Shown here: positions 1 through 61,642 of the stretch, piece after piece | How the letters are laid out: each line of letters starts with the position of its first letter | Numbering within the stretch: the stretch's first letter is position 1 | Assembly: GCA_016841045.1 (NCBI GenBank) | Contig: JAENZX010000021.1 | Span: forward strand, 1-61,642 | Source of the DNA: Thermincola carboxydiphila | GTDB taxonomy: Bacteria; Bacillota; Thermincolia; Thermincolales; UBA2595 | DNA length: 61,642 nt | Direction: 5' to 3' | Translations under genes and position numbers: made by a program | The notes under the pieces: model-generated | Seen by the model: the letters and a program-made list of their open reading frames with translations, nothing else | Told to the model about the DNA's origin: nothing | Database searches by the model: none

Positions 1-8
1 GAAAGCAC
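1..8 (-). CDS. Possible start of yqfD, cut by window edge
   Basis: A GTG codon at 8-6 (minus strand) follows a G-rich ribosome-binding-like stretch just after the yqfC stop. In Bacillus and Clostridia yqfD directly follows yqfC, so this may be its first codon. Only two full codons are visible, so the call rests on position and synteny alone. Confidence 0.25.
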
Positions 9-19
9 CGCTATTCCCC

Positions 20-304
20 CTAACCAACGAACGATATACTCTTGATTCGCCCCTCGACCATTATTTCATCAGGCAAAATATTTTTCAGTGATAAGTCAAT
101 CCCTATTATTTCAAGGTTCCCAAGTGTAGTATCTACTTTGACCTGTTCAGTTGTATAAACCAAAATCCCCCGGTGATTCTCAATAGAGACCTGAATATCA
201 CCAACTAAAACTACCTTTGGTAAATCCATCATAAGATCTCCGGGGAGATCAAGAAAATTTGCAACCTGCTGCTGCAGCTGTCTTTTGCGGTCCTTCCACG
301 ACAT
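20..304 (-). CDS. yqfC: Sporulation protein YqfC (YabP/YqfC family)
   Basis: This 94-residue protein belongs to the YabP/YqfC family of small sporulation proteins made in the mother cell. The start is the ATG at 304, preceded by a strong GGAGGG ribosome binding site; a longer upstream reading frame has no such site and enters the divergent promoter region. Visible family traits are the basic N-terminus (MSWKDRKRQ) and the Val/Ile-rich beta-strand core with GILVYTTEQV near the middle and a C-terminal VEGRIKSI. In B. subtilis the gene sits downstream of yqeY and upstream of yqfD, and the same order is seen here except for an inserted island of four genes. A sigma-E-like promoter lies upstream. 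Its biochemical role is unknown. Confidence 0.85.
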   Translation of the reverse strand: MSWKDRKRQLQQQVANFLDLPGDLMMDLPKVVLVGDIQVSIENHRGILVYTTEQVKVDTTLGNLEIIGIDLSLKNILPDEIMVEGRIKSISFVG

Positions 305-329
305 AGTACCCCCTCCTTGTCTGTAAATA

Positions 330-358
330 AATTTATGCCGTACGTGGGACAAAAATGA
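330..358 (-). promoter_or_regulatory. Candidate sigma-E promoter of yqfC
   Basis: On the minus strand TCATTTT (358-352) and CATAAATT (337-330) are separated by 14 bases. This resembles the sigma-E -35/-10 pattern with its CATA-type -10 box. The family is sigma-E controlled in Bacillus, which supports the match. It has not been tested. Confidence 0.45.
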
Positions 359-395
359 CATGACCTGATAGAGATGAAGCTTAGAAAACAAAAAA

Positions 396-422
396 AGATG
401 ATTTCGGTTGAATAAATCATCT
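396..422. promoter_or_regulatory. Perfect 9-bp palindrome between yqfC and the TPP enzyme
   Basis: AGATGATTT (396-404) and AAATCATCT (414-422) form a perfect inverted repeat around a 9-base spacer in the divergent intergenic region. A-runs flank it on the left and right. It could be an operator for the plus-strand genes or a hairpin in the leader of the TPP-enzyme mRNA; there is no proof for either. Confidence 0.45.
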
Positions 423-509
423 CTAAAAAAGAATATGCGATTACCAAATAGACAAATACTGAAATGTGAAACAAAAATCCATGAAGACAAAAATCTGAGG
501 AGTGGAAAT

Positions 510-2126
510 ATGTCTGTAAGAAATGTTGCAGCTGCTGTACTTGAACAATTGGCCGCATGGGGTGTAAAAAATGTATATGGGTTAATTGGTGATGATGTTT
601 TTTATCTTTTTGAAGCCATAGCCCAGCAAAGCCAAATTAAATTTTATCAGGTCAAACACGAAGAGTCGGCGGCACTAATGGCTTCAGCGTATGCAAAACT
701 CACAGGACAACTTGGAGTATGTATTGCAGATGGCGGCCCTGGTACTATGCATTTATTAAACGGGCTGGCAGATGCTTTTACTGATAAAGCGCCTGTTCTG
801 GCCATAACCGGTCAGGTACCCCGGCATCAGATAGGGACAAACGCAAAGCAGTACCTTAACCAACAACTGCTGCTATCTGGGCTTTCCATTTATTCAGATA
901 TAGCTGCCGACCCAAAGGCAATTATAAAGGTAATGGATAAAGCTTACCGTAGTGCCATGACAAATATGTCAGTGGCTCATATTACAGTTCCCATGGATGT
1001 TCTCTCACTGCCCTGCGAAGAAAAACCAGTACCATCACCACCATACCTTACCAATCATCCTCAGTCTGAGCAAGATGTCATCGACGGAGCAATAGCAAAA
1101 ATTAACCGAGCTGAGAAGTCGGTGATATTGGTTGGAGAAGGCGGGATTCAGGCAGGGGTTCTGGTAGACCAACTGGCTTCCAAATGTGGGGCAGGCATAA
1201 TTTCTACCCTGGCCGGCCTGGGAGGGGTGGATAAAGCTCATCCTTTATATATCGGTGGGTTAGGACACGCCGGAAGTCCTGCAAGTACCACGATTCTCGC
1301 TAAAGCAGACCTTTGTATTGTAGTAGGCGCAAACTGGTGGCCAGCCAAATATGTTCCACAAAATATCAGTACCATCGAAATAGACCATACCCCTGCCAAC
1401 ATAGGTACTTCTTCTCCCAATGCTTATGGTGTGGTCGGTGATTCAGTAACTATACTTTCTTCCCTTCTTGAAGGACTGCACCCCAAAAATAATACTGAAT
1501 GGCGTGACTTTATTAGTGCTGAAATTAGGAACTGGCTGTCACAGCTGCAGCAGGAAACACAAAATTCCGGTACACCAATCCATCCGGCAGTAATAATCAA
1601 AGCCCTTGAAAATGCAGTCCCTGATGACACACTACTTTGTCTTGATACCGGTGATAACACAGTTTGGTTTGGAAGGGTCTTTCGGCCGGCCCGGCAGAGA
1701 ATATTACTTTCCGGGAAATGGAGGACTATGGGCTTTGGTGTGCCGGCGGCCATTGCGGCCAAAATTAATCATCCGGAACTAAAAGTGGCTGCCATAGTTG
1801 GAGACGGTGGTTTTTCTATGACGATGGCTGAATTAATTACTGCCGTTAAATATAATCTGCCAATAGTGGTAGTAGTCTTAAACAACAACTCATTGGCTAT
1901 GGAAAAAAACAAGATGCAGGCAGGAAACCTGGTCCCTGAGGGGACCTCACTGTTAAATCCTGACTTCGCAGGTTTCGCAAAAATCTGCGGTGCCGACGGT
2001 ATCCGCGTTGAAAAAGCAGACCAGTTGGAAAATGCTTTGGCGACTGCTCTGAATTCCAACAAACCTGTCATAATTGATGTCATAACATCTTCCATACCTG
2101 TTCCCGGGACAGCTATGCCAAGCTAA
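510..2126 (+). CDS. TPP-dependent enzyme of the pyruvate oxidase / acetolactate synthase family
   Basis: The 538-residue protein has the three-domain layout of the TPP family: N-terminal pyrimidine-binding domain, central domain, and C-terminal pyrophosphate-binding domain. The catalytic Glu that activates TPP is E51 in VKHEESAALMASAYAK. The metal/pyrophosphate motif begins with GDG at 431-433 and ends with the NNN after LPIVVVVL. The GDDVFYLFEA N-terminus and lack of a second subunit fit pyruvate oxidase (PoxB-like) better than biosynthetic acetolactate synthase, but substrate cannot be settled from sequence. I chose ATG 510 because GAGGAGTGG lies just upstream; the frame is open from 408. 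The ferritin-like gene follows on the same strand, so a role in oxygen or peroxide handling is possible but inferred. Confidence 0.8.
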   Translation: MSVRNVAAAVLEQLAAWGVKNVYGLIGDDVFYLFEAIAQQSQIKFYQVKHEESAALMASAYAKLTGQLGVCIADGGPGTMHLLNGLADAFTDKAPVLAITGQVPRHQIGTNAKQYLNQQLLLSGLSIYSDIAADPKAIIKVMDKAYRSAMTNMSVAHITVPMDVLSLPCEEKPVPSPPYLTNHPQSEQDVIDGAIAKINRAEKSVILVGEGGIQAGVLVDQLASKCGAGIISTLAGLGGVDKAHPLYIGGLGHAGSPASTTILAKADLCIVVGANWWPAKYVPQNISTIEIDHTPANIGTSSPNAYGVVGDSVTILSSLLEGLHPKNNTEWRDFISAEIRNWLSQLQQETQNSGTPIHPAVIIKALENAVPDDTLLCLDTGDNTVWFGRVFRPARQRILLSGKWRTMGFGVPAAIAAKINHPELKVAAIVGDGGFSMTMAELITAVKYNLPIVVVVLNNNSLAMEKNKMQAGNLVPEGTSLLNPDFAGFAKICGADGIRVEKADQLENALATALNSNKPVIIDVITSSIPVPGTAMPS

Positions 2127-2208
2127 TTTGATGTGGTATATAGCCCTAATAATATAATAGTTGTTTGGTAAATACTAAATACACAGCTTGTAACAAGGAG
2201 GTCTTGCA

Positions 2209-2655
2209 ATGACGGATCCTGAGTTGATTAGGGAACTCAATAAAGTTTTAACTCTTGAACACGGGCACCTTGGAATGTATAAAGATTTCTTGGATTATCA
2301 GGAAAAAGACATCCGCAGGACCTTTAGGCGGTTTATGGAAATAGAGATTGAGCATATCAATAAGCTTAAAAATGTAATTATGAATCTTGGAGCTAAACCT
2401 TCGCTCCTCATAGAGGGTGGTGATATCGTTGGGCAAATGTTAGGAATTAGTCTTAATATATCCAGTACCCGGGGTGTTCTCGAGACCCTAAGCTTCATTG
2501 AGAAAAAATCTCACCAGGGATATACAGATTTTGTTACTAAACTAGAGCAAGATTCTGAAAAAAGAAGCCAGTTTATTGCTGAATTTGTTGCTTCAAATAT
2601 GCTTGAAGCCAAGTTGATGCACTTGTGGTTGGAAGATGAATTAAAAAATCACTGA
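2209..2655 (+). CDS. Ferritin-like diiron protein
   Basis: This 148-residue all-helical protein carries the residues of a ferritin-like diiron four-helix bundle: E17 in helix 1 (LTLEHGHLG), an ExxH at E46-H49 in helix 2 (EIEIEHINKL), a Glu in helix 3 (FIEKKSHQGY), and an E/H pattern in helix 4 (EAKLMHLWLEDEL). There is no C-terminal rubredoxin domain, so it is not a classical rubrerythrin. AAGGAGGTC gives a strong ribosome binding site. It lies 82 bases after the TPP enzyme on the same strand and probably shares its transcript. Its stop overlaps the 3' end of the convergent coiled-coil gene by 7 bases. An iron-storage or peroxide-reduction role is inferred from the fold only. Confidence 0.75.
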   Translation: MTDPELIRELNKVLTLEHGHLGMYKDFLDYQEKDIRRTFRRFMEIEIEHINKLKNVIMNLGAKPSLLIEGGDIVGQMLGISLNISSTRGVLETLSFIEKKSHQGYTDFVTKLEQDSEKRSQFIAEFVASNMLEAKLMHLWLEDELKNH

Positions 2656-3596
2656 TAAGTTTCAACCATCTCTTGCCTCTGATTACGTAATATTTCTAAT
2701 TCATGCTGATTCTTATCCAGTGTCTTTTGTAGTGCTTTAAAAATCTCCAAAACTTTATTACCAACATTAACTGCATTTTCTAATGACTCATTAATTCTTG
2801 ACTGAACAATCCAATCTGTAATAAGTCCATCGAAAAAATAATCTGCGAAAGTAGCAAATGACCCAATCTCAATTGTAATCTCAGAGTCTAAATATGGACT
2901 GACATCACTAAGCTCTTTTTGGAAAAGGCTTAGTTGATGCTGGACCCGGTGAACTGATTGCCGAGCATCATCAATCCGGGAATGCTTGATAGCAGTGGAT
3001 ATCAACCCCCCGCCCAGCAGATCCCATGTTCCCCATCCCTTCGCACTTTGTAAAGAGTCAATAACCCCGTCTATTCCTGCCAATACTTCCTTTCCAGTAT
3101 TTATGGCTTCCTTTAATTCCTTAATATCAGAATTAATGTCAGCGATTTTTTCTGAGATTTGAATTAATCTCTGTGTATTTGTATCTCCGCTGGACATAAT
3201 CAGTCTTTCTTTTTCTTTAATAATATTCTTATATGTTGCTTCTATATCTCCACAGTTGCTAATTTCCGCTTTCAATTCTTCTAATCGACTTTGCAGCATT
3301 ACGACAGAATCCTTGCATTGATCATGTTTTAGCTTGGCAGCTAGGTATTCCTGACGTTCTTTTTCAAGTTGCTCTTCCTTACTTCCAAGGACAGTGTAAA
3401 AAAGCCCCTGAAGGGAAAGTCCTTCTAACTTTTCAACATCCAGACCTTCTTTTTTTGAAATGGTCTCCAATTCTTTAAGCCTTATTTTTTCTCTTGACAG
3501 CTCTTGTTCACAGACTTTAACTTTTTGAACCAGCTTTTGCTTCATCCTCAAATTTTCTTTTACTTCTATAAGCTTTTCATTAAGATTCTCTAACAT
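2649..3596 (-). CDS. Coiled-coil protein of unknown function
   Basis: The 315-residue protein is rich in Glu, Lys and Leu, with long heptad-like stretches at about residues 1-175 and 205-310 and no signal peptide or membrane segment. A short Gly-rich break (SAKGWGTWDLLGGGLISTAI) divides the two coiled-coil halves. A GGAGGAT site precedes the ATG at 3596. I do not recognise the family. The arrangement resembles cytoplasmic structural or adaptor proteins, but nothing in the neighbours indicates a job. The gene converges on the ferritin-like gene with a 7-base overlap of 3' ends. Confidence 0.6.
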   Translation of the reverse strand: MLENLNEKLIEVKENLRMKQKLVQKVKVCEQELSREKIRLKELETISKKEGLDVEKLEGLSLQGLFYTVLGSKEEQLEKERQEYLAAKLKHDQCKDSVVMLQSRLEELKAEISNCGDIEATYKNIIKEKERLIMSSGDTNTQRLIQISEKIADINSDIKELKEAINTGKEVLAGIDGVIDSLQSAKGWGTWDLLGGGLISTAIKHSRIDDARQSVHRVQHQLSLFQKELSDVSPYLDSEITIEIGSFATFADYFFDGLITDWIVQSRINESLENAVNVGNKVLEIFKALQKTLDKNQHELEILRNQRQEMVETYQ

Positions 3597-3677
3597 TTGT
3601 TATCCTCCCAATCTTTAAAACTTGTTACGGAGCGACATTTATGCAGTCTAGTATAAAAGGTTATGCAATTTATTTTT

Positions 3678-3986
3678 TTATCTCTCGGTTATAATTTTAA
3701 GTTCCTTTGTTGGACCATCGTTAACATCTCTATAATTTGGATATTTATAAATTTCATATCCAAATTCAGTTCCCGTTACGGTCATTCTGTTCCATTTAAT
3801 TACTTGATAGCCCACCCCCTTAAATATTGTTGTACCTCCATCTTTTAATAGTGCAGTTCTTATAACAAAAATAGGTCTTTTATCTTTGGATACCAACTTT
3901 GAATCAATGCGATAGGTAATTAATGGGAAAAATACTATTATAATTATACTTATAATAAAGCTAATCAATTTTTTATATTTTTTCAT
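3678..3986 (-). CDS. Small membrane-anchored hypothetical protein
   Basis: This 102-residue protein has a basic N-terminus followed by one long hydrophobic segment (LISFIISIIIIVFFPLITY), then about 75 mostly polar residues with several aromatic residues. It is probably anchored in the membrane with the C-terminal part outside, as for a lipoprotein-like or signal-anchor protein, although no lipobox is visible. ATG 3986 follows a GAGGAGGGA site and is preferred over an upstream start in the same frame. I do not recognise the family. Confidence 0.55.
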   Translation of the reverse strand: MKKYKKLISFIISIIIIVFFPLITYRIDSKLVSKDKRPIFVIRTALLKDGGTTIFKGVGYQVIKWNRMTVTGTEFGYEIYKYPNYRDVNDGPTKELKIITER

Positions 3987-4326
3987 AATCCCTCCTCTAA
4001 TGGACGCCTGGGTTACAACTTTGTATTCGCGGTTTTTCTCACTTATTCCTCTTATTACCACAAATGCTATTTTATAGTGATAAACAAAATCTGCGGCCCT
4101 TATCCACAGATTATCCTTACTACTTCACTATCCTCCTGGCACCCCTGTAGCCAATAAGATTCCTTTATGCTTGAGATTGCTACTCCTCTAGATAGAAAGG
4201 AAGTTTTGTTGTCTGTAAAGGTAGCCAGACCGATCCTGGGAGCGATCTTCGGCATTCTATATATTTTCTTTATTTTCCATCAAATTCCCCTTTTGTCATT
4301 TATTATAATTTTTCCGACCCAGAGGT

Positions 4327-4435
4327 AGAAAAACGTCCTCTGGCTAGGCGCACGACACGCCGCAACCGGAGGCGTATTGGTCATACGTCGAGGATCGCGG
4401 CGGGGCGCGCAACGACGTCCAGAGGGCGTTTTTCT
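4327..4435. repeat. GC-rich foldback element, family C (one copy)
   Basis: 17-base arms at 4327-4343 and 4419-4435 are inverted repeats with a single G-T wobble mismatch. They enclose about 75 bases of very GC-rich sequence. The size (109 bases) and layout match the inner cores of the two other intergenic hairpin families in this window, but the sequence is different. It may be a small nonautonomous mobile element or a structured RNA. No second copy is present here. Confidence 0.6.
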
Positions 4436-4467
4436 CAGCATGCATAAATAGACCTTCGCTGCAACTT

Positions 4468-4498
4468 AAAAAACCCGGCGCATCCGCACCGGGTTTTT
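4468..4498 (-). terminator. Rho-independent terminator after yqeY
   Basis: An AAACCCGG/CCGGGTTT stem with a short loop is followed on the minus strand by a T-run. It lies directly 3' of yqeY and ends the rpsU-yqeY transcript. A-tracts on the other side could make it work in both directions. Confidence 0.85.
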
Positions 4499-4503
4499 GG
4501 TAA

Positions 4504-4953
4504 CTACCCTATAAACTCTTTTACAATCTGGTTAACCAGCTTCCCATCCGCCTTCCCCTTCACCAAGGGCATCAGCTTAGCCATTATCTTACCCATATCT
4601 TTGGGTCCTTCAGGCTTTACTTCATCAACCACGCTTTTGACAATGGTGCGAATTTCGTCCTCTGACATCTGTTCGGGAAGGTATACCATGAGAAAATTTA
4701 TTTCTTCCCGCAGACCTTCAGCAATATCCTGGCGGCCAACCTTCATATATTCTTCATATGAGTCCTTTCTCTTTTTAACTTCCCGGGATAGGACCTCAAG
4801 AACCTCTTCTTCGGAAAGTTCCCTCTTCTTATCAATCTCAACATTCTTAATTGAGGAACGGACCATCCGGATAACAGAAAGCTTTGTCTTACCGCTTTCT
4901 TTTTCCTTCATTGCGGTTTTCATATCTTCAGTCAGCCGTTCTTTAAGGGACAT
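4504..4953 (-). CDS. yqeY: GatB/YqeY-domain protein YqeY
   Basis: The 149-residue protein is full length for the YqeY family, whose fold matches the C-terminal tRNA-binding part of the GatB amidotransferase subunit. Typical features are the N-terminal LKERLTEDMKTAMK, the TKLSVIRMVRSSIKN motif near residue 25-40, and a C-terminal GKADGKLVNQIVKEFIG. AAGGAGG precedes the ATG and overlaps the end of rpsU, so the two genes are translated from one message. The usual genomic partner, rpsU, is present. The cellular role is not firmly known; a tRNA-related function is inferred from the fold. Confidence 0.92.
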   Translation of the reverse strand: MSLKERLTEDMKTAMKEKESGKTKLSVIRMVRSSIKNVEIDKKRELSEEEVLEVLSREVKKRKDSYEEYMKVGRQDIAEGLREEINFLMVYLPEQMSEDEIRTIVKSVVDEVKPEGPKDMGKIMAKLMPLVKGKADGKLVNQIVKEFIG

Positions 4954-4964
4954 GCGAATCCTCC

Positions 4965-5141
4965 TTAAACGAATTTCCGCTTTCTGGCTGCCTCGGATTT
5001 TTTCTTTCTTTTTACGCTTGGCTTTTCGTAGTGCTCGCGCTTTCTAACTTCGGATAAAACTCCTGACTTCTGGCACGACCTTTTGAACCGCCTAAGCGCA
5101 CTGTCCAATGTTTCGTTTTTTCCTACTTTAATTTCCGACAT
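4965..5141 (-). CDS. rpsU: Ribosomal protein S21
   Basis: This 58-residue gene encodes S21 of the 30S subunit, which helps mRNA binding near the anti-Shine-Dalgarno region. The translation starts [19 protein letters not shown] and contains the conserved [20 protein letters not shown], followed by a Lys/Arg-rich tail ending ARKRKFV. The ATG at 5141 has a GGAGGGAGG site. The yqeY start codon lies 12 bases past its stop. It is too short for a 60-residue cutoff but the match is clear. Confidence 0.95.
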
Positions 5142-5274
5142 TCTATCTCCCTCCCTCCACTACTGACAATGATAGAGAGGGTTCTTAACCCTTAAAAATA
5201 ACCATTGCCGCATGTATGGGCGCAATTTAAGACATTATTTATTATACTATTTACCAATTCCGGTGTCAACTCTT

Positions 5275-5616
5275 CTATGCAAAGTTAGGAAGCTGTTCCC
5301 CGCCAATAAGATGGTAGTGCAGATGATAAATAATCTGCCCGCCTTCTTTGTTGCAGTTCGTAACAATTCGGAAACCTTTTTCGGCTATTCCTGCTTCCCT
5401 GGCAAGCTTATTGGCAACAAGGTGTATATGCCCAACCAGCTCAGCATTAGCTTCGTTTATATCAAGTATATTGGCCAGGTGCTCCTTCGGAATAAGCAAA
5501 AGATGTACAGGGGCTACGGGATTAATATCCTTGAAAGCTACCACTCTTTCATCTTCATAAACTATCTGACTTGGTATTTCTTTTCTGACTATTTTACAAA
5601 AGATACAATCCTGCAT
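5275..5616 (-). CDS. HIT family nucleotide-binding protein (HINT type)
   Basis: The 113-residue protein is a histidine-triad nucleotide hydrolase/transferase, which acts on purine nucleoside phosphoramidates or related nucleotides in the cytosol. It starts MQDCIFCKIVRKEIPS, with CxxC as in zinc-binding HINT proteins. It contains the DINPVAPVHLLLIPKEH block and the histidine triad HLHYHLIGG near residues 97-105. AAGGAGGG precedes the ATG. It sits between mtaB and rpsU, as in related Clostridia, and is probably in the same transcription unit. Confidence 0.92.
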   Translation of the reverse strand: MQDCIFCKIVRKEIPSQIVYEDERVVAFKDINPVAPVHLLLIPKEHLANILDINEANAELVGHIHLVANKLAREAGIAEKGFRIVTNCNKEGGQIIYHLHYHLIGGEQLPNFA

Positions 5617-5679
5617 ATAATAGACCCTCCTTATAAGTGTAAGTCTTTATATCCGCTGCGGTTAAAGGATTTCCTTCTG

Positions 5680-6990
5680 TTACGCTTTAACCTTTGCCAG
5701 TAGACTAGTGCCCTTAAGATTAACGGTCCGGACTTGGACCAGCTCTCCTCTCACATCAGAGGAACTCTTGAAAAGAACCCTGATATAATTATCAGTCAGA
5801 CCTTCCCATAAATCATCTTTACTGCTTACAAGCTGCTCTGCCAAGACCTCGGTTGTCTCCCCTAAAAACCGGCGGGCAAAATTCTTCTGGTTTTCTTTGT
5901 CGAGAGCTATCAGCCTTTTACTTCTTAAATCTTTTTCCTGAGCCTCTACCTGCTCGGGATAATCAGCAGCAGGTGTCCCTGTTCTCGGTGAATATTTGAA
6001 AACATGAGTCTTACTAAAACCCAGCTCTTTTATAAACTGGTACGTGTTTTCAAAATGTTCTTCTGATTCTCCCGGAAAACCTACAATAACATCAGTGGTA
6101 ATGGCAATTCCGGGAATCTGACCCCGAATAGCTCCTACAAGCCTGTCAAATTCAAAGGAGTTATACTTCCTGTTCATTCGCCGAAGTATATAATCATCTC
6201 CGCTCTGAAGAGGTATATGGAGATGTCTGCAGACCGTCTTGATTTCTGCAACGGCCTGTATTAAACGCGGCGTAATATCCAAAGGTTCTACAGAACCCAA
6301 TCGGAGTCTTTTCAGCCCTGGAGTAAGGGCTGCTTTAATTACCAGGTCTGCGAGGTCTATGTTCTGGTCAAGGCCTTCTCCATAGGCTCCTATATGTATT
6401 CCGGTCAGTACTATTTCCCCAAAACCCTCATTTACGAGCTTTTTAATCTCCTCTAAAACGTTTTGAGGGTCACGACTTCTCAGCGGCCCTCTAGCATAGG
6501 GAATAATACAATAAGTACAATAGTTATTACAGCCTTCCTGAATTTTCACAAAGGCTCTGGTCCTGTTTTCATAATCCAGGATAGGCATATCTTCAAAGGA
6601 ACGGTGAAGCATAATGTCTTTGACGGCATTCACCGGTGATGGGGATTTTTCTGCTTCTTCCACCAACTGCACAATTTTGTCCCTATCCGCAGTACCGATA
6701 ACAAGGTCAACCCCCGGTATATCCAGAACATCTCCAGGAGATGTCTGAGCGTAACATCCTGTGACAGCCACTATTGCTTCCGGGTTTTTCTTAACTGCTT
6801 TTCGTATCACCTGGCGTGATTTGCGGTCCCCCAAGTGAGTTACAGTACACGTATTGATTACATAAATATCCGCATTTTCATCAAAGGAAACTGTCTCAAA
6901 TCCCTCACGGCGAAAAATACTGGCCATGGCTTCACTTTCGTACTGGTTGGTTTTACATCCAAGGGTAAAAAACGCAACTTTTTTAGCCAT
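5680..6990 (-). CDS. mtaB: tRNA t6A37 methylthiotransferase MtaB
   Basis: MtaB converts t6A to ms2t6A at position 37 of ANN-decoding tRNAs, using two iron-sulfur clusters and S-adenosylmethionine. The 436-residue protein has the N-terminal methylthiotransferase domain (FFTLGCKTNQYESEAM), then the radical SAM motif CNNYCTYC with IIPYARG, and a C-terminal TRAM domain. The TLGCKTNQYE start separates MtaB from MiaB and RimO. The ATG overlaps the rsmE 3' end by 8 bases. The t6A substrate genes tsaB/D/E are elsewhere in this window. Confidence 0.95.
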   Translation of the reverse strand: MAKKVAFFTLGCKTNQYESEAMASIFRREGFETVSFDENADIYVINTCTVTHLGDRKSRQVIRKAVKKNPEAIVAVTGCYAQTSPGDVLDIPGVDLVIGTADRDKIVQLVEEAEKSPSPVNAVKDIMLHRSFEDMPILDYENRTRAFVKIQEGCNNYCTYCIIPYARGPLRSRDPQNVLEEIKKLVNEGFGEIVLTGIHIGAYGEGLDQNIDLADLVIKAALTPGLKRLRLGSVEPLDITPRLIQAVAEIKTVCRHLHIPLQSGDDYILRRMNRKYNSFEFDRLVGAIRGQIPGIAITTDVIVGFPGESEEHFENTYQFIKELGFSKTHVFKYSPRTGTPAADYPEQVEAQEKDLRSKRLIALDKENQKNFARRFLGETTEVLAEQLVSSKDDLWEGLTDNYIRVLFKSSSDVRGELVQVRTVNLKGTSLLAKVKA

Positions 6991-7738
6991 TGTCTAATCC
7001 TCCCAAGTCCCCCAGCTCATATAAAACAAGGGCTGCCGTCACTATGCCGGCCGTTTCTGTACGCATTATACGAGGTCCCAATGTAACCAGTTGGATACCT
7101 GCTCTTATAGCCTGTTCTGCCTCTCCGGGCGAAAAACCTCCTTCGGGCCCAATTAAAATTGCTATATCCCCAGTTTCCCGGTTACTTTGCAGCAGTTGTT
7201 TTATTCCGCCCGACTTCTGCTCCTCCCAAGGCATTATGGCCAAAGCTTGGTCTTTTAATTCCTGGAGTACCCCATCAAATCTGAGGGGTTCAGCAACTTC
7301 CGGTACTGCAGTCCGCCGCGACTGCTTGGCCGCCTCTTCTGCAACTCTCTGCCAGCGTACTCGCCGCTCACCGGCTTTTTTGTCGTCAAGCTTTACAACA
7401 GTTCTTTCACATATCATAGGTATAATACGACTGACTCCCAGCTCCGTGCCCTTTTGAATGATAAGCTCCATTTTATCACCCTTGGGAAGCCCCTGGTACA
7501 AAGTTACCTTAACAGGAGGCTCTGTTACAATATCTTTTTCTCCCACTATATCACAAATAACAGCTTTACTGGTAATCTCCCTAATAGCAGCTTCAAATTC
7601 CCTATCAGACCCTGTGGAAACACTTACATGATGCCCGGGATTTAAGCGTAAAACCTTTGAAATATGTTTGACATCCGGTCCTGTTATGGTAACGGTGTTA
7701 TTTTCAATCGAATTTTCGCTTACAAAAAACCGGGCCAT
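6983..7738 (-). CDS. rsmE: 16S rRNA m3U1498 methyltransferase RsmE
   Basis: RsmE methylates N3 of U1498 in 16S rRNA within the 30S subunit. The 251-residue SPOUT-fold protein has the N-terminal PUA-like part (DVKHISKVLRLNPGHHVSV), the QKGTELGVSRIIPMICERTVV block and the C-terminal SAM-binding knot with IGPEGGFSPGEAEQA and LGPRIMRTETAGI. The gene lies 2 bases after prmA and overlaps mtaB by 8 bases, so translation is coupled through this trio. Confidence 0.95.
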   Translation of the reverse strand: MARFFVSENSIENNTVTITGPDVKHISKVLRLNPGHHVSVSTGSDREFEAAIREITSKAVICDIVGEKDIVTEPPVKVTLYQGLPKGDKMELIIQKGTELGVSRIIPMICERTVVKLDDKKAGERRVRWQRVAEEAAKQSRRTAVPEVAEPLRFDGVLQELKDQALAIMPWEEQKSGGIKQLLQSNRETGDIAILIGPEGGFSPGEAEQAIRAGIQLVTLGPRIMRTETAGIVTAALVLYELGDLGGLDNG

Positions 7739-7740
7739 TA

Positions 7741-8688
7741 TTAATCCTCCTTAACAGCTACAAGGGACAACCAGTCACCTTCCCGGATTACCTCTTGTAT
7801 AACCAAACCTGCCTGCTCAATTGTTTCAGTTACATCCTGTTCTCTGTGAGCAATAATTCCAGAAGCTACAAATTTCCCACCGTTTCTTACAGCTTTTACT
7901 GCATCGGGACAAACTAGTTTGATAACATCAGCGACAATGTTAGCGATTACAAGGTCAGCCTGTCCACTAACTTTATCCAGAAGGTTGCCGGCCAAAACTT
8001 CAACACGGTCACTGACATTATTCATTTCTACATTGACTGAAGCTGACTTTACGGCAACAACATCTATGTCCACAGCTTTTACAACTGAAGCGCCTAGTTT
8101 TGCTGCAGCTATAGCAAGTATCCCGGAACCGGTACCTATGTCAAATACTGTTTCACCACCATTTATTAAACCTTCCAGAACTCTTAGGCACATGACCGTA
8201 GTAGGATGTGTACCCGTACCAAAAGCCATGCCTGGGTCTAACTCTATTACTATATCTCCTTCCCGAGAAACATATTCTTCCCAGGTAGGCTTTATTACAA
8301 TCTGTTCTCCGACCTTAACAGTTTTATAGTATGCCTTCCACGAATTTGCCCAGTCTTCCTCCCGGATTTCCGATAAAGTTATATCCATTTGTGAGTCAGG
8401 AAAACTCTTGTCACGGACATCCTGCAGGTTTTTCCGAAGTCGTGCAAGTCTTTCATCCGTATCAATGTCGACAGGAAAATACGCTGCGATACGGATATAG
8501 TCTCTTTTTAGAAGTTCATCGGGAAACTCATAGGCATCCCAACTGTTTTCCGCAATTTTTGCTCTTATCATGTCCGGATCCTCAATGACAACGCCACCGG
8601 CACCGCACTCAACGAGTATTTCCGCAACTGCGTCAATAAATTTTTCATCAGTTTTTACCGAAACTTCCTGCCACAGTATGTTAATCAT
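7741..8688 (-). CDS. prmA: Ribosomal protein L11 methyltransferase PrmA
   Basis: PrmA trimethylates Lys and the N-terminus of ribosomal protein L11. The 315-residue protein has the N-terminal substrate-recognition domain and a class I SAM-methyltransferase domain with DPGMAFGTGTHPTTVMCL, VFDIGTGSGILAIAAAKLGA (motif I) and LVIANIVADVI (motif IV). The start shows an AAGGAGATGATTA site. It follows dnaJ after a 275-base gap that holds a terminator and a repeat hairpin, so it may be transcribed by read-through or by its own promoter. Confidence 0.95.
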   Translation of the reverse strand: MINILWQEVSVKTDEKFIDAVAEILVECGAGGVVIEDPDMIRAKIAENSWDAYEFPDELLKRDYIRIAAYFPVDIDTDERLARLRKNLQDVRDKSFPDSQMDITLSEIREEDWANSWKAYYKTVKVGEQIVIKPTWEEYVSREGDIVIELDPGMAFGTGTHPTTVMCLRVLEGLINGGETVFDIGTGSGILAIAAAKLGASVVKAVDIDVVAVKSASVNVEMNNVSDRVEVLAGNLLDKVSGQADLVIANIVADVIKLVCPDAVKAVRNGGKFVASGIIAHREQDVTETIEQAGLVIQEVIREGDWLSLVAVKED

Positions 8689-8710
8689 CTCCTTAGCTGG
8701 TGGTTAGTGC

Positions 8711-8852
8711 TAGTGGGTAGTGGGTAGTGAGTGGTAGGTAGTGTAATTGATAGTGTTGCCTATTTCTTGAATAGACTTTTTCTTCCCAGCACTAGCTACT
8801 ACTACTAGCCACCAGCACTGTCCTTTCACTACTCACTACCCACTACCCACTA
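8711..8852. repeat. Inverted repeats built of TAGTGGG units
   Basis: A 22-base sequence made of tandem TAGTGGG-like units (8711-8732) recurs as a perfect inverted copy at 8831-8852. More degenerate GTAGT/ACTAC units lie between and around them. In the dnaJ-prmA intergenic RNA this would fold into a long hairpin with a roughly 98-base loop. It looks like an expanded simple repeat rather than a gene. Its role in separating prmA from the heat-shock genes is unknown. Confidence 0.75.
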
Positions 8853-8869
8853 ATCACTATTATTACCAC

Positions 8870-8912
8870 TTAAAAAATCAAGGGATGCAGGTGGCAACAT
8901 GCAACCTGCACC
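8870..8912 (-). terminator. Terminator-like hairpin after dnaJ
   Basis: TGCAGGT and ACCTGCA pair around a 13-base loop and are followed on the minus strand by TCCCTTGATTTTTT. It lies 3' of dnaJ and would end or weaken the heat-shock transcript before prmA. Confidence 0.65.
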
Positions 8913-8963
8913 CCCTGTTTAGTTTATGCCAAAATCATGGAAGATAATAAATGATATCCTAAA

Positions 8964-10085
8964 TTATCCTATGAAGGCGTCTTTTACCTTTTCGAAAAAA
9001 CCCTTTTCCACACCGGCCGGGCTCTCCCCCAAGGTTTCAGCAAACTGTTTGAGGATATCTTTCTGCTTTTCATCCAGTTTACTTGGGGTGACAACTGTAA
9101 TCCTAACATGCTGATCCCCACGACCGCGACCATGCACATCAGGTATACCTTTTCCCCTAAGCCGGAAGAAGGTTCCGGACTGGGTACCCTCCGGTACTTT
9201 CAGTGAAACTTTACCTTCAAGGGTAGGTACCTCAATTTCGTCACCAAGCGCTGCCTGAGGGAAAGAAATTTTCATTTCTGTTATTACGTCGTTTCCATCA
9301 CGATGGAAGAATTTATGAGGTTTAATTCTTATATAAATATATAAGTCACCAGGAGGCCCGTTTCGCTCCCCAGGCTCACCTTCTCCGGTAACCCGAACCC
9401 GCGAACCGGTATCTACCCCTGCAGGAATTGAAACATGAATTGTACGAACCTTACGGACCGTTCCTCTTCCCCCACAATCTGGACAGGGATTCTCCACTAT
9501 TTTTCCGTTACCCTGGCACTGGTCACAAACCCTGCTTTGCACAAACCGTCCAAAGGGGGTTGACTGGGTATATTGAATCTGTCCTGCTCCATTACACTTG
9601 GGGCAGGTTTTTGGTGAACTCCCTGGAGCTGCCCCTGTACCACTGCACTTATCGCAGTTTTCATTTCGAGGGATTTCAAGATCTTTTTCCAGGCCGAAGG
9701 CTGATTCCTCAAAGGTTATTTCAAGATTGTACCTTAAGTCAGCACCCTTGACAGGGCCATTCCTTCTGTGGCCACCGCCGCCGAAAAACATATCAAAGAT
9801 ATCCCCAAAACCAAAGTCGCCACCGCCTCCAAAGCCACCAAATCCACCTTCGGCACCCTGGCTGAAGGCGGCATGCCCAAACTGATCATACTGAGCCTTT
9901 TTCTGTTGATCAGAAAGTACCTCATAAGCCTCGTTTACTTCCTTAAATTTGGCTTCGGCTTCTTGGTCTCCCGGATTTACATCCGGATGGTACTGGCGTG
10001 CTAATTTCCTAAATGCTTTTTTAATTTCAGTTTCTGAGGCCTCTTTCCCGACCCCAAGAACTTCATAGTAATCCCTTTTACTCAA
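8964..10085 (-). CDS. dnaJ: Chaperone DnaJ (Hsp40)
   Basis: DnaJ stimulates the DnaK ATPase and delivers unfolded substrates. The 373-residue type I protein has the J domain with [11 protein letters not shown], a Gly/Phe-rich linker (residues about 75-112), four zinc-finger repeats ([32 protein letters not shown]) and a C-terminal client-binding domain. The start appears to be TTG at 10085 after a GAGGTG site. It lies 89 bases after dnaK; that spacer carries a stable hairpin. Confidence 0.96.
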
Positions 10086-10125
10086 AATTCACACCTCTCG
10101 CCCCGAGAATTGAAGAAATAGAGGA

Positions 10126-10147
10126 CAGGGGGGCAATCTCCCCCCTG
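10126..10147 (-). other. Stable hairpin in the dnaK-dnaJ spacer
   Basis: CAGGGGGG (10126-10133) and CCCCCCTG (10140-10147) form a perfect 8-bp, GC-rich stem with a 6-base loop. No T-run follows on the minus strand, so it is more likely an mRNA-stability or processing hairpin than a terminator. Such a structure can set the DnaK to DnaJ ratio, but this is inferred. Confidence 0.6.
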
Positions 10148-10174
10148 AAAGTCAATCTATCTTACATTATATTC

Positions 10175-12010
10175 TTACTTTTTGTCTTCGTCTACTACTT
10201 TATACTCTGCATCTACAACATTATCATCCTTGGGTGCTTCGCCGCCGGCCGCCTCATTTCCTGCTGCTCCATCAGCGGCGTTTTGCTGGTACATAGCTGT
10301 AGTCAGCTCGTACAGCGGCTTGGTCAATTCCTCAGACTTGGCCTTGATAGCTTCAATGTCAGTACCGGCAAGAGCATCCTTGAGGTCTTTGACAGCCGCA
10401 TTAACTTTTTCCACAAGATTACTGTCTGCTTTGTCACCCAAATCATTAATGGTTTTCTCAGCCTGGTAAATCATGCTGTCAGCCTGATTTCTGGTCTCTA
10501 CTTCCTCTTTGCGCTTCTGGTCCTCAGAAGCATGAGCCTCCGCATCTTTGACCATCTTATCTATATCTTCGTCTGAAATGCCTCCGGAAGATGTAATAGT
10601 AATAGCCTGCTGATTACCTGTTGCCATATCTTTAGCTGAAACGTTAACTATACCGTTGGCATCGATATCAAACTTAACTTCAATTTGTGGTATTCCACGG
10701 GGAGCCGGTGGAATTCCCGTCAACTGGAACCTGCCAAGAGTTTTGTTACCGGCAGCCATTTCACGCTCACCCTGCAGCACGTGTATTTCCACCGAACTTT
10801 GGTTATCAGCAGCAGTTGAAAAGATCTGACTTTTTGATGTCGGTATGGTGGTATTCCGGTTGATAAGTTTGGTCATAACTCCCCCCAGGGTTTCGATACC
10901 CAGTGACAATGGAGTTACATCCAAAAGCAGTACATCCTTGACTTCACCGGCCAAAACCCCTCCCTGAATAGCCGCTCCCAGAGCAACAACTTCATCAGGG
11001 TTAACACCTTTGTGGGGTTCTTTACCAATTACTTTTTTAATAGCTTCCTGCACTGCCGGAATCCTGGTGGAACCACCAACAAGGATAACTTTATCAATCT
11101 TATCAGCAGTAAGGCCTGAGTCAGATAACGCCTGCCTGGTCGGACCCATTGTTTTCTCTACCAGGTCTGCTGTAATTTCGTCAAACTTTGCCCTGCTCAG
11201 ATTTAAATCAAGGTGCTTTGGACCTGTCTGGTCTGCTGTAATAAAGGGTAGGTTAATATTGGTTGACATTACTCCTGACAATTCAATTTTTGCCTTCTCA
11301 GCAGATTCCTTAAGCCTCTGCATAGCCATTTTATCATTCCTGAGATCAATACCGTTCTCTTTTTTGAACTCCGTAACCATCCAGTCGATGATTTTTTCAT
11401 CAAAGTCATCGCCCCCGAGACGGTTATTACCGCTGGTTGCCTTAACTTCAAATACGCCGTCCCCGAGTTCTAGAATTGATACATCAAAAGTACCGCCGCC
11501 CAGGTCATAAACCAGTATAGTCTGATCCTCACCTTTGTCAAGTCCATAGGCTAAAGCAGCAGCGGTAGGTTCATTGATAATCCTAAGTACTTCCAGACCT
11601 GCAATCTTTCCGGCATCCTTAGTGGCCTGGCGCTGGCTGTCCGTAAAGTATGCAGGAACCGTAATAACGGCCTGGGTGATTTTCTCACCAAGATAAGCCT
11701 CGGCATCAGTCTTTAGTTTTTGCAGGACCATAGCTGAAATTTCCTGGGGTGTGTAGTCCTTACCGTTGAGATTAACTTTGTAGTCGGAACCCATATGCCT
11801 TTTTATTGACATTACAGTCCCATCGGGGTTGGTAACAGCCTGACGCTTAGCAACCTGTCCTACAAGACGTTCCCCTGTTTTAGAAAAGGCGACGACGGAC
11901 GGTGTTGTCCTGGCTCCTTCGGCATTGGCGATAACCGTTGCCTCGCCACCCTCCATGACTGCCATACAAGAATAAGTAGTACCTAAGTCAATTCCAATTA
12001 CTTTTCCCAT
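10175..12010 (-). CDS. dnaK: Chaperone DnaK (Hsp70)
   Basis: DnaK is the ATP-dependent Hsp70 of the cytosol. The 611-residue protein begins [15 protein letters not shown], with the phosphate-binding loops [10 protein letters not shown] and [11 protein letters not shown]. The linker [13 protein letters not shown] leads into the beta-sandwich domain, and the C-terminus ends in an acidic tail ([12 protein letters not shown]). The Gram-positive form lacks a stretch of about 24 residues in the ATPase domain, in keeping with its length. It follows grpE by 46 bases in the hrcA operon and is expected to be repressed by HrcA at the CIRCE site. Confidence 0.97.
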
Positions 12011-12056
12011 TTTTTATATAACCTCCTGTCGATATCTGTCATAAAATTTATTTATG

Positions 12057-12566
12057 TTAGTTTTTTGCTACTTTTACCATAGCCGGCCTCAATACCCGGT
12101 CTTCCAGCATATACCCCTTCTGAAACTCCTGAATAACAGTATTATCAGGATACTCGTCACTGGGCCCCTGCATCACGGCTTCATGGTAGTTAGGGTCAAA
12201 CTCAGCTCCAACAACTTCCATAGGCTTTACCCCGTCTTTTTCGAGCGCATCCTTAAGCTGGCGGTAAATAAGTTCAATACCCTCTTTAAAACTGCTTAAA
12301 TCATCTCCGCCTGCCTCGAGGGCTCGTTCAAAATTATCCAGAATTGGAAGCAGACTGGTTGCAAGCCGCTGTGAACAATATTTCGACCAATCTGCCCGTT
12401 CCTGAGAAGTCCTTCTTCTGAAATTATCAAAATCTGCCTGCACCCGCTGAAGCAATTGGATGTATTCCTCTGCCTGTCCGTTTTCTGATTGTTCATCCGG
12501 CTGTTGACCAAAATCTTTTTCCTCTGCCTGCGCGTCATCTGCCTGTCTTTGTTTCTTCTCTGTCAT
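12057..12566 (-). CDS. grpE: Nucleotide exchange factor GrpE
   Basis: GrpE releases ADP from DnaK. The 169-residue protein has an acidic, Gln-rich N-terminus, a long coiled coil (YIQLLQRVQADFDNFRRRTS) and the C-terminal beta domain with GVKPMEVVGAEFDPNYHEAV. I chose ATG 12566, which has a GGGGGG-type ribosome site and lies 19 bases past the chaperonin stop. The frame stays open upstream into the chaperonin gene, but no better start is present there. Confidence 0.95.
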   Translation of the reverse strand: MTEKKQRQADDAQAEEKDFGQQPDEQSENGQAEEYIQLLQRVQADFDNFRRRTSQERADWSKYCSQRLATSLLPILDNFERALEAGGDDLSSFKEGIELIYRQLKDALEKDGVKPMEVVGAEFDPNYHEAVMQGPSDEYPDNTVIQEFQKGYMLEDRVLRPAMVKVAKN

Positions 12567-12585
12567 GCTATCCCCCCATTCACCA

Positions 12586-14166
12586 TTAGAAATTTCTTTC
12601 ATCAAATTCTTTATCAAAGCTATTGTTTGGGATTTCTTCCTTTTTCTTAATAATTGTATCAATCCGCAGAATTGCTTCAGCAATTTCTCCGGCGGCCTTC
12701 AGAGCATGAAGCTTAACCAGCGCCGGGTCTGCGACACCTAATTCGAACATATCGGCGACATCCCCTGTATCACAATCCAAAGCTAAACTGTACTTCCCTT
12801 CTTTAATCTGTGCTGCTGTAACATCACCTATTTTCTCCAAAGGGTTAAACCCGGAATTTGCTACAATCTGAGAGAAGGGACGTTTCATTGCCTCTACTAC
12901 ACAATCAACCCCGTAAGCGGCCATACCCCTTACGTTTTCTCTTACTTTTTCAACCTCTCTAGCCAGGGCAAGTTCAAGTGAACCTCCTCCGGGAACCACG
13001 CCCCCTTTTACAGAAGCCTGTACTGAAGCAGCCGCATCTTTGGCAATTCTTTCACGCTCTCCCACAACTTCTTCAGTGGCAGCGCCTACCAAAACCGTTG
13101 CCATAGGTTTCCCGAGACCACCTAGAATTCTGATATGTTCAAGTTTTTCATCTTCATATATCTTCTGCGCCTGACCAATGTATTTAATCAGATCAGTTGG
13201 CTCTTTCTTCAGCCCCGTTCTCTTAATGGGACGGGCTCCGGTATGTTCGGATGCTTTCCTCAGTTCTTTGTTGGAGATTCGCTGAACCACCATGATACCG
13301 GCATCAGTCAGAACTTCCTCGGCATAACTGTCTACACCCCTGTCAACCAGGACCACATTAATACCAATCTCAATAATTTTGTTCAAGTTTTCCTTAAACT
13401 GCTGCTGAAGCTCCTGATAACGCGCAAAACCAGCTTCTGTGGCGAGAGCTTCATCTTCAATTTCCTCAGGCTCAAGGGCATCATCTATAACAAGAACTTT
13501 TCCGTTTGAAACTTCCCCCGGCATATGTTTGCTGAGTCGCTCTTTATTTATAATAAGTCCCATAAAGACTTCGTTGTCGGCACCTTCTTTTGAGGTAACA
13601 GTATCAGATAGTTTGAAGGAAGGGTCTTTAAGCTTCTCTCTACCCGTCATAGCCGCAGCTTCCACAACCAGCCTGGCAATGTCTTCGTGCTCACGACCGG
13701 CTACCATTGCCACTCTCATTAAGATGGGGTCATCCATCACTTCCACAGGAACAGCCTTTTCCTTAATCTGCTTTAGGACCTCTCCAACACCAGCCCTAAT
13801 CCCTTCAATTACCCTTGTTACAGGGACTCCTTTTAATGCCTGCTCAACACCCTCGCTCACAAGGGCTCCGGCCATTACCGTTGCGGTGGTGGTTCCGTCA
13901 CCTATCTCAGCCTGCTGGGCTTTAGCAATATTGATGAGCATTTTAGCCGCAGGATGGTTTGCTTCCATAGTAGTGAGAATTGTGACACCGTCATTGGTTA
14001 TAATAACCTCACCGAATTTATCCACCAGCATCGTATCAAGCCCCTTAGGACCAAGAGTTCCTTCCACGGCTGCTGCAATAGCCCTGATAGCATTTGAATT
14101 TGTAATTAGTGCTGCTAAACGCTCATCTACATCCGAACCTTTAGTTGCCTGCTGTTTTAAACTCAT
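12586..14166 (-). CDS. Archaeal-type (Group III) chaperonin in the dnaK operon
   Basis: This 526-residue protein is a thermosome/CCT-like chaperonin and not GroEL. It shows the Group II hallmarks: GTLGPKGLDTMLVDKFGEV and NDGVTIL near the N-terminus, GDGTTTATVMAGALV for ATP hydrolysis, and GGVVPGGGSLELALA near residue 390. An apical region around residues 225-270 is where the built-in lid lies in archaeal homologues. No GroES is needed or present nearby. It sits between hrcA and grpE. Techtmann and Robb described such bacterial chaperonins in dnaK operons (Carboxydothermus and relatives) and named them Group III. The location suggests HrcA control and cooperation with DnaK. Confidence 0.95.
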   Translation of the reverse strand: MSLKQQATKGSDVDERLAALITNSNAIRAIAAAVEGTLGPKGLDTMLVDKFGEVIITNDGVTILTTMEANHPAAKMLINIAKAQQAEIGDGTTTATVMAGALVSEGVEQALKGVPVTRVIEGIRAGVGEVLKQIKEKAVPVEVMDDPILMRVAMVAGREHEDIARLVVEAAAMTGREKLKDPSFKLSDTVTSKEGADNEVFMGLIINKERLSKHMPGEVSNGKVLVIDDALEPEEIEDEALATEAGFARYQELQQQFKENLNKIIEIGINVVLVDRGVDSYAEEVLTDAGIMVVQRISNKELRKASEHTGARPIKRTGLKKEPTDLIKYIGQAQKIYEDEKLEHIRILGGLGKPMATVLVGAATEEVVGERERIAKDAAASVQASVKGGVVPGGGSLELALAREVEKVRENVRGMAAYGVDCVVEAMKRPFSQIVANSGFNPLEKIGDVTAAQIKEGKYSLALDCDTGDVADMFELGVADPALVKLHALKAAGEIAEAILRIDTIIKKKEEIPNNSFDKEFDERNF

Positions 14167-14213
14167 ATTACCGGCATCCTCCTACGCATATTGTGTATTA
14201 AACTCCAGCATTT

Positions 14214-15254
14214 TCACCGGCCATAAAAATCTTTCATCATCTGGGACAGGTACTGGGTCATAAAATCCATAATTGAAACTGCCTTTTCGTAATCCATTCG
14301 GGTAGGCCCTATAATTCCTACTGACCCCACAATCTTACCGTCAATCTGGTAAGTTGCAGTGACAGTACTGCAATCCTTAAGGCCCTCTAGCTTGTTTTCC
14401 CCGCCGATAGTTACATTTATACCATTTTCCAGGTTGACTTTGTCAGACAGTATTTCTTTTAAGACTTTGTCCTGTTCAAGTAGTGATAGTAAGGTTTTTA
14501 CCCTGCCTATATCTCTGAATTCTGGCTGGTTCAAGATGTTCAGTGTCCCTGAAAGATATATTTTATCCTGTTGGTTCAGGTTCAGAGTCTCCTGAATAAG
14601 ATCCATTGCTGCATCAAAAATGTTTTTATGCTTTGAAAGTTCAAAATAAATCTCTTTAATGAGGGTTAGTTTGATATCCTCCAGGGTAAGCCCCTGAAGC
14701 TTGGCATTCACGACCTGACTTATCTTCTGCAGGTCCAGGTCTGTAATAGTCTGCGGAACATCCATTAACCTGTTCTGAATGAGGCCGTTGTCGGTTACAA
14801 CCACCACCAGCACTTTTCCGTTATCAAGGGGAACAAGCTGGCAGTGCCTCAGGTTGGATTTTCTGAACTGGGGGCCAGTTACCATCGAAGTATAATTTGT
14901 AATATTAGAAATTATTTTATTAGTCTGCTGTAATACAGTGCCAACGTCTCTTGCCTTACTTCTGACACCTTTTATAACGGACTCGGCTTCTTCATTGGAT
15001 AGAACCTTCTTTTTCATCAGGCAGTCCACATAGTAACGGTAGCCAAGGTCTGAAGGTATCCTGCCGGCAGAAGTATGAGGCTGTTCAATATAGCCCAGCT
15101 CCTCTAAATCGGACATTTCATTTCTAATTGTAGCCGGACTGACACCAAGTTCATATTTTTTAGAAATAGTCCTGGAGCCTACTGGTTCTGCGGTGGAGAT
15201 ATAATCTTTGATGATAGCAAGAAGAACCTTTTGTTTTCTCTCATCTAAAGTCAT
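14214..15254 (-). CDS. hrcA: Heat-inducible transcription repressor HrcA
   Basis: HrcA represses heat-shock operons by binding CIRCE operators. The 346-residue protein has the N-terminal winged helix (SRTISKKYELGVSPATIRNE), a GAF-like domain and the C-terminal IGPTRMDYEKAVSIMDFM. A perfect CIRCE element starts 16 bases before its ATG, so it regulates itself and the downstream chaperonin, grpE, dnaK and dnaJ genes. Confidence 0.96.
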   Translation of the reverse strand: MTLDERKQKVLLAIIKDYISTAEPVGSRTISKKYELGVSPATIRNEMSDLEELGYIEQPHTSAGRIPSDLGYRYYVDCLMKKKVLSNEEAESVIKGVRSKARDVGTVLQQTNKIISNITNYTSMVTGPQFRKSNLRHCQLVPLDNGKVLVVVVTDNGLIQNRLMDVPQTITDLDLQKISQVVNAKLQGLTLEDIKLTLIKEIYFELSKHKNIFDAAMDLIQETLNLNQQDKIYLSGTLNILNQPEFRDIGRVKTLLSLLEQDKVLKEILSDKVNLENGINVTIGGENKLEGLKDCSTVTATYQIDGKIVGSVGIIGPTRMDYEKAVSIMDFMTQYLSQMMKDFYGR

Positions 15255-15270
15255 ACTAACACCTCTTTTG

Positions 15271-15297
15271 TTAGCACTCCAATCAGTCGAGTGCTAA
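15271..15297 (-). promoter_or_regulatory. CIRCE operator
   Basis: TTAGCACTC, a 9-base spacer, and GAGTGCTAA match the CIRCE consensus without a mismatch. It lies directly upstream of hrcA. It is the only full CIRCE I found in the window and should control the hrcA-chaperonin-grpE-dnaK-dnaJ unit. Confidence 0.97.
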
Positions 15298-15355
15298 TTG
15301 CCTATAAATAAAAAATACCATTGAAATTTTTATTTGTCAAGAATAGGTATCCGAA

Positions 15356-16492
15356 TCAGATGAATTCCGCAAAAACGACATTTGCCACCGGCAGACCCTT
15401 TGCTGTCAGTCTGACATATTTTCCTGCCTGTTCTATCAATCCCAAGCCAGTCAATGTTTTCAACTGTTTGGCATATACACTGAAAAAATCCCTGCCAAAC
15501 CTTTCTTCAAAAGCGGCAGCATCCAGTCCGTCCGTTAATCTCAGTCCCAGAAAGACTGTTTCAGACATCTGTTCCTCCATAGACAGATTAATAGTAGAAG
15601 CAATAACAGGTTGGTCTGTATGTATTCTACTGATATATAATTCCACACTTTCAATATTACTAAACCTTCTACCCTCTATCATTGAATGAGCAGCCGGTCC
15701 CAACCCCAGGTACTCTTTATTTTGCCAATATAGAAGATTATGGCACGATTCCATTCCCGTCTGCGCAAAATTTGAGATTTCATAATGGTGATAACCCTTT
15801 AAAGCTAAAAATTCTATTGTGTAAAGAAACATTTCCAGTTCTACTTCTTCATCGCACAATTTCCGCAGCCCTTCTATAACATCCTGGTGCATAGGCGTTC
15901 CGGATTCGACTTTAAGACTATATGCAGAAATATGCTTCGGTCCAAGTTCGACTACCTCCTTCAGGCTTTCCTTCCATTCTGTCATAGTCTGTCCGGGTAT
16001 GCCGAACATTAGATCAAAGCTGATATTCTCTATACCAGCTTCCCGACAGTACTTGGCCGAGTCTTCAACATCTTTCCATGTATGAATCCGGCCCAACGTT
16101 GACAGCATCCTTTGTTGAAAGGCCTGAATACCTATGCTTATCCTGTTTACACCGGCTTCACTTATCAAGTGAAGCTTTTCTCTATTCACAGTTCCCGGAT
16201 TACACTCCACTGTTATCTCCGCATCTGTGGCTATCACAAAATGCTTACGGCAAGAGTCAAGCAGTACAGCCAGCTGTTCACCTGAAAGACAGGTAGGGGT
16301 CCCCCCTCCCACATAAATGCTGTCAAGCACCCGCCGGTCTTCTGACAAACCTTTAACATGAAGCTCCATTTCCTTCTCCAGGGCATAAACATAAGACGCA
16401 GCCAACCCTGCGTCATACGAATACGAAACGAAGTCACAATAACTGCATTTCTTTATACAAAATGGCACGTGAATATACAGCCCAATGGCCAT
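15356..16492 (-). CDS. hemW: Heme chaperone HemW
   Basis: HemW is a radical SAM protein related to coproporphyrinogen dehydrogenase HemN that works as a heme chaperone. The motif is CIKKCSYCDF, i.e. CxxxCxxC without the fourth Cys of true HemN, so the HemW assignment is preferred. The YVGGGTPTCLS and SIGIQAFQQRMLSTLGRIH blocks follow, and the 378-residue length is typical. I chose ATG 16492 (MAIGLYIHVPFC) with a GAGG site 8 bases upstream. The gene lies between lepA and hrcA, as in Bacillus. Confidence 0.93.
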   Translation of the reverse strand: MAIGLYIHVPFCIKKCSYCDFVSYSYDAGLAASYVYALEKEMELHVKGLSEDRRVLDSIYVGGGTPTCLSGEQLAVLLDSCRKHFVIATDAEITVECNPGTVNREKLHLISEAGVNRISIGIQAFQQRMLSTLGRIHTWKDVEDSAKYCREAGIENISFDLMFGIPGQTMTEWKESLKEVVELGPKHISAYSLKVESGTPMHQDVIEGLRKLCDEEVELEMFLYTIEFLALKGYHHYEISNFAQTGMESCHNLLYWQNKEYLGLGPAAHSMIEGRRFSNIESVELYISRIHTDQPVIASTINLSMEEQMSETVFLGLRLTDGLDAAAFEERFGRDFFSVYAKQLKTLTGLGLIEQAGKYVRLTAKGLPVANVVFAEFI

Positions 16493-16692
16493 GAAAAACA
16501 CCTCGTATGAAGTGGCTACCCCACACTATGAAGCAGCTAGCGTTTCCGATTGCTCAAAACAGATTAAGAATAGAATTAGGGCGTTGCTTAGATTCTTTTA
16601 AATCTCACCTTTGAGTCAACTTAGTGAATCAATTAAACTAATCTCCAGAGAGTAGTTTTCAAAAGTATTTGCTGCAAGATTAAGGCTAACTT

Positions 16693-16980
16693 GGGGTTGG
16701 GTGTTGCGCTGGAGTATGCTTAAACTTAGGGAGTTAGCCATTTGTGTAGGTTTTCATTTGAGTTACCATCGTCTGTCAACTTACCGCATCAAATTTCAAA
16801 TCCGCAGGGCGGAGGCCACGGACGGCAGGAGCCGCCATTGAGCCACGGATAGTGAATTGGCGGGGACCCAAGGATTTGAAATTTGAGGCGGTTTAGTTGA
16901 CCAGATGGGAACTCATGAAAACCGGCACAATGGCTAACTCCCTAGCCCGAAGCCATACTTACAATTCAACACCCAACCCC
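16693..16980. repeat. Long intergenic hairpin, family B copy 1
   Basis: The 600-base hemW-lepA gap has no gene and is dominated by a nested inverted repeat of 288 bases. Perfect arms occur at 16693-16706/16967-16980, 16728-16741/16930-16943, 16749-16757/16915-16923 and 16790-16803/16872-16885. The inner core (CAAATTTCAAATCC arms around a GC-rich centre) is shared with copy 2 at 33427-33705. The outer arms differ in sequence between copies yet stay paired within each. Confidence 0.85.
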
Positions 16981-17094
16981 GACCCTAGTCCTAAACTTAA
17001 ACACTCCTTTTAACATTACCTTATAGACAAAATTCATTCGTTATTTGATTAAATGGAATCGCTTTAAAGCATTTAACCAAACGTCTGAATTCTG

Positions 17095-18894
17095 CTACTC
17101 TATTTTCAACACTGCCATAAACGCTTCCTGCGGAATCTCCACATTTCCGATTTGCTTCATCCGTTTCTTTCCTTCTTTTTGTTTCTCAAGCAGTTTACGT
17201 TTTCTGGATATATCACCGCCATAGCACTTGGCAAGTACGTTCTTGCGCATTGCCTTAACAGTTTCCCTGGCGATAATTTTATTTCCTATAGTAGCCTGAA
17301 TAGGCACTTCAAACATATGCCTTGGAATCAGATCCTTCAATTTTTCAGCTAATTGGCGTCCTTTTGCATAGGCCTTGTCACTATGGACAATGCAAGATAA
17401 TGCGTCAACAGCTTCCCCGGAAACCATTATGTCAAGCTTTACGAGGTTTGATTGTCTGTAACCACAGAATTCATAATCTAAAGATGCATAACCCTTTGTC
17501 CTGGATTTTAACAGGTCAAAGAAGTCAAAAATAATTTCAATCAGCGGCATTTCATAGGTTAAGGTAACCCTTGTTTCGGTAAGGTATTCCATGTTTATAA
17601 AATTACCCCGTTTTTCCTGAGCCAGGTCCATGACAGCGCCAACGTAGTTGTTGGGAACCATGACATTTGCTTTTACATAAGGTTCCTCCATTTTCTCGAT
17701 ATTCTGAGGTGGCGGCAGATTAGTAGGGTTACTGATTTCAAGTACTTCACCGTTTGTTTTATAAACCTTAAAAATAACACTTGGAGAAGTTGTGATAAGA
17801 TCTAAGTCATATTCTCTTTCAAGCCTCTCCTGTATGATTTCCATATGCAGCAGACCAAGGAAGCCAAGCCTGAAACCAAAACCAAGTGCTATAGAGTTCT
17901 CAGGTTCAAACATCAAAGACGCATCATTAAGCTTCAGCTTCTCAAGGGCATCCCGCAGGTTGTCATAATCGGCCCCGTCTATTGGGAAAAGACCGCAAAA
18001 AACCATGGGTGTAACCTGTCTGTATCCTGGAAGAGGCTTAGACGTTGGCCTGTCGGCATTTGTAACCGTATCGCCGACCCTGACATCTTTAACGTTTTTG
18101 ATACTAGCCGCGACAAATCCAACATCTCCTACACCCAGTTCCTTTACCTGTGTCATAAAGGGCCTGAAAATGCCTACCTCGTTAATTTCGAATACCCTGC
18201 CTGAAGACATCATTTTAATCTTCATTCCAGCTTTGACCGCACCGTCTATTACCCGGATATAGGCAATAGCGCCTTTATAAGGATCGTAGTGGGAATCAAA
18301 CACCAGTGCTTTAAGAGGCGCGGAATTGTCACCTTCTGGTGGCGGAACCTTCTGAACAATTTGTTCCAGTATTTCTTTTACCCCTATTCCATCTTTAGCA
18401 GAAGCAAGTACGGCATCACTGGCATCAAGTCCAATAATATCTTCTATTTCTTTTTTAATTCTATCAGGCTCCGCACTGGGCAGGTCAATTTTGTTGATAA
18501 CAGGTATAATTTCAAGGTCGTGTTCCAGAGCTAGATAAACATTAGCTAAGGTTTGTGCTTCTATCCCCTGAGCCGCATCCACAACCAGAATTGCCCCTTC
18601 ACAGGCGGCAAGGCTCCGGGAAACCTCATAGGTAAAGTCAACATGTCCGGGGGTATCAATCAGGTTCAGGGTATAGGTTTCGCCATCGTCAGCCTTATAA
18701 TCCAGTCTGACAGCCTGAGCCTTAATGGTTATTCCCCTTTCTCTCTCAAGGTCCATCTGATCCAGTACCTGATCTGCCATTTCCCGTTCGCTCAGTGCAC
18801 CAGTGAACTCAAGAAGGCGGTCAGCAAGGGTGGATTTCCCGTGGTCAATATGTGCAATAATGCAAAAGTTTCTTGTTTTGCTGTGCTTCTCCAC
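17095..18894 (-). CDS. lepA: Elongation factor 4 (LepA)
   Basis: EF4/LepA is a ribosome-associated GTPase. The 599-residue protein shows G1 [14 protein letters not shown]3 DTPGHVDF and G4 NKIDLPSA, followed by domain II, EF-G-like domains III and V ([17 protein letters not shown]), and the LepA-specific C-terminus ([20 protein letters not shown]). The start is GTG 18894 with a GGAGAGG site. The family length is about 600, so it is complete. Confidence 0.96.
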
Positions 18895-19043
18895 TCTATT
18901 AATTCCTCTCCCTTTTCAAAAGGCTTAGTTATAGAACTCCCCAGACACTGGGCCTGGGGCGAATTTCACCACTTATGGATACTAACTTTATAATTATAAA
19001 CTATAATGCCGTTCAAATCAATAATCCCGCCCGAAAAGCATTT

Positions 19044-20609
19044 CTATGCAGTTCTTTTCAGTTTCCTTCTAATAATCCCCATAACCATTTCGGTTTCTTC
19101 AAGCTTCCACATAAACATAGATGCTATAAAGACCAGCAATCCCACTATAATTGACAATCCCACCTGCAGCAACTGTCCTGTTTTACCTGTAATATCAATT
19201 ATTGTTTCCAAATAGCGGGAAAAAGAGTAAGCCGCCACCCCCATAATAGTTGAAGAAATCGTTATCAGAAAAAAAGATCTGACAATTCGTTTTACATCAA
19301 GACCGCCAATCTTTTTCCGCAAGAGATACAACAGTATAGCCAGATTATAAATACCTGTTACGGAAAAAGCCAGAGCCAGCCCCTTTTCTTTCAACCCCAT
19401 TTCAAGGAAAAGCTTGTTTAAAAATATATTGAGAAATATTGTTGATACTGCAACTATTACCGGTCTTAAGGTATCCTGAAGTGAATAGTAAGCCCTTGTT
19501 ACAACCCACACAGCAGAATGAGCAAAAAGCCCGACACAGTAAGCGACTAGAGCATAAGCAGTAATTCGGGTAGACTCTGAGGTGAACTCACCGTGCTCAA
19601 AGAGCAGCCTTACTATTGGTATGCTAAGAACCGCGAGCCCTACTGATGCCGGAATAATTATCAGGAAAATAGCCCTGATGCCCAAAGACATTGTCTGTTT
19701 AAATTCAGTCATCTCATCACGGGCAGCGTGGGTTGTCATGGTTGGGAAAACAGCAATGGCAATGGATCCGGCAAATACACCCAGCGGCAGCCACATTAGC
19801 CGGTAAGCCAGCCGTAAAGCAGCAATACTTCCCTCACCTATAGCTGAGGCGAAATTCTGGTTAACAATTCCATTTACCCGGCTGGCAGCTAAGCCTACCA
19901 TAGCCGGAACCATCAAAAGCATCATCTTTTTGACACCAGGATGCCTCAAATTCAAGGTAAACTTATACCTTAATCCCTTTTTATACAATACCGGCAACTG
20001 GATAATGAAGTTGGCCAGATGGCCAACAACAACCCCGATGGCAAACCCCGTTATTCCATATCGGCCTGAAAGAAGCAGACCAAAGACAATAATACTCAGG
20101 TTGTAGGCAATTGAACCATAGGCAGGTGCTGCAAAATGCTTATATGACTGGAGAATTCCCATTATAAGCCCGTTTAATGCCAGAATCAGAAAAGCAGGAA
20201 ACATTATCCTGGTAAGCTTTACGGTAAGGGCCAGTGTTTCCCCGCTGAATTTGTAAGCCACCAGCTTGGTTAAGGGAGCAGCAAAAACCATTCCCAGAGG
20301 AATGGTAATAATCATAATCAAGGTGATGAGATTAATCATGGTACTTGCTATTTCCCAAGCTTCTTTCTCGTCATCCTTTGCCAGGTAACTGGCAAATACA
20401 GGCATAAAGGCAGAAGCCAGGACACCGCCAACAAGTAAATCATATAACAAATCCGGCACTGTAAATGCAGCTAGAAAGGCGTCGGTTTTCCATGTGGTGC
20501 CAAAGGAATTAGTCAAAACTGCTTCTCTGACAAATCCCAGCACCCTCGATATCATCATTGCTACCATAAGCAGACCAGCAGCCTGTGCCACCTTTTTGCC
20601 TGAAGACAT
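19044..20609 (-). CDS. murJ: Lipid II flippase MurJ (MviN family)
   Basis: MurJ moves lipid II across the cytoplasmic membrane for peptidoglycan synthesis. The 521-residue protein is almost entirely hydrophobic with about 14 membrane segments. It carries the family N-terminus (RVLGFVREAVLTNSFG, DAFLAAFTVPDLLYDLLVGG) and charged residues in the central cavity segments. In Bacillus this position near lepA holds other genes, so the linkage to spoIIP and lepA is a local feature. A sporulation paralogue (SpoVB) is less likely given the MviN-type N-terminus. Confidence 0.9.
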   Translation of the reverse strand: MSSGKKVAQAAGLLMVAMMISRVLGFVREAVLTNSFGTTWKTDAFLAAFTVPDLLYDLLVGGVLASAFMPVFASYLAKDDEKEAWEIASTMINLITLIMIITIPLGMVFAAPLTKLVAYKFSGETLALTVKLTRIMFPAFLILALNGLIMGILQSYKHFAAPAYGSIAYNLSIIVFGLLLSGRYGITGFAIGVVVGHLANFIIQLPVLYKKGLRYKFTLNLRHPGVKKMMLLMVPAMVGLAASRVNGIVNQNFASAIGEGSIAALRLAYRLMWLPLGVFAGSIAIAVFPTMTTHAARDEMTEFKQTMSLGIRAIFLIIIPASVGLAVLSIPIVRLLFEHGEFTSESTRITAYALVAYCVGLFAHSAVWVVTRAYYSLQDTLRPVIVAVSTIFLNIFLNKLFLEMGLKEKGLALAFSVTGIYNLAILLYLLRKKIGGLDVKRIVRSFFLITISSTIMGVAAYSFSRYLETIIDITGKTGQLLQVGLSIIVGLLVFIASMFMWKLEETEMVMGIIRRKLKRTA

Positions 20610-20697
20610 TTATTCTTTCCCCTTTCAATTTTACAAACATAAATAGGATAAAATTCCCTTACTAATATATCACTTTTGTATTAACTGGGAAAGGGGT

Positions 20698-21015
20698 TTA
20701 ACGGACAACGATATTTTTTTTATCCTGAATCTTACTCTTGATTATACTCCAAATTTTTTCGAATTTTTCCCACCAAAGTTCGGCTTGGGACTTAATCTCT
20801 CCGGAAACAAGAATTTTTGTCTCATCAAAACCTTCATCCACTTCTCTTAAATAGCCATTTATGACGGTTCTGTTACTGTCATACATTTGTTTTAAGTCAG
20901 GCGCCATTGGTTGACCCATAGTCAGGTTTCCAGCTTCTAATGTCTTGTTTACTCCACTGCCTATCGAAAAAGTTAAAAATAAAACAGCCATAATAATAAG
21001 AGTCCTGTCTCTCAT
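20698..21015 (-). CDS. Small exported hypothetical protein
   Basis: The 105-residue protein has a short basic N-terminus and one hydrophobic segment (TLIIMAVLFLTFSIGSGV), consistent with a signal peptide or anchor. The rest is charged, with aromatic clusters (LWWEKFEKIWSIIKSKI) near the C-terminus that may form an amphipathic helix. I do not recognise the family. It lies between spoIIP and murJ on the same strand, but the spoIIP terminator separates it from the former. Confidence 0.5.
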   Translation of the reverse strand: MRDRTLIIMAVLFLTFSIGSGVNKTLEAGNLTMGQPMAPDLKQMYDSNRTVINGYLREVDEGFDETKILVSGEIKSQAELWWEKFEKIWSIIKSKIQDKKNIVVR

Positions 21016-21130
21016 TTAGCACTCTCCATTTCTATCTAAATTTTCTATTAATACTATGAACATCCAGGAAGAAATTTATTCCAGCTCAAATTTTCATAAG
21101 ATGTGCCTATAAAGCAGCTTTAATATGCAA

Positions 21131-21160
21131 CAAAATAAGGCTGCCCTGAGACAGCCTTTA
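21131..21160 (-). terminator. Terminator after spoIIP
   Basis: AAGGCTG and CAGCCTT form a stem with a 7-base loop, followed on the minus strand by ATTTTGTTG. It lies 3' of spoIIP. Confidence 0.75.
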
Positions 21161-21163
21161 AAC

Positions 21164-22264
21164 TTAGTTTTTACTTATGTCATTTAGAACTGCAACCACT
21201 ATATCTGCAAACAATCGCGCCGATTCAACCGCTTCATCTGTGGTATTTTTGGCACTCCCAATTTCTACTAGAATGGATTGGGTGCTGTATTGCTGATTAT
21301 ACCGTCCCTGTTTTATCGAAATACCACGGGACAAACCAGGATACATAGAATCCATCTTGGCATTTAATTTACGGGCAAACTCCAAGTTCTCACGCCATTT
21401 TGGATGATTAACTCTAGCGTTAGTGCCAACGACAATCATAATTTTAGCCACATTCTTGCCGTTTATTTTTGTAACGCTGTTTTCCCGGCTGACCATCCCG
21501 TCCCTGTGTATATCAAACATCATCTCAAGCTTTGGATTATCTTTAAGAAGCTGTTTTACTGTTTTCTCTGATTCAATATAAGACTTATTGTAAGACAAGT
21601 CGTGAATTAGAGGGGAATATACAGCCGCTATTTTATATTTTTTCTGGATTGTCTTTTCTATTTCTTTTGCCACAATTGAAACGGCGCCAGCCTTCCCTTT
21701 TATATGTGTTAGCCCATCAGTAAGTTCATATGTTTCACTGGTATGAGTATTGTAAAGTGCTATTAGCGGGGTTGTAGATGATATTTTATTTACTACGGGC
21801 TCCTGACTAGATTTTTCAAACTTAGGTTTCGAAGGTTCAGTTACTTCTGATGGACTAAACTCTTCTGTAATCTCAGCTGTAACTGGTACTATATCCATCA
21901 TCGGAATCTCAGACTTTAAGTATGATAGAGGGTCATTAAGCTTAACTCCGGACAGCAGATTCAAAAAAAATTGCACCACTGAACTAGTATTTGGAAGTAA
22001 TTTATCACTACTTTTCTCGGAAATTACCGGTAAATCTGTTTCCAGAATAAATTTTAAAGCCCGGGGATCTACTTTTGTCGCCCATCCTACAACAGCCTTG
22101 CTTTTTTCATAATAAAAATTGCTGCTCAACACAGGAACGTATGGATCTTTTCCTGTTGGATACTGAGCGGCGTACATAGAAAAAACAATCGCTAAAATTA
22201 AACTAAAAAAAAGCCCAAGGTTCCTGACCATTGGCACTATATTAAGAGTTTTTAAAAGCTTCAT
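21164..22264 (-). CDS. spoIIP: Stage II sporulation protein P (SpoIIP)
   Basis: SpoIIP is the amidase/endopeptidase that, with SpoIID and SpoIIM, degrades peptidoglycan during engulfment. The 366-residue protein has an N-terminal membrane anchor (LGLFFSLILAIVFSMYAAQY), a low-complexity linker, and the C-terminal catalytic domain with IALYNTHTSETYELTDG, MMFDIHRDGM and LVEIGSAKNTTDEA, which hold the zinc-ligand His and Glu residues. In Bacillus the germination protease gene gpr lies between rpsT and spoIIP; here a holin-like gene occupies that place. Confidence 0.92.
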   Translation of the reverse strand: MKLLKTLNIVPMVRNLGLFFSLILAIVFSMYAAQYPTGKDPYVPVLSSNFYYEKSKAVVGWATKVDPRALKFILETDLPVISEKSSDKLLPNTSSVVQFFLNLLSGVKLNDPLSYLKSEIPMMDIVPVTAEITEEFSPSEVTEPSKPKFEKSSQEPVVNKISSTTPLIALYNTHTSETYELTDGLTHIKGKAGAVSIVAKEIEKTIQKKYKIAAVYSPLIHDLSYNKSYIESEKTVKQLLKDNPKLEMMFDIHRDGMVSRENSVTKINGKNVAKIMIVVGTNARVNHPKWRENLEFARKLNAKMDSMYPGLSRGISIKQGRYNQQYSTQSILVEIGSAKNTTDEAVESARLFADIVVAVLNDISKN

Positions 22265-22337
22265 GGTCTCCCCCCTTGTCTACACCAAATGTATTCTGCT
22301 AAACTATAATTTATAACCTAAAAATTAATCTTCCCAT

Positions 22338-22386
22338 AAAAATAACCCGTCGCCAGGACTCAAATCCTTAATGCAACGGGTAATTA
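22338..22386 (-). terminator. Terminator after the holin-like gene
   Basis: ACCCGT (22345-22350) and ACGGGT (22376-22381) pair, with an inner AGGA/TCCT stem, followed on the minus strand by TATTTTTAT. Confidence 0.7.
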
Positions 22387-22398
22387 TTGAAACCTATT

Positions 22399-22740
22399 TT
22401 ACCTGATAAAAGTTGGCACAAACGCATCAACCAACCCAATTACAAAAGCAGCTAAGAGTGCACCAATTATCGAAACGCTTAGATAATCAGGGATCAGAAA
22501 TTGAGCCAGATAAATAACTATAGCGCTGCTAATAAACCCTACTATTCCACGGCTTTGAGGCGAAACCCTGTCACCTAAGAATTTTTCAACAACATACCCC
22601 AAAATAGCAATAACAGCAGCAGCTATTAGTGCCCCGGTAAACCCGGCTCCCATCCTTATTCCAGGCAAAAGAGCCGCTACAATCATTAAGACCAGTGCTG
22701 AAACAATAAACCTTACAATAAAGCCAATCCACTCGCGCAT
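22399..22740 (-). CDS. Holin-like (phage holin family 4) membrane protein
   Basis: The 113-residue protein has four predicted membrane segments and the Gly/Ala-rich pattern of the YvlD/phage-holin-4 family. Despite the family name these are chromosomal proteins of unclear function, and no phage genes are nearby. AGGAGGTG precedes the ATG. It is divergent from rpsT. The N-terminal EWIGFIVRFIVSALVLMIV resembles a segment of the small protein at 24206-24505, hinting at distant relation. Confidence 0.7.
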   Translation of the reverse strand: MREWIGFIVRFIVSALVLMIVAALLPGIRMGAGFTGALIAAAVIAILGYVVEKFLGDRVSPQSRGIVGFISSAIVIYLAQFLIPDYLSVSIIGALLAAFVIGLVDAFVPTFIR

Positions 22741-22902
22741 TTTTTCACCTCCTAATTTTGGGTTGTAAATGTAGCTTTAGCAAAATTTAATCAGACTATA
22801 CATAACATGAGCTTGCAATTTTCCCAGTGCCATGGTAAAATGTAGATTGTCGCGCAAGAAAATTTTTTAACATATGTACATTCTTTTAAGGAGGTGAATA
22901 CC

Positions 22903-23157
22903 GTGGCTAATATTAAATCCGCTAAGAAAAGGGCAGAAATTGCAGAAAGAAACGCCATTCGCAACGCACCTGTTAAAAAGAGTGTAAAAACCATCGTTCG
23001 TAAGTTCAACGAAGCTGATACCAAAGAAAACGCAGCAGTTGCTTTAAAAGAGACGATAATTACAATAGATAAAGCAGTTGCCAAAGGTGTTTTACATAAA
23101 AATGCCGCGGCCCGCAAGAAATCAAGACTGGCTAAACGTCTCAATAAAATGGCATAA
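22903..23157 (+). CDS. rpsT: Ribosomal protein S20
   Basis: S20 binds 16S rRNA in the 30S subunit. The 84-residue protein starts at GTG 22903 (reading ANIKSAKKRAEIAERN), 8 bases after AAGGAGG; the in-frame GTG at 22894 overlaps the ribosome site and is rejected. The C-terminus GVLHKNAAARKKSRLAKRLN is typical. It is one of the few plus-strand genes here and ends in its own terminator. Confidence 0.96.
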   Translation: MANIKSAKKRAEIAERNAIRNAPVKKSVKTIVRKFNEADTKENAAVALKETIITIDKAVAKGVLHKNAAARKKSRLAKRLNKMA

Positions 23158-23160
23158 TAA

Positions 23161-23195
23161 AAAGGTTCGCTTAAACAAAGCGAACCTTTTTTTAT
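23161..23195 (+). terminator. Terminator after rpsT
   Basis: AAGGTTCGCTT and AAGCGAACCTT form an 11-bp stem with a short loop and are followed by a T-run. It starts right after the rpsT stop. Confidence 0.95.
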
Positions 23196-23286
23196 TTGCA
23201 GTCTGATATTGTTCAGTGCATGCAGGTGAAATTTCAACGCGAAAAAGCGCCAAAAAATCTTTTTATTCTTTATCACTCTACAAAAA

Positions 23287-23502
23287 AGATGGCTCATAAG
23301 CCCCTTGCAACCTAAAGACAAACCATACTATAACGAAAGAGGGGATGGGATTTTTCCGGAAAGGCGAGTCTGGCATCCGCTTGTCGGAGAGCGCAAGCGA
23401 TCCGGTAACAAGCTGAGCTGTTGCCGCCTTGGAGGAAATATCCCATCCCCTCTGCTGTAATATGGTTTGTCTATGCTTTAATAAGGGCTTATGTGCCCAT
23501 CT
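23287..23502. repeat. Long intergenic hairpin, family A copy 1
   Basis: The gap between the rpsT terminator and the lepB stop is filled by a 216-base foldback. Its core (23338-23453) has AGAGGGGATGGGAT ends and a GC-rich, multi-stem interior. It is enclosed by perfect 12-base arms (23316-23327/23461-23472) and outer imperfect 20-base arms (23287-23306/23483-23502). Copy 2 lies at 61023-61234. Several paired positions differ between copies on both sides at once. Confidence 0.88.
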
Positions 23503-23503
23503 G

Positions 23504-24046
23504 CTACTTTCCTAATTTAATTACCCCAATGCGATTAGGTGGCCAGAATCTGAAAAATGCACGCCCTTTGACATTGTCCATAGGTAGAAAACCCCACGCA
23601 TGACTATCAAAACTATTATTTCTGTTATCACCCATAACAAACAGGGAATCATCAGGTACTATTGCCGGTCCAAAATCATATTCAGGAGGTTCAGCAATGT
23701 AAGGTTCTTTTATTTCCTTATCATTTACGAGCACCCTGTGATTAGTCACCTGGATTTTATCTCCTGGAAACCCGATTATTCTCTTGATATAATCACTTTT
23801 CTTTTCACCTACCTGAGCTTCTGGCGGAGGAGCGAAAACAACGATGTCACTACGGTGCAGTTCGTTAAATTTATATGTAATTTTGTCGACAAGAAGCCTG
23901 TCACCAATTTGTAAGGTAGGAATCATCGAGCCGGAAGGAATCTGACGGGCCTCAACTACATAACTGCGTAGGACGACAGTCAAAAGAACTGCAAAAAATA
24001 ATACCTGAGCAGTATCTTTTATAAAAAGCCAGGTTTTTTGTGACAT
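23504..24046 (-). CDS. lepB: Signal peptidase I
   Basis: This membrane serine-lysine protease removes signal peptides from exported proteins. The 180-residue protein has one N-terminal membrane segment (VLFFAVLLTVVLRSYVV), the catalytic Ser S40 in PSGSMIPTL and the general-base Lys K88 in DYIKRIIGFPGD, then the GDNRNNSFDSHAWG signature. I chose ATG 24046 (MSQKTWLFIKD); a GTG at 24061 in frame is an alternative with a weaker site. It is complete for a short Gram-positive type. Confidence 0.92.
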   Translation of the reverse strand: MSQKTWLFIKDTAQVLFFAVLLTVVLRSYVVEARQIPSGSMIPTLQIGDRLLVDKITYKFNELHRSDIVVFAPPPEAQVGEKKSDYIKRIIGFPGDKIQVTNHRVLVNDKEIKEPYIAEPPEYDFGPAIVPDDSLFVMGDNRNNSFDSHAWGFLPMDNVKGRAFFRFWPPNRIGVIKLGK

Positions 24047-24205
24047 AGGAAACTTCAACACCTTTCATCATCAAAAACTCTTTTTACAAAACACATACTA
24101 ATATTATATTTTATTTTGTTATAAAAGAAAATAACAAACCTTCTGGTTAATAAAACAAAAACCTGGACATTAGTCCAAGTTAATATTAGTCTTAGATTCT
24201 CTTTT

Positions 24206-24505
24206 CTATAAAATAATTTTCCAAATTGCACTTGCCGCCACAACTCCTCCATACATAGGAAGGAACTGATTAAAAGACAATTGGATTCCCGGGCCGTAAA
24301 TAATATAAACACCTGTAACAACAACAACTCCAAGCAAAATGTTTTCTGACACTATGGCCATGATAAGAGCAATAACAAATGCTGCGACGATTAACCCTAT
24401 CCATTCCTGACTAAACATAAACGGGTCCACTGCAAAAAAGTATTTCCAGGCAAAAGCGCCCAGAAAAGCAGCTGCAAACTGCCGGATAACAGTGGAGATT
24501 TTCAT
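24206..24505 (-). CDS. Small membrane protein under c-di-GMP riboswitch control
   Basis: The 99-residue protein has three to four hydrophobic segments and very few charged residues, so it is an integral membrane protein. ATG 24505 follows a strong GGAGGTGACC site. I do not recognise the family; a central EWIGLIVAAFVIALIMAIV resembles the holin-like protein at 22399-22740. The transcript begins with a c-di-GMP-I aptamer and a terminator hairpin, so expression should follow the cellular c-di-GMP level. Roles in adhesion, envelope remodelling or sporulation are possible but unsupported. Confidence 0.65.
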   Translation of the reverse strand: MKISTVIRQFAAAFLGAFAWKYFFAVDPFMFSQEWIGLIVAAFVIALIMAIVSENILLGVVVVTGVYIIYGPGIQLSFNQFLPMYGGVVAASAIWKIIL

Positions 24506-24543
24506 ATACTGGTCACCTCCTTTGCTATGTTTTTGCAAAATAA

Positions 24544-24581
24544 TAAGCCTGTCTTCGGCAAACAGCCGAAGGCAGGCTTAA
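24544..24581 (-). terminator. Expression-platform terminator of the c-di-GMP riboswitch
   Basis: AAGCCTG.CTTCGGC and GCCGAAG.CAGGCTT form a long stem with one mismatch, followed on the minus strand by ATTATTTT. It lies between the aptamer and the ribosome site of the downstream gene, so it is probably the off state of the switch. Confidence 0.75.
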
Positions 24582-24584
24582 TAA

Positions 24585-24690
24585 ACCCGGTAACTTCGGC
24601 AACCCGGCTGTCTTTAGTGGTTAGTGACCACTACTAAGACCCGTGGCTTTGCGTCACCGCCTTTCGGCGGTTTTGCCTTTATCGGTTATT
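24585..24690 (-). ncRNA. c-di-GMP-I (GEMM-I) riboswitch aptamer
   Basis: On the minus strand the sequence contains GGCAAAACC, a GCCGAAAGGC tetraloop hairpin, GACGCAAAGCC, and a closing GCCGGGTTGCCG with a variable middle hairpin (GTGGTCACTAACCAC). These match the GEMM-I consensus, including the GNRA loop and the conserved ACGCAAAGCC segment that contacts the ligand. A promoter lies upstream and a terminator downstream. I am confident of the class; the direction of control is not provable from sequence. Confidence 0.92.
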
Positions 24691-24713
24691 AACAACAAAT
24701 TTAGTTTTTTAGA

Positions 24714-24742
24714 ATTATAAAGTACTTTACTTAATATCGCAA
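24714..24742 (-). promoter_or_regulatory. Sigma-A promoter of the c-di-GMP riboswitch
   Basis: TTGCGA (24742-24737), a 17-base spacer and TATAAT (24719-24714) lie just upstream of the aptamer on the minus strand. Confidence 0.75.
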
Positions 24743-24786
24743 AATAAACAAAAAACTTTAGAACTTTTTAATCATTTCTTAAGAAT

Positions 24787-25296
24787 TTAATAATTTACCA
24801 AAACAGCCCTGGCCTGAAGGTCTTTCGTCACTATAATACCTACAGTGTCACCCGATTTTATCTGAGCAAGAGAAATGACTTCCATCTTGTTTCGAACAAT
24901 AGCCTCTTTTGAAACTGGTACGTTGGGGCTTATTTTGACACTGTTATCATCCATATGCTGGTCAATTGTCAAAATTCTTTTGTCTACGTCAGTTGCCTTG
25001 ACCTCGCCATAAACCATTATTTCCCCGGCCTTTGAATCAACTTCCGCCGGAATCTCTGTATCACCCTCAGCATCCAGCTTACCAGCAATTTCTGCAGAAA
25101 TTATTGTTTCTTCAATATCTGTATTAATTGGCTTACCTGAAGACGTGTCATCACCTACTATTTGAGCAGGAGAAACTTTAACATCCCGGTCAACCTGCGG
25201 GGTCGACTCCTTACTAATAGGACTATGTCCTATGTAGGCGGCAACCACCAAAGTCACTACCAGACCAAGAAATATTCGCGGTAGGTTCTTTCGCAC
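24787..25296 (-). CDS. Membrane-anchored hypothetical protein with OB-like C-terminus
   Basis: The 169-residue protein has a basic N-terminus and one membrane segment (IFLGLVVTLVVAAYIG), then an acidic linker and a C-terminal beta-rich part (GEVKATDVDKRILTIDQHM... GDTVGIIVT) resembling small OB-fold or DUF5666-like modules. GTG 25296 follows GGAGGGAACG; an upstream in-frame ATG lacks such a site. It should face the outside of the membrane. No specific function can be given. Confidence 0.6.
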   Translation of the reverse strand: MRKNLPRIFLGLVVTLVVAAYIGHSPISKESTPQVDRDVKVSPAQIVGDDTSSGKPINTDIEETIISAEIAGKLDAEGDTEIPAEVDSKAGEIMVYGEVKATDVDKRILTIDQHMDDNSVKISPNVPVSKEAIVRNKMEVISLAQIKSGDTVGIIVTKDLQARAVLVNY

Positions 25297-25393
25297 AGGC
25301 GTTCCCTCCCGATTAAAACTCCATTTAATTATACCATAAAATCCTCGTCGAAACAACGCGTTATAACCTATTTTAATAAAAACATAAAACTGG

Positions 25394-25423
25394 TAAGGTG
25401 CTGCAAACTACTGCAGCACCTTT
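25394..25423 (-). terminator. Terminator after the ACT-domain gene
   Basis: AAGGTGCTGCA and GCAGCACCTT pair across a short loop, followed on the minus strand by ACCAGTTTT. Confidence 0.8.
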
Positions 25424-25428
25424 ATAAA

Positions 25429-25860
25429 TTACAGCTTATATACTCTTTCGCCATTTAAGATGTTTACATTATTCTTCATAAGAAGCTCAATAGCTTCATT
25501 AATCTGTTCTACCCTAAACACAACCAGTGCATCGCTAGACGATTTTTCCAGGAAGGCATACAGATATTCAATGTTGATTCCTGCAGCATCAAGAACACTT
25601 AGTACACTGCTTAATCCACCTGGTACGTCTTTAACTTCAACAGCTATTACATCAGTCATACTCACAGTAAACCCAGCCTCACCAAGAACACGATGAGCTT
25701 CTTCTGGCTTGTTCACGATAAGTCTTAGAATACCGAAGTCAGAGGTATCTGCTATTGAGAGGGCCCTTATGTTTATTCCGGCCTGCCCTAAGGTTTGTGT
25801 AAGCTGTGCTAATCTGCCTGACTTGTTTTCCAGGAAAACTGAAATTTGCTGTACTTTCAT
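25429..25860 (-). CDS. Tandem ACT-domain protein
   Basis: The 143-residue protein consists of two ACT domains (about residues 1-68 and 69-143), each with the beta-alpha-beta pattern and the [17 protein letters not shown] / [17 protein letters not shown] ligand loops. It is a stand-alone amino-acid-binding regulator. It follows the phenylacetate-CoA ligase gene by about 30 bases. This pairing is common in anaerobes, where the ligase is thought to act on aryl-acids made by indolepyruvate-type oxidoreductases, so aromatic amino acids are the likely ligands (inference). Confidence 0.88.
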
Positions 25861-25890
25861 AACTTTCCCTCCTATTAGGTTAGGTTGTTA

Positions 25891-27186
25891 TTATAATTTT
25901 CTTTTGTCAATTACTCGGGTTGCCTTACCTTCACTCCTTGGAATAGTTTTAGGTTCCACAAGTTTAATTTTGGCGGAAATACCCAGAACACTAGCTATTT
26001 CATGACGTAGTTTCTTCTCGACCTCTTCCAGTTTCCGAACTTCGTCTGAAAACATCTTGTCAGAAACTTCAACCAAGACTTCAAGGCTGTCAAGGTTATC
26101 CTTTCTATCAACTACAAGCAGGTAGTGTGGTTCAGTGTCCCCATTTTCCAATAGCACACTCTCTATTTGTGATGGGAACACGTTAACTCCCCGTATAATC
26201 AACATGTCATCAGTCCGCCCCATTACCCTGTCCATTCTGACAAAGGTCCTGCCACATTCACATTTTTCCTCCCTCAGAACGGAAATATCCCTGGTCCGGT
26301 ATCTGAGCAATGGGAACGCTTCTTTAGTTATAGTAGTGAAGACCAATTCGCCCTTAGAGCCGTAAGGTAGTTGTTCTCCAGTTTCCGGGTCTATAATTTC
26401 AGGAATAAAATAATCCTCCATAACGTGCATTCCACTCTGGCATTCACATTCCATGGATACTCCCGGACCCATAACTTCACTTAAACCATATATATTTAGG
26501 GCTTTGATACCCATGTTATTCTCAATTTCTTTACGCATGTTTTCTGACCAAGGCTCGGCTCCAAAAATACCGGCTTTAAGTTTGCTGTTCACAAGGTCTA
26601 TGCCCTCCTCGCGGGCTTCTTCTGAAAGGAATAAGGCATATGAAGGAGTACAGCACAAAATCGTTGTTGCAAAATCCTGCATCAGCATAAGCTGGCGGCT
26701 GGTATTGCCCCCTGAGATTGGAATTACAGTTGCGCCAAGGCGCTCGGCCCCGTAATGAACTCCCAGCCCGCCTGTAAACAAACCATAGCCGTAACCAACC
26801 TGTACCACATCATCTTTATCTCCACCAGCCATGGCGATACAACGTGCAATGAGGTCAGCCCAGGAATTGATATCATTCTGAGTGTATCCTACAACAGTAG
26901 GCTTACCTGTTGTTCCCGAGGAAGCATGGACTCTGACAACATCTTCCCTAGGCGCGGCAAACAAACCAAAAGGGTAATTATCCCTAAGATCCTGTTTAAC
27001 GGTGAATGGTAATAATTTGAGGTCGTCCAGTGATTTAATATCCCCCGGTTCCAAACCCATTTCTTTGAACTTTGCTTTATAAAACGGAACATTTTCATAA
27101 CAACGGTTAACAGTCTTGATTAATCGTTCATATTGGAGCTTGCGAAGCTCTTCTCTTGACATTCCTTCAATTTCCGGATGTAACAT
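25891..27186 (-). CDS. paaK: Phenylacetate-CoA ligase family protein
   Basis: The enzyme forms aryl-acyl-CoA from an aromatic acid, ATP and CoA. The 431-residue protein has the AMP-binding loop [17 protein letters not shown], the [17 protein letters not shown] block, and the C-terminal small domain ([32 protein letters not shown]). ATG 27186 has a GGAGAG site and is preferred to the start at 27207. With the ACT gene it forms a two-gene unit. The true substrate (phenylacetate, indoleacetate or other) is not evident. Confidence 0.88.
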
Positions 27187-27268
27187 AATTCTCTCCTCTC
27201 TTTCCAAATAGCCTGACCAATTTATTTCCGCGGGAACCCCTAAAAATCCTGCCTTTATCTGAAAAAAA

Positions 27269-28600
27269 TCAGATGATTTCTACTTTTTTGCCCGTTACTT
27301 CTTCTATTTTCAGGTAACTGCACCCGGTTAAGTCCCGTCCTTCCCGGTCAAAGGCAACACCAGGGAGGAACAGGGCCTGGTTTTCTCCTGTCAAACCATG
27401 TTCACTCAGAGCGGCCAAAAAATCTGTAACTACTAAAAGCCCAGCTGCCCCAATAGAGCCTCCAAAGTATCTGCTTTTTACAATCAGCAGTTCTAAGTCC
27501 TGCTCTCCATTGACGACGCTTAAAGCCATCCTGAGCACCGGCTCGCCAAATTCTGAGCACAGAATTACTACTTTGTTATACTTTGCTGCTCTCTGTGTTA
27601 TCTCCTTAATGAGACCAGGATCAATATCATAGTCCATTACCATTCCTGTCTTTTGTCCAGACCTTTTATCAAAAACTATTTCAAACAAACGGTCTTCTCT
27701 TTCAACAATCAGCTCTGTCGCTGTACCCCGGGATGCCTTTTGGAATGCATCAACCCTCGAGATACACCTTTCTCCATTTACACTCCTGATAATGTCATGC
27801 TTTTGCAATCCTGCCGTGTATGCAGGCGTTCCTTTAATTACCCCTCTTACAACAGGCGACAGATCTCTGATAAGAGGTGGTTCAACCATCAGCGGGACTT
27901 CTGTTTCTTCTACCAGAGCTGCAACAAAAGTGGTCAGTTCCTGCCAAAGCCCGGAATCAAAAGCTAATTTCTCTGGCGCCAGGCGGGTAAAGCCCGGCAA
28001 AAACACCCTGACTGTTAAAGCCCCCGCCTCAGTCAGATATAAGACAGTATTTCTAATATCAGCCCATCCTGTTATATGCGGCATTGCGACCAAGCTGCCA
28101 TGAAACGGCACTCCGGCTGTCCTGAGGCAAGCAGCAGAATTGACTGCAATCCCGGCCCTGTGGTCACTCATAAGTTTCGTACGATGACTGCACGAGGAAC
28201 TGTTCAGAGAGAGGTTTATCTCCACCCCTCCCAGAGCAGCAAGGAATTGGGAAGTCTTCATGTCAACAAGGCTTCCGTTGGTGGTAATCTGCATTATGGT
28301 GTGAGGAAATGTCCTTCTAATAAGGCTGAGTATTTCTTTTATATAAGGATTTACAAAAGGTTCCCCTTCAATAATTTTAGTTACAGACTCACCTATAATA
28401 ATCCTAGACCCGGGGTCAATGAACTGCAGGGTATCTTTCACCTGCTCAACGGTACGGTGACCAATTCTGTATATTTGTATGTCTGAAGGATTCTGCCAAT
28501 GACTGCAAAAAAGACATCTGACATTACACTTCGAAGTTAAGGGAAGAATATTTCCCCTGGAAGCTGATTCATAAATCAGAAAATCAGCGGCTTCCTTCAT
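27269..28600 (-). CDS. Radical SAM protein with internal PDZ and DUF512-like C-terminus
   Basis: The 443-residue protein starts with a radical SAM domain (C25-x3-C29-x2-C32 in [13 protein letters not shown]). Around residues 250-320 is a PDZ-like module ([20 protein letters not shown]). The C-terminal part has [20 protein letters not shown] and a late [17 protein letters not shown], which resemble the NxFFG...GLLTG and LP...FLDD blocks of DUF512. In usual DUF512 proteins the PDZ domain comes first. The gene overlaps lgt by 17 bases. Its reaction is unknown. Confidence 0.7.
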
Positions 28601-29360
28601 CGTTTTTTATCCTCCTGCTGAGGTATCGGTAGAAATAAATTGCAGGGACAATTACCAGAAAGCTTACTAATTGAGAAACAGTGATATCTCCGAGTACGGT
28701 AAGGTTCTCCCTGTAGTATTCTACAACTGACCTTCCAATGGCATAAAGAATTATAAAGATTAGGAATACCTGACCATCAAATTTTTTTCTTTTCCACAAG
28801 AGCAACAGAAAGATGAATAGCAAAAACCCAAACAGGGATGAAAAAAGCTGGGTGGGATATCTTGCTATATCATCAAAATGCGGAGATCCTTCTATATACG
28901 GGAATACCACTCCCAAAATAGAGTCTGTCGGCCTTCCATAGCAGCAGCCGTTCATAAAACAACCAATACGTACTATTCCGTAGCCCAACGCCAGTGAAGG
29001 CGAAACAACATCGGCAAGTTTCCAGAACGGCAGACCCTTCTTCACTACATACCAGGTTCCTGAAAGGAACCCACCGATTAAAGCGCCGTAATAGACTAAC
29101 CCGCCATTCCAGATGGCAAAAATTTGTAACGGTTCCTTAAGATATCGTTCAGGTTCGTATACAAACACATAAAAAAGCCTGGCCCCTACTACTCCGCCTA
29201 CTACCAAAATAATTACAAAATCAATAATCCTGTCGGAATCAAAATCTATTTGCCTGGCCAGTCTAATTGCTACTATTGTCCCCAAAAGAATAGCGAGGCT
29301 TAGACTGAAACCCCACGCGTAGACAGAAAACGGTCCATATTTTAATAGTACAGGCAGCAC
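28584..29360 (-). CDS. lgt: Prolipoprotein diacylglyceryl transferase
   Basis: Lgt transfers diacylglycerol from phosphatidylglycerol to the lipobox Cys of prolipoproteins at the membrane. The 258-residue protein has seven hydrophobic segments, the GGVVGARLFYV motif, NGGLVYYGALIGG and the signature YGIVRIGCFMNGCCYGRPT with the catalytic-region Arg and His/Asn residues. It starts at GTG 29360 with GGGGGAAG upstream. The DnaA-box cluster lies directly before it. Confidence 0.95.
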   Translation of the reverse strand: MLPVLLKYGPFSVYAWGFSLSLAILLGTIVAIRLARQIDFDSDRIIDFVIILVVGGVVGARLFYVFVYEPERYLKEPLQIFAIWNGGLVYYGALIGGFLSGTWYVVKKGLPFWKLADVVSPSLALGYGIVRIGCFMNGCCYGRPTDSILGVVFPYIEGSPHFDDIARYPTQLFSSLFGFLLFIFLLLLWKRKKFDGQVFLIFIILYAIGRSVVEYYRENLTVLGDITVSQLVSFLVIVPAIYFYRYLSRRIKNDEGSR

Positions 29361-29397
29361 CCAACTTCCCCCTTAAACTTTAAAGTATATACCCCCG

Positions 29398-29574
29398 TTA
29401 TCCACACCATATTGGCCTAACAGCCGCCATTTTTATAATGTTTCATCGTTTTATTAACATTATCCACAGGAAGATTTCCTTTACCTGTGGAAATTATTTT
29501 CACACCAGTTAATTCACACCTCACAAGTTATTAACAGGTTTACCCACATTATCCACAGGCCTTTTTCATCCACA
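29398..29574 (+). promoter_or_regulatory. DnaA-box cluster between tsaD and lgt
   Basis: Three perfect TTATCCACA boxes occur at 29398-29406, 29460-29468 and 29549-29557, all in the same orientation. One-mismatch copies lie at 29510-29518, 29540-29548 (immediately abutting a perfect box) and 29566-29574. The 263-base gap is AT-rich and has no gene. This is far beyond chance for the stretch. No DNA-unwinding element with dnaA or dnaN is here, so it is a DnaA-binding locus and not the origin. Confidence 0.85.
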
Positions 29575-29623
29575 AAACAGGTGTTCTTTTTTTTCATTGT
29601 TTTTTATCTAAACCCTGGCAGTA

Positions 29624-30655
29624 TCAGTATTTTTCCTGACCCAGCTTGAGGCTCGCTACAGCGTTGAGAGTAAGAGGCGCGGTATCTCCACGAAGAAATT
29701 TATAGTACCCGGCACATGCAACCATAGCCGCATTATCGGTGCATAATACCGGGGGCGGGTATCCAATAGTTATCCCTTCTTCCAGGGCCCTTTTTGAAAG
29801 TTCTCTTCTGAGTCCGGAGTTGGAAGCCACTCCACCGGCCAAAATTACAGTTTTTACGTTACACTTTTTGGCGGCAGCAAGAGCTTTATGTACCAGAACA
29901 TCAACGACGGCCTGTTGGAAGCTGGCAGCGAGATCTGCCTGAGGGACTTCTTCCCCCTTCATCCGGGCTTTATTCAGGTAATTAAGGGCTGACGATTTGA
30001 GCCCGCTGAAACTGAAGTCCAGGGTATCACTCTCCAGCAGCACCCGAGGAAAGCTAATTTCTTCCGGATTGCCTTCAACAGAAAGCTTGTCTACCAACGG
30101 GCCGCCAGGATAACCCAATCCCATTGCCCTGGCAACTTTATCAAAGGCTTCGCCGGCCGCGTCATCCCGGGTGCGTCCCAGCAGCCTGTAGTTCCCATGG
30201 GATTCAAGGAAAACCAGGTCTGTATGGCCGCCTGACACAACCAGACAGACTACAGGAAACTCCAGCTTAGGGTTTGCCAAAAAATTGGCATAGATATGGC
30301 TCTCAATATGATTGACACCGATGAGGGGCAGATTAAGTGTATATGCCAATGCCTTGGCTGAGGAAACACCCACCAGCAAGGCACCTACAAGTCCCGGACC
30401 ATAGGTAACTGCAACAGCCGTTAAGTCACTGTAAGCTACTCCAGCTTTCTCCATAGCTTCAGCAATTACCGAACTAATCAGCTCGACATGTTTTCTTGAG
30501 GCGATTTCGGGTACTACTCCTCCAAATTTCCGGTGCACTGGAATCTGGGAAGATATAATATTCGATAAAATCTCATGGCCATCAGCTACAACAGCAGCCG
30601 AAGTTTCATCACAGGAAGTTTCAACTCCAAGAATAATTATTTTTTCAGCCAACAA
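29624..30655 (-). CDS. tsaD: tRNA t6A threonylcarbamoyltransferase TsaD
   Basis: TsaD, with TsaB and TsaE, moves the threonylcarbamoyl group to A37 of ANN-decoding tRNAs. The protein has the ASKHA fold, with [14 protein letters not shown] at the N-terminus, the metal-binding HIESH motif and [10 protein letters not shown]. The likely start is TTG at 30655, 6 bases after a GAAAGGG site; an in-frame ATG at 30694 lies inside rimI and lacks a site. It is the last gene of the thiL-tsaE-tsaB-rimI-tsaD run. Confidence 0.95.
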
Positions 30656-30666
30656 TACCAACCCTT

Positions 30667-31122
30667 TCAGGAAACAGGATACAATTCCTTCCACATAATA
30701 ACCGCATCTTCTCCCGTATCGGAGTAATATCCGGGCCTTACACCAAAAGAAGCAAAACCAATCTTCTCGTACAATTCAATGGCACCAAAATTAGAAGGGC
30801 GTACTTCAAGTGTCATCCTGACACACCCTCTTTTTTTGGCCTCATTTATAAGATTATTTAAAATGCTTTCGCCTATACGACAACGCCTTCGGGAAGGGTG
30901 AACAGCAATAGTGGTAATATGCCCTTCATCAAGAATGACCCACATTCCTGCATAGCCCGCTACCCTGCTGCCATCCATGGCAACTACATAGTACGCAAAA
31001 TCATTACCGGAAATTTCATGGGCGAAGCTGTTCCTTGACCACGGTGTCGGAAAAGACTGGTTCTCTATCTCCAATACCCCGTCCAAATGTGATTTTTCCA
31101 TAGGGATAAAATGAATATTCAT
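30667..31122 (-). CDS. rimI: Ribosomal protein S18-alanine N-acetyltransferase RimI
   Basis: RimI is a GNAT acetyltransferase for the N-terminus of S18 and possibly other substrates. The 151-residue protein shows the acetyl-CoA loop [16 protein letters not shown] (R/QxxGxG/A) and the terminal [19 protein letters not shown] typical of RimI. ATG 31122 with a GAGGAAAGG site is chosen over a start at 31137. It lies between tsaB and tsaD, a common arrangement. Confidence 0.92.
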
Positions 31123-31145
31123 AGCCTTTCCTCTCAAAAAAATAA

Positions 31146-31871
31146 TTAGAGATTCATTTCAGGTTCAGCACAACTGTTCTTTTGCTCCCAGGTGATTTCC
31201 GCTTCAGATTTTCTCAGGTAAATAGGCTGAAGGAAAGTAGAATCGCCGGGATTTGAATCTGCAATTTGAGCAAGCCCCAGTTCCGCAGCAGCTGATGCTC
31301 TGGGAAAGCTGTTAATTTTCGTGGCAAATAACACCCGCTGCCCCAGCTGTTCCCGGATAATGTCACCATAAACAGGTACACCATCACCCAAAAAAGTTAC
31401 AGACCCCTCAAACCGTGAAATCTCTTCGATAAGAACTTCAATACTCAGTGCTGCAGGTTTAATTAATTCTATGAGTCCGTGACCATTAGATGCATAGATA
31501 CAAGTATAAACTTCCTTCTTTTTAGCATCGAGAACCGGACATATAAGGCCCTCTGTACGATAAAGGTTCCAGGCAAGAACCTCTAGAGTCGAAATGGCAG
31601 CAACGGGAATATTCAGCACCAACGCCATTGATTTTGCCACTGACATGCCAATCCGTAAACCGGTGAAAGAGCCCGGGCCCCCGGTAACGGCAATCCCATT
31701 CAGGTCCTTTGGGGTGATACCGGAATCGTCCATAACCTGCTGGATCATGGGTATTATATTTTGGGAGTGGGTCTGAAGGTTATGGATAAACCTTTCAGCA
31801 ATAAGCCGACCGTCTCCAATCACAGCAGCACCTGCAACTCTTGTGGCTGTATCAATTCCCAGGATGTACAT
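31146..31871 (-). CDS. tsaB: t6A biosynthesis protein TsaB
   Basis: TsaB is the ASKHA-fold partner and activator of TsaD. The 241-residue protein has LGIDTATRVAGAAVIGDG at the N-terminus and VTGGPGSFTGLRIGMSVAKS in the dimer-forming core. Its start overlaps the tsaE stop by 20 bases, showing translational coupling. It is complete for the family. Confidence 0.94.
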   Translation of the reverse strand: MYILGIDTATRVAGAAVIGDGRLIAERFIHNLQTHSQNIIPMIQQVMDDSGITPKDLNGIAVTGGPGSFTGLRIGMSVAKSMALVLNIPVAAISTLEVLAWNLYRTEGLICPVLDAKKKEVYTCIYASNGHGLIELIKPAALSIEVLIEEISRFEGSVTFLGDGVPVYGDIIREQLGQRVLFATKINSFPRASAAAELGLAQIADSNPGDSTFLQPIYLRKSEAEITWEQKNSCAEPEMNL

Positions 31872-32325
31872 CTAATGTCAACTCCTCAATGAGTCTTAAA
31901 TATGCCTGCCCGTTGGCCTCAAGTTTCATAACCCTGCTGTCATCATTTTCACCCAGGCTGATTATGACGGTAAGCCGCTCAGTGGGAATCAGTCCGCCTA
32001 ATCTCTCGGGCCACTCGATTAAAGTTACACCCATACCATATAGATATTCCTCAATTCCCAATTCATACGCCTCTTCTTCATCTTCGAGCCTGTACGCATC
32101 AATATGATAAAAAGGCAGGCGGCCTTCATATTCGTTTATCAGGGTGAAGGTGGGACTGGTGACATGATCTTCTACACCCACCCCCAGAGCCACGCCTTTG
32201 GCAAAATGAGTCTTACCGGCTCCCAGGTCGCCCTGAAGGCATATGACCATTCCAGGCTCTATGATTTTTCCCAGTTTACAGCCGATAGAAACTGTATCCT
32301 CAGGAGAATTGCTTAATAATTTCAT
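31852..32325 (-). CDS. tsaE: t6A biosynthesis ATPase TsaE
   Basis: TsaE is the P-loop ATPase that resets the TsaBD complex. The 157-residue protein has the Walker A motif GDLGAGKTHFAKG and the family block SPTFTLINEYEGRLPFYHID, with LIEWPERLGG near the end. ATG 32325 with a GAGGAG site is better than the in-frame TTG at 32346, which overlaps thiL. Confidence 0.94.
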   Translation of the reverse strand: MKLLSNSPEDTVSIGCKLGKIIEPGMVICLQGDLGAGKTHFAKGVALGVGVEDHVTSPTFTLINEYEGRLPFYHIDAYRLEDEEEAYELGIEEYLYGMGVTLIEWPERLGGLIPTERLTVIISLGENDDSRVMKLEANGQAYLRLIEELTLDVHPGN

Positions 32326-32342
32326 TGAACCGCTCCTCTGTA

Positions 32343-33350
32343 TCAATCTCTGAAATGATTGTACCCTCTTGGCTTAAGGGCAAAACTACTTCCATTCTTA
32401 ATCAGGGAACAGCCCTTCACTTTGGGAAGAATCGTCCCTACAACTGCCGGACAGCAGCCTGTTTGACTCAGAACTGCTTTAACCTGCTCAACATTTTGCG
32501 GCCTGACAGTGAACACAAGCTCAAAATCTTCTCCCCCGTAAAGGGCCCATTCGACAGGATCAACACCTGCCTTATCCGCCACCCTTGCGGTTGTCTCTGA
32601 GAAGGGAACTTTATCACTGTACAATTCACAACCAGTATCGCTGGCCTCACAAATCTCCACGATTTCACTGGCCAAGCCGTCACTGATGTCGTTCATGGAA
32701 GTGGCCAGACTGCTTCGTCCAAGAGCCTGACCTTCCTTCAACCGTGCTGCAGGATAAAGGTGTGAATGGCTCACCTGCCCTGCCAATTGCCCTGCAGTGC
32801 TGTCAATGCTGTTACTAAGGGCATAAAGTCCAGCTGCCGAATGTCCCAGATTACCGGTCACCATTATAACATCACCCGGAGCGGCACCCGAGCGGTAGAT
32901 TACCTTATCAGGTTCCACAGTCCCAAGAAGTGTAACATTTACATACAGACCACCGGTAGACTTGACAGTATCTCCGCCAACAATATCCACACCATATTCC
33001 CTGGAACAATCACCTATCCCAGCATATAATTCTTCAATTTCTCCAACCAGCCCACCGGGTGGAACAGCCAGAGCGACCACAGCGCAGGTAGGGGTCCCCC
33101 CCATGGCTGCAATATCACTGACACTAACTGCCAGGGCTTTCCATCCGGCAGAGTGGTATGTGCCGTATTTTAGGGAGAAATGAACATCTTCCACCAGCAT
33201 GTCGGTGGTCATCAAAAGGGAATGTCCCTGCTCGTGCCGCAGTACTGCCGTATCATCTCCGATACCCTTTATCACATTGTTTGATCGGGGTGGAAGCTTC
33301 GCAGCCATTTTACCAATAAGTCCAAATTCCCCAATTTCTTCAATTTTCAC
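32343..33350 (-). CDS. thiL: Thiamine-monophosphate kinase
   Basis: ThiL phosphorylates thiamine monophosphate to thiamine diphosphate. The 335-residue PurM/ThiL-fold protein has GIGDDTAVLRHEQG at the N-terminus, MTTDMLVEDVHFSL, the IVGGDTVKS motif and MNDISDGLASEIVE. It heads the t6A run. Its product is the cofactor of the TPP enzyme at 510-2126, although the two genes are unlinked within the window. Confidence 0.93.
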   Translation of the reverse strand: MKIEEIGEFGLIGKMAAKLPPRSNNVIKGIGDDTAVLRHEQGHSLLMTTDMLVEDVHFSLKYGTYHSAGWKALAVSVSDIAAMGGTPTCAVVALAVPPGGLVGEIEELYAGIGDCSREYGVDIVGGDTVKSTGGLYVNVTLLGTVEPDKVIYRSGAAPGDVIMVTGNLGHSAAGLYALSNSIDSTAGQLAGQVSHSHLYPAARLKEGQALGRSSLATSMNDISDGLASEIVEICEASDTGCELYSDKVPFSETTARVADKAGVDPVEWALYGGEDFELVFTVRPQNVEQVKAVLSQTGCCPAVVGTILPKVKGCSLIKNGSSFALKPRGYNHFRD

Positions 33351-33426
33351 CCTAAAACCTCTCCTATGTAAAATTCTAGCCTAATTATATCTATTATAAG
33401 CAGACTGTGCAAGAAATAGTGGAATC

Positions 33427-33705
33427 GGTTAGGTTTCCGGTTTTCCTTTCTCAGGCTAAGAGGTCAGCATTTTGCCCGGTGTTTTCAGTGTCCCCATCTA
33501 GTCAACTAAACCGCCTCAAATTTCAAATCCTTGGGGTACCCCGCCCCAAACGCCCTCCTAGCGCTGGGCGGCTCCGGCGTCCTGCCTCCGCCCTGCGGAT
33601 TTGAAATTTGATTCGGTAAGTTGACTAAACAATGGGGACACAATGAAAAACCTAAGCAAAATGCTGACCTCTTTACTCTTGCACTGGAAAACCTAAGCAA
33701 CTAAC
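33427..33705. repeat. Long intergenic hairpin, family B copy 2
   Basis: The 439-base gap after thiL has no gene and is filled by a foldback in the opposite orientation to copy 1. A perfect 18-base arm pair lies at 33458-33475/33656-33673, CAAATTTCAAATCC arms at 33517-33530/33597-33610, and an 8-base outer pair at 33439-33446/33686-33693. The centre is GC-rich. The outer arms are recognisably homologous to those of copy 1 but carry matching changes on both sides. Confidence 0.85.
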
Positions 33706-33740
33706 TTAGAAGAAAAAGGAGAAATCGTGTTCACCTTTGT

Positions 33741-33771
33741 AAAAAAACAACACCCGCCGGTTAGGCGGGTG
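33741..33771 (-). terminator. Terminator after the Spo0F-like gene
   Basis: CACCCGCC and GGCGGGTG form a stem with a 5-base loop, followed on the minus strand by TTGTTTTTTT. Confidence 0.9.
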
Positions 33772-33789
33772 ATCTATGGGGATGGTCTA

Positions 33790-34185
33790 TTAAGAAACGA
33801 TTGCACTTGGAAGCTCTTCGTCAATTGCCTGGTGGATTAGATCCCTTATCTCATCCACATCAAAAGGCTTAAAGATACACTTTAGAGCTCCGTTTTTATA
33901 TGCATTATCTACGATTTCCTTTTCAGTAAAGGCAGTCATTATAATTACGTTGGGAGTCAGTCCTTGTTCCTTCATTTTTTCAAGGGCCTTTGTCCCATCC
34001 ATTACAGGCATCCTTACATCCATAAAAACTAAGCTGGGTCTAATCTTGCGAACCATTTCGACAGCTTCGAGTCCATTTGTTGCCAAAAAACAATTATGAC
34101 CCTCTTCCTTGACAATGGTGTCTAACAGATAGCGGACTCCTGGCTGGTCGTCAACAACAAGGATATCTAAGCATTTATACCTCAT
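33790..34185 (-). CDS. spo0F: Single-domain response regulator, Spo0F-like
   Basis: The 131-residue protein is a lone receiver domain. It keeps the acidic pair and the Spo0F-type VVDDQPGVRYLLD, the phospho-acceptor Asp in VFMDVRMPVMDG, the switch Thr in IIMTAFTEKE and the Lys in FKPFDVDEIRDLI. The last motif and DDQxGxRxLL are close to B. subtilis Spo0F, the phosphorelay carrier between sporulation kinases and Spo0B. Many Clostridia lack a full phosphorelay, so it may have another partner. It is a single-gene unit with its own terminator. Confidence 0.75.
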   Translation of the reverse strand: MRYKCLDILVVDDQPGVRYLLDTIVKEEGHNCFLATNGLEAVEMVRKIRPSLVFMDVRMPVMDGTKALEKMKEQGLTPNVIIMTAFTEKEIVDNAYKNGALKCIFKPFDVDEIRDLIHQAIDEELPSAIVS

Positions 34186-34338
34186 ATTGACACCCCCTTG
34201 ACATTAATAAATCTGTGACAATTGCTGCTATTTCTTTTATGTAAAACTTCGACACCATAATGGAAATTCCTTCTAAATAAGCGCAAGAACTTTCCGACAA
34301 ATTACGATATTTATCGCCATTATACAGAATACGTCTTA

Positions 34339-35508
34339 CTACTGCCTTTTCCGGGCGTCATATACCAATTTCCCGTTAATAAACACTGTTTCAACCCGGG
34401 TTTTTAATTCGAGAGGAGGACCGTCCAGTATAATTATATCAGCATCTTTTCCCACTTCAATACTCCCAATCCTATCAGAAATACCCAGTATTTCAGCCGG
34501 GTTTATTGTGATGGCTTTAAGGGCTTCTTCTTCATCCATGCCCCCTTTGACTGCCAGAGCAGCCTCAAGGCTAAGGAAGCTGAGAGGTATCACAGGATGG
34601 TCTGTCATCATGGCTAGTTTAATTCCTGCTCTGCTTAAAATTCCGGCATTTTCAAAACTGCGGTGCTGGAGTTCAACTTTTGACCGGTTGGACAGATTAG
34701 GACCTACTACGACCGGGATATTTCGCTCAACAAGCTCATCGACAATTTTAAACCCTTCGGTACAGTGCTCAATTACAATTTTAAGATTAAATTCTTCGGC
34801 AATGCGCACAGCAGTCATAATATCATCAGCCCTATGGGCATGAGCCCTGATAGGAATATTACCCTTTAAGACCTCGACAATTGATTCCATCCTCAAATCC
34901 CGCTCTGGTGCTTTGCCCGGTTCTTCTTTGGCCAATTCAAGTTTCTTCATGTAATTGCCTGCTTTAACTAGGTTCTCCCTAAGAAGCGCCGCTGTGGCCA
35001 TACGGGTTACGGGTGCCTTATTTCTTTTTCCGTATATGCGTTTGGGATTTTCACCAAAAGCTACCTTTAAGCCCGTAGGATCTTTTATGATCATTTTGTC
35101 AACGACCGTACCTGCAGTCTTCATGGCAAGATTAAACCCGCCAATTACATTCCCGCTCCCCGGTCCGGTTACAACAGTGGTTACTCCCCCGACAAGGGCA
35201 TCTCTAAAGCCCTCATCGGCAGGGTTAATTGCATCAATCGCCCTAAGATGGGGGGTTACCGGGTCGCTTGTTTCATTGAGGTCATCACCTTCAATACGGT
35301 AAGTCTCTTCAAGGATACCAACATGGCTGTGGGCATCAATAAAGCCCGGCATTACAATTTTACCGGCAGCATCAATAACCTGTGCCCCGTCCGGCACAAT
35401 CAAGTTCAATCCCACTTCCTTAATCTTACCTTCTTCAATCAGAACAGTCCCTTTCTCTAATTTCCTGCCAGCCATAGTAATGATTTTTCCGCCAGTTATT
35501 GCCAGCAA
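34339..35508 (-). CDS. Metal-dependent amidohydrolase (imidazolonepropionase-like)
   Basis: The roughly 389-residue protein is an amidohydrolase-superfamily enzyme. It shows the N-terminal small domain (ITGGKIITMAG... VIDAAGKIVMPGFIDAHSHVG), the HxH metal site in DAHSHVG, further His ligands in IRAHAHRADD and IEHCTEG, and the catalytic Asp in MMTDHPVIP. The start is unclear: a TTG at 35508 has a GGGAG site 8 bases upstream; GTG 35517 and TTG 35532 are alternatives. Substrate is unknown. Its neighbours give no pathway. Confidence 0.82.
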   Translation of the reverse strand: MLAITGGKIITMAGRKLEKGTVLIEEGKIKEVGLNLIVPDGAQVIDAAGKIVMPGFIDAHSHVGILEETYRIEGDDLNETSDPVTPHLRAIDAINPADEGFRDALVGGVTTVVTGPGSGNVIGGFNLAMKTAGTVVDKMIIKDPTGLKVAFGENPKRIYGKRNKAPVTRMATAALLRENLVKAGNYMKKLELAKEEPGKAPERDLRMESIVEVLKGNIPIRAHAHRADDIMTAVRIAEEFNLKIVIEHCTEGFKIVDELVERNIPVVVGPNLSNRSKVELQHRSFENAGILSRAGIKLAMMTDHPVIPLSFLSLEAALAVKGGMDEEEALKAITINPAEILGISDRIGSIEVGKDADIIILDGPPLELKTRVETVFINGKLVYDARKRQ

Positions 35509-35560
35509 ATTCTTCACTCCCGTTTCAACCAAAATTTAGTACACCGTTTTCTTTGACTAA

Positions 35561-36391
35561 TTAACCTCTAGGGTCTATTACTCCACTCATTCTTAAAACC
35601 TCAATCCCCTGTTTTTCAAGGGCTTCGATAACCTGATTTATTCCTACCGAATCACTGGCCATATGCCCGGCAACGACAACATTACCAATGTTCTGCTGCT
35701 TTACAGACTTGATGGTGTCATCAGGCATGTGCATGACAACCAGTGTACCGATACCTGCTTCGAAGTAAGCTTTAGCTACCTTATCACCGCCGCTGGTACC
35801 TCCTGCCATTGTCACAAAAACCCGGCCTGCAAAGCTATCTTCTTTCCCTACCCTTATAACAGGTTTGGCCAGGGTTAATTTAAATTCGGAAATCTTCTCA
35901 AGGGCGTTTATAACATCTTTCAGGGTTGGTTTGTCAATCTTTTTTAGGTATTTGTCCAACTGCTGCTGAATAACTTTTTCCGCCATAATATCAGCAGGGG
36001 TATGAATAGTGATAAAGGGCATTCCCATTAGTTTGGCAGCAGACATTACCCGGTCATAATTTGCCACATGGTGCGCCCTGTTTACCTGTTCGATTCTTTC
36101 CTGGAGGGCCTTTTGCGCTTTATTTATCGGTACACCGGCCTGAACCATCCTATCAATCTGGCTTGACATAACATTATGAAACTCCACCATAGGCAGTCCG
36201 CCTTTGGGATGATGAGTTATAACCGCATCCACCCCAAGTTCTTTTGCCAGCAGCATCTCCCCGACTTCAATGTCTACACCAAAGGCGACCTTTCGGATGT
36301 TTTCCCCAGGAACAATAACCCCTGAGTCTGCCGGGGTCTCCTTAAGACCTGCCAGTTTTAAGGCAATATCCAGTATTTCCTGTGTATTCAA
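35561..36391 (-). CDS. NIF3-family (NGG1p-interacting) protein
   Basis: The 276-residue protein belongs to the NIF3/DUF34 family of dinuclear-metal proteins, some of which are linked to GTP cyclohydrolase I-type folds. The motifs VDAVITHHPKGG and VVAGHMASDSVGINQ supply the His/Asp metal ligands. GGAGGTG precedes the ATG. It lies between the amidohydrolase and tex on the same strand. Its role is not established. Confidence 0.85.
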   Translation of the reverse strand: MNTQEILDIALKLAGLKETPADSGVIVPGENIRKVAFGVDIEVGEMLLAKELGVDAVITHHPKGGLPMVEFHNVMSSQIDRMVQAGVPINKAQKALQERIEQVNRAHHVANYDRVMSAAKLMGMPFITIHTPADIMAEKVIQQQLDKYLKKIDKPTLKDVINALEKISEFKLTLAKPVIRVGKEDSFAGRVFVTMAGGTSGGDKVAKAYFEAGIGTLVVMHMPDDTIKSVKQQNIGNVVVAGHMASDSVGINQVIEALEKQGIEVLRMSGVIDPRG

Positions 36392-36414
36392 TATAACACA
36401 CCTCCTGAATTATT

Positions 36415-38610
36415 TTAAAAACCTTTCATACTTAGAGAGACTCTTTCCCTCTGAATATCGACATTTAGTACCTTTACTTTCACATTATCCCCTACCGAGA
36501 TAACTTCCATAGGATGTTTTACAAATTTATCGCTTAGTTCCGAAATATGGACGAGCCCGTCATGCTTTACCCCGATATCCACGAAGGCTCCGAAATCAAC
36601 TACATTTCTTACAATCCCCTGCAGAACCATACCGGGCTGAAGGCTTTCCATTGTAGTTATATCTGTTCTGAACACGGGTTTCGGCATTTCATCCCGTGGG
36701 TCTCGTCCCGGTTTTTGCAGGGCCTCTATAATATCTCTGACCGTTGGGATACCCGCTCCCAGTTTTTCAGCCACCTCTTTGGGGTCTAAAATCCCAAGCC
36801 TTTTACGAAGTTCCCCTGTGCTGCCCTGTTGGAGCTCTGCCTGGGAAACGCCTGTTATTTCCAATATCTTTTCCGCAATTTCATACGACTCAGGATGTAC
36901 AGGTGTATTTTCCAGAACATTTTCTCCATCTGGCAGTCTGATAAAACCCGCACATTGAATAAAGGTCTGTTCACCAAGGCGCGGCACTTTGAGCAGTTCC
37001 TGCCTTTTCTTAAACTTACCGTGCTTTTCGCGGAAAGTGATAATACTTTTGGCAATAGCCGGTTTAATGCCGGCAACATATCTGAGAAGTGAAGATGAAG
37101 CAGTATTAAGGTCAACTCCTACCGAGTTAACACAGGACTCTACAACACCCCCCAGGGAATCCTCAAGACGCCTTGGGGTAACATCGTGCTGGTACTGACC
37201 AACCCCTATGGACTTGGGGTCAATTTTCACCAGTTCAGCAAGGGGGTCCTGAAGCCGTCTGGCTATTGAAACCGCACTTCTTAAGGACAGGTCATAGTCA
37301 GGAAATTCTTCCCCGGCAATTTTGGAGGCTGAATAGACAGAAGCTCCTGCTTCACTTACAATTGAATAACTTACAGGAAGATCCCGGTCATTTATCATTT
37401 CCGCCACCAGAAATTCTGTCTCTCTTGAGGCAGTACCGTTACCAATGGTGATAATTTCCACAGAATTTTCCCTTATCATTCTTTCCATAATGTTTCTGGC
37501 TTCTTCAGCCTTGTTTTGTGGAGCATGGGGGTACATTACCCCAACTTCCAGCACTTTCCCTGTTTCATCAACTACAGCCAGCTTACAGCCGGTCCGGTAG
37601 CCCGGGTCGATGCCCAAAACAGTTTTTCCTCTTATGGGAGGCTGCAGCAGCAGGTTACGAAGGTTGGTTGAAAAAATAACGATAGCCTGCTCTTCACCTT
37701 TACCTGTCAGTTCATTTCTAACCTCCCGTTCAATTGAAGGGGCAATAAGACGTTTGTAAGCATCTTCTGCGCTGTCACAAAGGAATTTATTCCAGATGGT
37801 TTTCTCATTAGTAATAACCTTACGAGAGATAAGAGAAATGACCTTTTCAACCGAGACTTCGATTTTTACATCTAAAAAACCTTCCTTTTCCCCTCGGTTG
37901 ATGGCCAATATCCGATGGGCCGGTATCCGGCTGACCGGCTCACTGTAGTCATAATACATTTCGTAAGGTGAACGCTCTTCCTTTTTCGTGCCGGAGGCAA
38001 TTAATACGCCTTCATTTAAGGTAATCTGACGGACTATCCCCCGGGTTTCCGCATCATCAGAAATAATCTCTGCGATTATGTCCATAGCTCCAGCCAGGGC
38101 TTCGTCAGCTGTGTTTACTTCCATTTCGGGATTCACATACTCCCCAGCAATCTGACTCATATCCCCCTGTTCATCCAACTGCCCTATTATGCGCAGGGCA
38201 AGGGGTTCAAGTCCCCGCTCTTTTGCAATGGTAGCTCTCGTCCTTCTCTTTTGTTTATATGGTCTGTACAGGTCTTCAACTTCCTGGAGCTTTGATGCAG
38301 CCATAATGGCCACTCTAAGCTCATCTGTAAGTTTTCCCTGTTCCTCTATAAGCCTTATAACCTCCTCTTTTCTCTCTCGGAGGTTCCTAAGATATTTCAT
38401 ACGTTCTTCAACTTTTCTAATCTGGTTCTCATCAAGTTCACCGGTCGCTTCTTTCCGGTAACGAGCTATAAAAGGGACGGTATTGCCCTCATCCAGAAGT
38501 TTGATTGTATTATCTACCTGAAATTCTTTTAATTTAAGCTCCTGAGCAATAAATTTCGCTTCTTTTACTTTTACTTCCTTAGCTTTTACTTGCTTATCTC
38601 CCACTCCCAT
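36415..38610 (-). CDS. tex: Tex-family RNA-binding transcription accessory protein
   Basis: The 731-residue protein has the full Tex layout: N-terminal helical region (TVPFIARYRKEATGELDENQ), a YqgF-like RNase H-fold domain (VLGIDPGYRTGCKLAVVDE), a helix-hairpin-helix pair (VGVDLNTASSSLLRYVAGI, LLKVPRLGEQTFIQCAGFIR) and a C-terminal S1 domain (LQGIVRNVVDFGAFVDIGV). Tex binds nucleic acid and affects transcription and, in some bacteria, toxin or stress genes. Its ATG overlaps the DUF362 stop (TAATG). Confidence 0.95.
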   Translation of the reverse strand: MGVGDKQVKAKEVKVKEAKFIAQELKLKEFQVDNTIKLLDEGNTVPFIARYRKEATGELDENQIRKVEERMKYLRNLRERKEEVIRLIEEQGKLTDELRVAIMAASKLQEVEDLYRPYKQKRRTRATIAKERGLEPLALRIIGQLDEQGDMSQIAGEYVNPEMEVNTADEALAGAMDIIAEIISDDAETRGIVRQITLNEGVLIASGTKKEERSPYEMYYDYSEPVSRIPAHRILAINRGEKEGFLDVKIEVSVEKVISLISRKVITNEKTIWNKFLCDSAEDAYKRLIAPSIEREVRNELTGKGEEQAIVIFSTNLRNLLLQPPIRGKTVLGIDPGYRTGCKLAVVDETGKVLEVGVMYPHAPQNKAEEARNIMERMIRENSVEIITIGNGTASRETEFLVAEMINDRDLPVSYSIVSEAGASVYSASKIAGEEFPDYDLSLRSAVSIARRLQDPLAELVKIDPKSIGVGQYQHDVTPRRLEDSLGGVVESCVNSVGVDLNTASSSLLRYVAGIKPAIAKSIITFREKHGKFKKRQELLKVPRLGEQTFIQCAGFIRLPDGENVLENTPVHPESYEIAEKILEITGVSQAELQQGSTGELRKRLGILDPKEVAEKLGAGIPTVRDIIEALQKPGRDPRDEMPKPVFRTDITTMESLQPGMVLQGIVRNVVDFGAFVDIGVKHDGLVHISELSDKFVKHPMEVISVGDNVKVKVLNVDIQRERVSLSMKGF

Positions 38611-39806
38611 TAGTCATCTCCTTTTTCGTAAGTGTATCCTGCACGCCGACGCCTTTTTATACCTCCAATTACTCCTGCCAGCGCTCTCCCAAACGGGTTC
38701 ACCTGCCTCATTTCAACAGCCCTTTGAGGGCAGAGCTCCTGGCAGCAAAGGCAGGAAATACATTTATTATAATCTATTTCAGGTATATTCCCAGGCATAT
38801 CTATAGCCTCCACCGGACAGCTTTCAATACAAAAGCGGCAGCCTTTGCAGGACTTAGTGTTAATTTCCGGCCTGGCTCTCAATATTCCTAACAGCCCCCT
38901 TACAAGAAAACCGGGAGTCATTTCAAGAACAGCATTGGTGGGTAGGTCAAAATCTGTCATCTTGACTTGATCAAGAGTAAGACCCATTATTTCCAAGGAA
39001 TTTATTTCTCCAACTCCCAACCCTCGCATGTGGGCAATCTTTGTTGAATAAACATCAAAAGGCTTCAGCCCTATTATTGATGAAGCAACAGCATCAACAG
39101 CCACCGGGTCAGTACTTGCAATAACGACCCCAATCTCTCTGGGGTTACCTGCTGACGGCCCATTCCCTTCCATTCCTACGATGCCGTCCATAATAGCCAG
39201 AGAAGGTCTTGTAGATGCCAGAATATCCACCAGAAGCTCGGAGAAATCCCTGAGCTTGGGGACCATCCTATGATATTCTGCTTTCCTGAAGCCCGGAATG
39301 CACCCATACATGTTCTTTACAGCCCCTGTATAAATAGCAGCAGAATGTGTTTTAAGTTTAGGCAATGTAATAACCACATCAGCCTCAAGGACCGGTCTGG
39401 CAATATGAAGGACCTTTACCGGCCCTTCAGCGGGTACAGCCTCTACTCCGGCAGTGTCAAAGTTTATCAGCTGAGCCCCCTCATCAAAAGCAGCTGAAGA
39501 AATCCCTGCCACTTCGAAGGTCTGCCGTGTCGGAGCCTGGCCTGCTATCATACCTCCTGAGCTGTCCCCCACCAATGGTATGCCGCCTGCTTTTTTCACT
39601 TCTTTAATTACAGCTTTAATGACGGCGGGATGTGTTGTTACGGCAGCTTCTGGCGGCTTCGGAGTCAAGGCATTAACTTTAAGCAGCACCCTTTGACCCG
39701 GCTGAACGCAGCGGGACATCCCTCCAATTAGTTCAAGAGCTTCTTGTACAGCTTTATCTACCGTTTCCTGCAGGTATCGAGTACATCTAACTACAGAGAC
39801 CTTCAC
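38610..39806 (-). CDS. DUF362 protein with C-terminal 2x[4Fe-4S] ferredoxin domain
   Basis: The 398-residue protein joins a DUF362 domain (residues about 1-310, with VLLKVNALTPKPPEAAVTTH and LPKLKTHSAAIYTGAVKNMY) to a ferredoxin-type tail with CKGCRFCIESCP and CISCLCCQELCP, which should bind two [4Fe-4S] clusters. GTG 39806 with a GGAGGAAAT site is preferred to an upstream start. DUF362 proteins are common in anaerobes and have no settled function. Translation is coupled to tex. Confidence 0.85.
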   Translation of the reverse strand: MKVSVVRCTRYLQETVDKAVQEALELIGGMSRCVQPGQRVLLKVNALTPKPPEAAVTTHPAVIKAVIKEVKKAGGIPLVGDSSGGMIAGQAPTRQTFEVAGISSAAFDEGAQLINFDTAGVEAVPAEGPVKVLHIARPVLEADVVITLPKLKTHSAAIYTGAVKNMYGCIPGFRKAEYHRMVPKLRDFSELLVDILASTRPSLAIMDGIVGMEGNGPSAGNPREIGVVIASTDPVAVDAVASSIIGLKPFDVYSTKIAHMRGLGVGEINSLEIMGLTLDQVKMTDFDLPTNAVLEMTPGFLVRGLLGILRARPEINTKSCKGCRFCIESCPVEAIDMPGNIPEIDYNKCISCLCCQELCPQRAVEMRQVNPFGRALAGVIGGIKRRRRAGYTYEKGDD

Positions 39807-39977
39807 AATATTTCCTCCAGATGACGCTTGTCCCCGGCAAGACAAGACCCCGCCCATGTGCAGCAGACAGGTTTAAACCGGTCATTACGTCAGACTAGTT
39901 ATACTATGACTAGTACACCGTAATTGTTATTATTCCAAGAAGCACGTAAATCCTTCCCCAGTTTGGAAATTTCCGGA

Positions 39978-40685
39978 CTAATAATTCTTTGCAGCATTTA
40001 TAAAAGCTGAAAAGAGCATACGTGACTTATCATCTTTTTCTGTCATACATTCAGGATGCCATTGAATTCCCAACAGAAACTGGTATTTTGGGTTTTCTAC
40101 AGCTTCAATTATACCATCACTACTGAAGCTGGAAACCTTAAACCCCGGCGCTGTTTCTTTTACCGCCTGGTGATGAAAACTATTGACCTTAAGAGTGTCT
40201 GTTTTTACAACTTGGCCCAAAAGGCTTGATTTCTCTATGAATACCTCATGGGTTGGATACCAGCGCGGGGCATTTTGGGAATGTTTCAGAGGTTTTTTGA
40301 TTTCTGCTGGGATATGCTGAATTACCGTCCCTCCACAAGCAACGTTAAGTACCTGTATGCCTCTGCAAATTCCAAGAACCGGTATTTTTTTACGAAGGGC
40401 CCCTTTGATAAGTGTTATTTCAAACTTATCTCGCTCGGGTGTAATTTCCCCCAGCCCAGGTTGAGGTTCTTCGTCAAAATAAGCAGGGTCGACATCTCCT
40501 CCTCCAGCTAAAAGAATTCCCTGTAATGACGCAAGATAAGTTCCGACCTCTGTAATACCCGCAGCTCCCGGCAGTATCACCGGTAAGCCACCGGCTTTAA
40601 TAATTGACTTAACATAGGCCTCAGCCAGAAAATAACGACCCTCTTTATGGTCATAAGAACACGAAATCCCTATCAAAGGCTTCAC
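39978..40685 (-). CDS. Gamma-glutamyl-type peptidase (C26 / PuuD family)
   Basis: The 235-residue class I glutamine-amidotransferase-like hydrolase has the nucleophile Cys in IPVLGICRGIQVLNVACGG and the catalytic His-Glu in LGIQWHPECM. Such enzymes split gamma-glutamyl bonds, for example gamma-glutamyl-GABA in polyamine degradation or folate polyglutamates. No other polyamine genes are near, so the substrate is open. It starts at GTG 40685. Confidence 0.85.
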   Translation of the reverse strand: MKPLIGISCSYDHKEGRYFLAEAYVKSIIKAGGLPVILPGAAGITEVGTYLASLQGILLAGGGDVDPAYFDEEPQPGLGEITPERDKFEITLIKGALRKKIPVLGICRGIQVLNVACGGTVIQHIPAEIKKPLKHSQNAPRWYPTHEVFIEKSSLLGQVVKTDTLKVNSFHHQAVKETAPGFKVSSFSSDGIIEAVENPKYQFLLGIQWHPECMTEKDDKSRMLFSAFINAAKNY

Positions 40686-40777
40686 CCAATCACCCCGTTT
40701 CTTTGTTTATCTATACTATTAAGCCGGATAAAAAATATGTGTAAATAATAATTTATTTCTAGGGGTAAAAAAGATTG

Positions 40778-40865
40778 AACCGCAGAGTACGCAGAGAAAT
40801 AACAAGAGTACACAGAGAAAAGAAAAATACAAGAAGAATCGAAACCAGGCGGAGCGCCTGGTTTC
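40778..40865. repeat. Short direct repeat and terminator hairpin
   Basis: CAGAGTACGCAGAGAAA and AAGAGTACACAGAGAAAA occur in tandem as imperfect direct repeats, a type widespread in bacterial intergenic DNA. Next, GAAACCAGGC and GCCTGGTTTC (40841-40865) form a hairpin followed on the minus strand by a pyrimidine-rich stretch, which probably ends the DUF3999 transcript. Confidence 0.55.
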
Positions 40866-40881
40866 TAATTAATGAAAATAA

Positions 40882-42162
40882 CTATTGGTTTTTGGTTATG
40901 TGTGGCAGCGACTTTATTATAACTATCGCCAAGACAGCTACCAGAACAGCTAAAATCCCCGGAAGCAGCCATTTGTGCTTTTCACTTTCAGGGACTTTTT
41001 CCGGCTCCATTTTATATACCGGATTATTCTGAAGCTGCGAAACAGTCCATAATGGGGGCTGGGTGGTCATTATCTCCGAAGATAACTTAACCAGGTCATA
41101 TTCTGGAGCCTTAGCAGCCGGATTTGACAGATAAAGACGGAAAGAACCTCCCTTTTCGCATGGAAACAAAAGATATTCCGGTATAAACTTAGCAGCAACT
41201 CCTGAGATTTTCAGGGGAGGATTATCCCTGTTTTTGATTACAACTTTTAAATAACGGTAACCAGGTGAATTAACCGGTACCGAAAGAGATTGCTGTTTAG
41301 ACCGGGGAAGCTTCAAAAGTTCCAGTTTACCCTCGCCTATAAAAACCCATTCCTTCATATCATGACTGCCAAAAATAACAATATCCCGGCTGAAATTGAC
41401 GGAGTCAACGGAAAATGACAGACTTTGCAGCTTTAAGTTGTTAAAACCACTCGTTAGAATGATTGATTCCGACCTGTCTTTTTCTATTATTTTACGGCTA
41501 ACTATATTCACGCTAAGCTGCCTCTCAGGCTTTGCTTTTTCACTTCTATAAAGAATGTAAACCGAGTCTATGCTTACGGGATTGCCGTCACCCGTAAGGG
41601 TAATCCTAAGATATCGATAGTCATTGGGACTATACGTCACTCCTGTCCTTCGAAAATCATCACCAGAAGCACTCACATCTGCTATTGTACCTGAGGAATC
41701 AAGCTTAACCCAGTCTGTCTTGTCATTGGAGCCCTCAATCGTAACTTGTTTGATAAAGTCCCTGTCAGCGGTTTGAATCTCAAGGTTGTTATGAAGACCG
41801 GTACTTTCCCCAAGAAATACCGTAGCAGTGGACTTTGCATTATTTATCCCCTTGTTAATCACTGTTACGGAATGCTTTTTAACAGCCGTCTCTTCGTAAC
41901 TGACAATATCATAAGGCAGTGCCTTCATTTGCCCGTTGTCCATCCACACCATCCGCAAATCACGGAGGTCACGGGAAGCCGCATGATAAATTTCAGGTGT
42001 CAGCTCTACCATTGCATATCCCTTGGCAATATCTCCCTGATTAATTGAACTATACTTCTGCCATCTATCCGGGATAAAAGCTGCTTCAGCGGGCAATGCT
42101 ACTACGGCGATAATCGCCAACGCCAAAAGAAAGATAGGAAATGCCGGACCACTGCCTTTCAT
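40882..42162 (-). CDS. DUF3999 family membrane-anchored protein
   Basis: The 426-residue protein has a signal peptide (FPIFLLALAIIAVVALPAEA), a large extracytoplasmic region with two discoidin-like beta-sandwich halves (IEGSNDKTDWVKLDSSG, IFGSHDMKEWVFIGEG), and a C-terminal membrane segment (LLPGILAVLVAVLAIVIIK). This matches DUF3999, which is typically encoded next to DUF2339. Its start and the stop of the DUF2339 gene share one base. Function unknown; an envelope role is inferred. Confidence 0.8.
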   Translation of the reverse strand: MKGSGPAFPIFLLALAIIAVVALPAEAAFIPDRWQKYSSINQGDIAKGYAMVELTPEIYHAASRDLRDLRMVWMDNGQMKALPYDIVSYEETAVKKHSVTVINKGINNAKSTATVFLGESTGLHNNLEIQTADRDFIKQVTIEGSNDKTDWVKLDSSGTIADVSASGDDFRRTGVTYSPNDYRYLRITLTGDGNPVSIDSVYILYRSEKAKPERQLSVNIVSRKIIEKDRSESIILTSGFNNLKLQSLSFSVDSVNFSRDIVIFGSHDMKEWVFIGEGKLELLKLPRSKQQSLSVPVNSPGYRYLKVVIKNRDNPPLKISGVAAKFIPEYLLFPCEKGGSFRLYLSNPAAKAPEYDLVKLSSEIMTTQPPLWTVSQLQNNPVYKMEPEKVPESEKHKWLLPGILAVLVAVLAIVIIKSLPHITKNQ

Positions 42163-44432
42163 TATCTTTCTACCCCCTTCTGCTCATCCAATTCCACGCC
42201 GGCTATTATACGGCTCCTGTATTTCTGATACAAGAAAGACACCAGCACCAGCAGCCCTCCAAGAACAATGAAAGATACAATTCGGTAAATAGTATCAAGG
42301 TTTGCCAGGTCAAAAAGGAACACTTTAAAAATAGTCACCGCAAATATAATAATTGACATATATCTCAGAGGACTTCTCTTCATGATAAAGCCCCCTGCCA
42401 TCAGACCAATGGCATAAAGAGTCCATACTACTGATAATGTCATTTGAATGGCCTTGTCTATGTTATCAAACAGGCCCATATCCTCTCCCCAAGTATTATA
42501 AAAGCCGTATACTTCCAGACTAAGATAAATCATAGCAATTAAGTTTGCTGTAACAGCTGATGCCATTGATAGCACCTTTAAAATCAGTTGAGTTGTTTCC
42601 TGTCTGCCTGTGACTTTTTTACTGGTATAAAGAGCCGCAATGATTCCGGTAATGTAAGCAATTCCCCTAATATTTAAGACAGGCCAGTAGTGCATGTCGG
42701 AATACAAATAAAAGCTTGGTTCAGGTCCAATGAGCATAAGAAACCCAATAGCAAAGGAACCGATACTAACAAGATGAGGTTCGGACAGCTGGTTCCGGGA
42801 ACCAAACCATGTTAACACCATTGTCACCGCAAACCATATAATCGCTGTAGCCAATACTTTAATTTCTCCGGTATTAAAAGCATCATTTAATGAGTAGTTT
42901 CCACAGAAATAAACTGTTTCCAGAGTTAGATAGGCACCTGTTAAAATTACTCCCAAAACAAAAAGCCACATCCAGTGCATTTTTTCCCGGGAAGTTATCT
43001 TCCCGATACTGCGGTAATATAACCGCGACATTAAAAAGGCTGCTGCAATGCACCCTAAGAAAGGAAGCATATTTAAATTGAAGATAGGCCAAAAAAGCTT
43101 GCTCGCGTCATACCAATAAGTGTAAACAGCCGAATCACCGGGTAGACGTAAAAGTGCTATACCCAACACACCAAGAGAAGCCATTCTTACGATGAAGCTT
43201 TTGTTAAAGATTCCAAGCCAAAACAAGACGGCTGCTTCAACAGCCCAGGCTGCTGTAATCCACTTCCCGTCCAGCTGGACAGGCATAGTGATTGTTAAAA
43301 ACACTACCGAAAGTCCCCATAAGCTGACAACAAGAAAACGGTCCTCTCTGTTGCGCATCCAGGCAAAATAACCCATTACGAAGTAGAAAAGTGCAATCGT
43401 AAAGGGAAGGAAACCCATGTAGCTGTCATAGTCGCGTTGAAGGTTGAAATAGCTAAGAGCAAAATACACTGCCGCATTAAGAATCATTAGCACAAGATCA
43501 TCGTTTTTTGTCTGAACGCGGTTTATCATATTATAGAAAACCGCTACCAATGCGAAGATCATAAAAAATATTGTATAGAATATCTGGTTTGTCCAGACAG
43601 GCAGAACAGCATCTGGTGAGGAAGCCCATAGCACAGATATTAAAGAGGTGAAACCAAAACTGATTATGTTAATAATGCGCCAGTTTTTATAGGCACCCAA
43701 AGCCAGTATTCCACAGTTAAGAAGGGCAATATAAGTGAAAAGTCCGATTTCATTGGGTTTGCCTGTATCAAGGAAAAAAGGTGTCAAAAAGCCACCAACA
43801 ATACCCAGCAATGCCGTTGCAAAGGAGTCATATCTCACTGACAGCAAGACAGCCGCCGTGGTAATCATTATCATTATGCCAAAAGCCGTTGTCTGACCCA
43901 GTAAGTGATAAAATGAAAACGCCGCGAAAATTGAAAAATAGAGAGATGCTATTCCACCCCCTGTTAAGCCCTGGGAGAAGATTTTGTACTCTCTGCGCTG
44001 GCTGTATTCTCCCACTCCCAACAAGCCCAAGCCGGCCAGAATACCTATTACAACCCGCCCTGCCGGCCCAATCCAGTTATTATCAAAGGAGTATTTAAGG
44101 AAAAAGCCCAAGCCAAAAACAAATGCCACTATTCCTATCCGGTTCAACAGGGTTCCGCCAATCTTTAGTTCTGTAAGCTCAGCAGTTAATCCGGCAGTTA
44201 GTTTGGGAATCTTTACACGGTTTGGCACCGTTTCCTGTGGAAAGACTTCAGACGTCTTAGAGGGAATACTTTTGGGAGCCTCAGTTGGTTTAAAGGTTAT
44301 CGGTGTTTTACCTTTATCAGCTTCAATTTGTTTTTCAAGAACAGAAATACGTTGGAGTAATTTTTCATTGTCCCACTCAAGGGATTCAAGACGCCGTTCC
44401 AATTGGGCTAATTTTTCATCACTGTTATTCAC
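42162..44432 (-). CDS. DUF2339 family polytopic membrane protein
   Basis: The 756-residue protein has a short N-terminal coiled coil (LERRLESLEWDNEKLLQRIS), a Pro-rich linker and then about 20 or more membrane segments, with the family motif LLNRIGIVAFVFGLGFFLKY and a conserved NNWIGPAGRVVIG. It begins at GTG 44432. It is always or often paired with a DUF3999 protein, as here. Function unknown. Confidence 0.85.
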   Translation of the reverse strand: MNNSDEKLAQLERRLESLEWDNEKLLQRISVLEKQIEADKGKTPITFKPTEAPKSIPSKTSEVFPQETVPNRVKIPKLTAGLTAELTELKIGGTLLNRIGIVAFVFGLGFFLKYSFDNNWIGPAGRVVIGILAGLGLLGVGEYSQRREYKIFSQGLTGGGIASLYFSIFAAFSFYHLLGQTTAFGIMIMITTAAVLLSVRYDSFATALLGIVGGFLTPFFLDTGKPNEIGLFTYIALLNCGILALGAYKNWRIINIISFGFTSLISVLWASSPDAVLPVWTNQIFYTIFFMIFALVAVFYNMINRVQTKNDDLVLMILNAAVYFALSYFNLQRDYDSYMGFLPFTIALFYFVMGYFAWMRNREDRFLVVSLWGLSVVFLTITMPVQLDGKWITAAWAVEAAVLFWLGIFNKSFIVRMASLGVLGIALLRLPGDSAVYTYWYDASKLFWPIFNLNMLPFLGCIAAAFLMSRLYYRSIGKITSREKMHWMWLFVLGVILTGAYLTLETVYFCGNYSLNDAFNTGEIKVLATAIIWFAVTMVLTWFGSRNQLSEPHLVSIGSFAIGFLMLIGPEPSFYLYSDMHYWPVLNIRGIAYITGIIAALYTSKKVTGRQETTQLILKVLSMASAVTANLIAMIYLSLEVYGFYNTWGEDMGLFDNIDKAIQMTLSVVWTLYAIGLMAGGFIMKRSPLRYMSIIIFAVTIFKVFLFDLANLDTIYRIVSFIVLGGLLVLVSFLYQKYRSRIIAGVELDEQKGVER

Positions 44433-44609
44433 GGTATACCCCCTTTAAAAACTAATTCCAAATTCCGTTATGTACACAATAAATTTACATTTATTATATC
44501 AGAATCGGGCCTTCTCCGTATATGTTTCTTTAATAGACTAAACACTTAGCAGGAATTATTACTATTGTGACGAAGTTATAGTCATATCACAATTGAAAGG
44601 AAGCTGGTT

Positions 44610-45077
44610 ATGGGAGTACTATTTCCTTTTAATGCGAAAAATCCTGGCCTGAGGTCAGAAGATACCGAGGAAGTACAGATTCTTAGTCAAAAACATAAAT
44701 CTGTATTATGCACCCGGCTCCATTACCTTACAAAACAGGTTACTGATAAGGATCTTGCTATTATTGGCAGAGAGACCCTGAAAAAGGTGGAAAAAATTTC
44801 CAGTTCAAAAAACTTTATCACTAAATTGGCGCAAAGAGTTAAACTTCTGCACCAAATACTTTTTGATTCTGAATTCCCCAAAACAAAAACCACCAAGAAG
44901 GCTATTACTGCAGGCTTATTGTACTTTATTACTCCAAATGATTTTCTTGCAGATAATATCCCAGGTCTGGGATACCTTGATGATGCCTTTATAATAAGGG
45001 AAACATGGTTTAAAGTCTATTTGGACATTAAAACTTATCTGGATATAAAGGGTATTGATGAAAGTTTATATATTTAA
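44610..45077 (+). CDS. YkvA family (DUF1232) protein
   Basis: The 155-residue protein carries the DUF1232 core GLLYFITPNDFLADNIPGLGYLDDAFII at residues about 105-132, in which the second PxD is changed to ADN. The N-terminal part is charged. AAAGGAAG precedes the ATG. DUF1232 proteins are membrane-associated with unknown function. The gene is convergent with the PAP2 gene and ends in a shared hairpin. Confidence 0.75.
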   Translation: MGVLFPFNAKNPGLRSEDTEEVQILSQKHKSVLCTRLHYLTKQVTDKDLAIIGRETLKKVEKISSSKNFITKLAQRVKLLHQILFDSEFPKTKTTKKAITAGLLYFITPNDFLADNIPGLGYLDDAFIIRETWFKVYLDIKTYLDIKGIDESLYI

Positions 45078-45100
45078 ACACGTGCCAATAAGCACGTGTT
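45077..45100. terminator. Convergent hairpin between ykvA-like and PAP2 genes
   Basis: AACACGTGC and GCACGTGTT are perfect arms around a 6-base loop. T-runs on both sides are short, so termination in both directions is likely but weak. Confidence 0.55.
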
Positions 45101-45102
45101 CT

Positions 45103-45786
45103 TTAACGTTTATTTGATTTATAGAGCCGGATGCTTTTTAGCCCAAGGATACATGCAACAAGCCAGAAGCTGCCGGCAGCAAATCCTGCCAGTACATCAC
45201 TGGGATAGTGTACTCCAAGGTAAATGCGGCTCAGTCCAATTAAAAGCACCAACACAACAGCTATTGACACAGTTGTAAATCTTATCCACCGGCCCGGAAA
45301 ATTCAGCCAAATTAGATAAGTCAGCATTCCATAAAAAACAAAACTCATCATCGCGTGTCCACTTGGAAAGCTGAAGCCTGTTGCTTCTACCAGATGCGGC
45401 AGCGACGGCCGCTCCCTTTGGAAAAAATATTTAAGTACATCATTAAGTATTGTGCCACCTAACATAGTGACAGGCACCAGAACCGTATCCCAGAAATGGC
45501 GGCGATATATTCCCAGTAAGGCCATTGCTGCTAACGCAATCATACCCATAAATTTTGCAGAACCAAGATATGAGATCAATCTCATAAAAATTGTAACCTG
45601 GTCTGAACTCATACCCCTTACCAAAAGGGTTCCAATTCGATCAATTACCAGGAGTTCATTATACAGGATGCCTTCCGAAAGCTTGGCAAATATGACAAGA
45701 GACCCCATCCCCAGAAGGAGGCCGGTCAGCAGCCTGAAGGAAAAAAAGCCAAATCTGCCAACTCTATGATTCGTAATCAACGGCAA
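45103..45786 (-). CDS. PAP2 family membrane phosphatase
   Basis: The 227-residue protein has six membrane segments and the three-part acid phosphatase signature: KYFFQRERP, PSGHAM and SRIYLGVHYPSD. It is probably a lipid phosphatase such as undecaprenyl pyrophosphate or phosphatidylglycerophosphate phosphatase. The start is uncertain (TTG 45786 overlaps the upstream gene). Confidence 0.85.
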   Translation of the reverse strand: MPLITNHRVGRFGFFSFRLLTGLLLGMGSLVIFAKLSEGILYNELLVIDRIGTLLVRGMSSDQVTIFMRLISYLGSAKFMGMIALAAMALLGIYRRHFWDTVLVPVTMLGGTILNDVLKYFFQRERPSLPHLVEATGFSFPSGHAMMSFVFYGMLTYLIWLNFPGRWIRFTTVSIAVVLVLLIGLSRIYLGVHYPSDVLAGFAAGSFWLVACILGLKSIRLYKSNKR

Positions 45787-46051
45787 CAGCTGACTCTCTT
45801 AAACCCGCCAGGTAGTTTGCAATCTCTACATGATAGGGATGGACCTGATAGGCCTGCAAGTCCTCAGCAGAATCAAACTTTGCTACAAGCGCCAAGTCAT
45901 ATGACCTGTCGGAACGAATAAAGTCAACACCAACTTCCAAATGACGGAGCTGGGGAACATTTCCGTCAAGGGTTAACAGCCTATCCCGTACTTGGGCAAT
46001 ATGTTCCGGACTGCGGTCCTTAAGTTTAAAACATACAATATGTGTAATCAT
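45764..46051 (-). CDS. Dabb (stress-responsive alpha/beta barrel) domain protein
   Basis: The 95-residue protein is a small ferredoxin-like dimeric barrel with ITHIVCFKLKD at the start and AVVDYES-like strand and YQVHPYHVEI near the end, the pattern of the Dabb family. ATG 46051 is chosen; TTGGAGTG lies upstream. It overlaps the PAP2 gene by 23 bases. Function unknown. Confidence 0.8.
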   Translation of the reverse strand: MITHIVCFKLKDRSPEHIAQVRDRLLTLDGNVPQLRHLEVGVDFIRSDRSYDLALVAKFDSAEDLQAYQVHPYHVEIANYLAGLRESAVAVDYES

Positions 46052-46084
46052 AGCAATACACTCCAATCGTTTTTATCGTTTGTC

Positions 46085-46441
46085 TTATTTCTTTATACTC
46101 CGAAAAACCAAAATACCCGCAACAACTAGTATTACAGCGAAAAAACCGCTTAGCACACTGGAAAGTCCGGTAACCATAACAAGACCATAAAGGGCTCTAT
46201 CTGCGTTTTTTTCCACAGCTTGACCTAAAGCTATTTGTTTATCGAAATCTTGCTTGTCCAATCTTTTAATTATTTCACCTGATACTTTTCTTATTAATTC
46301 CCCGTTAACCTCCTCCTCTTGCACGTTATTATTTGTTATCATTTGCTGACTGACATCTGATCTAACGAAACCGTTTAGCAAAACGATAGCAAGAATGAAC
46401 AAAACTAATAAGTTTATAGTCGTTTTATTCAATAAAATCAC
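46085..46441 (-). CDS. Two-segment membrane protein, hypothetical
   Basis: The 118-residue protein has hydrophobic segments at the N-terminus (INLLVLFILAIVLLNGF) and C-terminus (LSSVLSGFFAVILVVAGILVF), with about 60 polar, Glu/Lys-rich residues between, probably outside the cell. The family is not recognised. Confidence 0.5.
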   Translation of the reverse strand: MILLNKTTINLLVLFILAIVLLNGFVRSDVSQQMITNNNVQEEEVNGELIRKVSGEIIKRLDKQDFDKQIALGQAVEKNADRALYGLVMVTGLSSVLSGFFAVILVVAGILVFRSIKK

Positions 46442-46583
46442 CTTAGTCCCTCAAAAAGTTGTATAATAGCACTTATTCGTCATTTTTCTAATATCTCCCT
46501 CTAATTTATTATAATGACTAAATAATTCTCCAATTAATTTTAAAGCTTCTATTTTCCCTAGCATGCACAATCTTTCAAATGCA

Positions 46584-46613
46584 ACAAAAAAAGCAGGCTT
46601 TATCCACCTGCTT
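46584..46613 (-). terminator. Terminator after ndoA
   Basis: AAGCAGG and CCTGCTT form a stem with an 8-10-base loop, followed on the minus strand by a run of T. Confidence 0.85.
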
Positions 46614-46962
46614 AAATCTCAATCAACCCCAGCGATATCTCTACCGCCTGAGCTACTTTATTCATAATCTCTTCGGTTAATGAAGTAACTTTTTCTTTAA
46701 GTCTCGTTTTATCTATTGTACGAATTTGTTCCAGGAGAATTACAGAATCTTTCTCTAAGCCGCTTCCCTTTGCGGTAACCTCTACATGTGTTGGTAGCTT
46801 CGCTTTGCTGATTTGAGAGGTGATTGCTGCTACGATGGTGGTTGGGCTATACTGGTTACCGATATCATTCTGCAGAACCAGAACGGGTCTGGTTCCACCC
46901 TGTTCTGATCCGACGACCGGGCTAAGGTCGGCGAAAAAGATGTCCCCGCGTCTAATCTGCAT
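46612..46962 (-). CDS. ndoA: MazF/PemK-family mRNA interferase (EndoA)
   Basis: The 116-residue toxin is an mRNA endonuclease. It shows [32 protein letters not shown] and the late [11 protein letters not shown], the EndoA/MazF hallmarks. ATG 46962 is used. It overlaps the CopG antitoxin gene by 11 bases, which ties toxin translation to the antitoxin. Confidence 0.94.
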
Positions 46963-47236
46963 TATTGCCCTCCGACAAGCGCCCTGTATAAAGTTCACTC
47001 ACTTCATGCTCCAGAGCAAAGCTCTCTCCTGCCAAGGCTAGATTAATTTTGGCCATTTCCATATAACCCTTCTTCATCTGCTCTCTGATCGTTCTCCTTT
47101 TTCGTTCATGAATATAGAGTTTCATAGCTTCACGGATAAATTCACTTCTGTTGAGCTTCTCTGCAGCCGCAATCCCATCCACTTCGCGCAATAGATTATC
47201 CGGGAGGCTAATCATTATTCTCTTAACTTCAGCCAC
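46952..47236 (-). CDS. ndoAI: CopG-family antitoxin of EndoA
   Basis: The 94-residue protein has the ribbon-helix-helix core ([32 protein letters not shown]) that binds DNA and represses its own operon, with a C-terminal part that binds and blocks the toxin. GTG 47236 follows AAGGAGGTG. A sigma-A promoter lies upstream. Confidence 0.92.
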
Positions 47237-47298
47237 CAAAGGGCACCTCCTTAGCAAAGCGTCTAAACCCATTCGTATACCAATATTATATATACTAC

Positions 47299-47328
47299 AT
47301 TATATACTGCTATATATAAAATTGTCAA
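47299..47328 (-). promoter_or_regulatory. Sigma-A promoter of ndoAI-ndoA
   Basis: TTGACA (47328-47323), an 18-base spacer and TATAAT (47304-47299) precede ndoAI. The -35 and -10 are consensus. Confidence 0.8.
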
Positions 47329-47413
47329 CAAAACTGTGGCTTCTTATGCATCCATTCGGGCCTGTATTTAAGTACAGGTCATTTTATTTGCGTCATATTG
47401 TCCGGTTGAATGC

Positions 47414-48157
47414 TTAGCAGTTTACATAGAGATTTCCGTATGGACGGTGAGAAACAGGTATAAGTTTGACAAACTTTTCTTTTCTGACTTCTTCATAGTC
47501 TATACCCAAATCATTACAATATTCATGAAGAAGTTCATCAAGTTTCTTATTGTCAGTCTCATCAAGTTCAAAAACTGAAACTTCTTTGCCTAACATGGTT
47601 TTGTCAACTTCTCCTCTTACGTAGATTACCCCGCCGTGCATTCCAGTTCCAAGGTAGTCTCCTGCTATAGGTTCTTCTGGTTTGCGGTTAAGTCCAAGGA
47701 TGACGAGAATTCCTCCTGCCATATATTCACCAAGGAAATTTCCGGCACACCCTCCAATAACCATTTTAGGAATTAGCTCCTGATATTCTTTCATATGAAT
47801 GCCCACACGGTACCCAACATCACCCTTGATGAAGAGTTTCCCTCCCCGCATGGCGTATCCCAGAACATCCCCTGCATGGCCATGGATAACAATCTTTCCC
47901 GCATTCATTGTATTGCCTATCGCATCCTGCCCGTTATCCCGGACAACAATAGTTGACCCATTCATGTATGCCCCAAGGTCATTTCCCGGTACACCCTTAA
48001 CCTCAATTTCCACCGGACGGTCGACCCTTGTACCGATATAACGCTGGCCATTTACGTTTTCCAGGACAATTTTGTCAGCCCCTTCTTCTGCAGCCTGCAG
48101 GATTTTATCATTTAACTGTTTATAATATATACCCTTGGCATCGATTGTCTTTATCAT
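47414..48157 (-). CDS. Glutamate synthase GXGXG domain subunit
   Basis: The 247-residue protein equals the C-terminal beta-helix domain of bacterial GltB, which links the glutaminase and synthase sites. Repeats such as GSTIVVRDNGQDAIGNTMNAG and GGVIYVRGEVDKTMLGKE follow the GxxGxxG coil pattern. It is the last gene of the split glutamate synthase unit and overlaps its neighbour by one base. Confidence 0.9.
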   Translation of the reverse strand: MIKTIDAKGIYYKQLNDKILQAAEEGADKIVLENVNGQRYIGTRVDRPVEIEVKGVPGNDLGAYMNGSTIVVRDNGQDAIGNTMNAGKIVIHGHAGDVLGYAMRGGKLFIKGDVGYRVGIHMKEYQELIPKMVIGGCAGNFLGEYMAGGILVILGLNRKPEEPIAGDYLGTGMHGGVIYVRGEVDKTMLGKEVSVFELDETDNKKLDELLHEYCNDLGIDYEEVRKEKFVKLIPVSHRPYGNLYVNC

Positions 48158-49422
48158 TACTCTGCCCCCCCACTCAACCTTGACTTCCTGAATTCTTTGG
48201 GAAAATCAATATATCCGAAATCAGGGTTTAACAATTTATCTTTGAAGGCAGAAACATCAACTTTCTCTTTTATCAGACCGGTCATAATCCCTGCTCTGTC
48301 AACCTTATTCAGGCATATGTAGCCAACTACAGATCCATCCTTTAGGATGACTTTGCGGTAGCACTTATTAGCAGTGTCGGCTTCTGACAGCACCTCAAAC
48401 TGGTCTGAGTCAGGTTTAATAATTCCGGCAGTCAGCATCGGCAGGTCACCAAAACCAATAGCATTCATTGCCAGTCCGCCAGCAAAAACTTCTTCAGCTC
48501 CTGCCATATTGCGTCCTGCAATCTCACCCTGCATATAAGCATTGGGAAGCAGAGGGAGAACTCTGTTGGTTCCGTAAACAATGTCAAACCCTTCGGATAC
48601 ATCTCCGGCAGCATAAATTCCATAGACACTTGTTTCCATCTTTTCGTTAACAACAATACCTCTGTTAACCTGCACTTCGGTCTCTTTTACTAGAGCAATA
48701 TTGGGATTTACACCTATTGCCACAATGAGCATGTCACAATCAAGCTTAGTTCCATTCTGGAGTACAACTCCGCTAACTTCTGCTTCGCCGAGCACTTTGG
48801 AAACAGTATTATTTAATACAAATTTAACACCATTTTTCTCAAGGTAATCCTGAACCATTACACCGGCTTCCTCATCAAGAATAGCCGGAAGAATGCGATT
48901 AGCAAGCTCAACTACGGTAACTGCAACACCGGCTTTGTTCAGAGCTTCTGCTGCTTTAAGACCTATCAATCCTGCTCCAATTACAACCGCCTTGTTTTTA
49001 CCGACCGAAAGAGCATCTTTAATTTCCTTAACATCGTCAAATTTAATAAAAGAATATATGCCTTTTTTATCCAGGCCGTCCATGGGAGGAACTATTGGCT
49101 TCCCTCCGGCAGCAACAAGCAGTTTATCAAATGGCAAATTTGTTCCGTCTGCCAACTCAACTTTTTTGCCTGTGAAATCAATCTTTACTGCTTTAACGCC
49201 AAGAATAGGCGTTACACTGTTAACTTCATAGAAATTATCTTTACGATAAACCATTTTATCTTCACTTACTTTTCCGGCCAACCAGTAAGATATAAGCGGC
49301 CTTGAGTAGGTATGATACTTTTCGTCTGAAACAATGGTAATCCGGCCTTCGCGGTCAACCTGCCTTATTCCTTCGACAGCTCCGATGGCAGCGGCGGAGT
49401 TACCTATAATCACATAATTCAT
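48157..49422 (-). CDS. FAD-dependent NAD(P)H oxidoreductase of the glutamate synthase unit
   Basis: The 421-residue protein has the FAD-binding N-terminus (VIIGNSAAAIGAVEGIR), the NAD(P)H-binding loop VVIGAGLIGLKAAEAL and GVNPNIALVKE followed by YAAGDVSEGFD. It resembles NADH oxidase/rubredoxin reductase proteins and lacks redox Cys pairs. In this context it probably passes electrons from NAD(P)H through the ferredoxin subunit to the FMN site. ATG 49422 with a GGCGGAG site is used. Confidence 0.88.
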   Translation of the reverse strand: MNYVIIGNSAAAIGAVEGIRQVDREGRITIVSDEKYHTYSRPLISYWLAGKVSEDKMVYRKDNFYEVNSVTPILGVKAVKIDFTGKKVELADGTNLPFDKLLVAAGGKPIVPPMDGLDKKGIYSFIKFDDVKEIKDALSVGKNKAVVIGAGLIGLKAAEALNKAGVAVTVVELANRILPAILDEEAGVMVQDYLEKNGVKFVLNNTVSKVLGEAEVSGVVLQNGTKLDCDMLIVAIGVNPNIALVKETEVQVNRGIVVNEKMETSVYGIYAAGDVSEGFDIVYGTNRVLPLLPNAYMQGEIAGRNMAGAEEVFAGGLAMNAIGFGDLPMLTAGIIKPDSDQFEVLSEADTANKCYRKVILKDGSVVGYICLNKVDRAGIMTGLIKEKVDVSAFKDKLLNPDFGYIDFPKEFRKSRLSGGAE

Positions 49423-49449
49423 ATTCTCGCCTCCTCGCAAAGACCAGTT

Positions 49450-49893
49450 TTACCTTTCTTCAAAGGACAGGGCCTCATTAGGGCAATTAGCCACACACGC
49501 AGGCACTTCGTCATTACTGCTGCACAAGTCACATTTTGATGCTGCCTTTTTACCTGATTCGTCTCTCCTGATGGCACCAAAGGGGCACGCCAGGATACAA
49601 GTCCAACATCCCACACAACGTTCTTCCTGGTTATATACAATACCTGTCTCCGAATTTCTTTGCATAGCTCCTGTTATACATGACTTAGTACAGGGGGCAT
49701 CCTCACAGTGTCGGCACTGAAGAGCAAATGAAACCGGTTTGTTTTCTTCCACAAGCACCCTAGCCACCGGCCGGTTCCCTTTTTTAAAGGCCTTAATTAT
49801 GTCATTTGGGTACTCAGAGTGGGCAACAATACAGTGAACTTCACACAGTCTGCATCCAACACAAACTTCCTCTTTTGCATATACCTTTTTCAT
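49450..49893 (-). CDS. 4Fe-4S ferredoxin subunit (four-cluster type)
   Basis: The 147-residue protein has Cys groups CVGCRLCEVHC, CRHCEDAPCTKSC, CVGCWTCILACP and CDLCSSNDEVPACVANCP, as in HycB/DmsB-type electron-transfer subunits. It lies between the FMN core and the FAD protein of the glutamate synthase unit, with 12 bases between it and the former. It should carry electrons between them. Confidence 0.92.
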   Translation of the reverse strand: MKKVYAKEEVCVGCRLCEVHCIVAHSEYPNDIIKAFKKGNRPVARVLVEENKPVSFALQCRHCEDAPCTKSCITGAMQRNSETGIVYNQEERCVGCWTCILACPFGAIRRDESGKKAASKCDLCSSNDEVPACVANCPNEALSFEER

Positions 49894-49904
49894 AGTCTCC
49901 CCTC

Positions 49905-51407
49905 CTATTCGCCTGCGTGCACAACACCAAGTATCTCAAGTTCTTTTTGGGATAAACCTATTCCTCTAAGCATCAGCCTGTTTCCACGCAAACTTTCCAG
50001 GGCGTTTATACCCATTCCGCCGAGAAGCTCCTTAATCTCGTGAGCCCATGCTTTTAGCAGGTTAGCTGCTCTTTTGGCCCCAATATCGGGGTTCAGCCTC
50101 TTAATAAGGTTCGGGTTCTGAGTAGCAATACCCCAGTTACATTTTCCTGTATAGCACTTCTGACACAAATGACATCCAAGAGCCAGCAATGCAGAAGTTG
50201 CAATATACACTGCGTCAGCTCCCAGAGCTATAGCTTTAACAATATCAGAGCTGTTCCTCACAGTACCGCCTACAACTAGGGATACCTGATTTCGGATGCC
50301 TTCCTCCCTAAGACGGCTGTCTACAGCAGCTAATGCAAGTTCAACCGGAATACCCACACTGTCCCGGGTCCTAAGAGGGGTGGCCCCTGTTCCTCCCTTA
50401 AAGCCGTCAATAGCAATGATATCTGCACCCGCACGAGCAATTCCTGAAGCAATGGCAGCTACGTTATGAACTGCGGCAATCTTTACAGATACAGGCTTCT
50501 CATAATTAGTTGCTTCTTTCAGGGAGAATATTAACTGGCGGAGGTCTTCAATAGAATAGATATCGTGGTGAGGTGCAGGTGATATAGCATCACTTCCCTG
50601 AGGAATCATCCGGGTCAAGGAAACTTCAAGCCCAACTTTTTCACCCGGCAGGTGTCCACCAATACCAGGTTTGGCCCCCTGCCCTATCTTAATCTCGATG
50701 GCTTTTCCGGCATTCAAATACTCCTGATGAACTCCGAAACGCCCTGAAGCTACCTGAACGATTGTGTTATTGCCATATCCGTAAAGGTCCCGGTGTAAAC
50801 CACCCTCACCTGTATTATAGAAGGTCCCTACTTCTTCTGCCGCTCTGGCAAGAGACTTGTGGGCGTTTAGACTAATAGAACCGAATGACATCGCTGAAAA
50901 CATGATCGGCACTTCCAACTCCAGCTGGGGAGGAAGTTTTTCTGCCAATTTGCCATCTTTTACTACCAGCTTTTCAGGTTTGCGGCCCAAAAATGTTTTT
51001 AGTTCCATGGGTTCACGCAGGGGATCAATGGAAGGGTTTGTTACCTGACTTGCATTTAAAAGCAGGTGGTCCCAGTAAATAGGATAATTCCTGTCTGTAC
51101 CCATACCTGTAAGAAGGATACCGCCGGTAGCGGCTTGCTTATAGATGGTGTTTATATCAAATGCTGTCCAGTTAGCGTTATTTTTATATTGCTGAGGATT
51201 GTTTACCACAGAGAGTGCTCTGGTAGGACAAAAAACTACACACCTTTGACAGTTGACACAGGCTGTTTCGTCAGAAACTACCCTGCCCTCATCAATGTCA
51301 AAGGAATGGCATTCGTTGGCACACTGTGTAATACAAACCTTACAGTCTATACATCTTTCCTTTTTACGCTCGATTAAAAACTCTGGCACGGCCATATTAA
51401 AGTTCAT
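49905..51407 (-). CDS. Glutamate synthase FMN core domain with ferredoxin N-terminus
   Basis: The 500-residue protein is the synthase domain of GltB as a separate subunit. It has an N-terminal 2x[4Fe-4S] part (CIDCKVCITQCANEC, CVNCQRCVVFCP) and an FMN TIM barrel with TGEGGLHRDLYG, KIGQGAKPGIGGHLPG, GFKGGTGATPL and ALGADAVYIATSALLALGC; CHLCQKCYTGKCNWGIATQ supplies the Cys of a 3Fe-4S cluster. It overlaps the GATase gene by 4 bases (ATGA). Confidence 0.93.
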   Translation of the reverse strand: MNFNMAVPEFLIERKKERCIDCKVCITQCANECHSFDIDEGRVVSDETACVNCQRCVVFCPTRALSVVNNPQQYKNNANWTAFDINTIYKQAATGGILLTGMGTDRNYPIYWDHLLLNASQVTNPSIDPLREPMELKTFLGRKPEKLVVKDGKLAEKLPPQLELEVPIMFSAMSFGSISLNAHKSLARAAEEVGTFYNTGEGGLHRDLYGYGNNTIVQVASGRFGVHQEYLNAGKAIEIKIGQGAKPGIGGHLPGEKVGLEVSLTRMIPQGSDAISPAPHHDIYSIEDLRQLIFSLKEATNYEKPVSVKIAAVHNVAAIASGIARAGADIIAIDGFKGGTGATPLRTRDSVGIPVELALAAVDSRLREEGIRNQVSLVVGGTVRNSSDIVKAIALGADAVYIATSALLALGCHLCQKCYTGKCNWGIATQNPNLIKRLNPDIGAKRAANLLKAWAHEIKELLGGMGINALESLRGNRLMLRGIGLSQKELEILGVVHAGE

Positions 51408-52495
51408 ATATTGTCAACCCCTTCCAACAACCCAATTACCGGTTCTCCGCCCTTGGGTACCCAAACATGTTCAGGGTCAGAACATACCTCTCTAATGGCA
51501 GACTCTTCACTGGCCAGATACAGGAAATCACCTTTAGTGGCAGCCACCATATTACGGAGTTTTATCCTGTCATTAAGGGCCACAATACCATTTTTTGTTC
51601 CGAGTATTATCGAGAACGGTCCATTCATCAGCAGGTTACCAAAAACAGCCCGGAGGGCTTTTAACAGTTCCTTTTTATCTTGATCCATTCTGTCAATTTC
51701 TTTCCATAGAGGAGCAGCAACTGTAGCCACAGCCATTTCTAGGGGAAGCCCCTGCTTTCTCATCAGGTAGTCGAAAATATAAGTGATTGCTTCTGTATCT
51801 GTCTGCAGTGTACACTTATATCCAAACATTTCAAGAAATCTGGCATTAGCCCCATACGAAGAAATTTCGCCATTATGGACTATTGACCAGTCGAGCAGGG
51901 TGAATGGGTGTGCGCCACCCCACCAGCCAGGCGTATTTGTCGGAAAACGGCCGTGAGCGGTCCAAATATATCCGTCATATTTTTCCAGACAATAGAAATC
52001 CCCAATATCTTCAGGATAACCGACCCCTTTAAAAGCCCCCATATTTTTACCACTGGAAAAAATATAAGCACCTTCAAAACAGCTGTTAACTCTCATGACG
52101 CAGCGTACAACATATTCTTCTTCTGTGAGTTCTGAAGAAATAAGTTTATTCTGACCTGGCCGAACAAAATATCTCCAAATTAATGGCGGGTTGTTTATTG
52201 ACCTTACTTTTCGGGTGTGGATAGGCTCACTCATATCTACGTCAAAGTGGTCATTTATAAATTCTTCTGTGTTAATACGGTTGGCCAAGCTATCGTAAAA
52301 TACATGAAATGCGTAATGATCAGGATAGTCGGGGTAAATTCCGTAAGCAGCAAATCCTCCGCCAAGACCATTGGAACGGTCATGCATAAGGGCAATAGAT
52401 TTAATAATATCATTACCCGAAAAGCGATGACCTTTTTTGTTCATTATCCCACTTATGGCACAACCGGATGGTATTCTGGGAAATATCTTGTTCAT
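51404..52495 (-). CDS. Glutamine amidotransferase (class II) subunit of glutamate synthase
   Basis: The 363-residue class II GATase has its nucleophile at Cys12 (PSGCAISGIMNKKGH) and the TAHGRFPTNTPGWWGGAHPF and SIVHNGEISSYGANARFLE blocks. The nucleophile is not at position 2, so N-terminal processing is likely needed; the Met11-like spacer before Cys is typical of these split forms. It corresponds to domain 1 of GltB. The gene heads the glutamate synthase unit and lies just after the glnA terminator. Confidence 0.9.
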   Translation of the reverse strand: MNKIFPRIPSGCAISGIMNKKGHRFSGNDIIKSIALMHDRSNGLGGGFAAYGIYPDYPDHYAFHVFYDSLANRINTEEFINDHFDVDMSEPIHTRKVRSINNPPLIWRYFVRPGQNKLISSELTEEEYVVRCVMRVNSCFEGAYIFSSGKNMGAFKGVGYPEDIGDFYCLEKYDGYIWTAHGRFPTNTPGWWGGAHPFTLLDWSIVHNGEISSYGANARFLEMFGYKCTLQTDTEAITYIFDYLMRKQGLPLEMAVATVAAPLWKEIDRMDQDKKELLKALRAVFGNLLMNGPFSIILGTKNGIVALNDRIKLRNMVAATKGDFLYLASEESAIREVCSDPEHVWVPKGGEPVIGLLEGVDNI

Positions 52496-52589
52496 TATTT
52501 ATCACCTGCCGTCAGAATTTCTTATTCTTAAAACCGTCTTTTAATTTTCCTTTTTTGTACATTTTTTACTATGTTTTCCAGTTAATAGG

Positions 52590-52625
52590 TAAAATGAAAC
52601 CGGCTACTTAAATTCGATAGCCGGT
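52590..52625 (-). terminator. Terminator between glnA and glutamate synthase genes
   Basis: ACCGGCTA (52599-52606) and TAGCCGGT (52618-52625) are perfect arms with an 11-base loop, followed on the minus strand by TTCATTTT. The T-run is imperfect, so partial read-through into the glutamate synthase genes is likely. Confidence 0.75.
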
Positions 52626-52646
52626 CCTCCAATAAAAATCTTATCT

Positions 52647-53975
52647 TTAGTAAACTCCCAAATACTCGTCAATCTCCCAGGGATGCACCTGTACCCTGAA
52701 CCTATCCCATTCGATGGTCTTTGCTTCAGTGAACCGGTTATATGCATGGCTGCCGAGAGCAGACTTGATGACTTCATCTTTCGACAGCTCCTGGAGAGCT
52801 TCATAAAGGCTTGACGGCAGACTGCCAATTCCCTCTGCCAGTCTTTCTGCAGCAGTCATCTCGTAAATGTTTTTATCAGTCGGAGGAGGCGGCTGTATTT
52901 TATTTTTAATTCCGTCCAGACCCGCTTTGAGTGCTACTGCAATAGCAAGATACGGGTTGCAAGACGGATCTGGGTTTCTAAGTTCTATTCTGGTACTTGC
53001 TCCACGTTTGGCAGGAATTCTGATTAAGGGGCTTCTATTTCTTGCAGACCATGCAATATAAACAGGAGCCTCATAACCTGGAACCAGCCGTTTATATGAG
53101 TTTACAGTAGGATTGGTGATTGCAGCCATCGCACTGGCATGAGTGATGAGTCCACCAACATAATGCTTAGCCGCTTCACTTAACTGATCCGGAGTTTCCG
53201 GATCAAAGAAAGCATTCTTACCATTTTTGAACAGAGACTGATTCATATGCATACCTGAACCGGCAATTCCAAAAACGGGTTTGGGCATAAAAGTGGCATG
53301 AAGTCCATGTCTCTGTGCAACAGTACGAACCACAAACTTAAATGTCATTACTTTATCAGCTATATTAAGAGCTTCATCATATTTAAAATCTATTTCATGC
53401 TGTCCCGGAGCCACTTCATGGTGAGAAGCCTCGATTTCAAATCCTAATTCCTCGAGGGTAAGAACCATGTCACGGCGGGCATTTTCCCCGAGGTCTACCG
53501 GTGTTAAATCAAAATAACCGGCTTTATCATGAGTAATTGTTGTTGGTTTCCCTTCAGAATCGGTGAGGAATAAGAAAAATTCAGCCTCGGGTCCGACATT
53601 GAGAGTGAAACCCATTTCAGCAGCCTCTGCCAGAACTCTCTTCAGGGTATTACGTGGACATCCTTCAAAGGGAGTGCCATCATAATTGTGAACATCACAG
53701 ATTAAACGGGCAACTGAGCCTTCCCGGGGCCTCCAAGGGAATACCGCAAAAGTATCCGGATCAGGGATTAAGTACATATCAGATTCTTCAATACGAACAA
53801 ACCCTTCTATTGAAGATCCGTCGAACATCATTTCTCCATTAAGAGCCTTTTCAAGTTGCTCAACAGTAATAGCAACATTCTTCAAAACCCCAAAAATGTC
53901 TGTAAACTGAAGTCGGACAAATTTTACATCAGCTTCTTTTGCCTTAGCTAAAACATCGGCCTTAGTTAACGCCAT
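52647..53975 (-). CDS. glnA: Glutamine synthetase type I
   Basis: GlnA makes glutamine from glutamate, ammonia and ATP. The 442-residue protein shows the GSI motifs [26 protein letters not shown], the ATP-binding [18 protein letters not shown] and [19 protein letters not shown]. It lacks the adenylylation-site insertion region of enteric enzymes and matches the GSI-alpha length. ATG 53975 is chosen; GTG 53984 is possible. A leader with an ANTAR-type antitermination site precedes it. Confidence 0.96.
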
Positions 53976-54088
53976 TGTTAACACAACCTTTCCCTCATTT
54001 ATTATGTTTATTAAGTAAGATGTTTAATTTAGTTGTAGTTCGTCGAAAAAGTTCAGTTTCCTCCCTCCAACCAAATATTAGTATAACC

Positions 54089-54178
54089 AAAAAAGAAAAC
54101 GCCCACTAAAACCGGTTATAAAAAATAACCCGTTTTGGTGAGCGCCGTTGCTCGTATCTATGATACATCCTCGTATCA
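54089..54178 (-). promoter_or_regulatory. glnA leader: two-hairpin ANTAR target with overlapping terminator
   Basis: In the RNA (minus strand), hairpin 1 (54178-54161) has a 6-bp stem TGATAC/GTATCA with loop GAGGAT. A 7-base linker follows. Hairpin 2 (54153-54140) has stem GAGC/GCTC with six-base loop AACGGC, which has the A1 and G4 expected of ANTAR sites. Its 3' arm is shared with the terminator stem (54144-54100, CGCTCAC/GTGGGCG plus a long lower stem) that ends in TTTTCTTTTTT. The two folds exclude each other. Loop 1 has G instead of A at position 1. Confidence 0.8.
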
Positions 54179-54200
54179 AACAGTCTCTTTTATATATGTA

Positions 54201-54228
54201 ATTATAACACATGTAACAGCAATTGCAA
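54201..54228 (-). promoter_or_regulatory. Sigma-A promoter of glnA
   Basis: TTGCAA (54228-54223), a 16-base spacer and TATAAT (54206-54201) sit just upstream of the ANTAR leader. Confidence 0.75.
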
Positions 54229-54260
54229 TACTTATTTACTGATTAGTATATGCTTTTTTC

Positions 54261-55832
54261 TTAACCTATTATTTCATCTGCTTCTTCAGCATCATGATCA
54301 AGGATATATTTTATCCCCGTAATGTCTGATGCTTCCCTCGTAAGAGCGAAAATATCGTTTTGTTCGACAGATTCAAGGTCGAACCTGCGGGCGCCGTACA
54401 TTAACTGTCTAAGCCCCTGCCCCAGCCGCTCAAAGTAAGTAAATAAACCGACAGCTCCCAGAGGTAGCTTTGCATAATCACTTCCATACTTCTGCTTTAG
54501 TTCAGTAACCGAAACAAATACCTGTTCAAGATTATCTCCAAATCTTTTATATTCTTCAGGTACTCTGCCTGCTTTTATCACTTCTCCTACGTTTTTTCCA
54601 ACCATTACGGCAGCAAGAGGACTCCTGGCCATCCCAACAGCTTTAACAAATGGAGAAGAAAGTGCAATAGCTTTAAATATCTGATCTTCAAAAGCAAATC
54701 CACCAGATATGGCAACCTTGGGAATGAAGGCCCCCTTCGCTTTAAGCCTATTAAGATACTTATTAAGCAGAGCCTGGACATATAAAGTTGGAATACCCCA
54801 TTCATTCATCATCCGCCAGGGACTCATTCCGGTACCTCCACCTGCACCGTCCACAGTTAAAAGATCCAGCCTCGCATCAGATGCACATTTGACAGCACGG
54901 GCAAGATCTGATGCCCTGTAAGCACCGGTTTTCAGTGAGATAAATCTTGCTCCTGAAGAACGAAGCTCACTAATCCTGTTATGGAATGCGTCTACATCCA
55001 CTATAGGGGTTCTTGAATGCCTTTCAAACTCGACAAATACGCGTTTCTTAAATGCCTCCTGTACCTCAGGCTTCTCTGGATTAGGCAGTATCAGATAACC
55101 GCGTCTGTTTAGTTCCCGGGCCCACTCCAGATTGTTAACCTTAACTTCACCGCCAATGGATTTGGCGCCCTGACCCCATTTTATCTCAACTGCATCGACA
55201 CCCAGTTCCTCCAGAGCATATTTATGCACCTGCAGCTTAGTATCCTCGACATTAGCCTGGATTGCTATAAACCCTCTACCTTGGGACCAATCCTGAAATA
55301 CCTTTATTCTCTTTTCAAGGCCGGGAGATCTCATAACACACCCGTCTTTTATCTCACAGTTAGGATCCATACCAACAACATTTTCGCCAACTACAATGCC
55401 AACACCGGAAATTGCAGCTCCCACAGCCAGATGATCCCAGTTGTTTGCGGCAATCTGAGCTGAACCCATACCATTTATTATGATAGGCAGGCGAAGAGAG
55501 ACCTGTCCATCGGCACCTATAACCGATCCAAGATTAACTTCTGTAAAACCCGCATTATCCTCGGCATCATTATTACTGGTACTTGTAATAGTGCCGGCAA
55601 TATTGAAGTGTGAGTAGTCAACAGGATATTCCTTCTGTGCAGCAGAAGTAACTTTGCCAAATGGTTTTGGATACAAAATTTCCTTTCCCCGGACTGCTGA
55701 TAGTCCAATCTCACACGTTCCAGGACACCCGTCAAAACAGGTCACACACATCCCTGTGGATGGGCTGCCGACTTCTCCCCGGAGCTTTGTTTGGGTGGCC
55801 GAATTAGCATTAATCCCCTTACTGAAACTCAT
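54261..55832 (-). CDS. Second FMN-binding glutamate-synthase-like protein
   Basis: The 523-residue protein has the GltB FMN barrel (VDAVEIKWGQGAKSIGG, LLTVDGAGGGTGMSP, GGFAFEDQIFKAIAL) but neither GATase nor GXGXG domain. The N-terminus has a Cys cluster CVTCFDGCPGTCEIG and no standard ferredoxin motif. The CHLCQKC region of the first GltB core is missing. ATG 55832 is chosen next to ATG 55835 because of a better distance to GGGAGGG. It lies between gdhA and glnA with its own promoter. The true substrate and partner are unknown. Confidence 0.85.
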   Translation of the reverse strand: MSFSKGINANSATQTKLRGEVGSPSTGMCVTCFDGCPGTCEIGLSAVRGKEILYPKPFGKVTSAAQKEYPVDYSHFNIAGTITSTSNNDAEDNAGFTEVNLGSVIGADGQVSLRLPIIINGMGSAQIAANNWDHLAVGAAISGVGIVVGENVVGMDPNCEIKDGCVMRSPGLEKRIKVFQDWSQGRGFIAIQANVEDTKLQVHKYALEELGVDAVEIKWGQGAKSIGGEVKVNNLEWARELNRRGYLILPNPEKPEVQEAFKKRVFVEFERHSRTPIVDVDAFHNRISELRSSGARFISLKTGAYRASDLARAVKCASDARLDLLTVDGAGGGTGMSPWRMMNEWGIPTLYVQALLNKYLNRLKAKGAFIPKVAISGGFAFEDQIFKAIALSSPFVKAVGMARSPLAAVMVGKNVGEVIKAGRVPEEYKRFGDNLEQVFVSVTELKQKYGSDYAKLPLGAVGLFTYFERLGQGLRQLMYGARRFDLESVEQNDIFALTREASDITGIKYILDHDAEEADEIIG

Positions 55833-55925
55833 CATACTCCCTCCCTTTTTCCAACCAGGCTAAACAAAAAATCCTTTACCGCGAATCGGGAGCAATTTTA
55901 GAATGTAAATGAGGCTATATATCTT

Positions 55926-55955
55926 ATTATATATGAGTGTGTATATAACGTTCAA
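55926..55955 (-). promoter_or_regulatory. Sigma-A promoter of the FMN gene
   Basis: TTGAAC (55955-55950), an 18-base spacer and TATAAT (55931-55926) on the minus strand, upstream of the second FMN gene. Confidence 0.7.
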
Positions 55956-55963
55956 TAAGACAA

Positions 55964-56003
55964 TCGTGGCTAACCTCCTTAATAAAAAGGAAGTAAGCCA
56001 CGA
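55964..56003 (-). terminator. Terminator-like hairpin after gdhA
   Basis: 17-base arms (55964-55980 and 55987-56003) pair with two mismatches across a 6-base loop. The following T-run is poor, so it may instead protect the gdhA mRNA end. Confidence 0.6.
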
Positions 56004-56062
56004 CTGATTAACTCTATTATTTGATTAGGCAGTTTTGGGGCACATTTTTTCGTTAGGAGTTA

Positions 56063-57424
<1,362 letters not shown>

Positions 57425-57473
57425 TTAAGTATTACCTTTTTGGGATTCAAATATTTAGAATAGTGTTAGGAAA

Positions 57474-57582
57474 TAAAAAAACGCCTTAATAAGCAGGTAA
57501 TTATAAAATAACCCACAAATTAAGGACGCCCTTGCCCTGTGCAACTGTTGGTATGATGTATAAGCCGTGTCGAACAGTTTGC
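57474..57582 (-). promoter_or_regulatory. gdhA leader with attenuator-like terminator and upstream stem
   Basis: In the RNA, GCAAACTGTT pairs with AACAGTTGC (57582-57541), a 9-bp stem with one bulge and a 23-base loop. A short TTGC/GCAA hairpin with a 5-base loop follows. Then a terminator stem (57528-57482, ends CG.CCTTAAT / ATTAAGGCG) is followed by seven T. It is not the clear two-hexaloop ANTAR form seen at glnA, but the same position and end hairpin suggest conditional termination. Confidence 0.7.
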
Positions 57583-57601
57583 GTATAAACTTCCACAACC
57601 A

Positions 57602-57629
57602 ATTATAACAAATATCGTTTATTTTTCAA
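57602..57629 (-). promoter_or_regulatory. Sigma-A promoter of gdhA
   Basis: TTGAAA (57629-57624), a 16-base spacer and TATAAT (57607-57602) on the minus strand. Confidence 0.75.
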
Positions 57630-57692
57630 TATATTTTTAAAAAATTTTCATTACTACTGTAAATATTTTTTCGTATAAATATACACTCCATA

Positions 57693-58295
57693 TTATTGCG
57701 CAGCACCAAACTTTTTGTCTTCCGCTTCCAAAGATATAATTATCTGTTTAGCCACTTTTTTGATGGGCACGCATTTATCCATGCTTATTTTTTGAATGTG
57801 CTTAAATGCCTCCTGCTCTGACATCCCATTACACCTTATCAGCAAACCCTTTGCTTTTTCGACCATCTTCCGGGTTTCAAGAGTCTGTTTAAGCTTACGG
57901 TTTTCTTCTTCCAGCCTGCTCATCTTTTTATAGATGGACCTGCATACTTCAATTGCCGGCAGCAGGTTTGTCTCGTCTACTGGTTTCAATATATATGAAA
58001 TCATCCAGTCTTCCAAGGCTTCTGTCATTTCATCCTGCTTTTCGGGTTCTGTCACCAGAATAACCGGAGCTACCCGGTGTTCCTCAACAGCCTGGGCAAC
58101 TTCCAGTCCATCCTTGCCTGGCAATTTAGCACTCATAATGACTAAATCAGGCTGGATTGTAAATATCAGCTGGAGAGCATGTCTTCCATTAGAAGACTCA
58201 CCTACTATAGAATGTCCTGCATTCATCAGCTTTTCTTTTAAATATTTTCTGAAGTTTGGGTCAGTATCTACCACAATAACTCTTAAACCGTACAT
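57693..58295 (-). CDS. ANTAR-domain response regulator lacking the phospho-Asp
   Basis: The 200-residue protein has an N-terminal receiver domain (residues 1-118), a coiled-coil linker (KMSRLEEENRKLKQTLETR) and a C-terminal ANTAR RNA-binding domain (VEKAKGLLIRCNGMSEQEAF). The receiver keeps D10, the switch Thr and the Lys in ILKPVDE, but the phospho-acceptor position is Ser55 (VIMSAKLPGKDG; the codon is AGT), and the second acidic residue is Thr11. It is therefore probably not controlled by phosphorylation. ATG 58295 has a GGGGTG site. It is directly upstream of gdhA and near glnA; clostridial NitR-type antiterminators of nitrogen genes are the closest known model. Confidence 0.88.
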   Translation of the reverse strand: MYGLRVIVVDTDPNFRKYLKEKLMNAGHSIVGESSNGRHALQLIFTIQPDLVIMSAKLPGKDGLEVAQAVEEHRVAPVILVTEPEKQDEMTEALEDWMISYILKPVDETNLLPAIEVCRSIYKKMSRLEEENRKLKQTLETRKMVEKAKGLLIRCNGMSEQEAFKHIQKISMDKCVPIKKVAKQIIISLEAEDKKFGAAQ

Positions 58296-58498
58296 TTCTA
58301 CACCCCGAAGATAATGTTTGGGATAATTTAAAGCTATATAATTCGTGATATATTGTCGATTTTCCTGCGATTTATTATAAGATTTGTGAAATATTAAACA
58401 GATTGGATTCAGTATATTTTGGCAAATCATTTAATCATTACCTCCAGGTGATAAAATGCTATAATTAACATAGTAAACACACAGTATGGAGGTACATC

Positions 58499-59707
58499 AT
58501 GCGCTCAGGAACTGCAAACCTTCCTCTCCATGGCGGCAAATGCCCTTCGTGGCTTTTTGCCGAGATGAAGGAACTTGGCTCTGCAATTGTACGGGCTATA
58601 ATATACGAATACGGGGCAGCAGAAATATTAAAACGCCTATCCGACCCTTTCTGGTTCCAGGCCCTGGGCTGTGTATTGGGGTTTGACTGGCATTCCTCAG
58701 GTGTTACTACTACCGTCTGCGGCGCTTTAAAAGAGGGGCTCAGGGAATATCAGGGAGAAATGGGAATTTTCTTTGCGGGCGGGAAAGGAAAAACCTCCCG
58801 TAAAACTCCAATAGAAATTGATGAAGCAGGAGCTAAGTTCTCTCTTGATAATAACCTTGAAAACCTTAAATACGCAAGCCGCATGGCGGCCAAAATCGAT
58901 AACAATGCTCTACAGGATGGTTTTCAAATTTATCACCATTTTTTTGTCTTTACCAGAGAAGGGGAATGGGCAGTTATCCAGCAGGGTATGAATGAGGAAA
59001 ACCGCTATGCAAGAAGGTACCACTGGTTAAGCAGTACATTAAGCAGTTATGTTTCAGATCCTCATTCGGCTGTATCCTGTGACAAAAGCATGCCTACTCT
59101 TAACCTGGTGGCCTCTGAATGTGCCGTTTCACGGGATACAATAACAGTCCTATCACAGGAACCGCCGGATAAAACTCTAAAACTCCTTAATAAAATAAGT
59201 GAAATGCCTGTGCAGCCTGTTAATAGAGTACAGCAGTCAAAAGTATTCCCAACTGCCTCCCCGGTGCAATTATCCCTCTTTATAGATGGTCACACTGATT
59301 TTAATAATATTAATCCGATATTACCAGCATTAACAATGCCTCCCCACCATCACGTCCCCAGATCTGCTCATATTAAACGGGCACTTGAAACAGCCTATGA
59401 GAGGCAGCCGGAATCATTCGAAGCCCTGATTGGACTGCCAGGCGTAGGAGCCTCTTCTCTCAGAGCCCTTTCCCTGGTGGCAGAAATAATCCACGGGGTA
59501 AAACCCAGCTACCGCGACCCGGTGAGGTACTCCTTCGCCCACGGCGGTAAAGACGGCCACCCCTTCCCCGTGGACAGGGAAACTTATAGAAATTCTGTGG
59601 AGTGCCTGGAAAAAGCGCTGCATAAATCAAAAGTTGGGGATACCACCAAAATGAAGGCCTTCAGAAAACTAGCGAAGCTGCAGGAAACGGCCAGTACAGA
59701 TTCATAG
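58499..59707 (+). CDS. DUF763 domain protein
   Basis: The 402-residue protein matches DUF763, found mainly in archaea and thermophilic or anaerobic bacteria. The N-terminal MRSGTANLPLHGGKCPSWLF, RLSDPFWFQALGCVLGFDWH and the SGVTTTVCGALKEGL block are the family core. Near residues 305-320 a helix-hairpin-helix (EALIGLPGVGASSLRALSL) suggests DNA contact. GGAGGT precedes the ATG. The gene stands alone on the plus strand. Function unknown. Confidence 0.88.
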   Translation: MRSGTANLPLHGGKCPSWLFAEMKELGSAIVRAIIYEYGAAEILKRLSDPFWFQALGCVLGFDWHSSGVTTTVCGALKEGLREYQGEMGIFFAGGKGKTSRKTPIEIDEAGAKFSLDNNLENLKYASRMAAKIDNNALQDGFQIYHHFFVFTREGEWAVIQQGMNEENRYARRYHWLSSTLSSYVSDPHSAVSCDKSMPTLNLVASECAVSRDTITVLSQEPPDKTLKLLNKISEMPVQPVNRVQQSKVFPTASPVQLSLFIDGHTDFNNINPILPALTMPPHHHVPRSAHIKRALETAYERQPESFEALIGLPGVGASSLRALSLVAEIIHGVKPSYRDPVRYSFAHGGKDGHPFPVDRETYRNSVECLEKALHKSKVGDTTKMKAFRKLAKLQETASTDS

Positions 59708-59810
59708 ACGGTTAGCAGGAAAACCGTATAAAATGCCCATCCCCGCCCACGTAGGAAGGCATTTGCACCTCACTTCCACTATTTACATAAAGGTTTTTTC
59801 CCGATATATA

Positions 59811-59839
59811 TTGAAATATATCACCACATGATATATCAT
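59811..59839 (+). promoter_or_regulatory. Promoter of the first c-di-AMP riboswitch
   Basis: TTGAAA (59811-59816), a 17-base spacer and TATCAT (59834-59839) lie just upstream of the aptamer. The 338-base gap from 59708 to 60045 contains only this promoter and the riboswitch. Confidence 0.65.
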
Positions 59840-59858
59840 TGTTAACCGTACACCGAAA

Positions 59859-59964
59859 TTCGCTGAGTTCAAAAGAAGCGGGGGAACCAAGATTCCGGGG
59901 TGAAGCCATTAAATGGCCGGGCTACTTTTTGGTCCGAACCCGTCAGCTAACCTCGTAAGCGTTG
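59859..59964 (+). ncRNA. c-di-AMP (ydaO-yuaA) riboswitch, copy 1
   Basis: The sequence has CGCTGAG, AGCGGGGGAACCA, GGGGTGAAGCC, GGCCGGGCTAC and CCGAACCCGTCAGCTAACCT followed by CGTAAGCG, all in ydaO order. The P1 ends CGCT/AGCG pair. This class binds c-di-AMP and commonly turns genes off. The downstream gene encodes a secreted CAP-domain protein. No strong terminator is obvious between aptamer and start codon, so control of translation is possible. Confidence 0.95.
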
Positions 59965-60045
59965 AAAAAGGGGTGTTTTTTACATTCGTTAATTGTGAAA
60001 AATATCTCTTTCTCAAGTACAATAACAGAAAGGGTGATAAGTACA

Positions 60046-60930
60046 ATGAGAATGAGAAAATCGTTATCAATTATCGTAGTCGTTATGCTGCTGTCAGCTC
60101 TTTTTGTCACTCCGGCTGCAGCAGTTGAGTCCAGTGGAGTTGCTGTTCCTAAAACCAACTTCCAATCAATTTGGGATCATGTACAAAACATGGTAACATC
60201 AATAAATCCAGAACATGAAATTATGGATTCACAGGTGGTAACTGTTCCTAAAAAGGACGCAAACGAAGCCACAACTGAGGAAAAAGCAGAACCTGTAAAG
60301 GCTCCTGCACCAGTTCAGGAAAAGCCGGCTCCTGTTGAAGTGAAGCCGACTCCTGCACCAGTTCAAGAAAAACCAGCTCCTGTTGAAGTGAAGCCGACTC
60401 CTGCACCAGTTCAAGAAAAATCAGCTCCTGTTGAAGTGAAGCCGACTCCTGCACCAGTTCAAGAAAAACCAGCTCCTGTTGAAGTGAAGCCGACTCCTGC
60501 ACCAGTTCAAGAAAAACCAGTTCCAACTTCCGGTTACACTGTCAGCGCATTCGAGAAGGAAGTGGTACGACTGGTTAACATCGAGCGACAAAAAGCAGGC
60601 CTGAAGCCTCTGGTAATGGACATCCCCCTATCAAAGGGAGCCAGAGCAAAATCACAGGATATGGTGAATAACAACTATTTTAGTCATACTTCACCAAAAT
60701 ACGGTTCACCCTTTAATATGATGAAAACATTCGGAATTCGGTACAGAAATGCAGGTGAAAACATTGCATCCGGTCAGAGAACACCGGAAGCAGTTGTGCG
60801 GGCATGGATGAACAGTCCAGGACACCGCGCAAACATCATGAGCACAAAATACGGTAAAATCGGTGTAGGTTACGCTTACAAAAACAGCGGAAACTACCGT
60901 CATTATTGGACTCAGTGGTTCACCAACTAG
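60046..60930 (+). CDS. Secreted CAP-domain (SCP/YkwD) protein with Pro-rich repeats
   Basis: The 294-residue protein has a signal peptide (SIIVVVMLLSALFVTPAAA), a short SIWDHVQNMV segment, a spacer of five near-identical PAPVQEKPAPVEVKPT repeats, and a C-terminal CAP domain (VRLVNIERQKAGLKPL, YFSHTSPKYGSPF, GENIASG, WMNSPGHRANIM) with the His and Glu cavity residues. ATG 60046 is chosen; an ATG two codons later is possible. The Pro-rich part looks like a cell-wall-spanning stalk. YkwD-like proteins are often sporulation or envelope proteins. Control by c-di-AMP fits a wall or osmotic role (inference). Confidence 0.9.
   Translation: MRMRKSLSIIVVVMLLSALFVTPAAAVESSGVAVPKTNFQSIWDHVQNMVTSINPEHEIMDSQVVTVPKKDANEATTEEKAEPVKAPAPVQEKPAPVEVKPTPAPVQEKPAPVEVKPTPAPVQEKSAPVEVKPTPAPVQEKPAPVEVKPTPAPVQEKPVPTSGYTVSAFEKEVVRLVNIERQKAGLKPLVMDIPLSKGARAKSQDMVNNNYFSHTSPKYGSPFNMMKTFGIRYRNAGENIASGQRTPEAVVRAWMNSPGHRANIMSTKYGKIGVGYAYKNSGNYRHYWTQWFTN
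60302..60525 (+). repeat. 48-base tandem repeat inside the CAP-protein gene
   Basis: A 48-base unit encoding PAPVQEKPAPVEVKPT (in some phase) is repeated about 4.6 times with very few base differences. It is likely unstable and could vary in number between strains. Confidence 0.9.
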
Positions 60931-60940
60931 ATTAGAGCCA

Positions 60941-60980
60941 AAGAATGTACCCCGCTTGGGGTACATTCTCTTTTTTTCTT
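60941..60980 (+). terminator. Terminator after the CAP-protein gene
   Basis: GAATGTACCCC and GGGGTACATTC form an 11-bp stem with a 4-base loop followed by TCTTTTTTTCTT. Confidence 0.95.
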
Positions 60981-61022
60981 TGTCACTCGTTTCTACAGCC
61001 TTCACCACGCCCCAGAAACATA

Positions 61023-61234
61023 CTGTCTCTTATGAGATGGCCCGCCTAATGACAAAACCCGCTTAAGCCTAGAGGGGATGGGATTTTTCCGGAAGGGCGA
61101 GTCTGCCATCCGCCTGTCGAAGAGCGGAGCGATTCGGTAACAGGCTGAGGTGTTGCCGCCCTGGAGGAAATGTCCCATCCCCTCCACCTTAGTCTAGTTT
61201 TGTCAATCACCGGAGCAAATCTCATTAGAGACAG
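61023..61234. repeat. Long intergenic hairpin, family A copy 2
   Basis: This 212-base foldback fills most of the gap between the CAP gene and the second riboswitch. Core 61071-61184 has AGAGGGGATGGGA-type ends; further arms lie at 61050-61058/61197-61205 (perfect, 9 bases) and 61023-61038/61219-61234 (one mismatch in 16). Compared with copy 1 the core is largely conserved and changes occur in paired positions. Confidence 0.88.
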
Positions 61235-61279
61235 TTTTCACATTACCATAATTTACTTAAAGGGATAAAACCTTCCTTG

Positions 61280-61309
61280 TTGAAATCTAGCATAAAAGGA
61301 AAATACAAT
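61280..61309 (+). promoter_or_regulatory. Promoter of the second c-di-AMP riboswitch
   Basis: TTGAAA (61280-61285), an 18-base spacer and TACAAT (61304-61309) precede the aptamer. Confidence 0.6.
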
Positions 61310-61326
61310 TCTTAAACACCATGTAA

Positions 61327-61431
61327 TCGCTGAGTTCTTATAGAAGCGGGGGAACCAGGTTTTGGGGTGAAGCCACAGTTGTGGCCGGGCTACTCTTATG
61401 TCCGAACCCGTCAGCTAACCTCGTAAGCGTT
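61327..61431 (+). ncRNA. c-di-AMP (ydaO-yuaA) riboswitch, copy 2
   Basis: It matches copy 1 in every conserved block (AGCGGGGGAACCAG, GGGGTGAAGCC, GGCCGGGCTAC, CCGAACCCGTCAGCTAACCT) but differs in the variable loops. P1 is formed by CGC and GCG ends. A G-run and a T-run follow. The gene downstream is a paralogue-like secreted protein. Confidence 0.95.
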
Positions 61432-61509
61432 AAAGGGGGGGGTGATTTTTTTTATTTTCATTCAGGCGATTACAATTTTTTTACGCATCAGCGAGAAAGG
61501 AGTACAACA

Positions 61510-61642
61510 ATGAAAAAATTCAAAAAAATGATTAGTCTCTGCGTCCTTGCTACTTTACTTCTAGTTACCATTGCATCTCCGGTTCAAGCTTATACTTTTA
61601 ATTCTATCTGGAACATGGTACAAATGATGATGAGACAGCCTG
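61510..61642 (+). CDS. Secreted protein, N-terminal part (cut by window edge)
   Basis: The visible 44 residues form a signal peptide (basic KKFKKM, then ISLCVLATLLLVTIASPVQA) followed by YTFNSIWNMVQMMMRQP. The segment after cleavage resembles FQSIWDHVQNMV at the same place in the upstream CAP protein, so it is probably a second CAP-domain paralogue. AAAGGAG precedes the ATG at 61510. The remainder lies outside the window. Confidence 0.8.
   Translation, partial: MKKFKKMISLCVLATLLLVTIASPVQAYTFNSIWNMVQMMMRQP

Follow-up and report, generated by a model that had tools for sequence, protein, structure and literature searches.

The two long hairpins of the window, i.e., the contig of 61,642 nucleotides from Thermincola carboxydiphila that was analyzed over its full length, belong to an undescribed repeat family occurring in every Thermincolia genome searched (n = 10). 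No paper describing the element was found in the open-access literature searched, most subscription journals being outside that search. Based on sequence comparisons, the element is probably, with moderate confidence, a dispersed hairpin repeat of Thermincolia that is non-autonomous, present in high copy number and similar in nature to REPIN, ERIC and NEMIS repeats. This interpretation is favored because 28 copies were found in this genome, because all 10 genomes of the class contained the element in covariance-model searches (12–89 raw hits each, a figure that includes opposite-strand matches to the same copies, true copy numbers being lower), because sites lacking the element exist, and because a nested unit is dispersed in genome G009.

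The two copies in the window

Coordinates of both copies, of their parts and of the genes next to copy 1 are summarized in Table 1. Both copies fold end to end, as the first-pass annotation of the window had proposed, with energies of −110.3 kcal/mol (copy 1) and −110.1 kcal/mol (copy 2) that were equaled by 0 of 200 dinucleotide shuffles in either case. The paired differences listed in that annotation (AAGGCG/CGCCTT to AGGGCG/CGCCCT, GCTTGT/ACAAGC to GCCTGT/ACAGGC, CGG/CCG to CGA/TCG and GGC/GCT to GCC/GGT) are all present in the sequence, and the outer arms indeed differ between the copies, yet pair within each of them, those of copy 1 being 75% complementary. With model R1, the core of copy 1 scored 122.5 bits on the plus strand versus 29.2 bits on the minus strand.

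Table 1. Positions of the element copies, their parts and the neighboring genes of copy 1 in the window.
Feature	Position	Strand	Remarks
Copy 1, whole inverted-repeat element	23287..23502	+	fold z -10.95
Copy 1, modelled lower stem and apical core	23338..23454	+	model R1
Copy 1, left outer arm, contains GACAAACC	23291..23330	+	locus-specific; pairs with 23458-23497
Copy 1, right outer arm, GGTTTGTC end	23458..23497	+	pairs with 23291-23330
Copy 1, lower stem, 5' side	23339..23357	+	partner ~23434-23452
Copy 1, lower stem, 3' side	23434..23452	+	partner of 23339..23357
Copy 1, apical domain	23361..23430	+	paired CGAGTCTG..TGAG region, G.U pairs
Copy 1, GTA bulge of the apical domain	23405-23407	+	further apical details: GA/GA internal loop, GCAA loop
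Copy 2, whole element	61023..61236	+	fold z -8.99
Copy 2, modelled lower stem and apical core	61071..61186	+	model R1, 122.3 bits
Ribosomal protein S20 (rpsT)-like gene	22903..23157	+	left neighbor of copy 1; name from translation
Signal peptidase I-like gene	23504..24061	-	right neighbor of copy 1; name from translation

The rpsT-like gene has its own terminator (23159-23191), and the signal peptidase I-like gene is convergent on copy 1, whose right end and the stop codon of this gene are 2 bases apart. Copy 2 has a CAP-domain-like gene on one side and a c-di-AMP riboswitch leader on the other.

Further features were observed in the window. Two c-di-AMP riboswitches (59851-59976 and 61318-61444) are each located upstream of a gene encoding a secreted protein; both proteins begin alike (NSIWNMVQ/QSIWDHVQ), and the pair of riboswitch and secreted-protein gene is a local duplication. 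A c-di-GMP-I-GGC riboswitch aptamer occupies positions 24594-24686 on the minus strand. Moreover, a long inverted repeat at 33458-33673 (two arms of 34 nt with 82% complementarity, separated by 148 nt) is without evident likeness to the element, and an inverted repeat composed of TAGTGGG-type repeats was observed at 8711-8859 (arms of 36 nt that include 25 nt at 96%).

Distribution and anatomy of the element

The genome-wide covariance-model search suggested in the first-pass annotation was carried out with a model built from 42 copies and yielded 35 hits in this genome (4.16 Mb) for the 28 elements, counted in plus orientation, of which the window (contig C22) harbors two. Screening of the same genome by BLAST returned 33 matching pieces. 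Besides the ten Thermincolia genomes, a sample of 388 further genomes of the phylum was screened with the covariance model, and none contained the element. The exact core pattern had no match in viral contigs. The modelled core spans 7 genera, its carriers among named relatives being Thermincola, plus Firmicutes MAGs. Searches against Rfam release 15, run up to E = 10 for copy 1, gave no match above chance level, and neither window copy had a match at the gathering score, in agreement with the first-pass annotation, which knew of no named family with this core. Rfam membership of type I, type II (see below) and the G009 family was rejected, only chance or sub-threshold matches being obtained at gathering and permissive thresholds.

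From the outside inward, the element (~215–300 bp) consists of a locus-specific outer arm, a lower stem of ~20 pairs, an internal loop (GGAA/TGGA) that is symmetric and optional, and an apical domain. In several genera, the outer arm includes a terminal hairpin near TCCCATAAGTAAATGGGGCA plus a T run. The apical domain, whose tip is variable, comprises an A bulge, then the CGAGTCTG..TGAG region with its G.U pairs, a bulge that contains TA and a GA/GA internal loop. Type II copies, which were found in several genera (L180, L147, L148, L183, L150 and L129–L131), possess one or two extra apical hairpins with the near-fixed sequences GCTCTTAGCGCTTTAGCGCTTAGAG and GGTACCCTTGGGGTA, the latter being almost fixed in type II copies outside this genome. 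Three tandem copies with a spacing of ~207 nt were observed at L113 6001-6532 (G000 C75:190102-190633); they carry a different outer arm (AAAAAGCCGC..GCGGCT).

Indications of selection on the folded core

In a structure-free alignment of 42 copies, 98.9% of the cells pair. The covariation test proposed in the first-pass annotation gave a score of 0.365 for this alignment versus 0.152 for shuffled and at most 0.086 for slid partners; likewise, 140 double-change cells were counted versus 46.2 ± 6.6 after shuffling and 1–27 with partners slid by 1–3 columns. Double changes were seen in 13 of the 27 modelled pairs.

Across 111 copies, the 27 modelled pairs comprise 2579 Watson-Crick, 325 G.U, 13 A.C and 46 other cells. 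Three G.U pairs are near-fixed, and the unpaired bases of bulges and internal loops are near-invariant. Parsimony changes to minority states numbered 44 for G.U versus 13 for A.C (p = 5e-5), or 27 versus 13 (p = 0.04) without the ambiguous loop-closing pair; since the alignment was fitted to the model and the tree was derived from the same columns, this bias represents good, not perfect, evidence. In a strand-neutral alignment of the arms, the lower stem showed 151 G.T versus 28 A.C cells, 50 of the 151 wobble cells coming from one inherited position, and the bias was absent in genome G000 taken alone (19 versus 14). The outer arms exhibited no strand bias in this alignment (G.T 238, A.C 288). 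The asymmetry between G.U and A.C, the three near-fixed G.U pairs and the invariant bulges and internal loops indicate that the folded plus strand of the core is under selection.

Palindromes made and kept symmetrical by template switching or gene conversion alone, with no selection on the fold, would be compatible with the unbiased outer arms, with homogenization of the first internal loop in both directions, with inverted copies of locus-specific sequence and with a mechanism that is on record (PMC8794818). However, such a process predicts loss of the conserved bulges and internal loops as well as equal frequencies of G.T and A.C; the inner part of the element displays the opposite on both counts, and the 27 modelled pairs were retained in the core across 7 genera. 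For the core, this explanation is largely refuted by the G.U/A.C bias among the 111 copies, and it is considered quite unlikely overall. The first-pass annotation had regarded the compensatory changes as strong evidence for a maintained fold. For the inner stem and the apical domain this view stands, but the pattern of two copies alone is no strong proof of selection: template switching is visible in the elements and has clearly left its mark on the first internal loop and on the outer arms. Template switching as a full explanation, which had also been raised there, does not account for the retained internal loops and bulges and the one-strand wobble bias.

Template switching in the hairpins

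Cells deviating from the commonest Watson-Crick pair comprised 246 transversion double changes, 309 double transitions, 325 wobble and 59 broken cells, numbers that count copies and not independent events. In genome G001, perfect pairing has taken the place of the GGAA/TGGA loop, the right side having served as template for the left in some copies (TTCCTCCA..TGGAGGAA) and the left side for the right in another (TTCCGGAA..TTCCGGAA). Outer arms matched their own partner with a mean local score of 13.1 versus 7.5 for other loci of the same genome, and the own partner was the unbeaten match in 54 of 113 cases. Moreover, the left arms at C75:173114 and C2:171863 of this genome are inverted matches to the coding-sequence end of the right-hand gene. 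These comparisons showed that the outer arms and one internal loop have been homogenized as inverted copies.

For template switching at hairpins, multi-base compensatory changes and the conversion of loops to stems in single events have been described (PMC8794818). The transversion double changes, the two-way homogenization of the loop and the inverted locus-specific arms are read from the sequences as the footprint of this process. Since these marks match the published description, a process at the DNA level restores pairing, with selection acting as an additional filter on the core. Copies and orthologous pairs are numerous enough to separate selection on the fold from template switching, which are usually confounded: the inner core, with its retained loops and its wobble bias toward one strand, displays selection, the outer arms template switching. 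The element is therefore a natural test system for the degree to which covariation may be relied upon as proof of RNA function.

Orthologous sites and nested hairpins

Comparison of orthologous sites showed copies that were kept, missing, core-less or apex-swapped. Many copies are common to different species, some to different genera. G008 lacks the element at the L166 and L168 sites, and G004 lacks it at the L166 site; the lower stem persists without the core at the L165 site of G004 and G008 and at the L144 site of G007. Deletion and insertion are inseparable at some sites, and the core-less sites could have arisen by deletion instead of representing the state before insertion. Between G004 and G007, the apex is 96–100% identical at 7 of 11 orthologous sites, outside one large insertion, compared to pooled identities of 85.5% for flanks and 92% for coding sequence. 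At L147/L156, apical identity holds outside a 52-base insertion. Three sites have apical identities of 77–82%, the apex having been swapped en bloc. Orthology with the copy in the rpsT region of G004 was ruled out, that copy flanking the holin-like gene on the opposite side.

Several points count against a dispersed repeat: no driver was found (see below), no clean target-site duplication was seen in the orthologous comparisons, some sites being deletion derivatives, and several copies are kept at orthologous sites, some of them across genera, which would be equally in keeping with a function for the host.

A second, larger hairpin family (~270–300 nt, core GGGTTCCCGCATGTTTGAAGATGGCGAAGGCCGCC; e.g., L254, L258 and L240 of G009) yielded 61 BLAST pieces in G009, occurs in G002, G004, G007 and G008 as well, and is absent from this genome. 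Its members fold at −186 to −237 kcal/mol, some flanking sequence included. In approximately seven G009 copies, the element described here resides within the apex of the larger hairpin with an identical junction, several of these copies being located at contig ends with only partly known outer flanks. As they share one junction, the nested unit itself has been dispersed. The repeated left flank in G009, considered as a candidate transposase gene, turned out to be the second hairpin family.

Genomic setting

Copies sit almost only downstream of stop codons. Among the 108 copies with both neighbors called, 45 lie between convergent, 61 between same-direction and 2 between divergent genes, compared to 53, 272 and 64 of 389 comparison gaps in the same loci (convergent excess p = 1e-9; divergent deficit p = 9e-6), orientations being derived from a simple codon-based gene caller. 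In 82 of 108 cases, the 3'-side gene is oriented toward the element; orientation relative to same-direction genes is only 37 to 24. In relatives, copies are bordered by inward-facing terminator-like hairpins, as judged by inspection. The promoter scan remained at chance level (1 found versus 1.1 expected); a conserved internal promoter (TTGACC plus ~17 nt) was sought by eye and is unsupported.

These features bear on the alternative that the element is a multi-copy structured host RNA, i.e., a plus-strand RNA or 3'-UTR hairpin, protein-bound or processed, for which dispersal would be secondary. The one-strand wobble bias with its near-fixed G.U pairs and near-invariant unpaired bases, the apical sequences of very high identity between some orthologous copies, the extra conserved hairpins of type II copies, GGTACCCTTGGGGTA among them, and the presence in every Thermincolia genome would fit such an RNA. 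However, the result of the promoter scan, the terminator-like hairpins, which would limit read-through, the unrelated neighbors and the apices swapped or lost at orthologous sites argue against it, and a host RNA is regarded as possible but doubtful.

Candidate drivers and proposed mechanism

No recurrent transposase-like gene was found beside the copies; among the neighboring genes, only those of paralogous sensor-type and other host proteins recurred. Y1 transposases had 0 matches in the carriers G002, G003 and G008, and reverse transcriptases are absent from G003 and G008 (G003 is only 75% complete, the other two Y1-less carriers >90%). Each enzyme is thus missing from some carriers, and neither was retained as a universal driver.

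Mobilization as single-stranded DNA in the manner of IS200/IS605 or REPIN elements, with a Y1 HUH transposase acting on one strand in the course of replication, would agree with the strand-specific hairpin and its asymmetric bulges, with the extragenic location and with the compensatory changes, which also occur in REPINs (PMC3116915). Given the three carriers without a Y1 transposase, its absence beside the copies, the orientation ratio stated above and the fact that no conserved terminal tag was established, this origin is very unlikely. A SINE-like mobile structured RNA appears improbable as well; its folded plus-strand RNA would be the moving intermediate, inserting at gene ends and hairpin apices, and fold-back synthesis would leave inverted gene-tail copies.

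For the dispersed repeat favored here, copies may have spread by duplicative transposition or ectopic copying, and a putative trans-acting factor would recognize the folded plus strand, either as single-stranded DNA or as RNA. After insertion, which would be tolerated past stop codons, hairpin-driven template switching would rewrite paired bases jointly and would also copy flanking sequence, gene tails included, across the apex, while changes damaging the core would be purged by selection. When transcribed, the element is predicted to represent a stable 3'-end hairpin. A driver or transcript, if found, would define a new class of mobile hairpin or RNA.

Comparison with known repeats

REPINs are inverted pairs of REP sequences moved by RAYT, and compensatory changes were reported to be common in their spacer (PMC3116915). 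The element resembles them in being extragenic, high-copy and lineage-specific and in forming a long hairpin of two inverted halves with compensatory changes. Neither a REP 16-mer nor a GTAG/CGTC-type tag was identified in this long inverted repeat, terminal hairpins (TCCCATAAGTAAATGGGGCA) being present in some genera only. In contrast to REPINs, it is longer than a REP doublet, possesses a structured core with fixed loops, and the Y1 tyrosine transposase associated with REPIN/REP sequences (RAYT, PF01797) does not occur in all of its carriers, G002, G003 and G008 being without a match.

ERIC, NEMIS/Correia, CIR, RUP and other bacterial MITEs have been reviewed, the hairpins of NEMIS and ERIC acting in mRNA processing (PMC2229807). 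Similarities to these repeats include the ~100–200 bp scale, the intergenic location, the non-autonomous character and a transcript that would be a long stem-loop. Unlike these repeats, the element has no visible TA or other target-site duplication, belongs to another lineage, and features a loop-rich conserved core and arms extended by inverted flanking copies. As in bacterial MITEs, i.e., short non-autonomous dispersed repeats with terminal inverted repeats, inverted arms are present and a recurrent ORF is not.

The secondary structure is conserved and supported by covariation, some double changes being due to template switching; it is of the kind that Rfam collects, yet matches none of its families. 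Multi-base compensatory changes and single-event loop-to-stem conversion are shared with template-switch-maintained RNA hairpins (PMC8794818), but were described there for RNA genes, e.g., those of rRNA, whereas the Thermincolia element represents dispersed repeats in which the process reaches neighboring gene tails. Judged by its sequence features, the element groups with the bacterial palindromic dispersed repeats (REPIN; ERIC, NEMIS), its core being far more structured.
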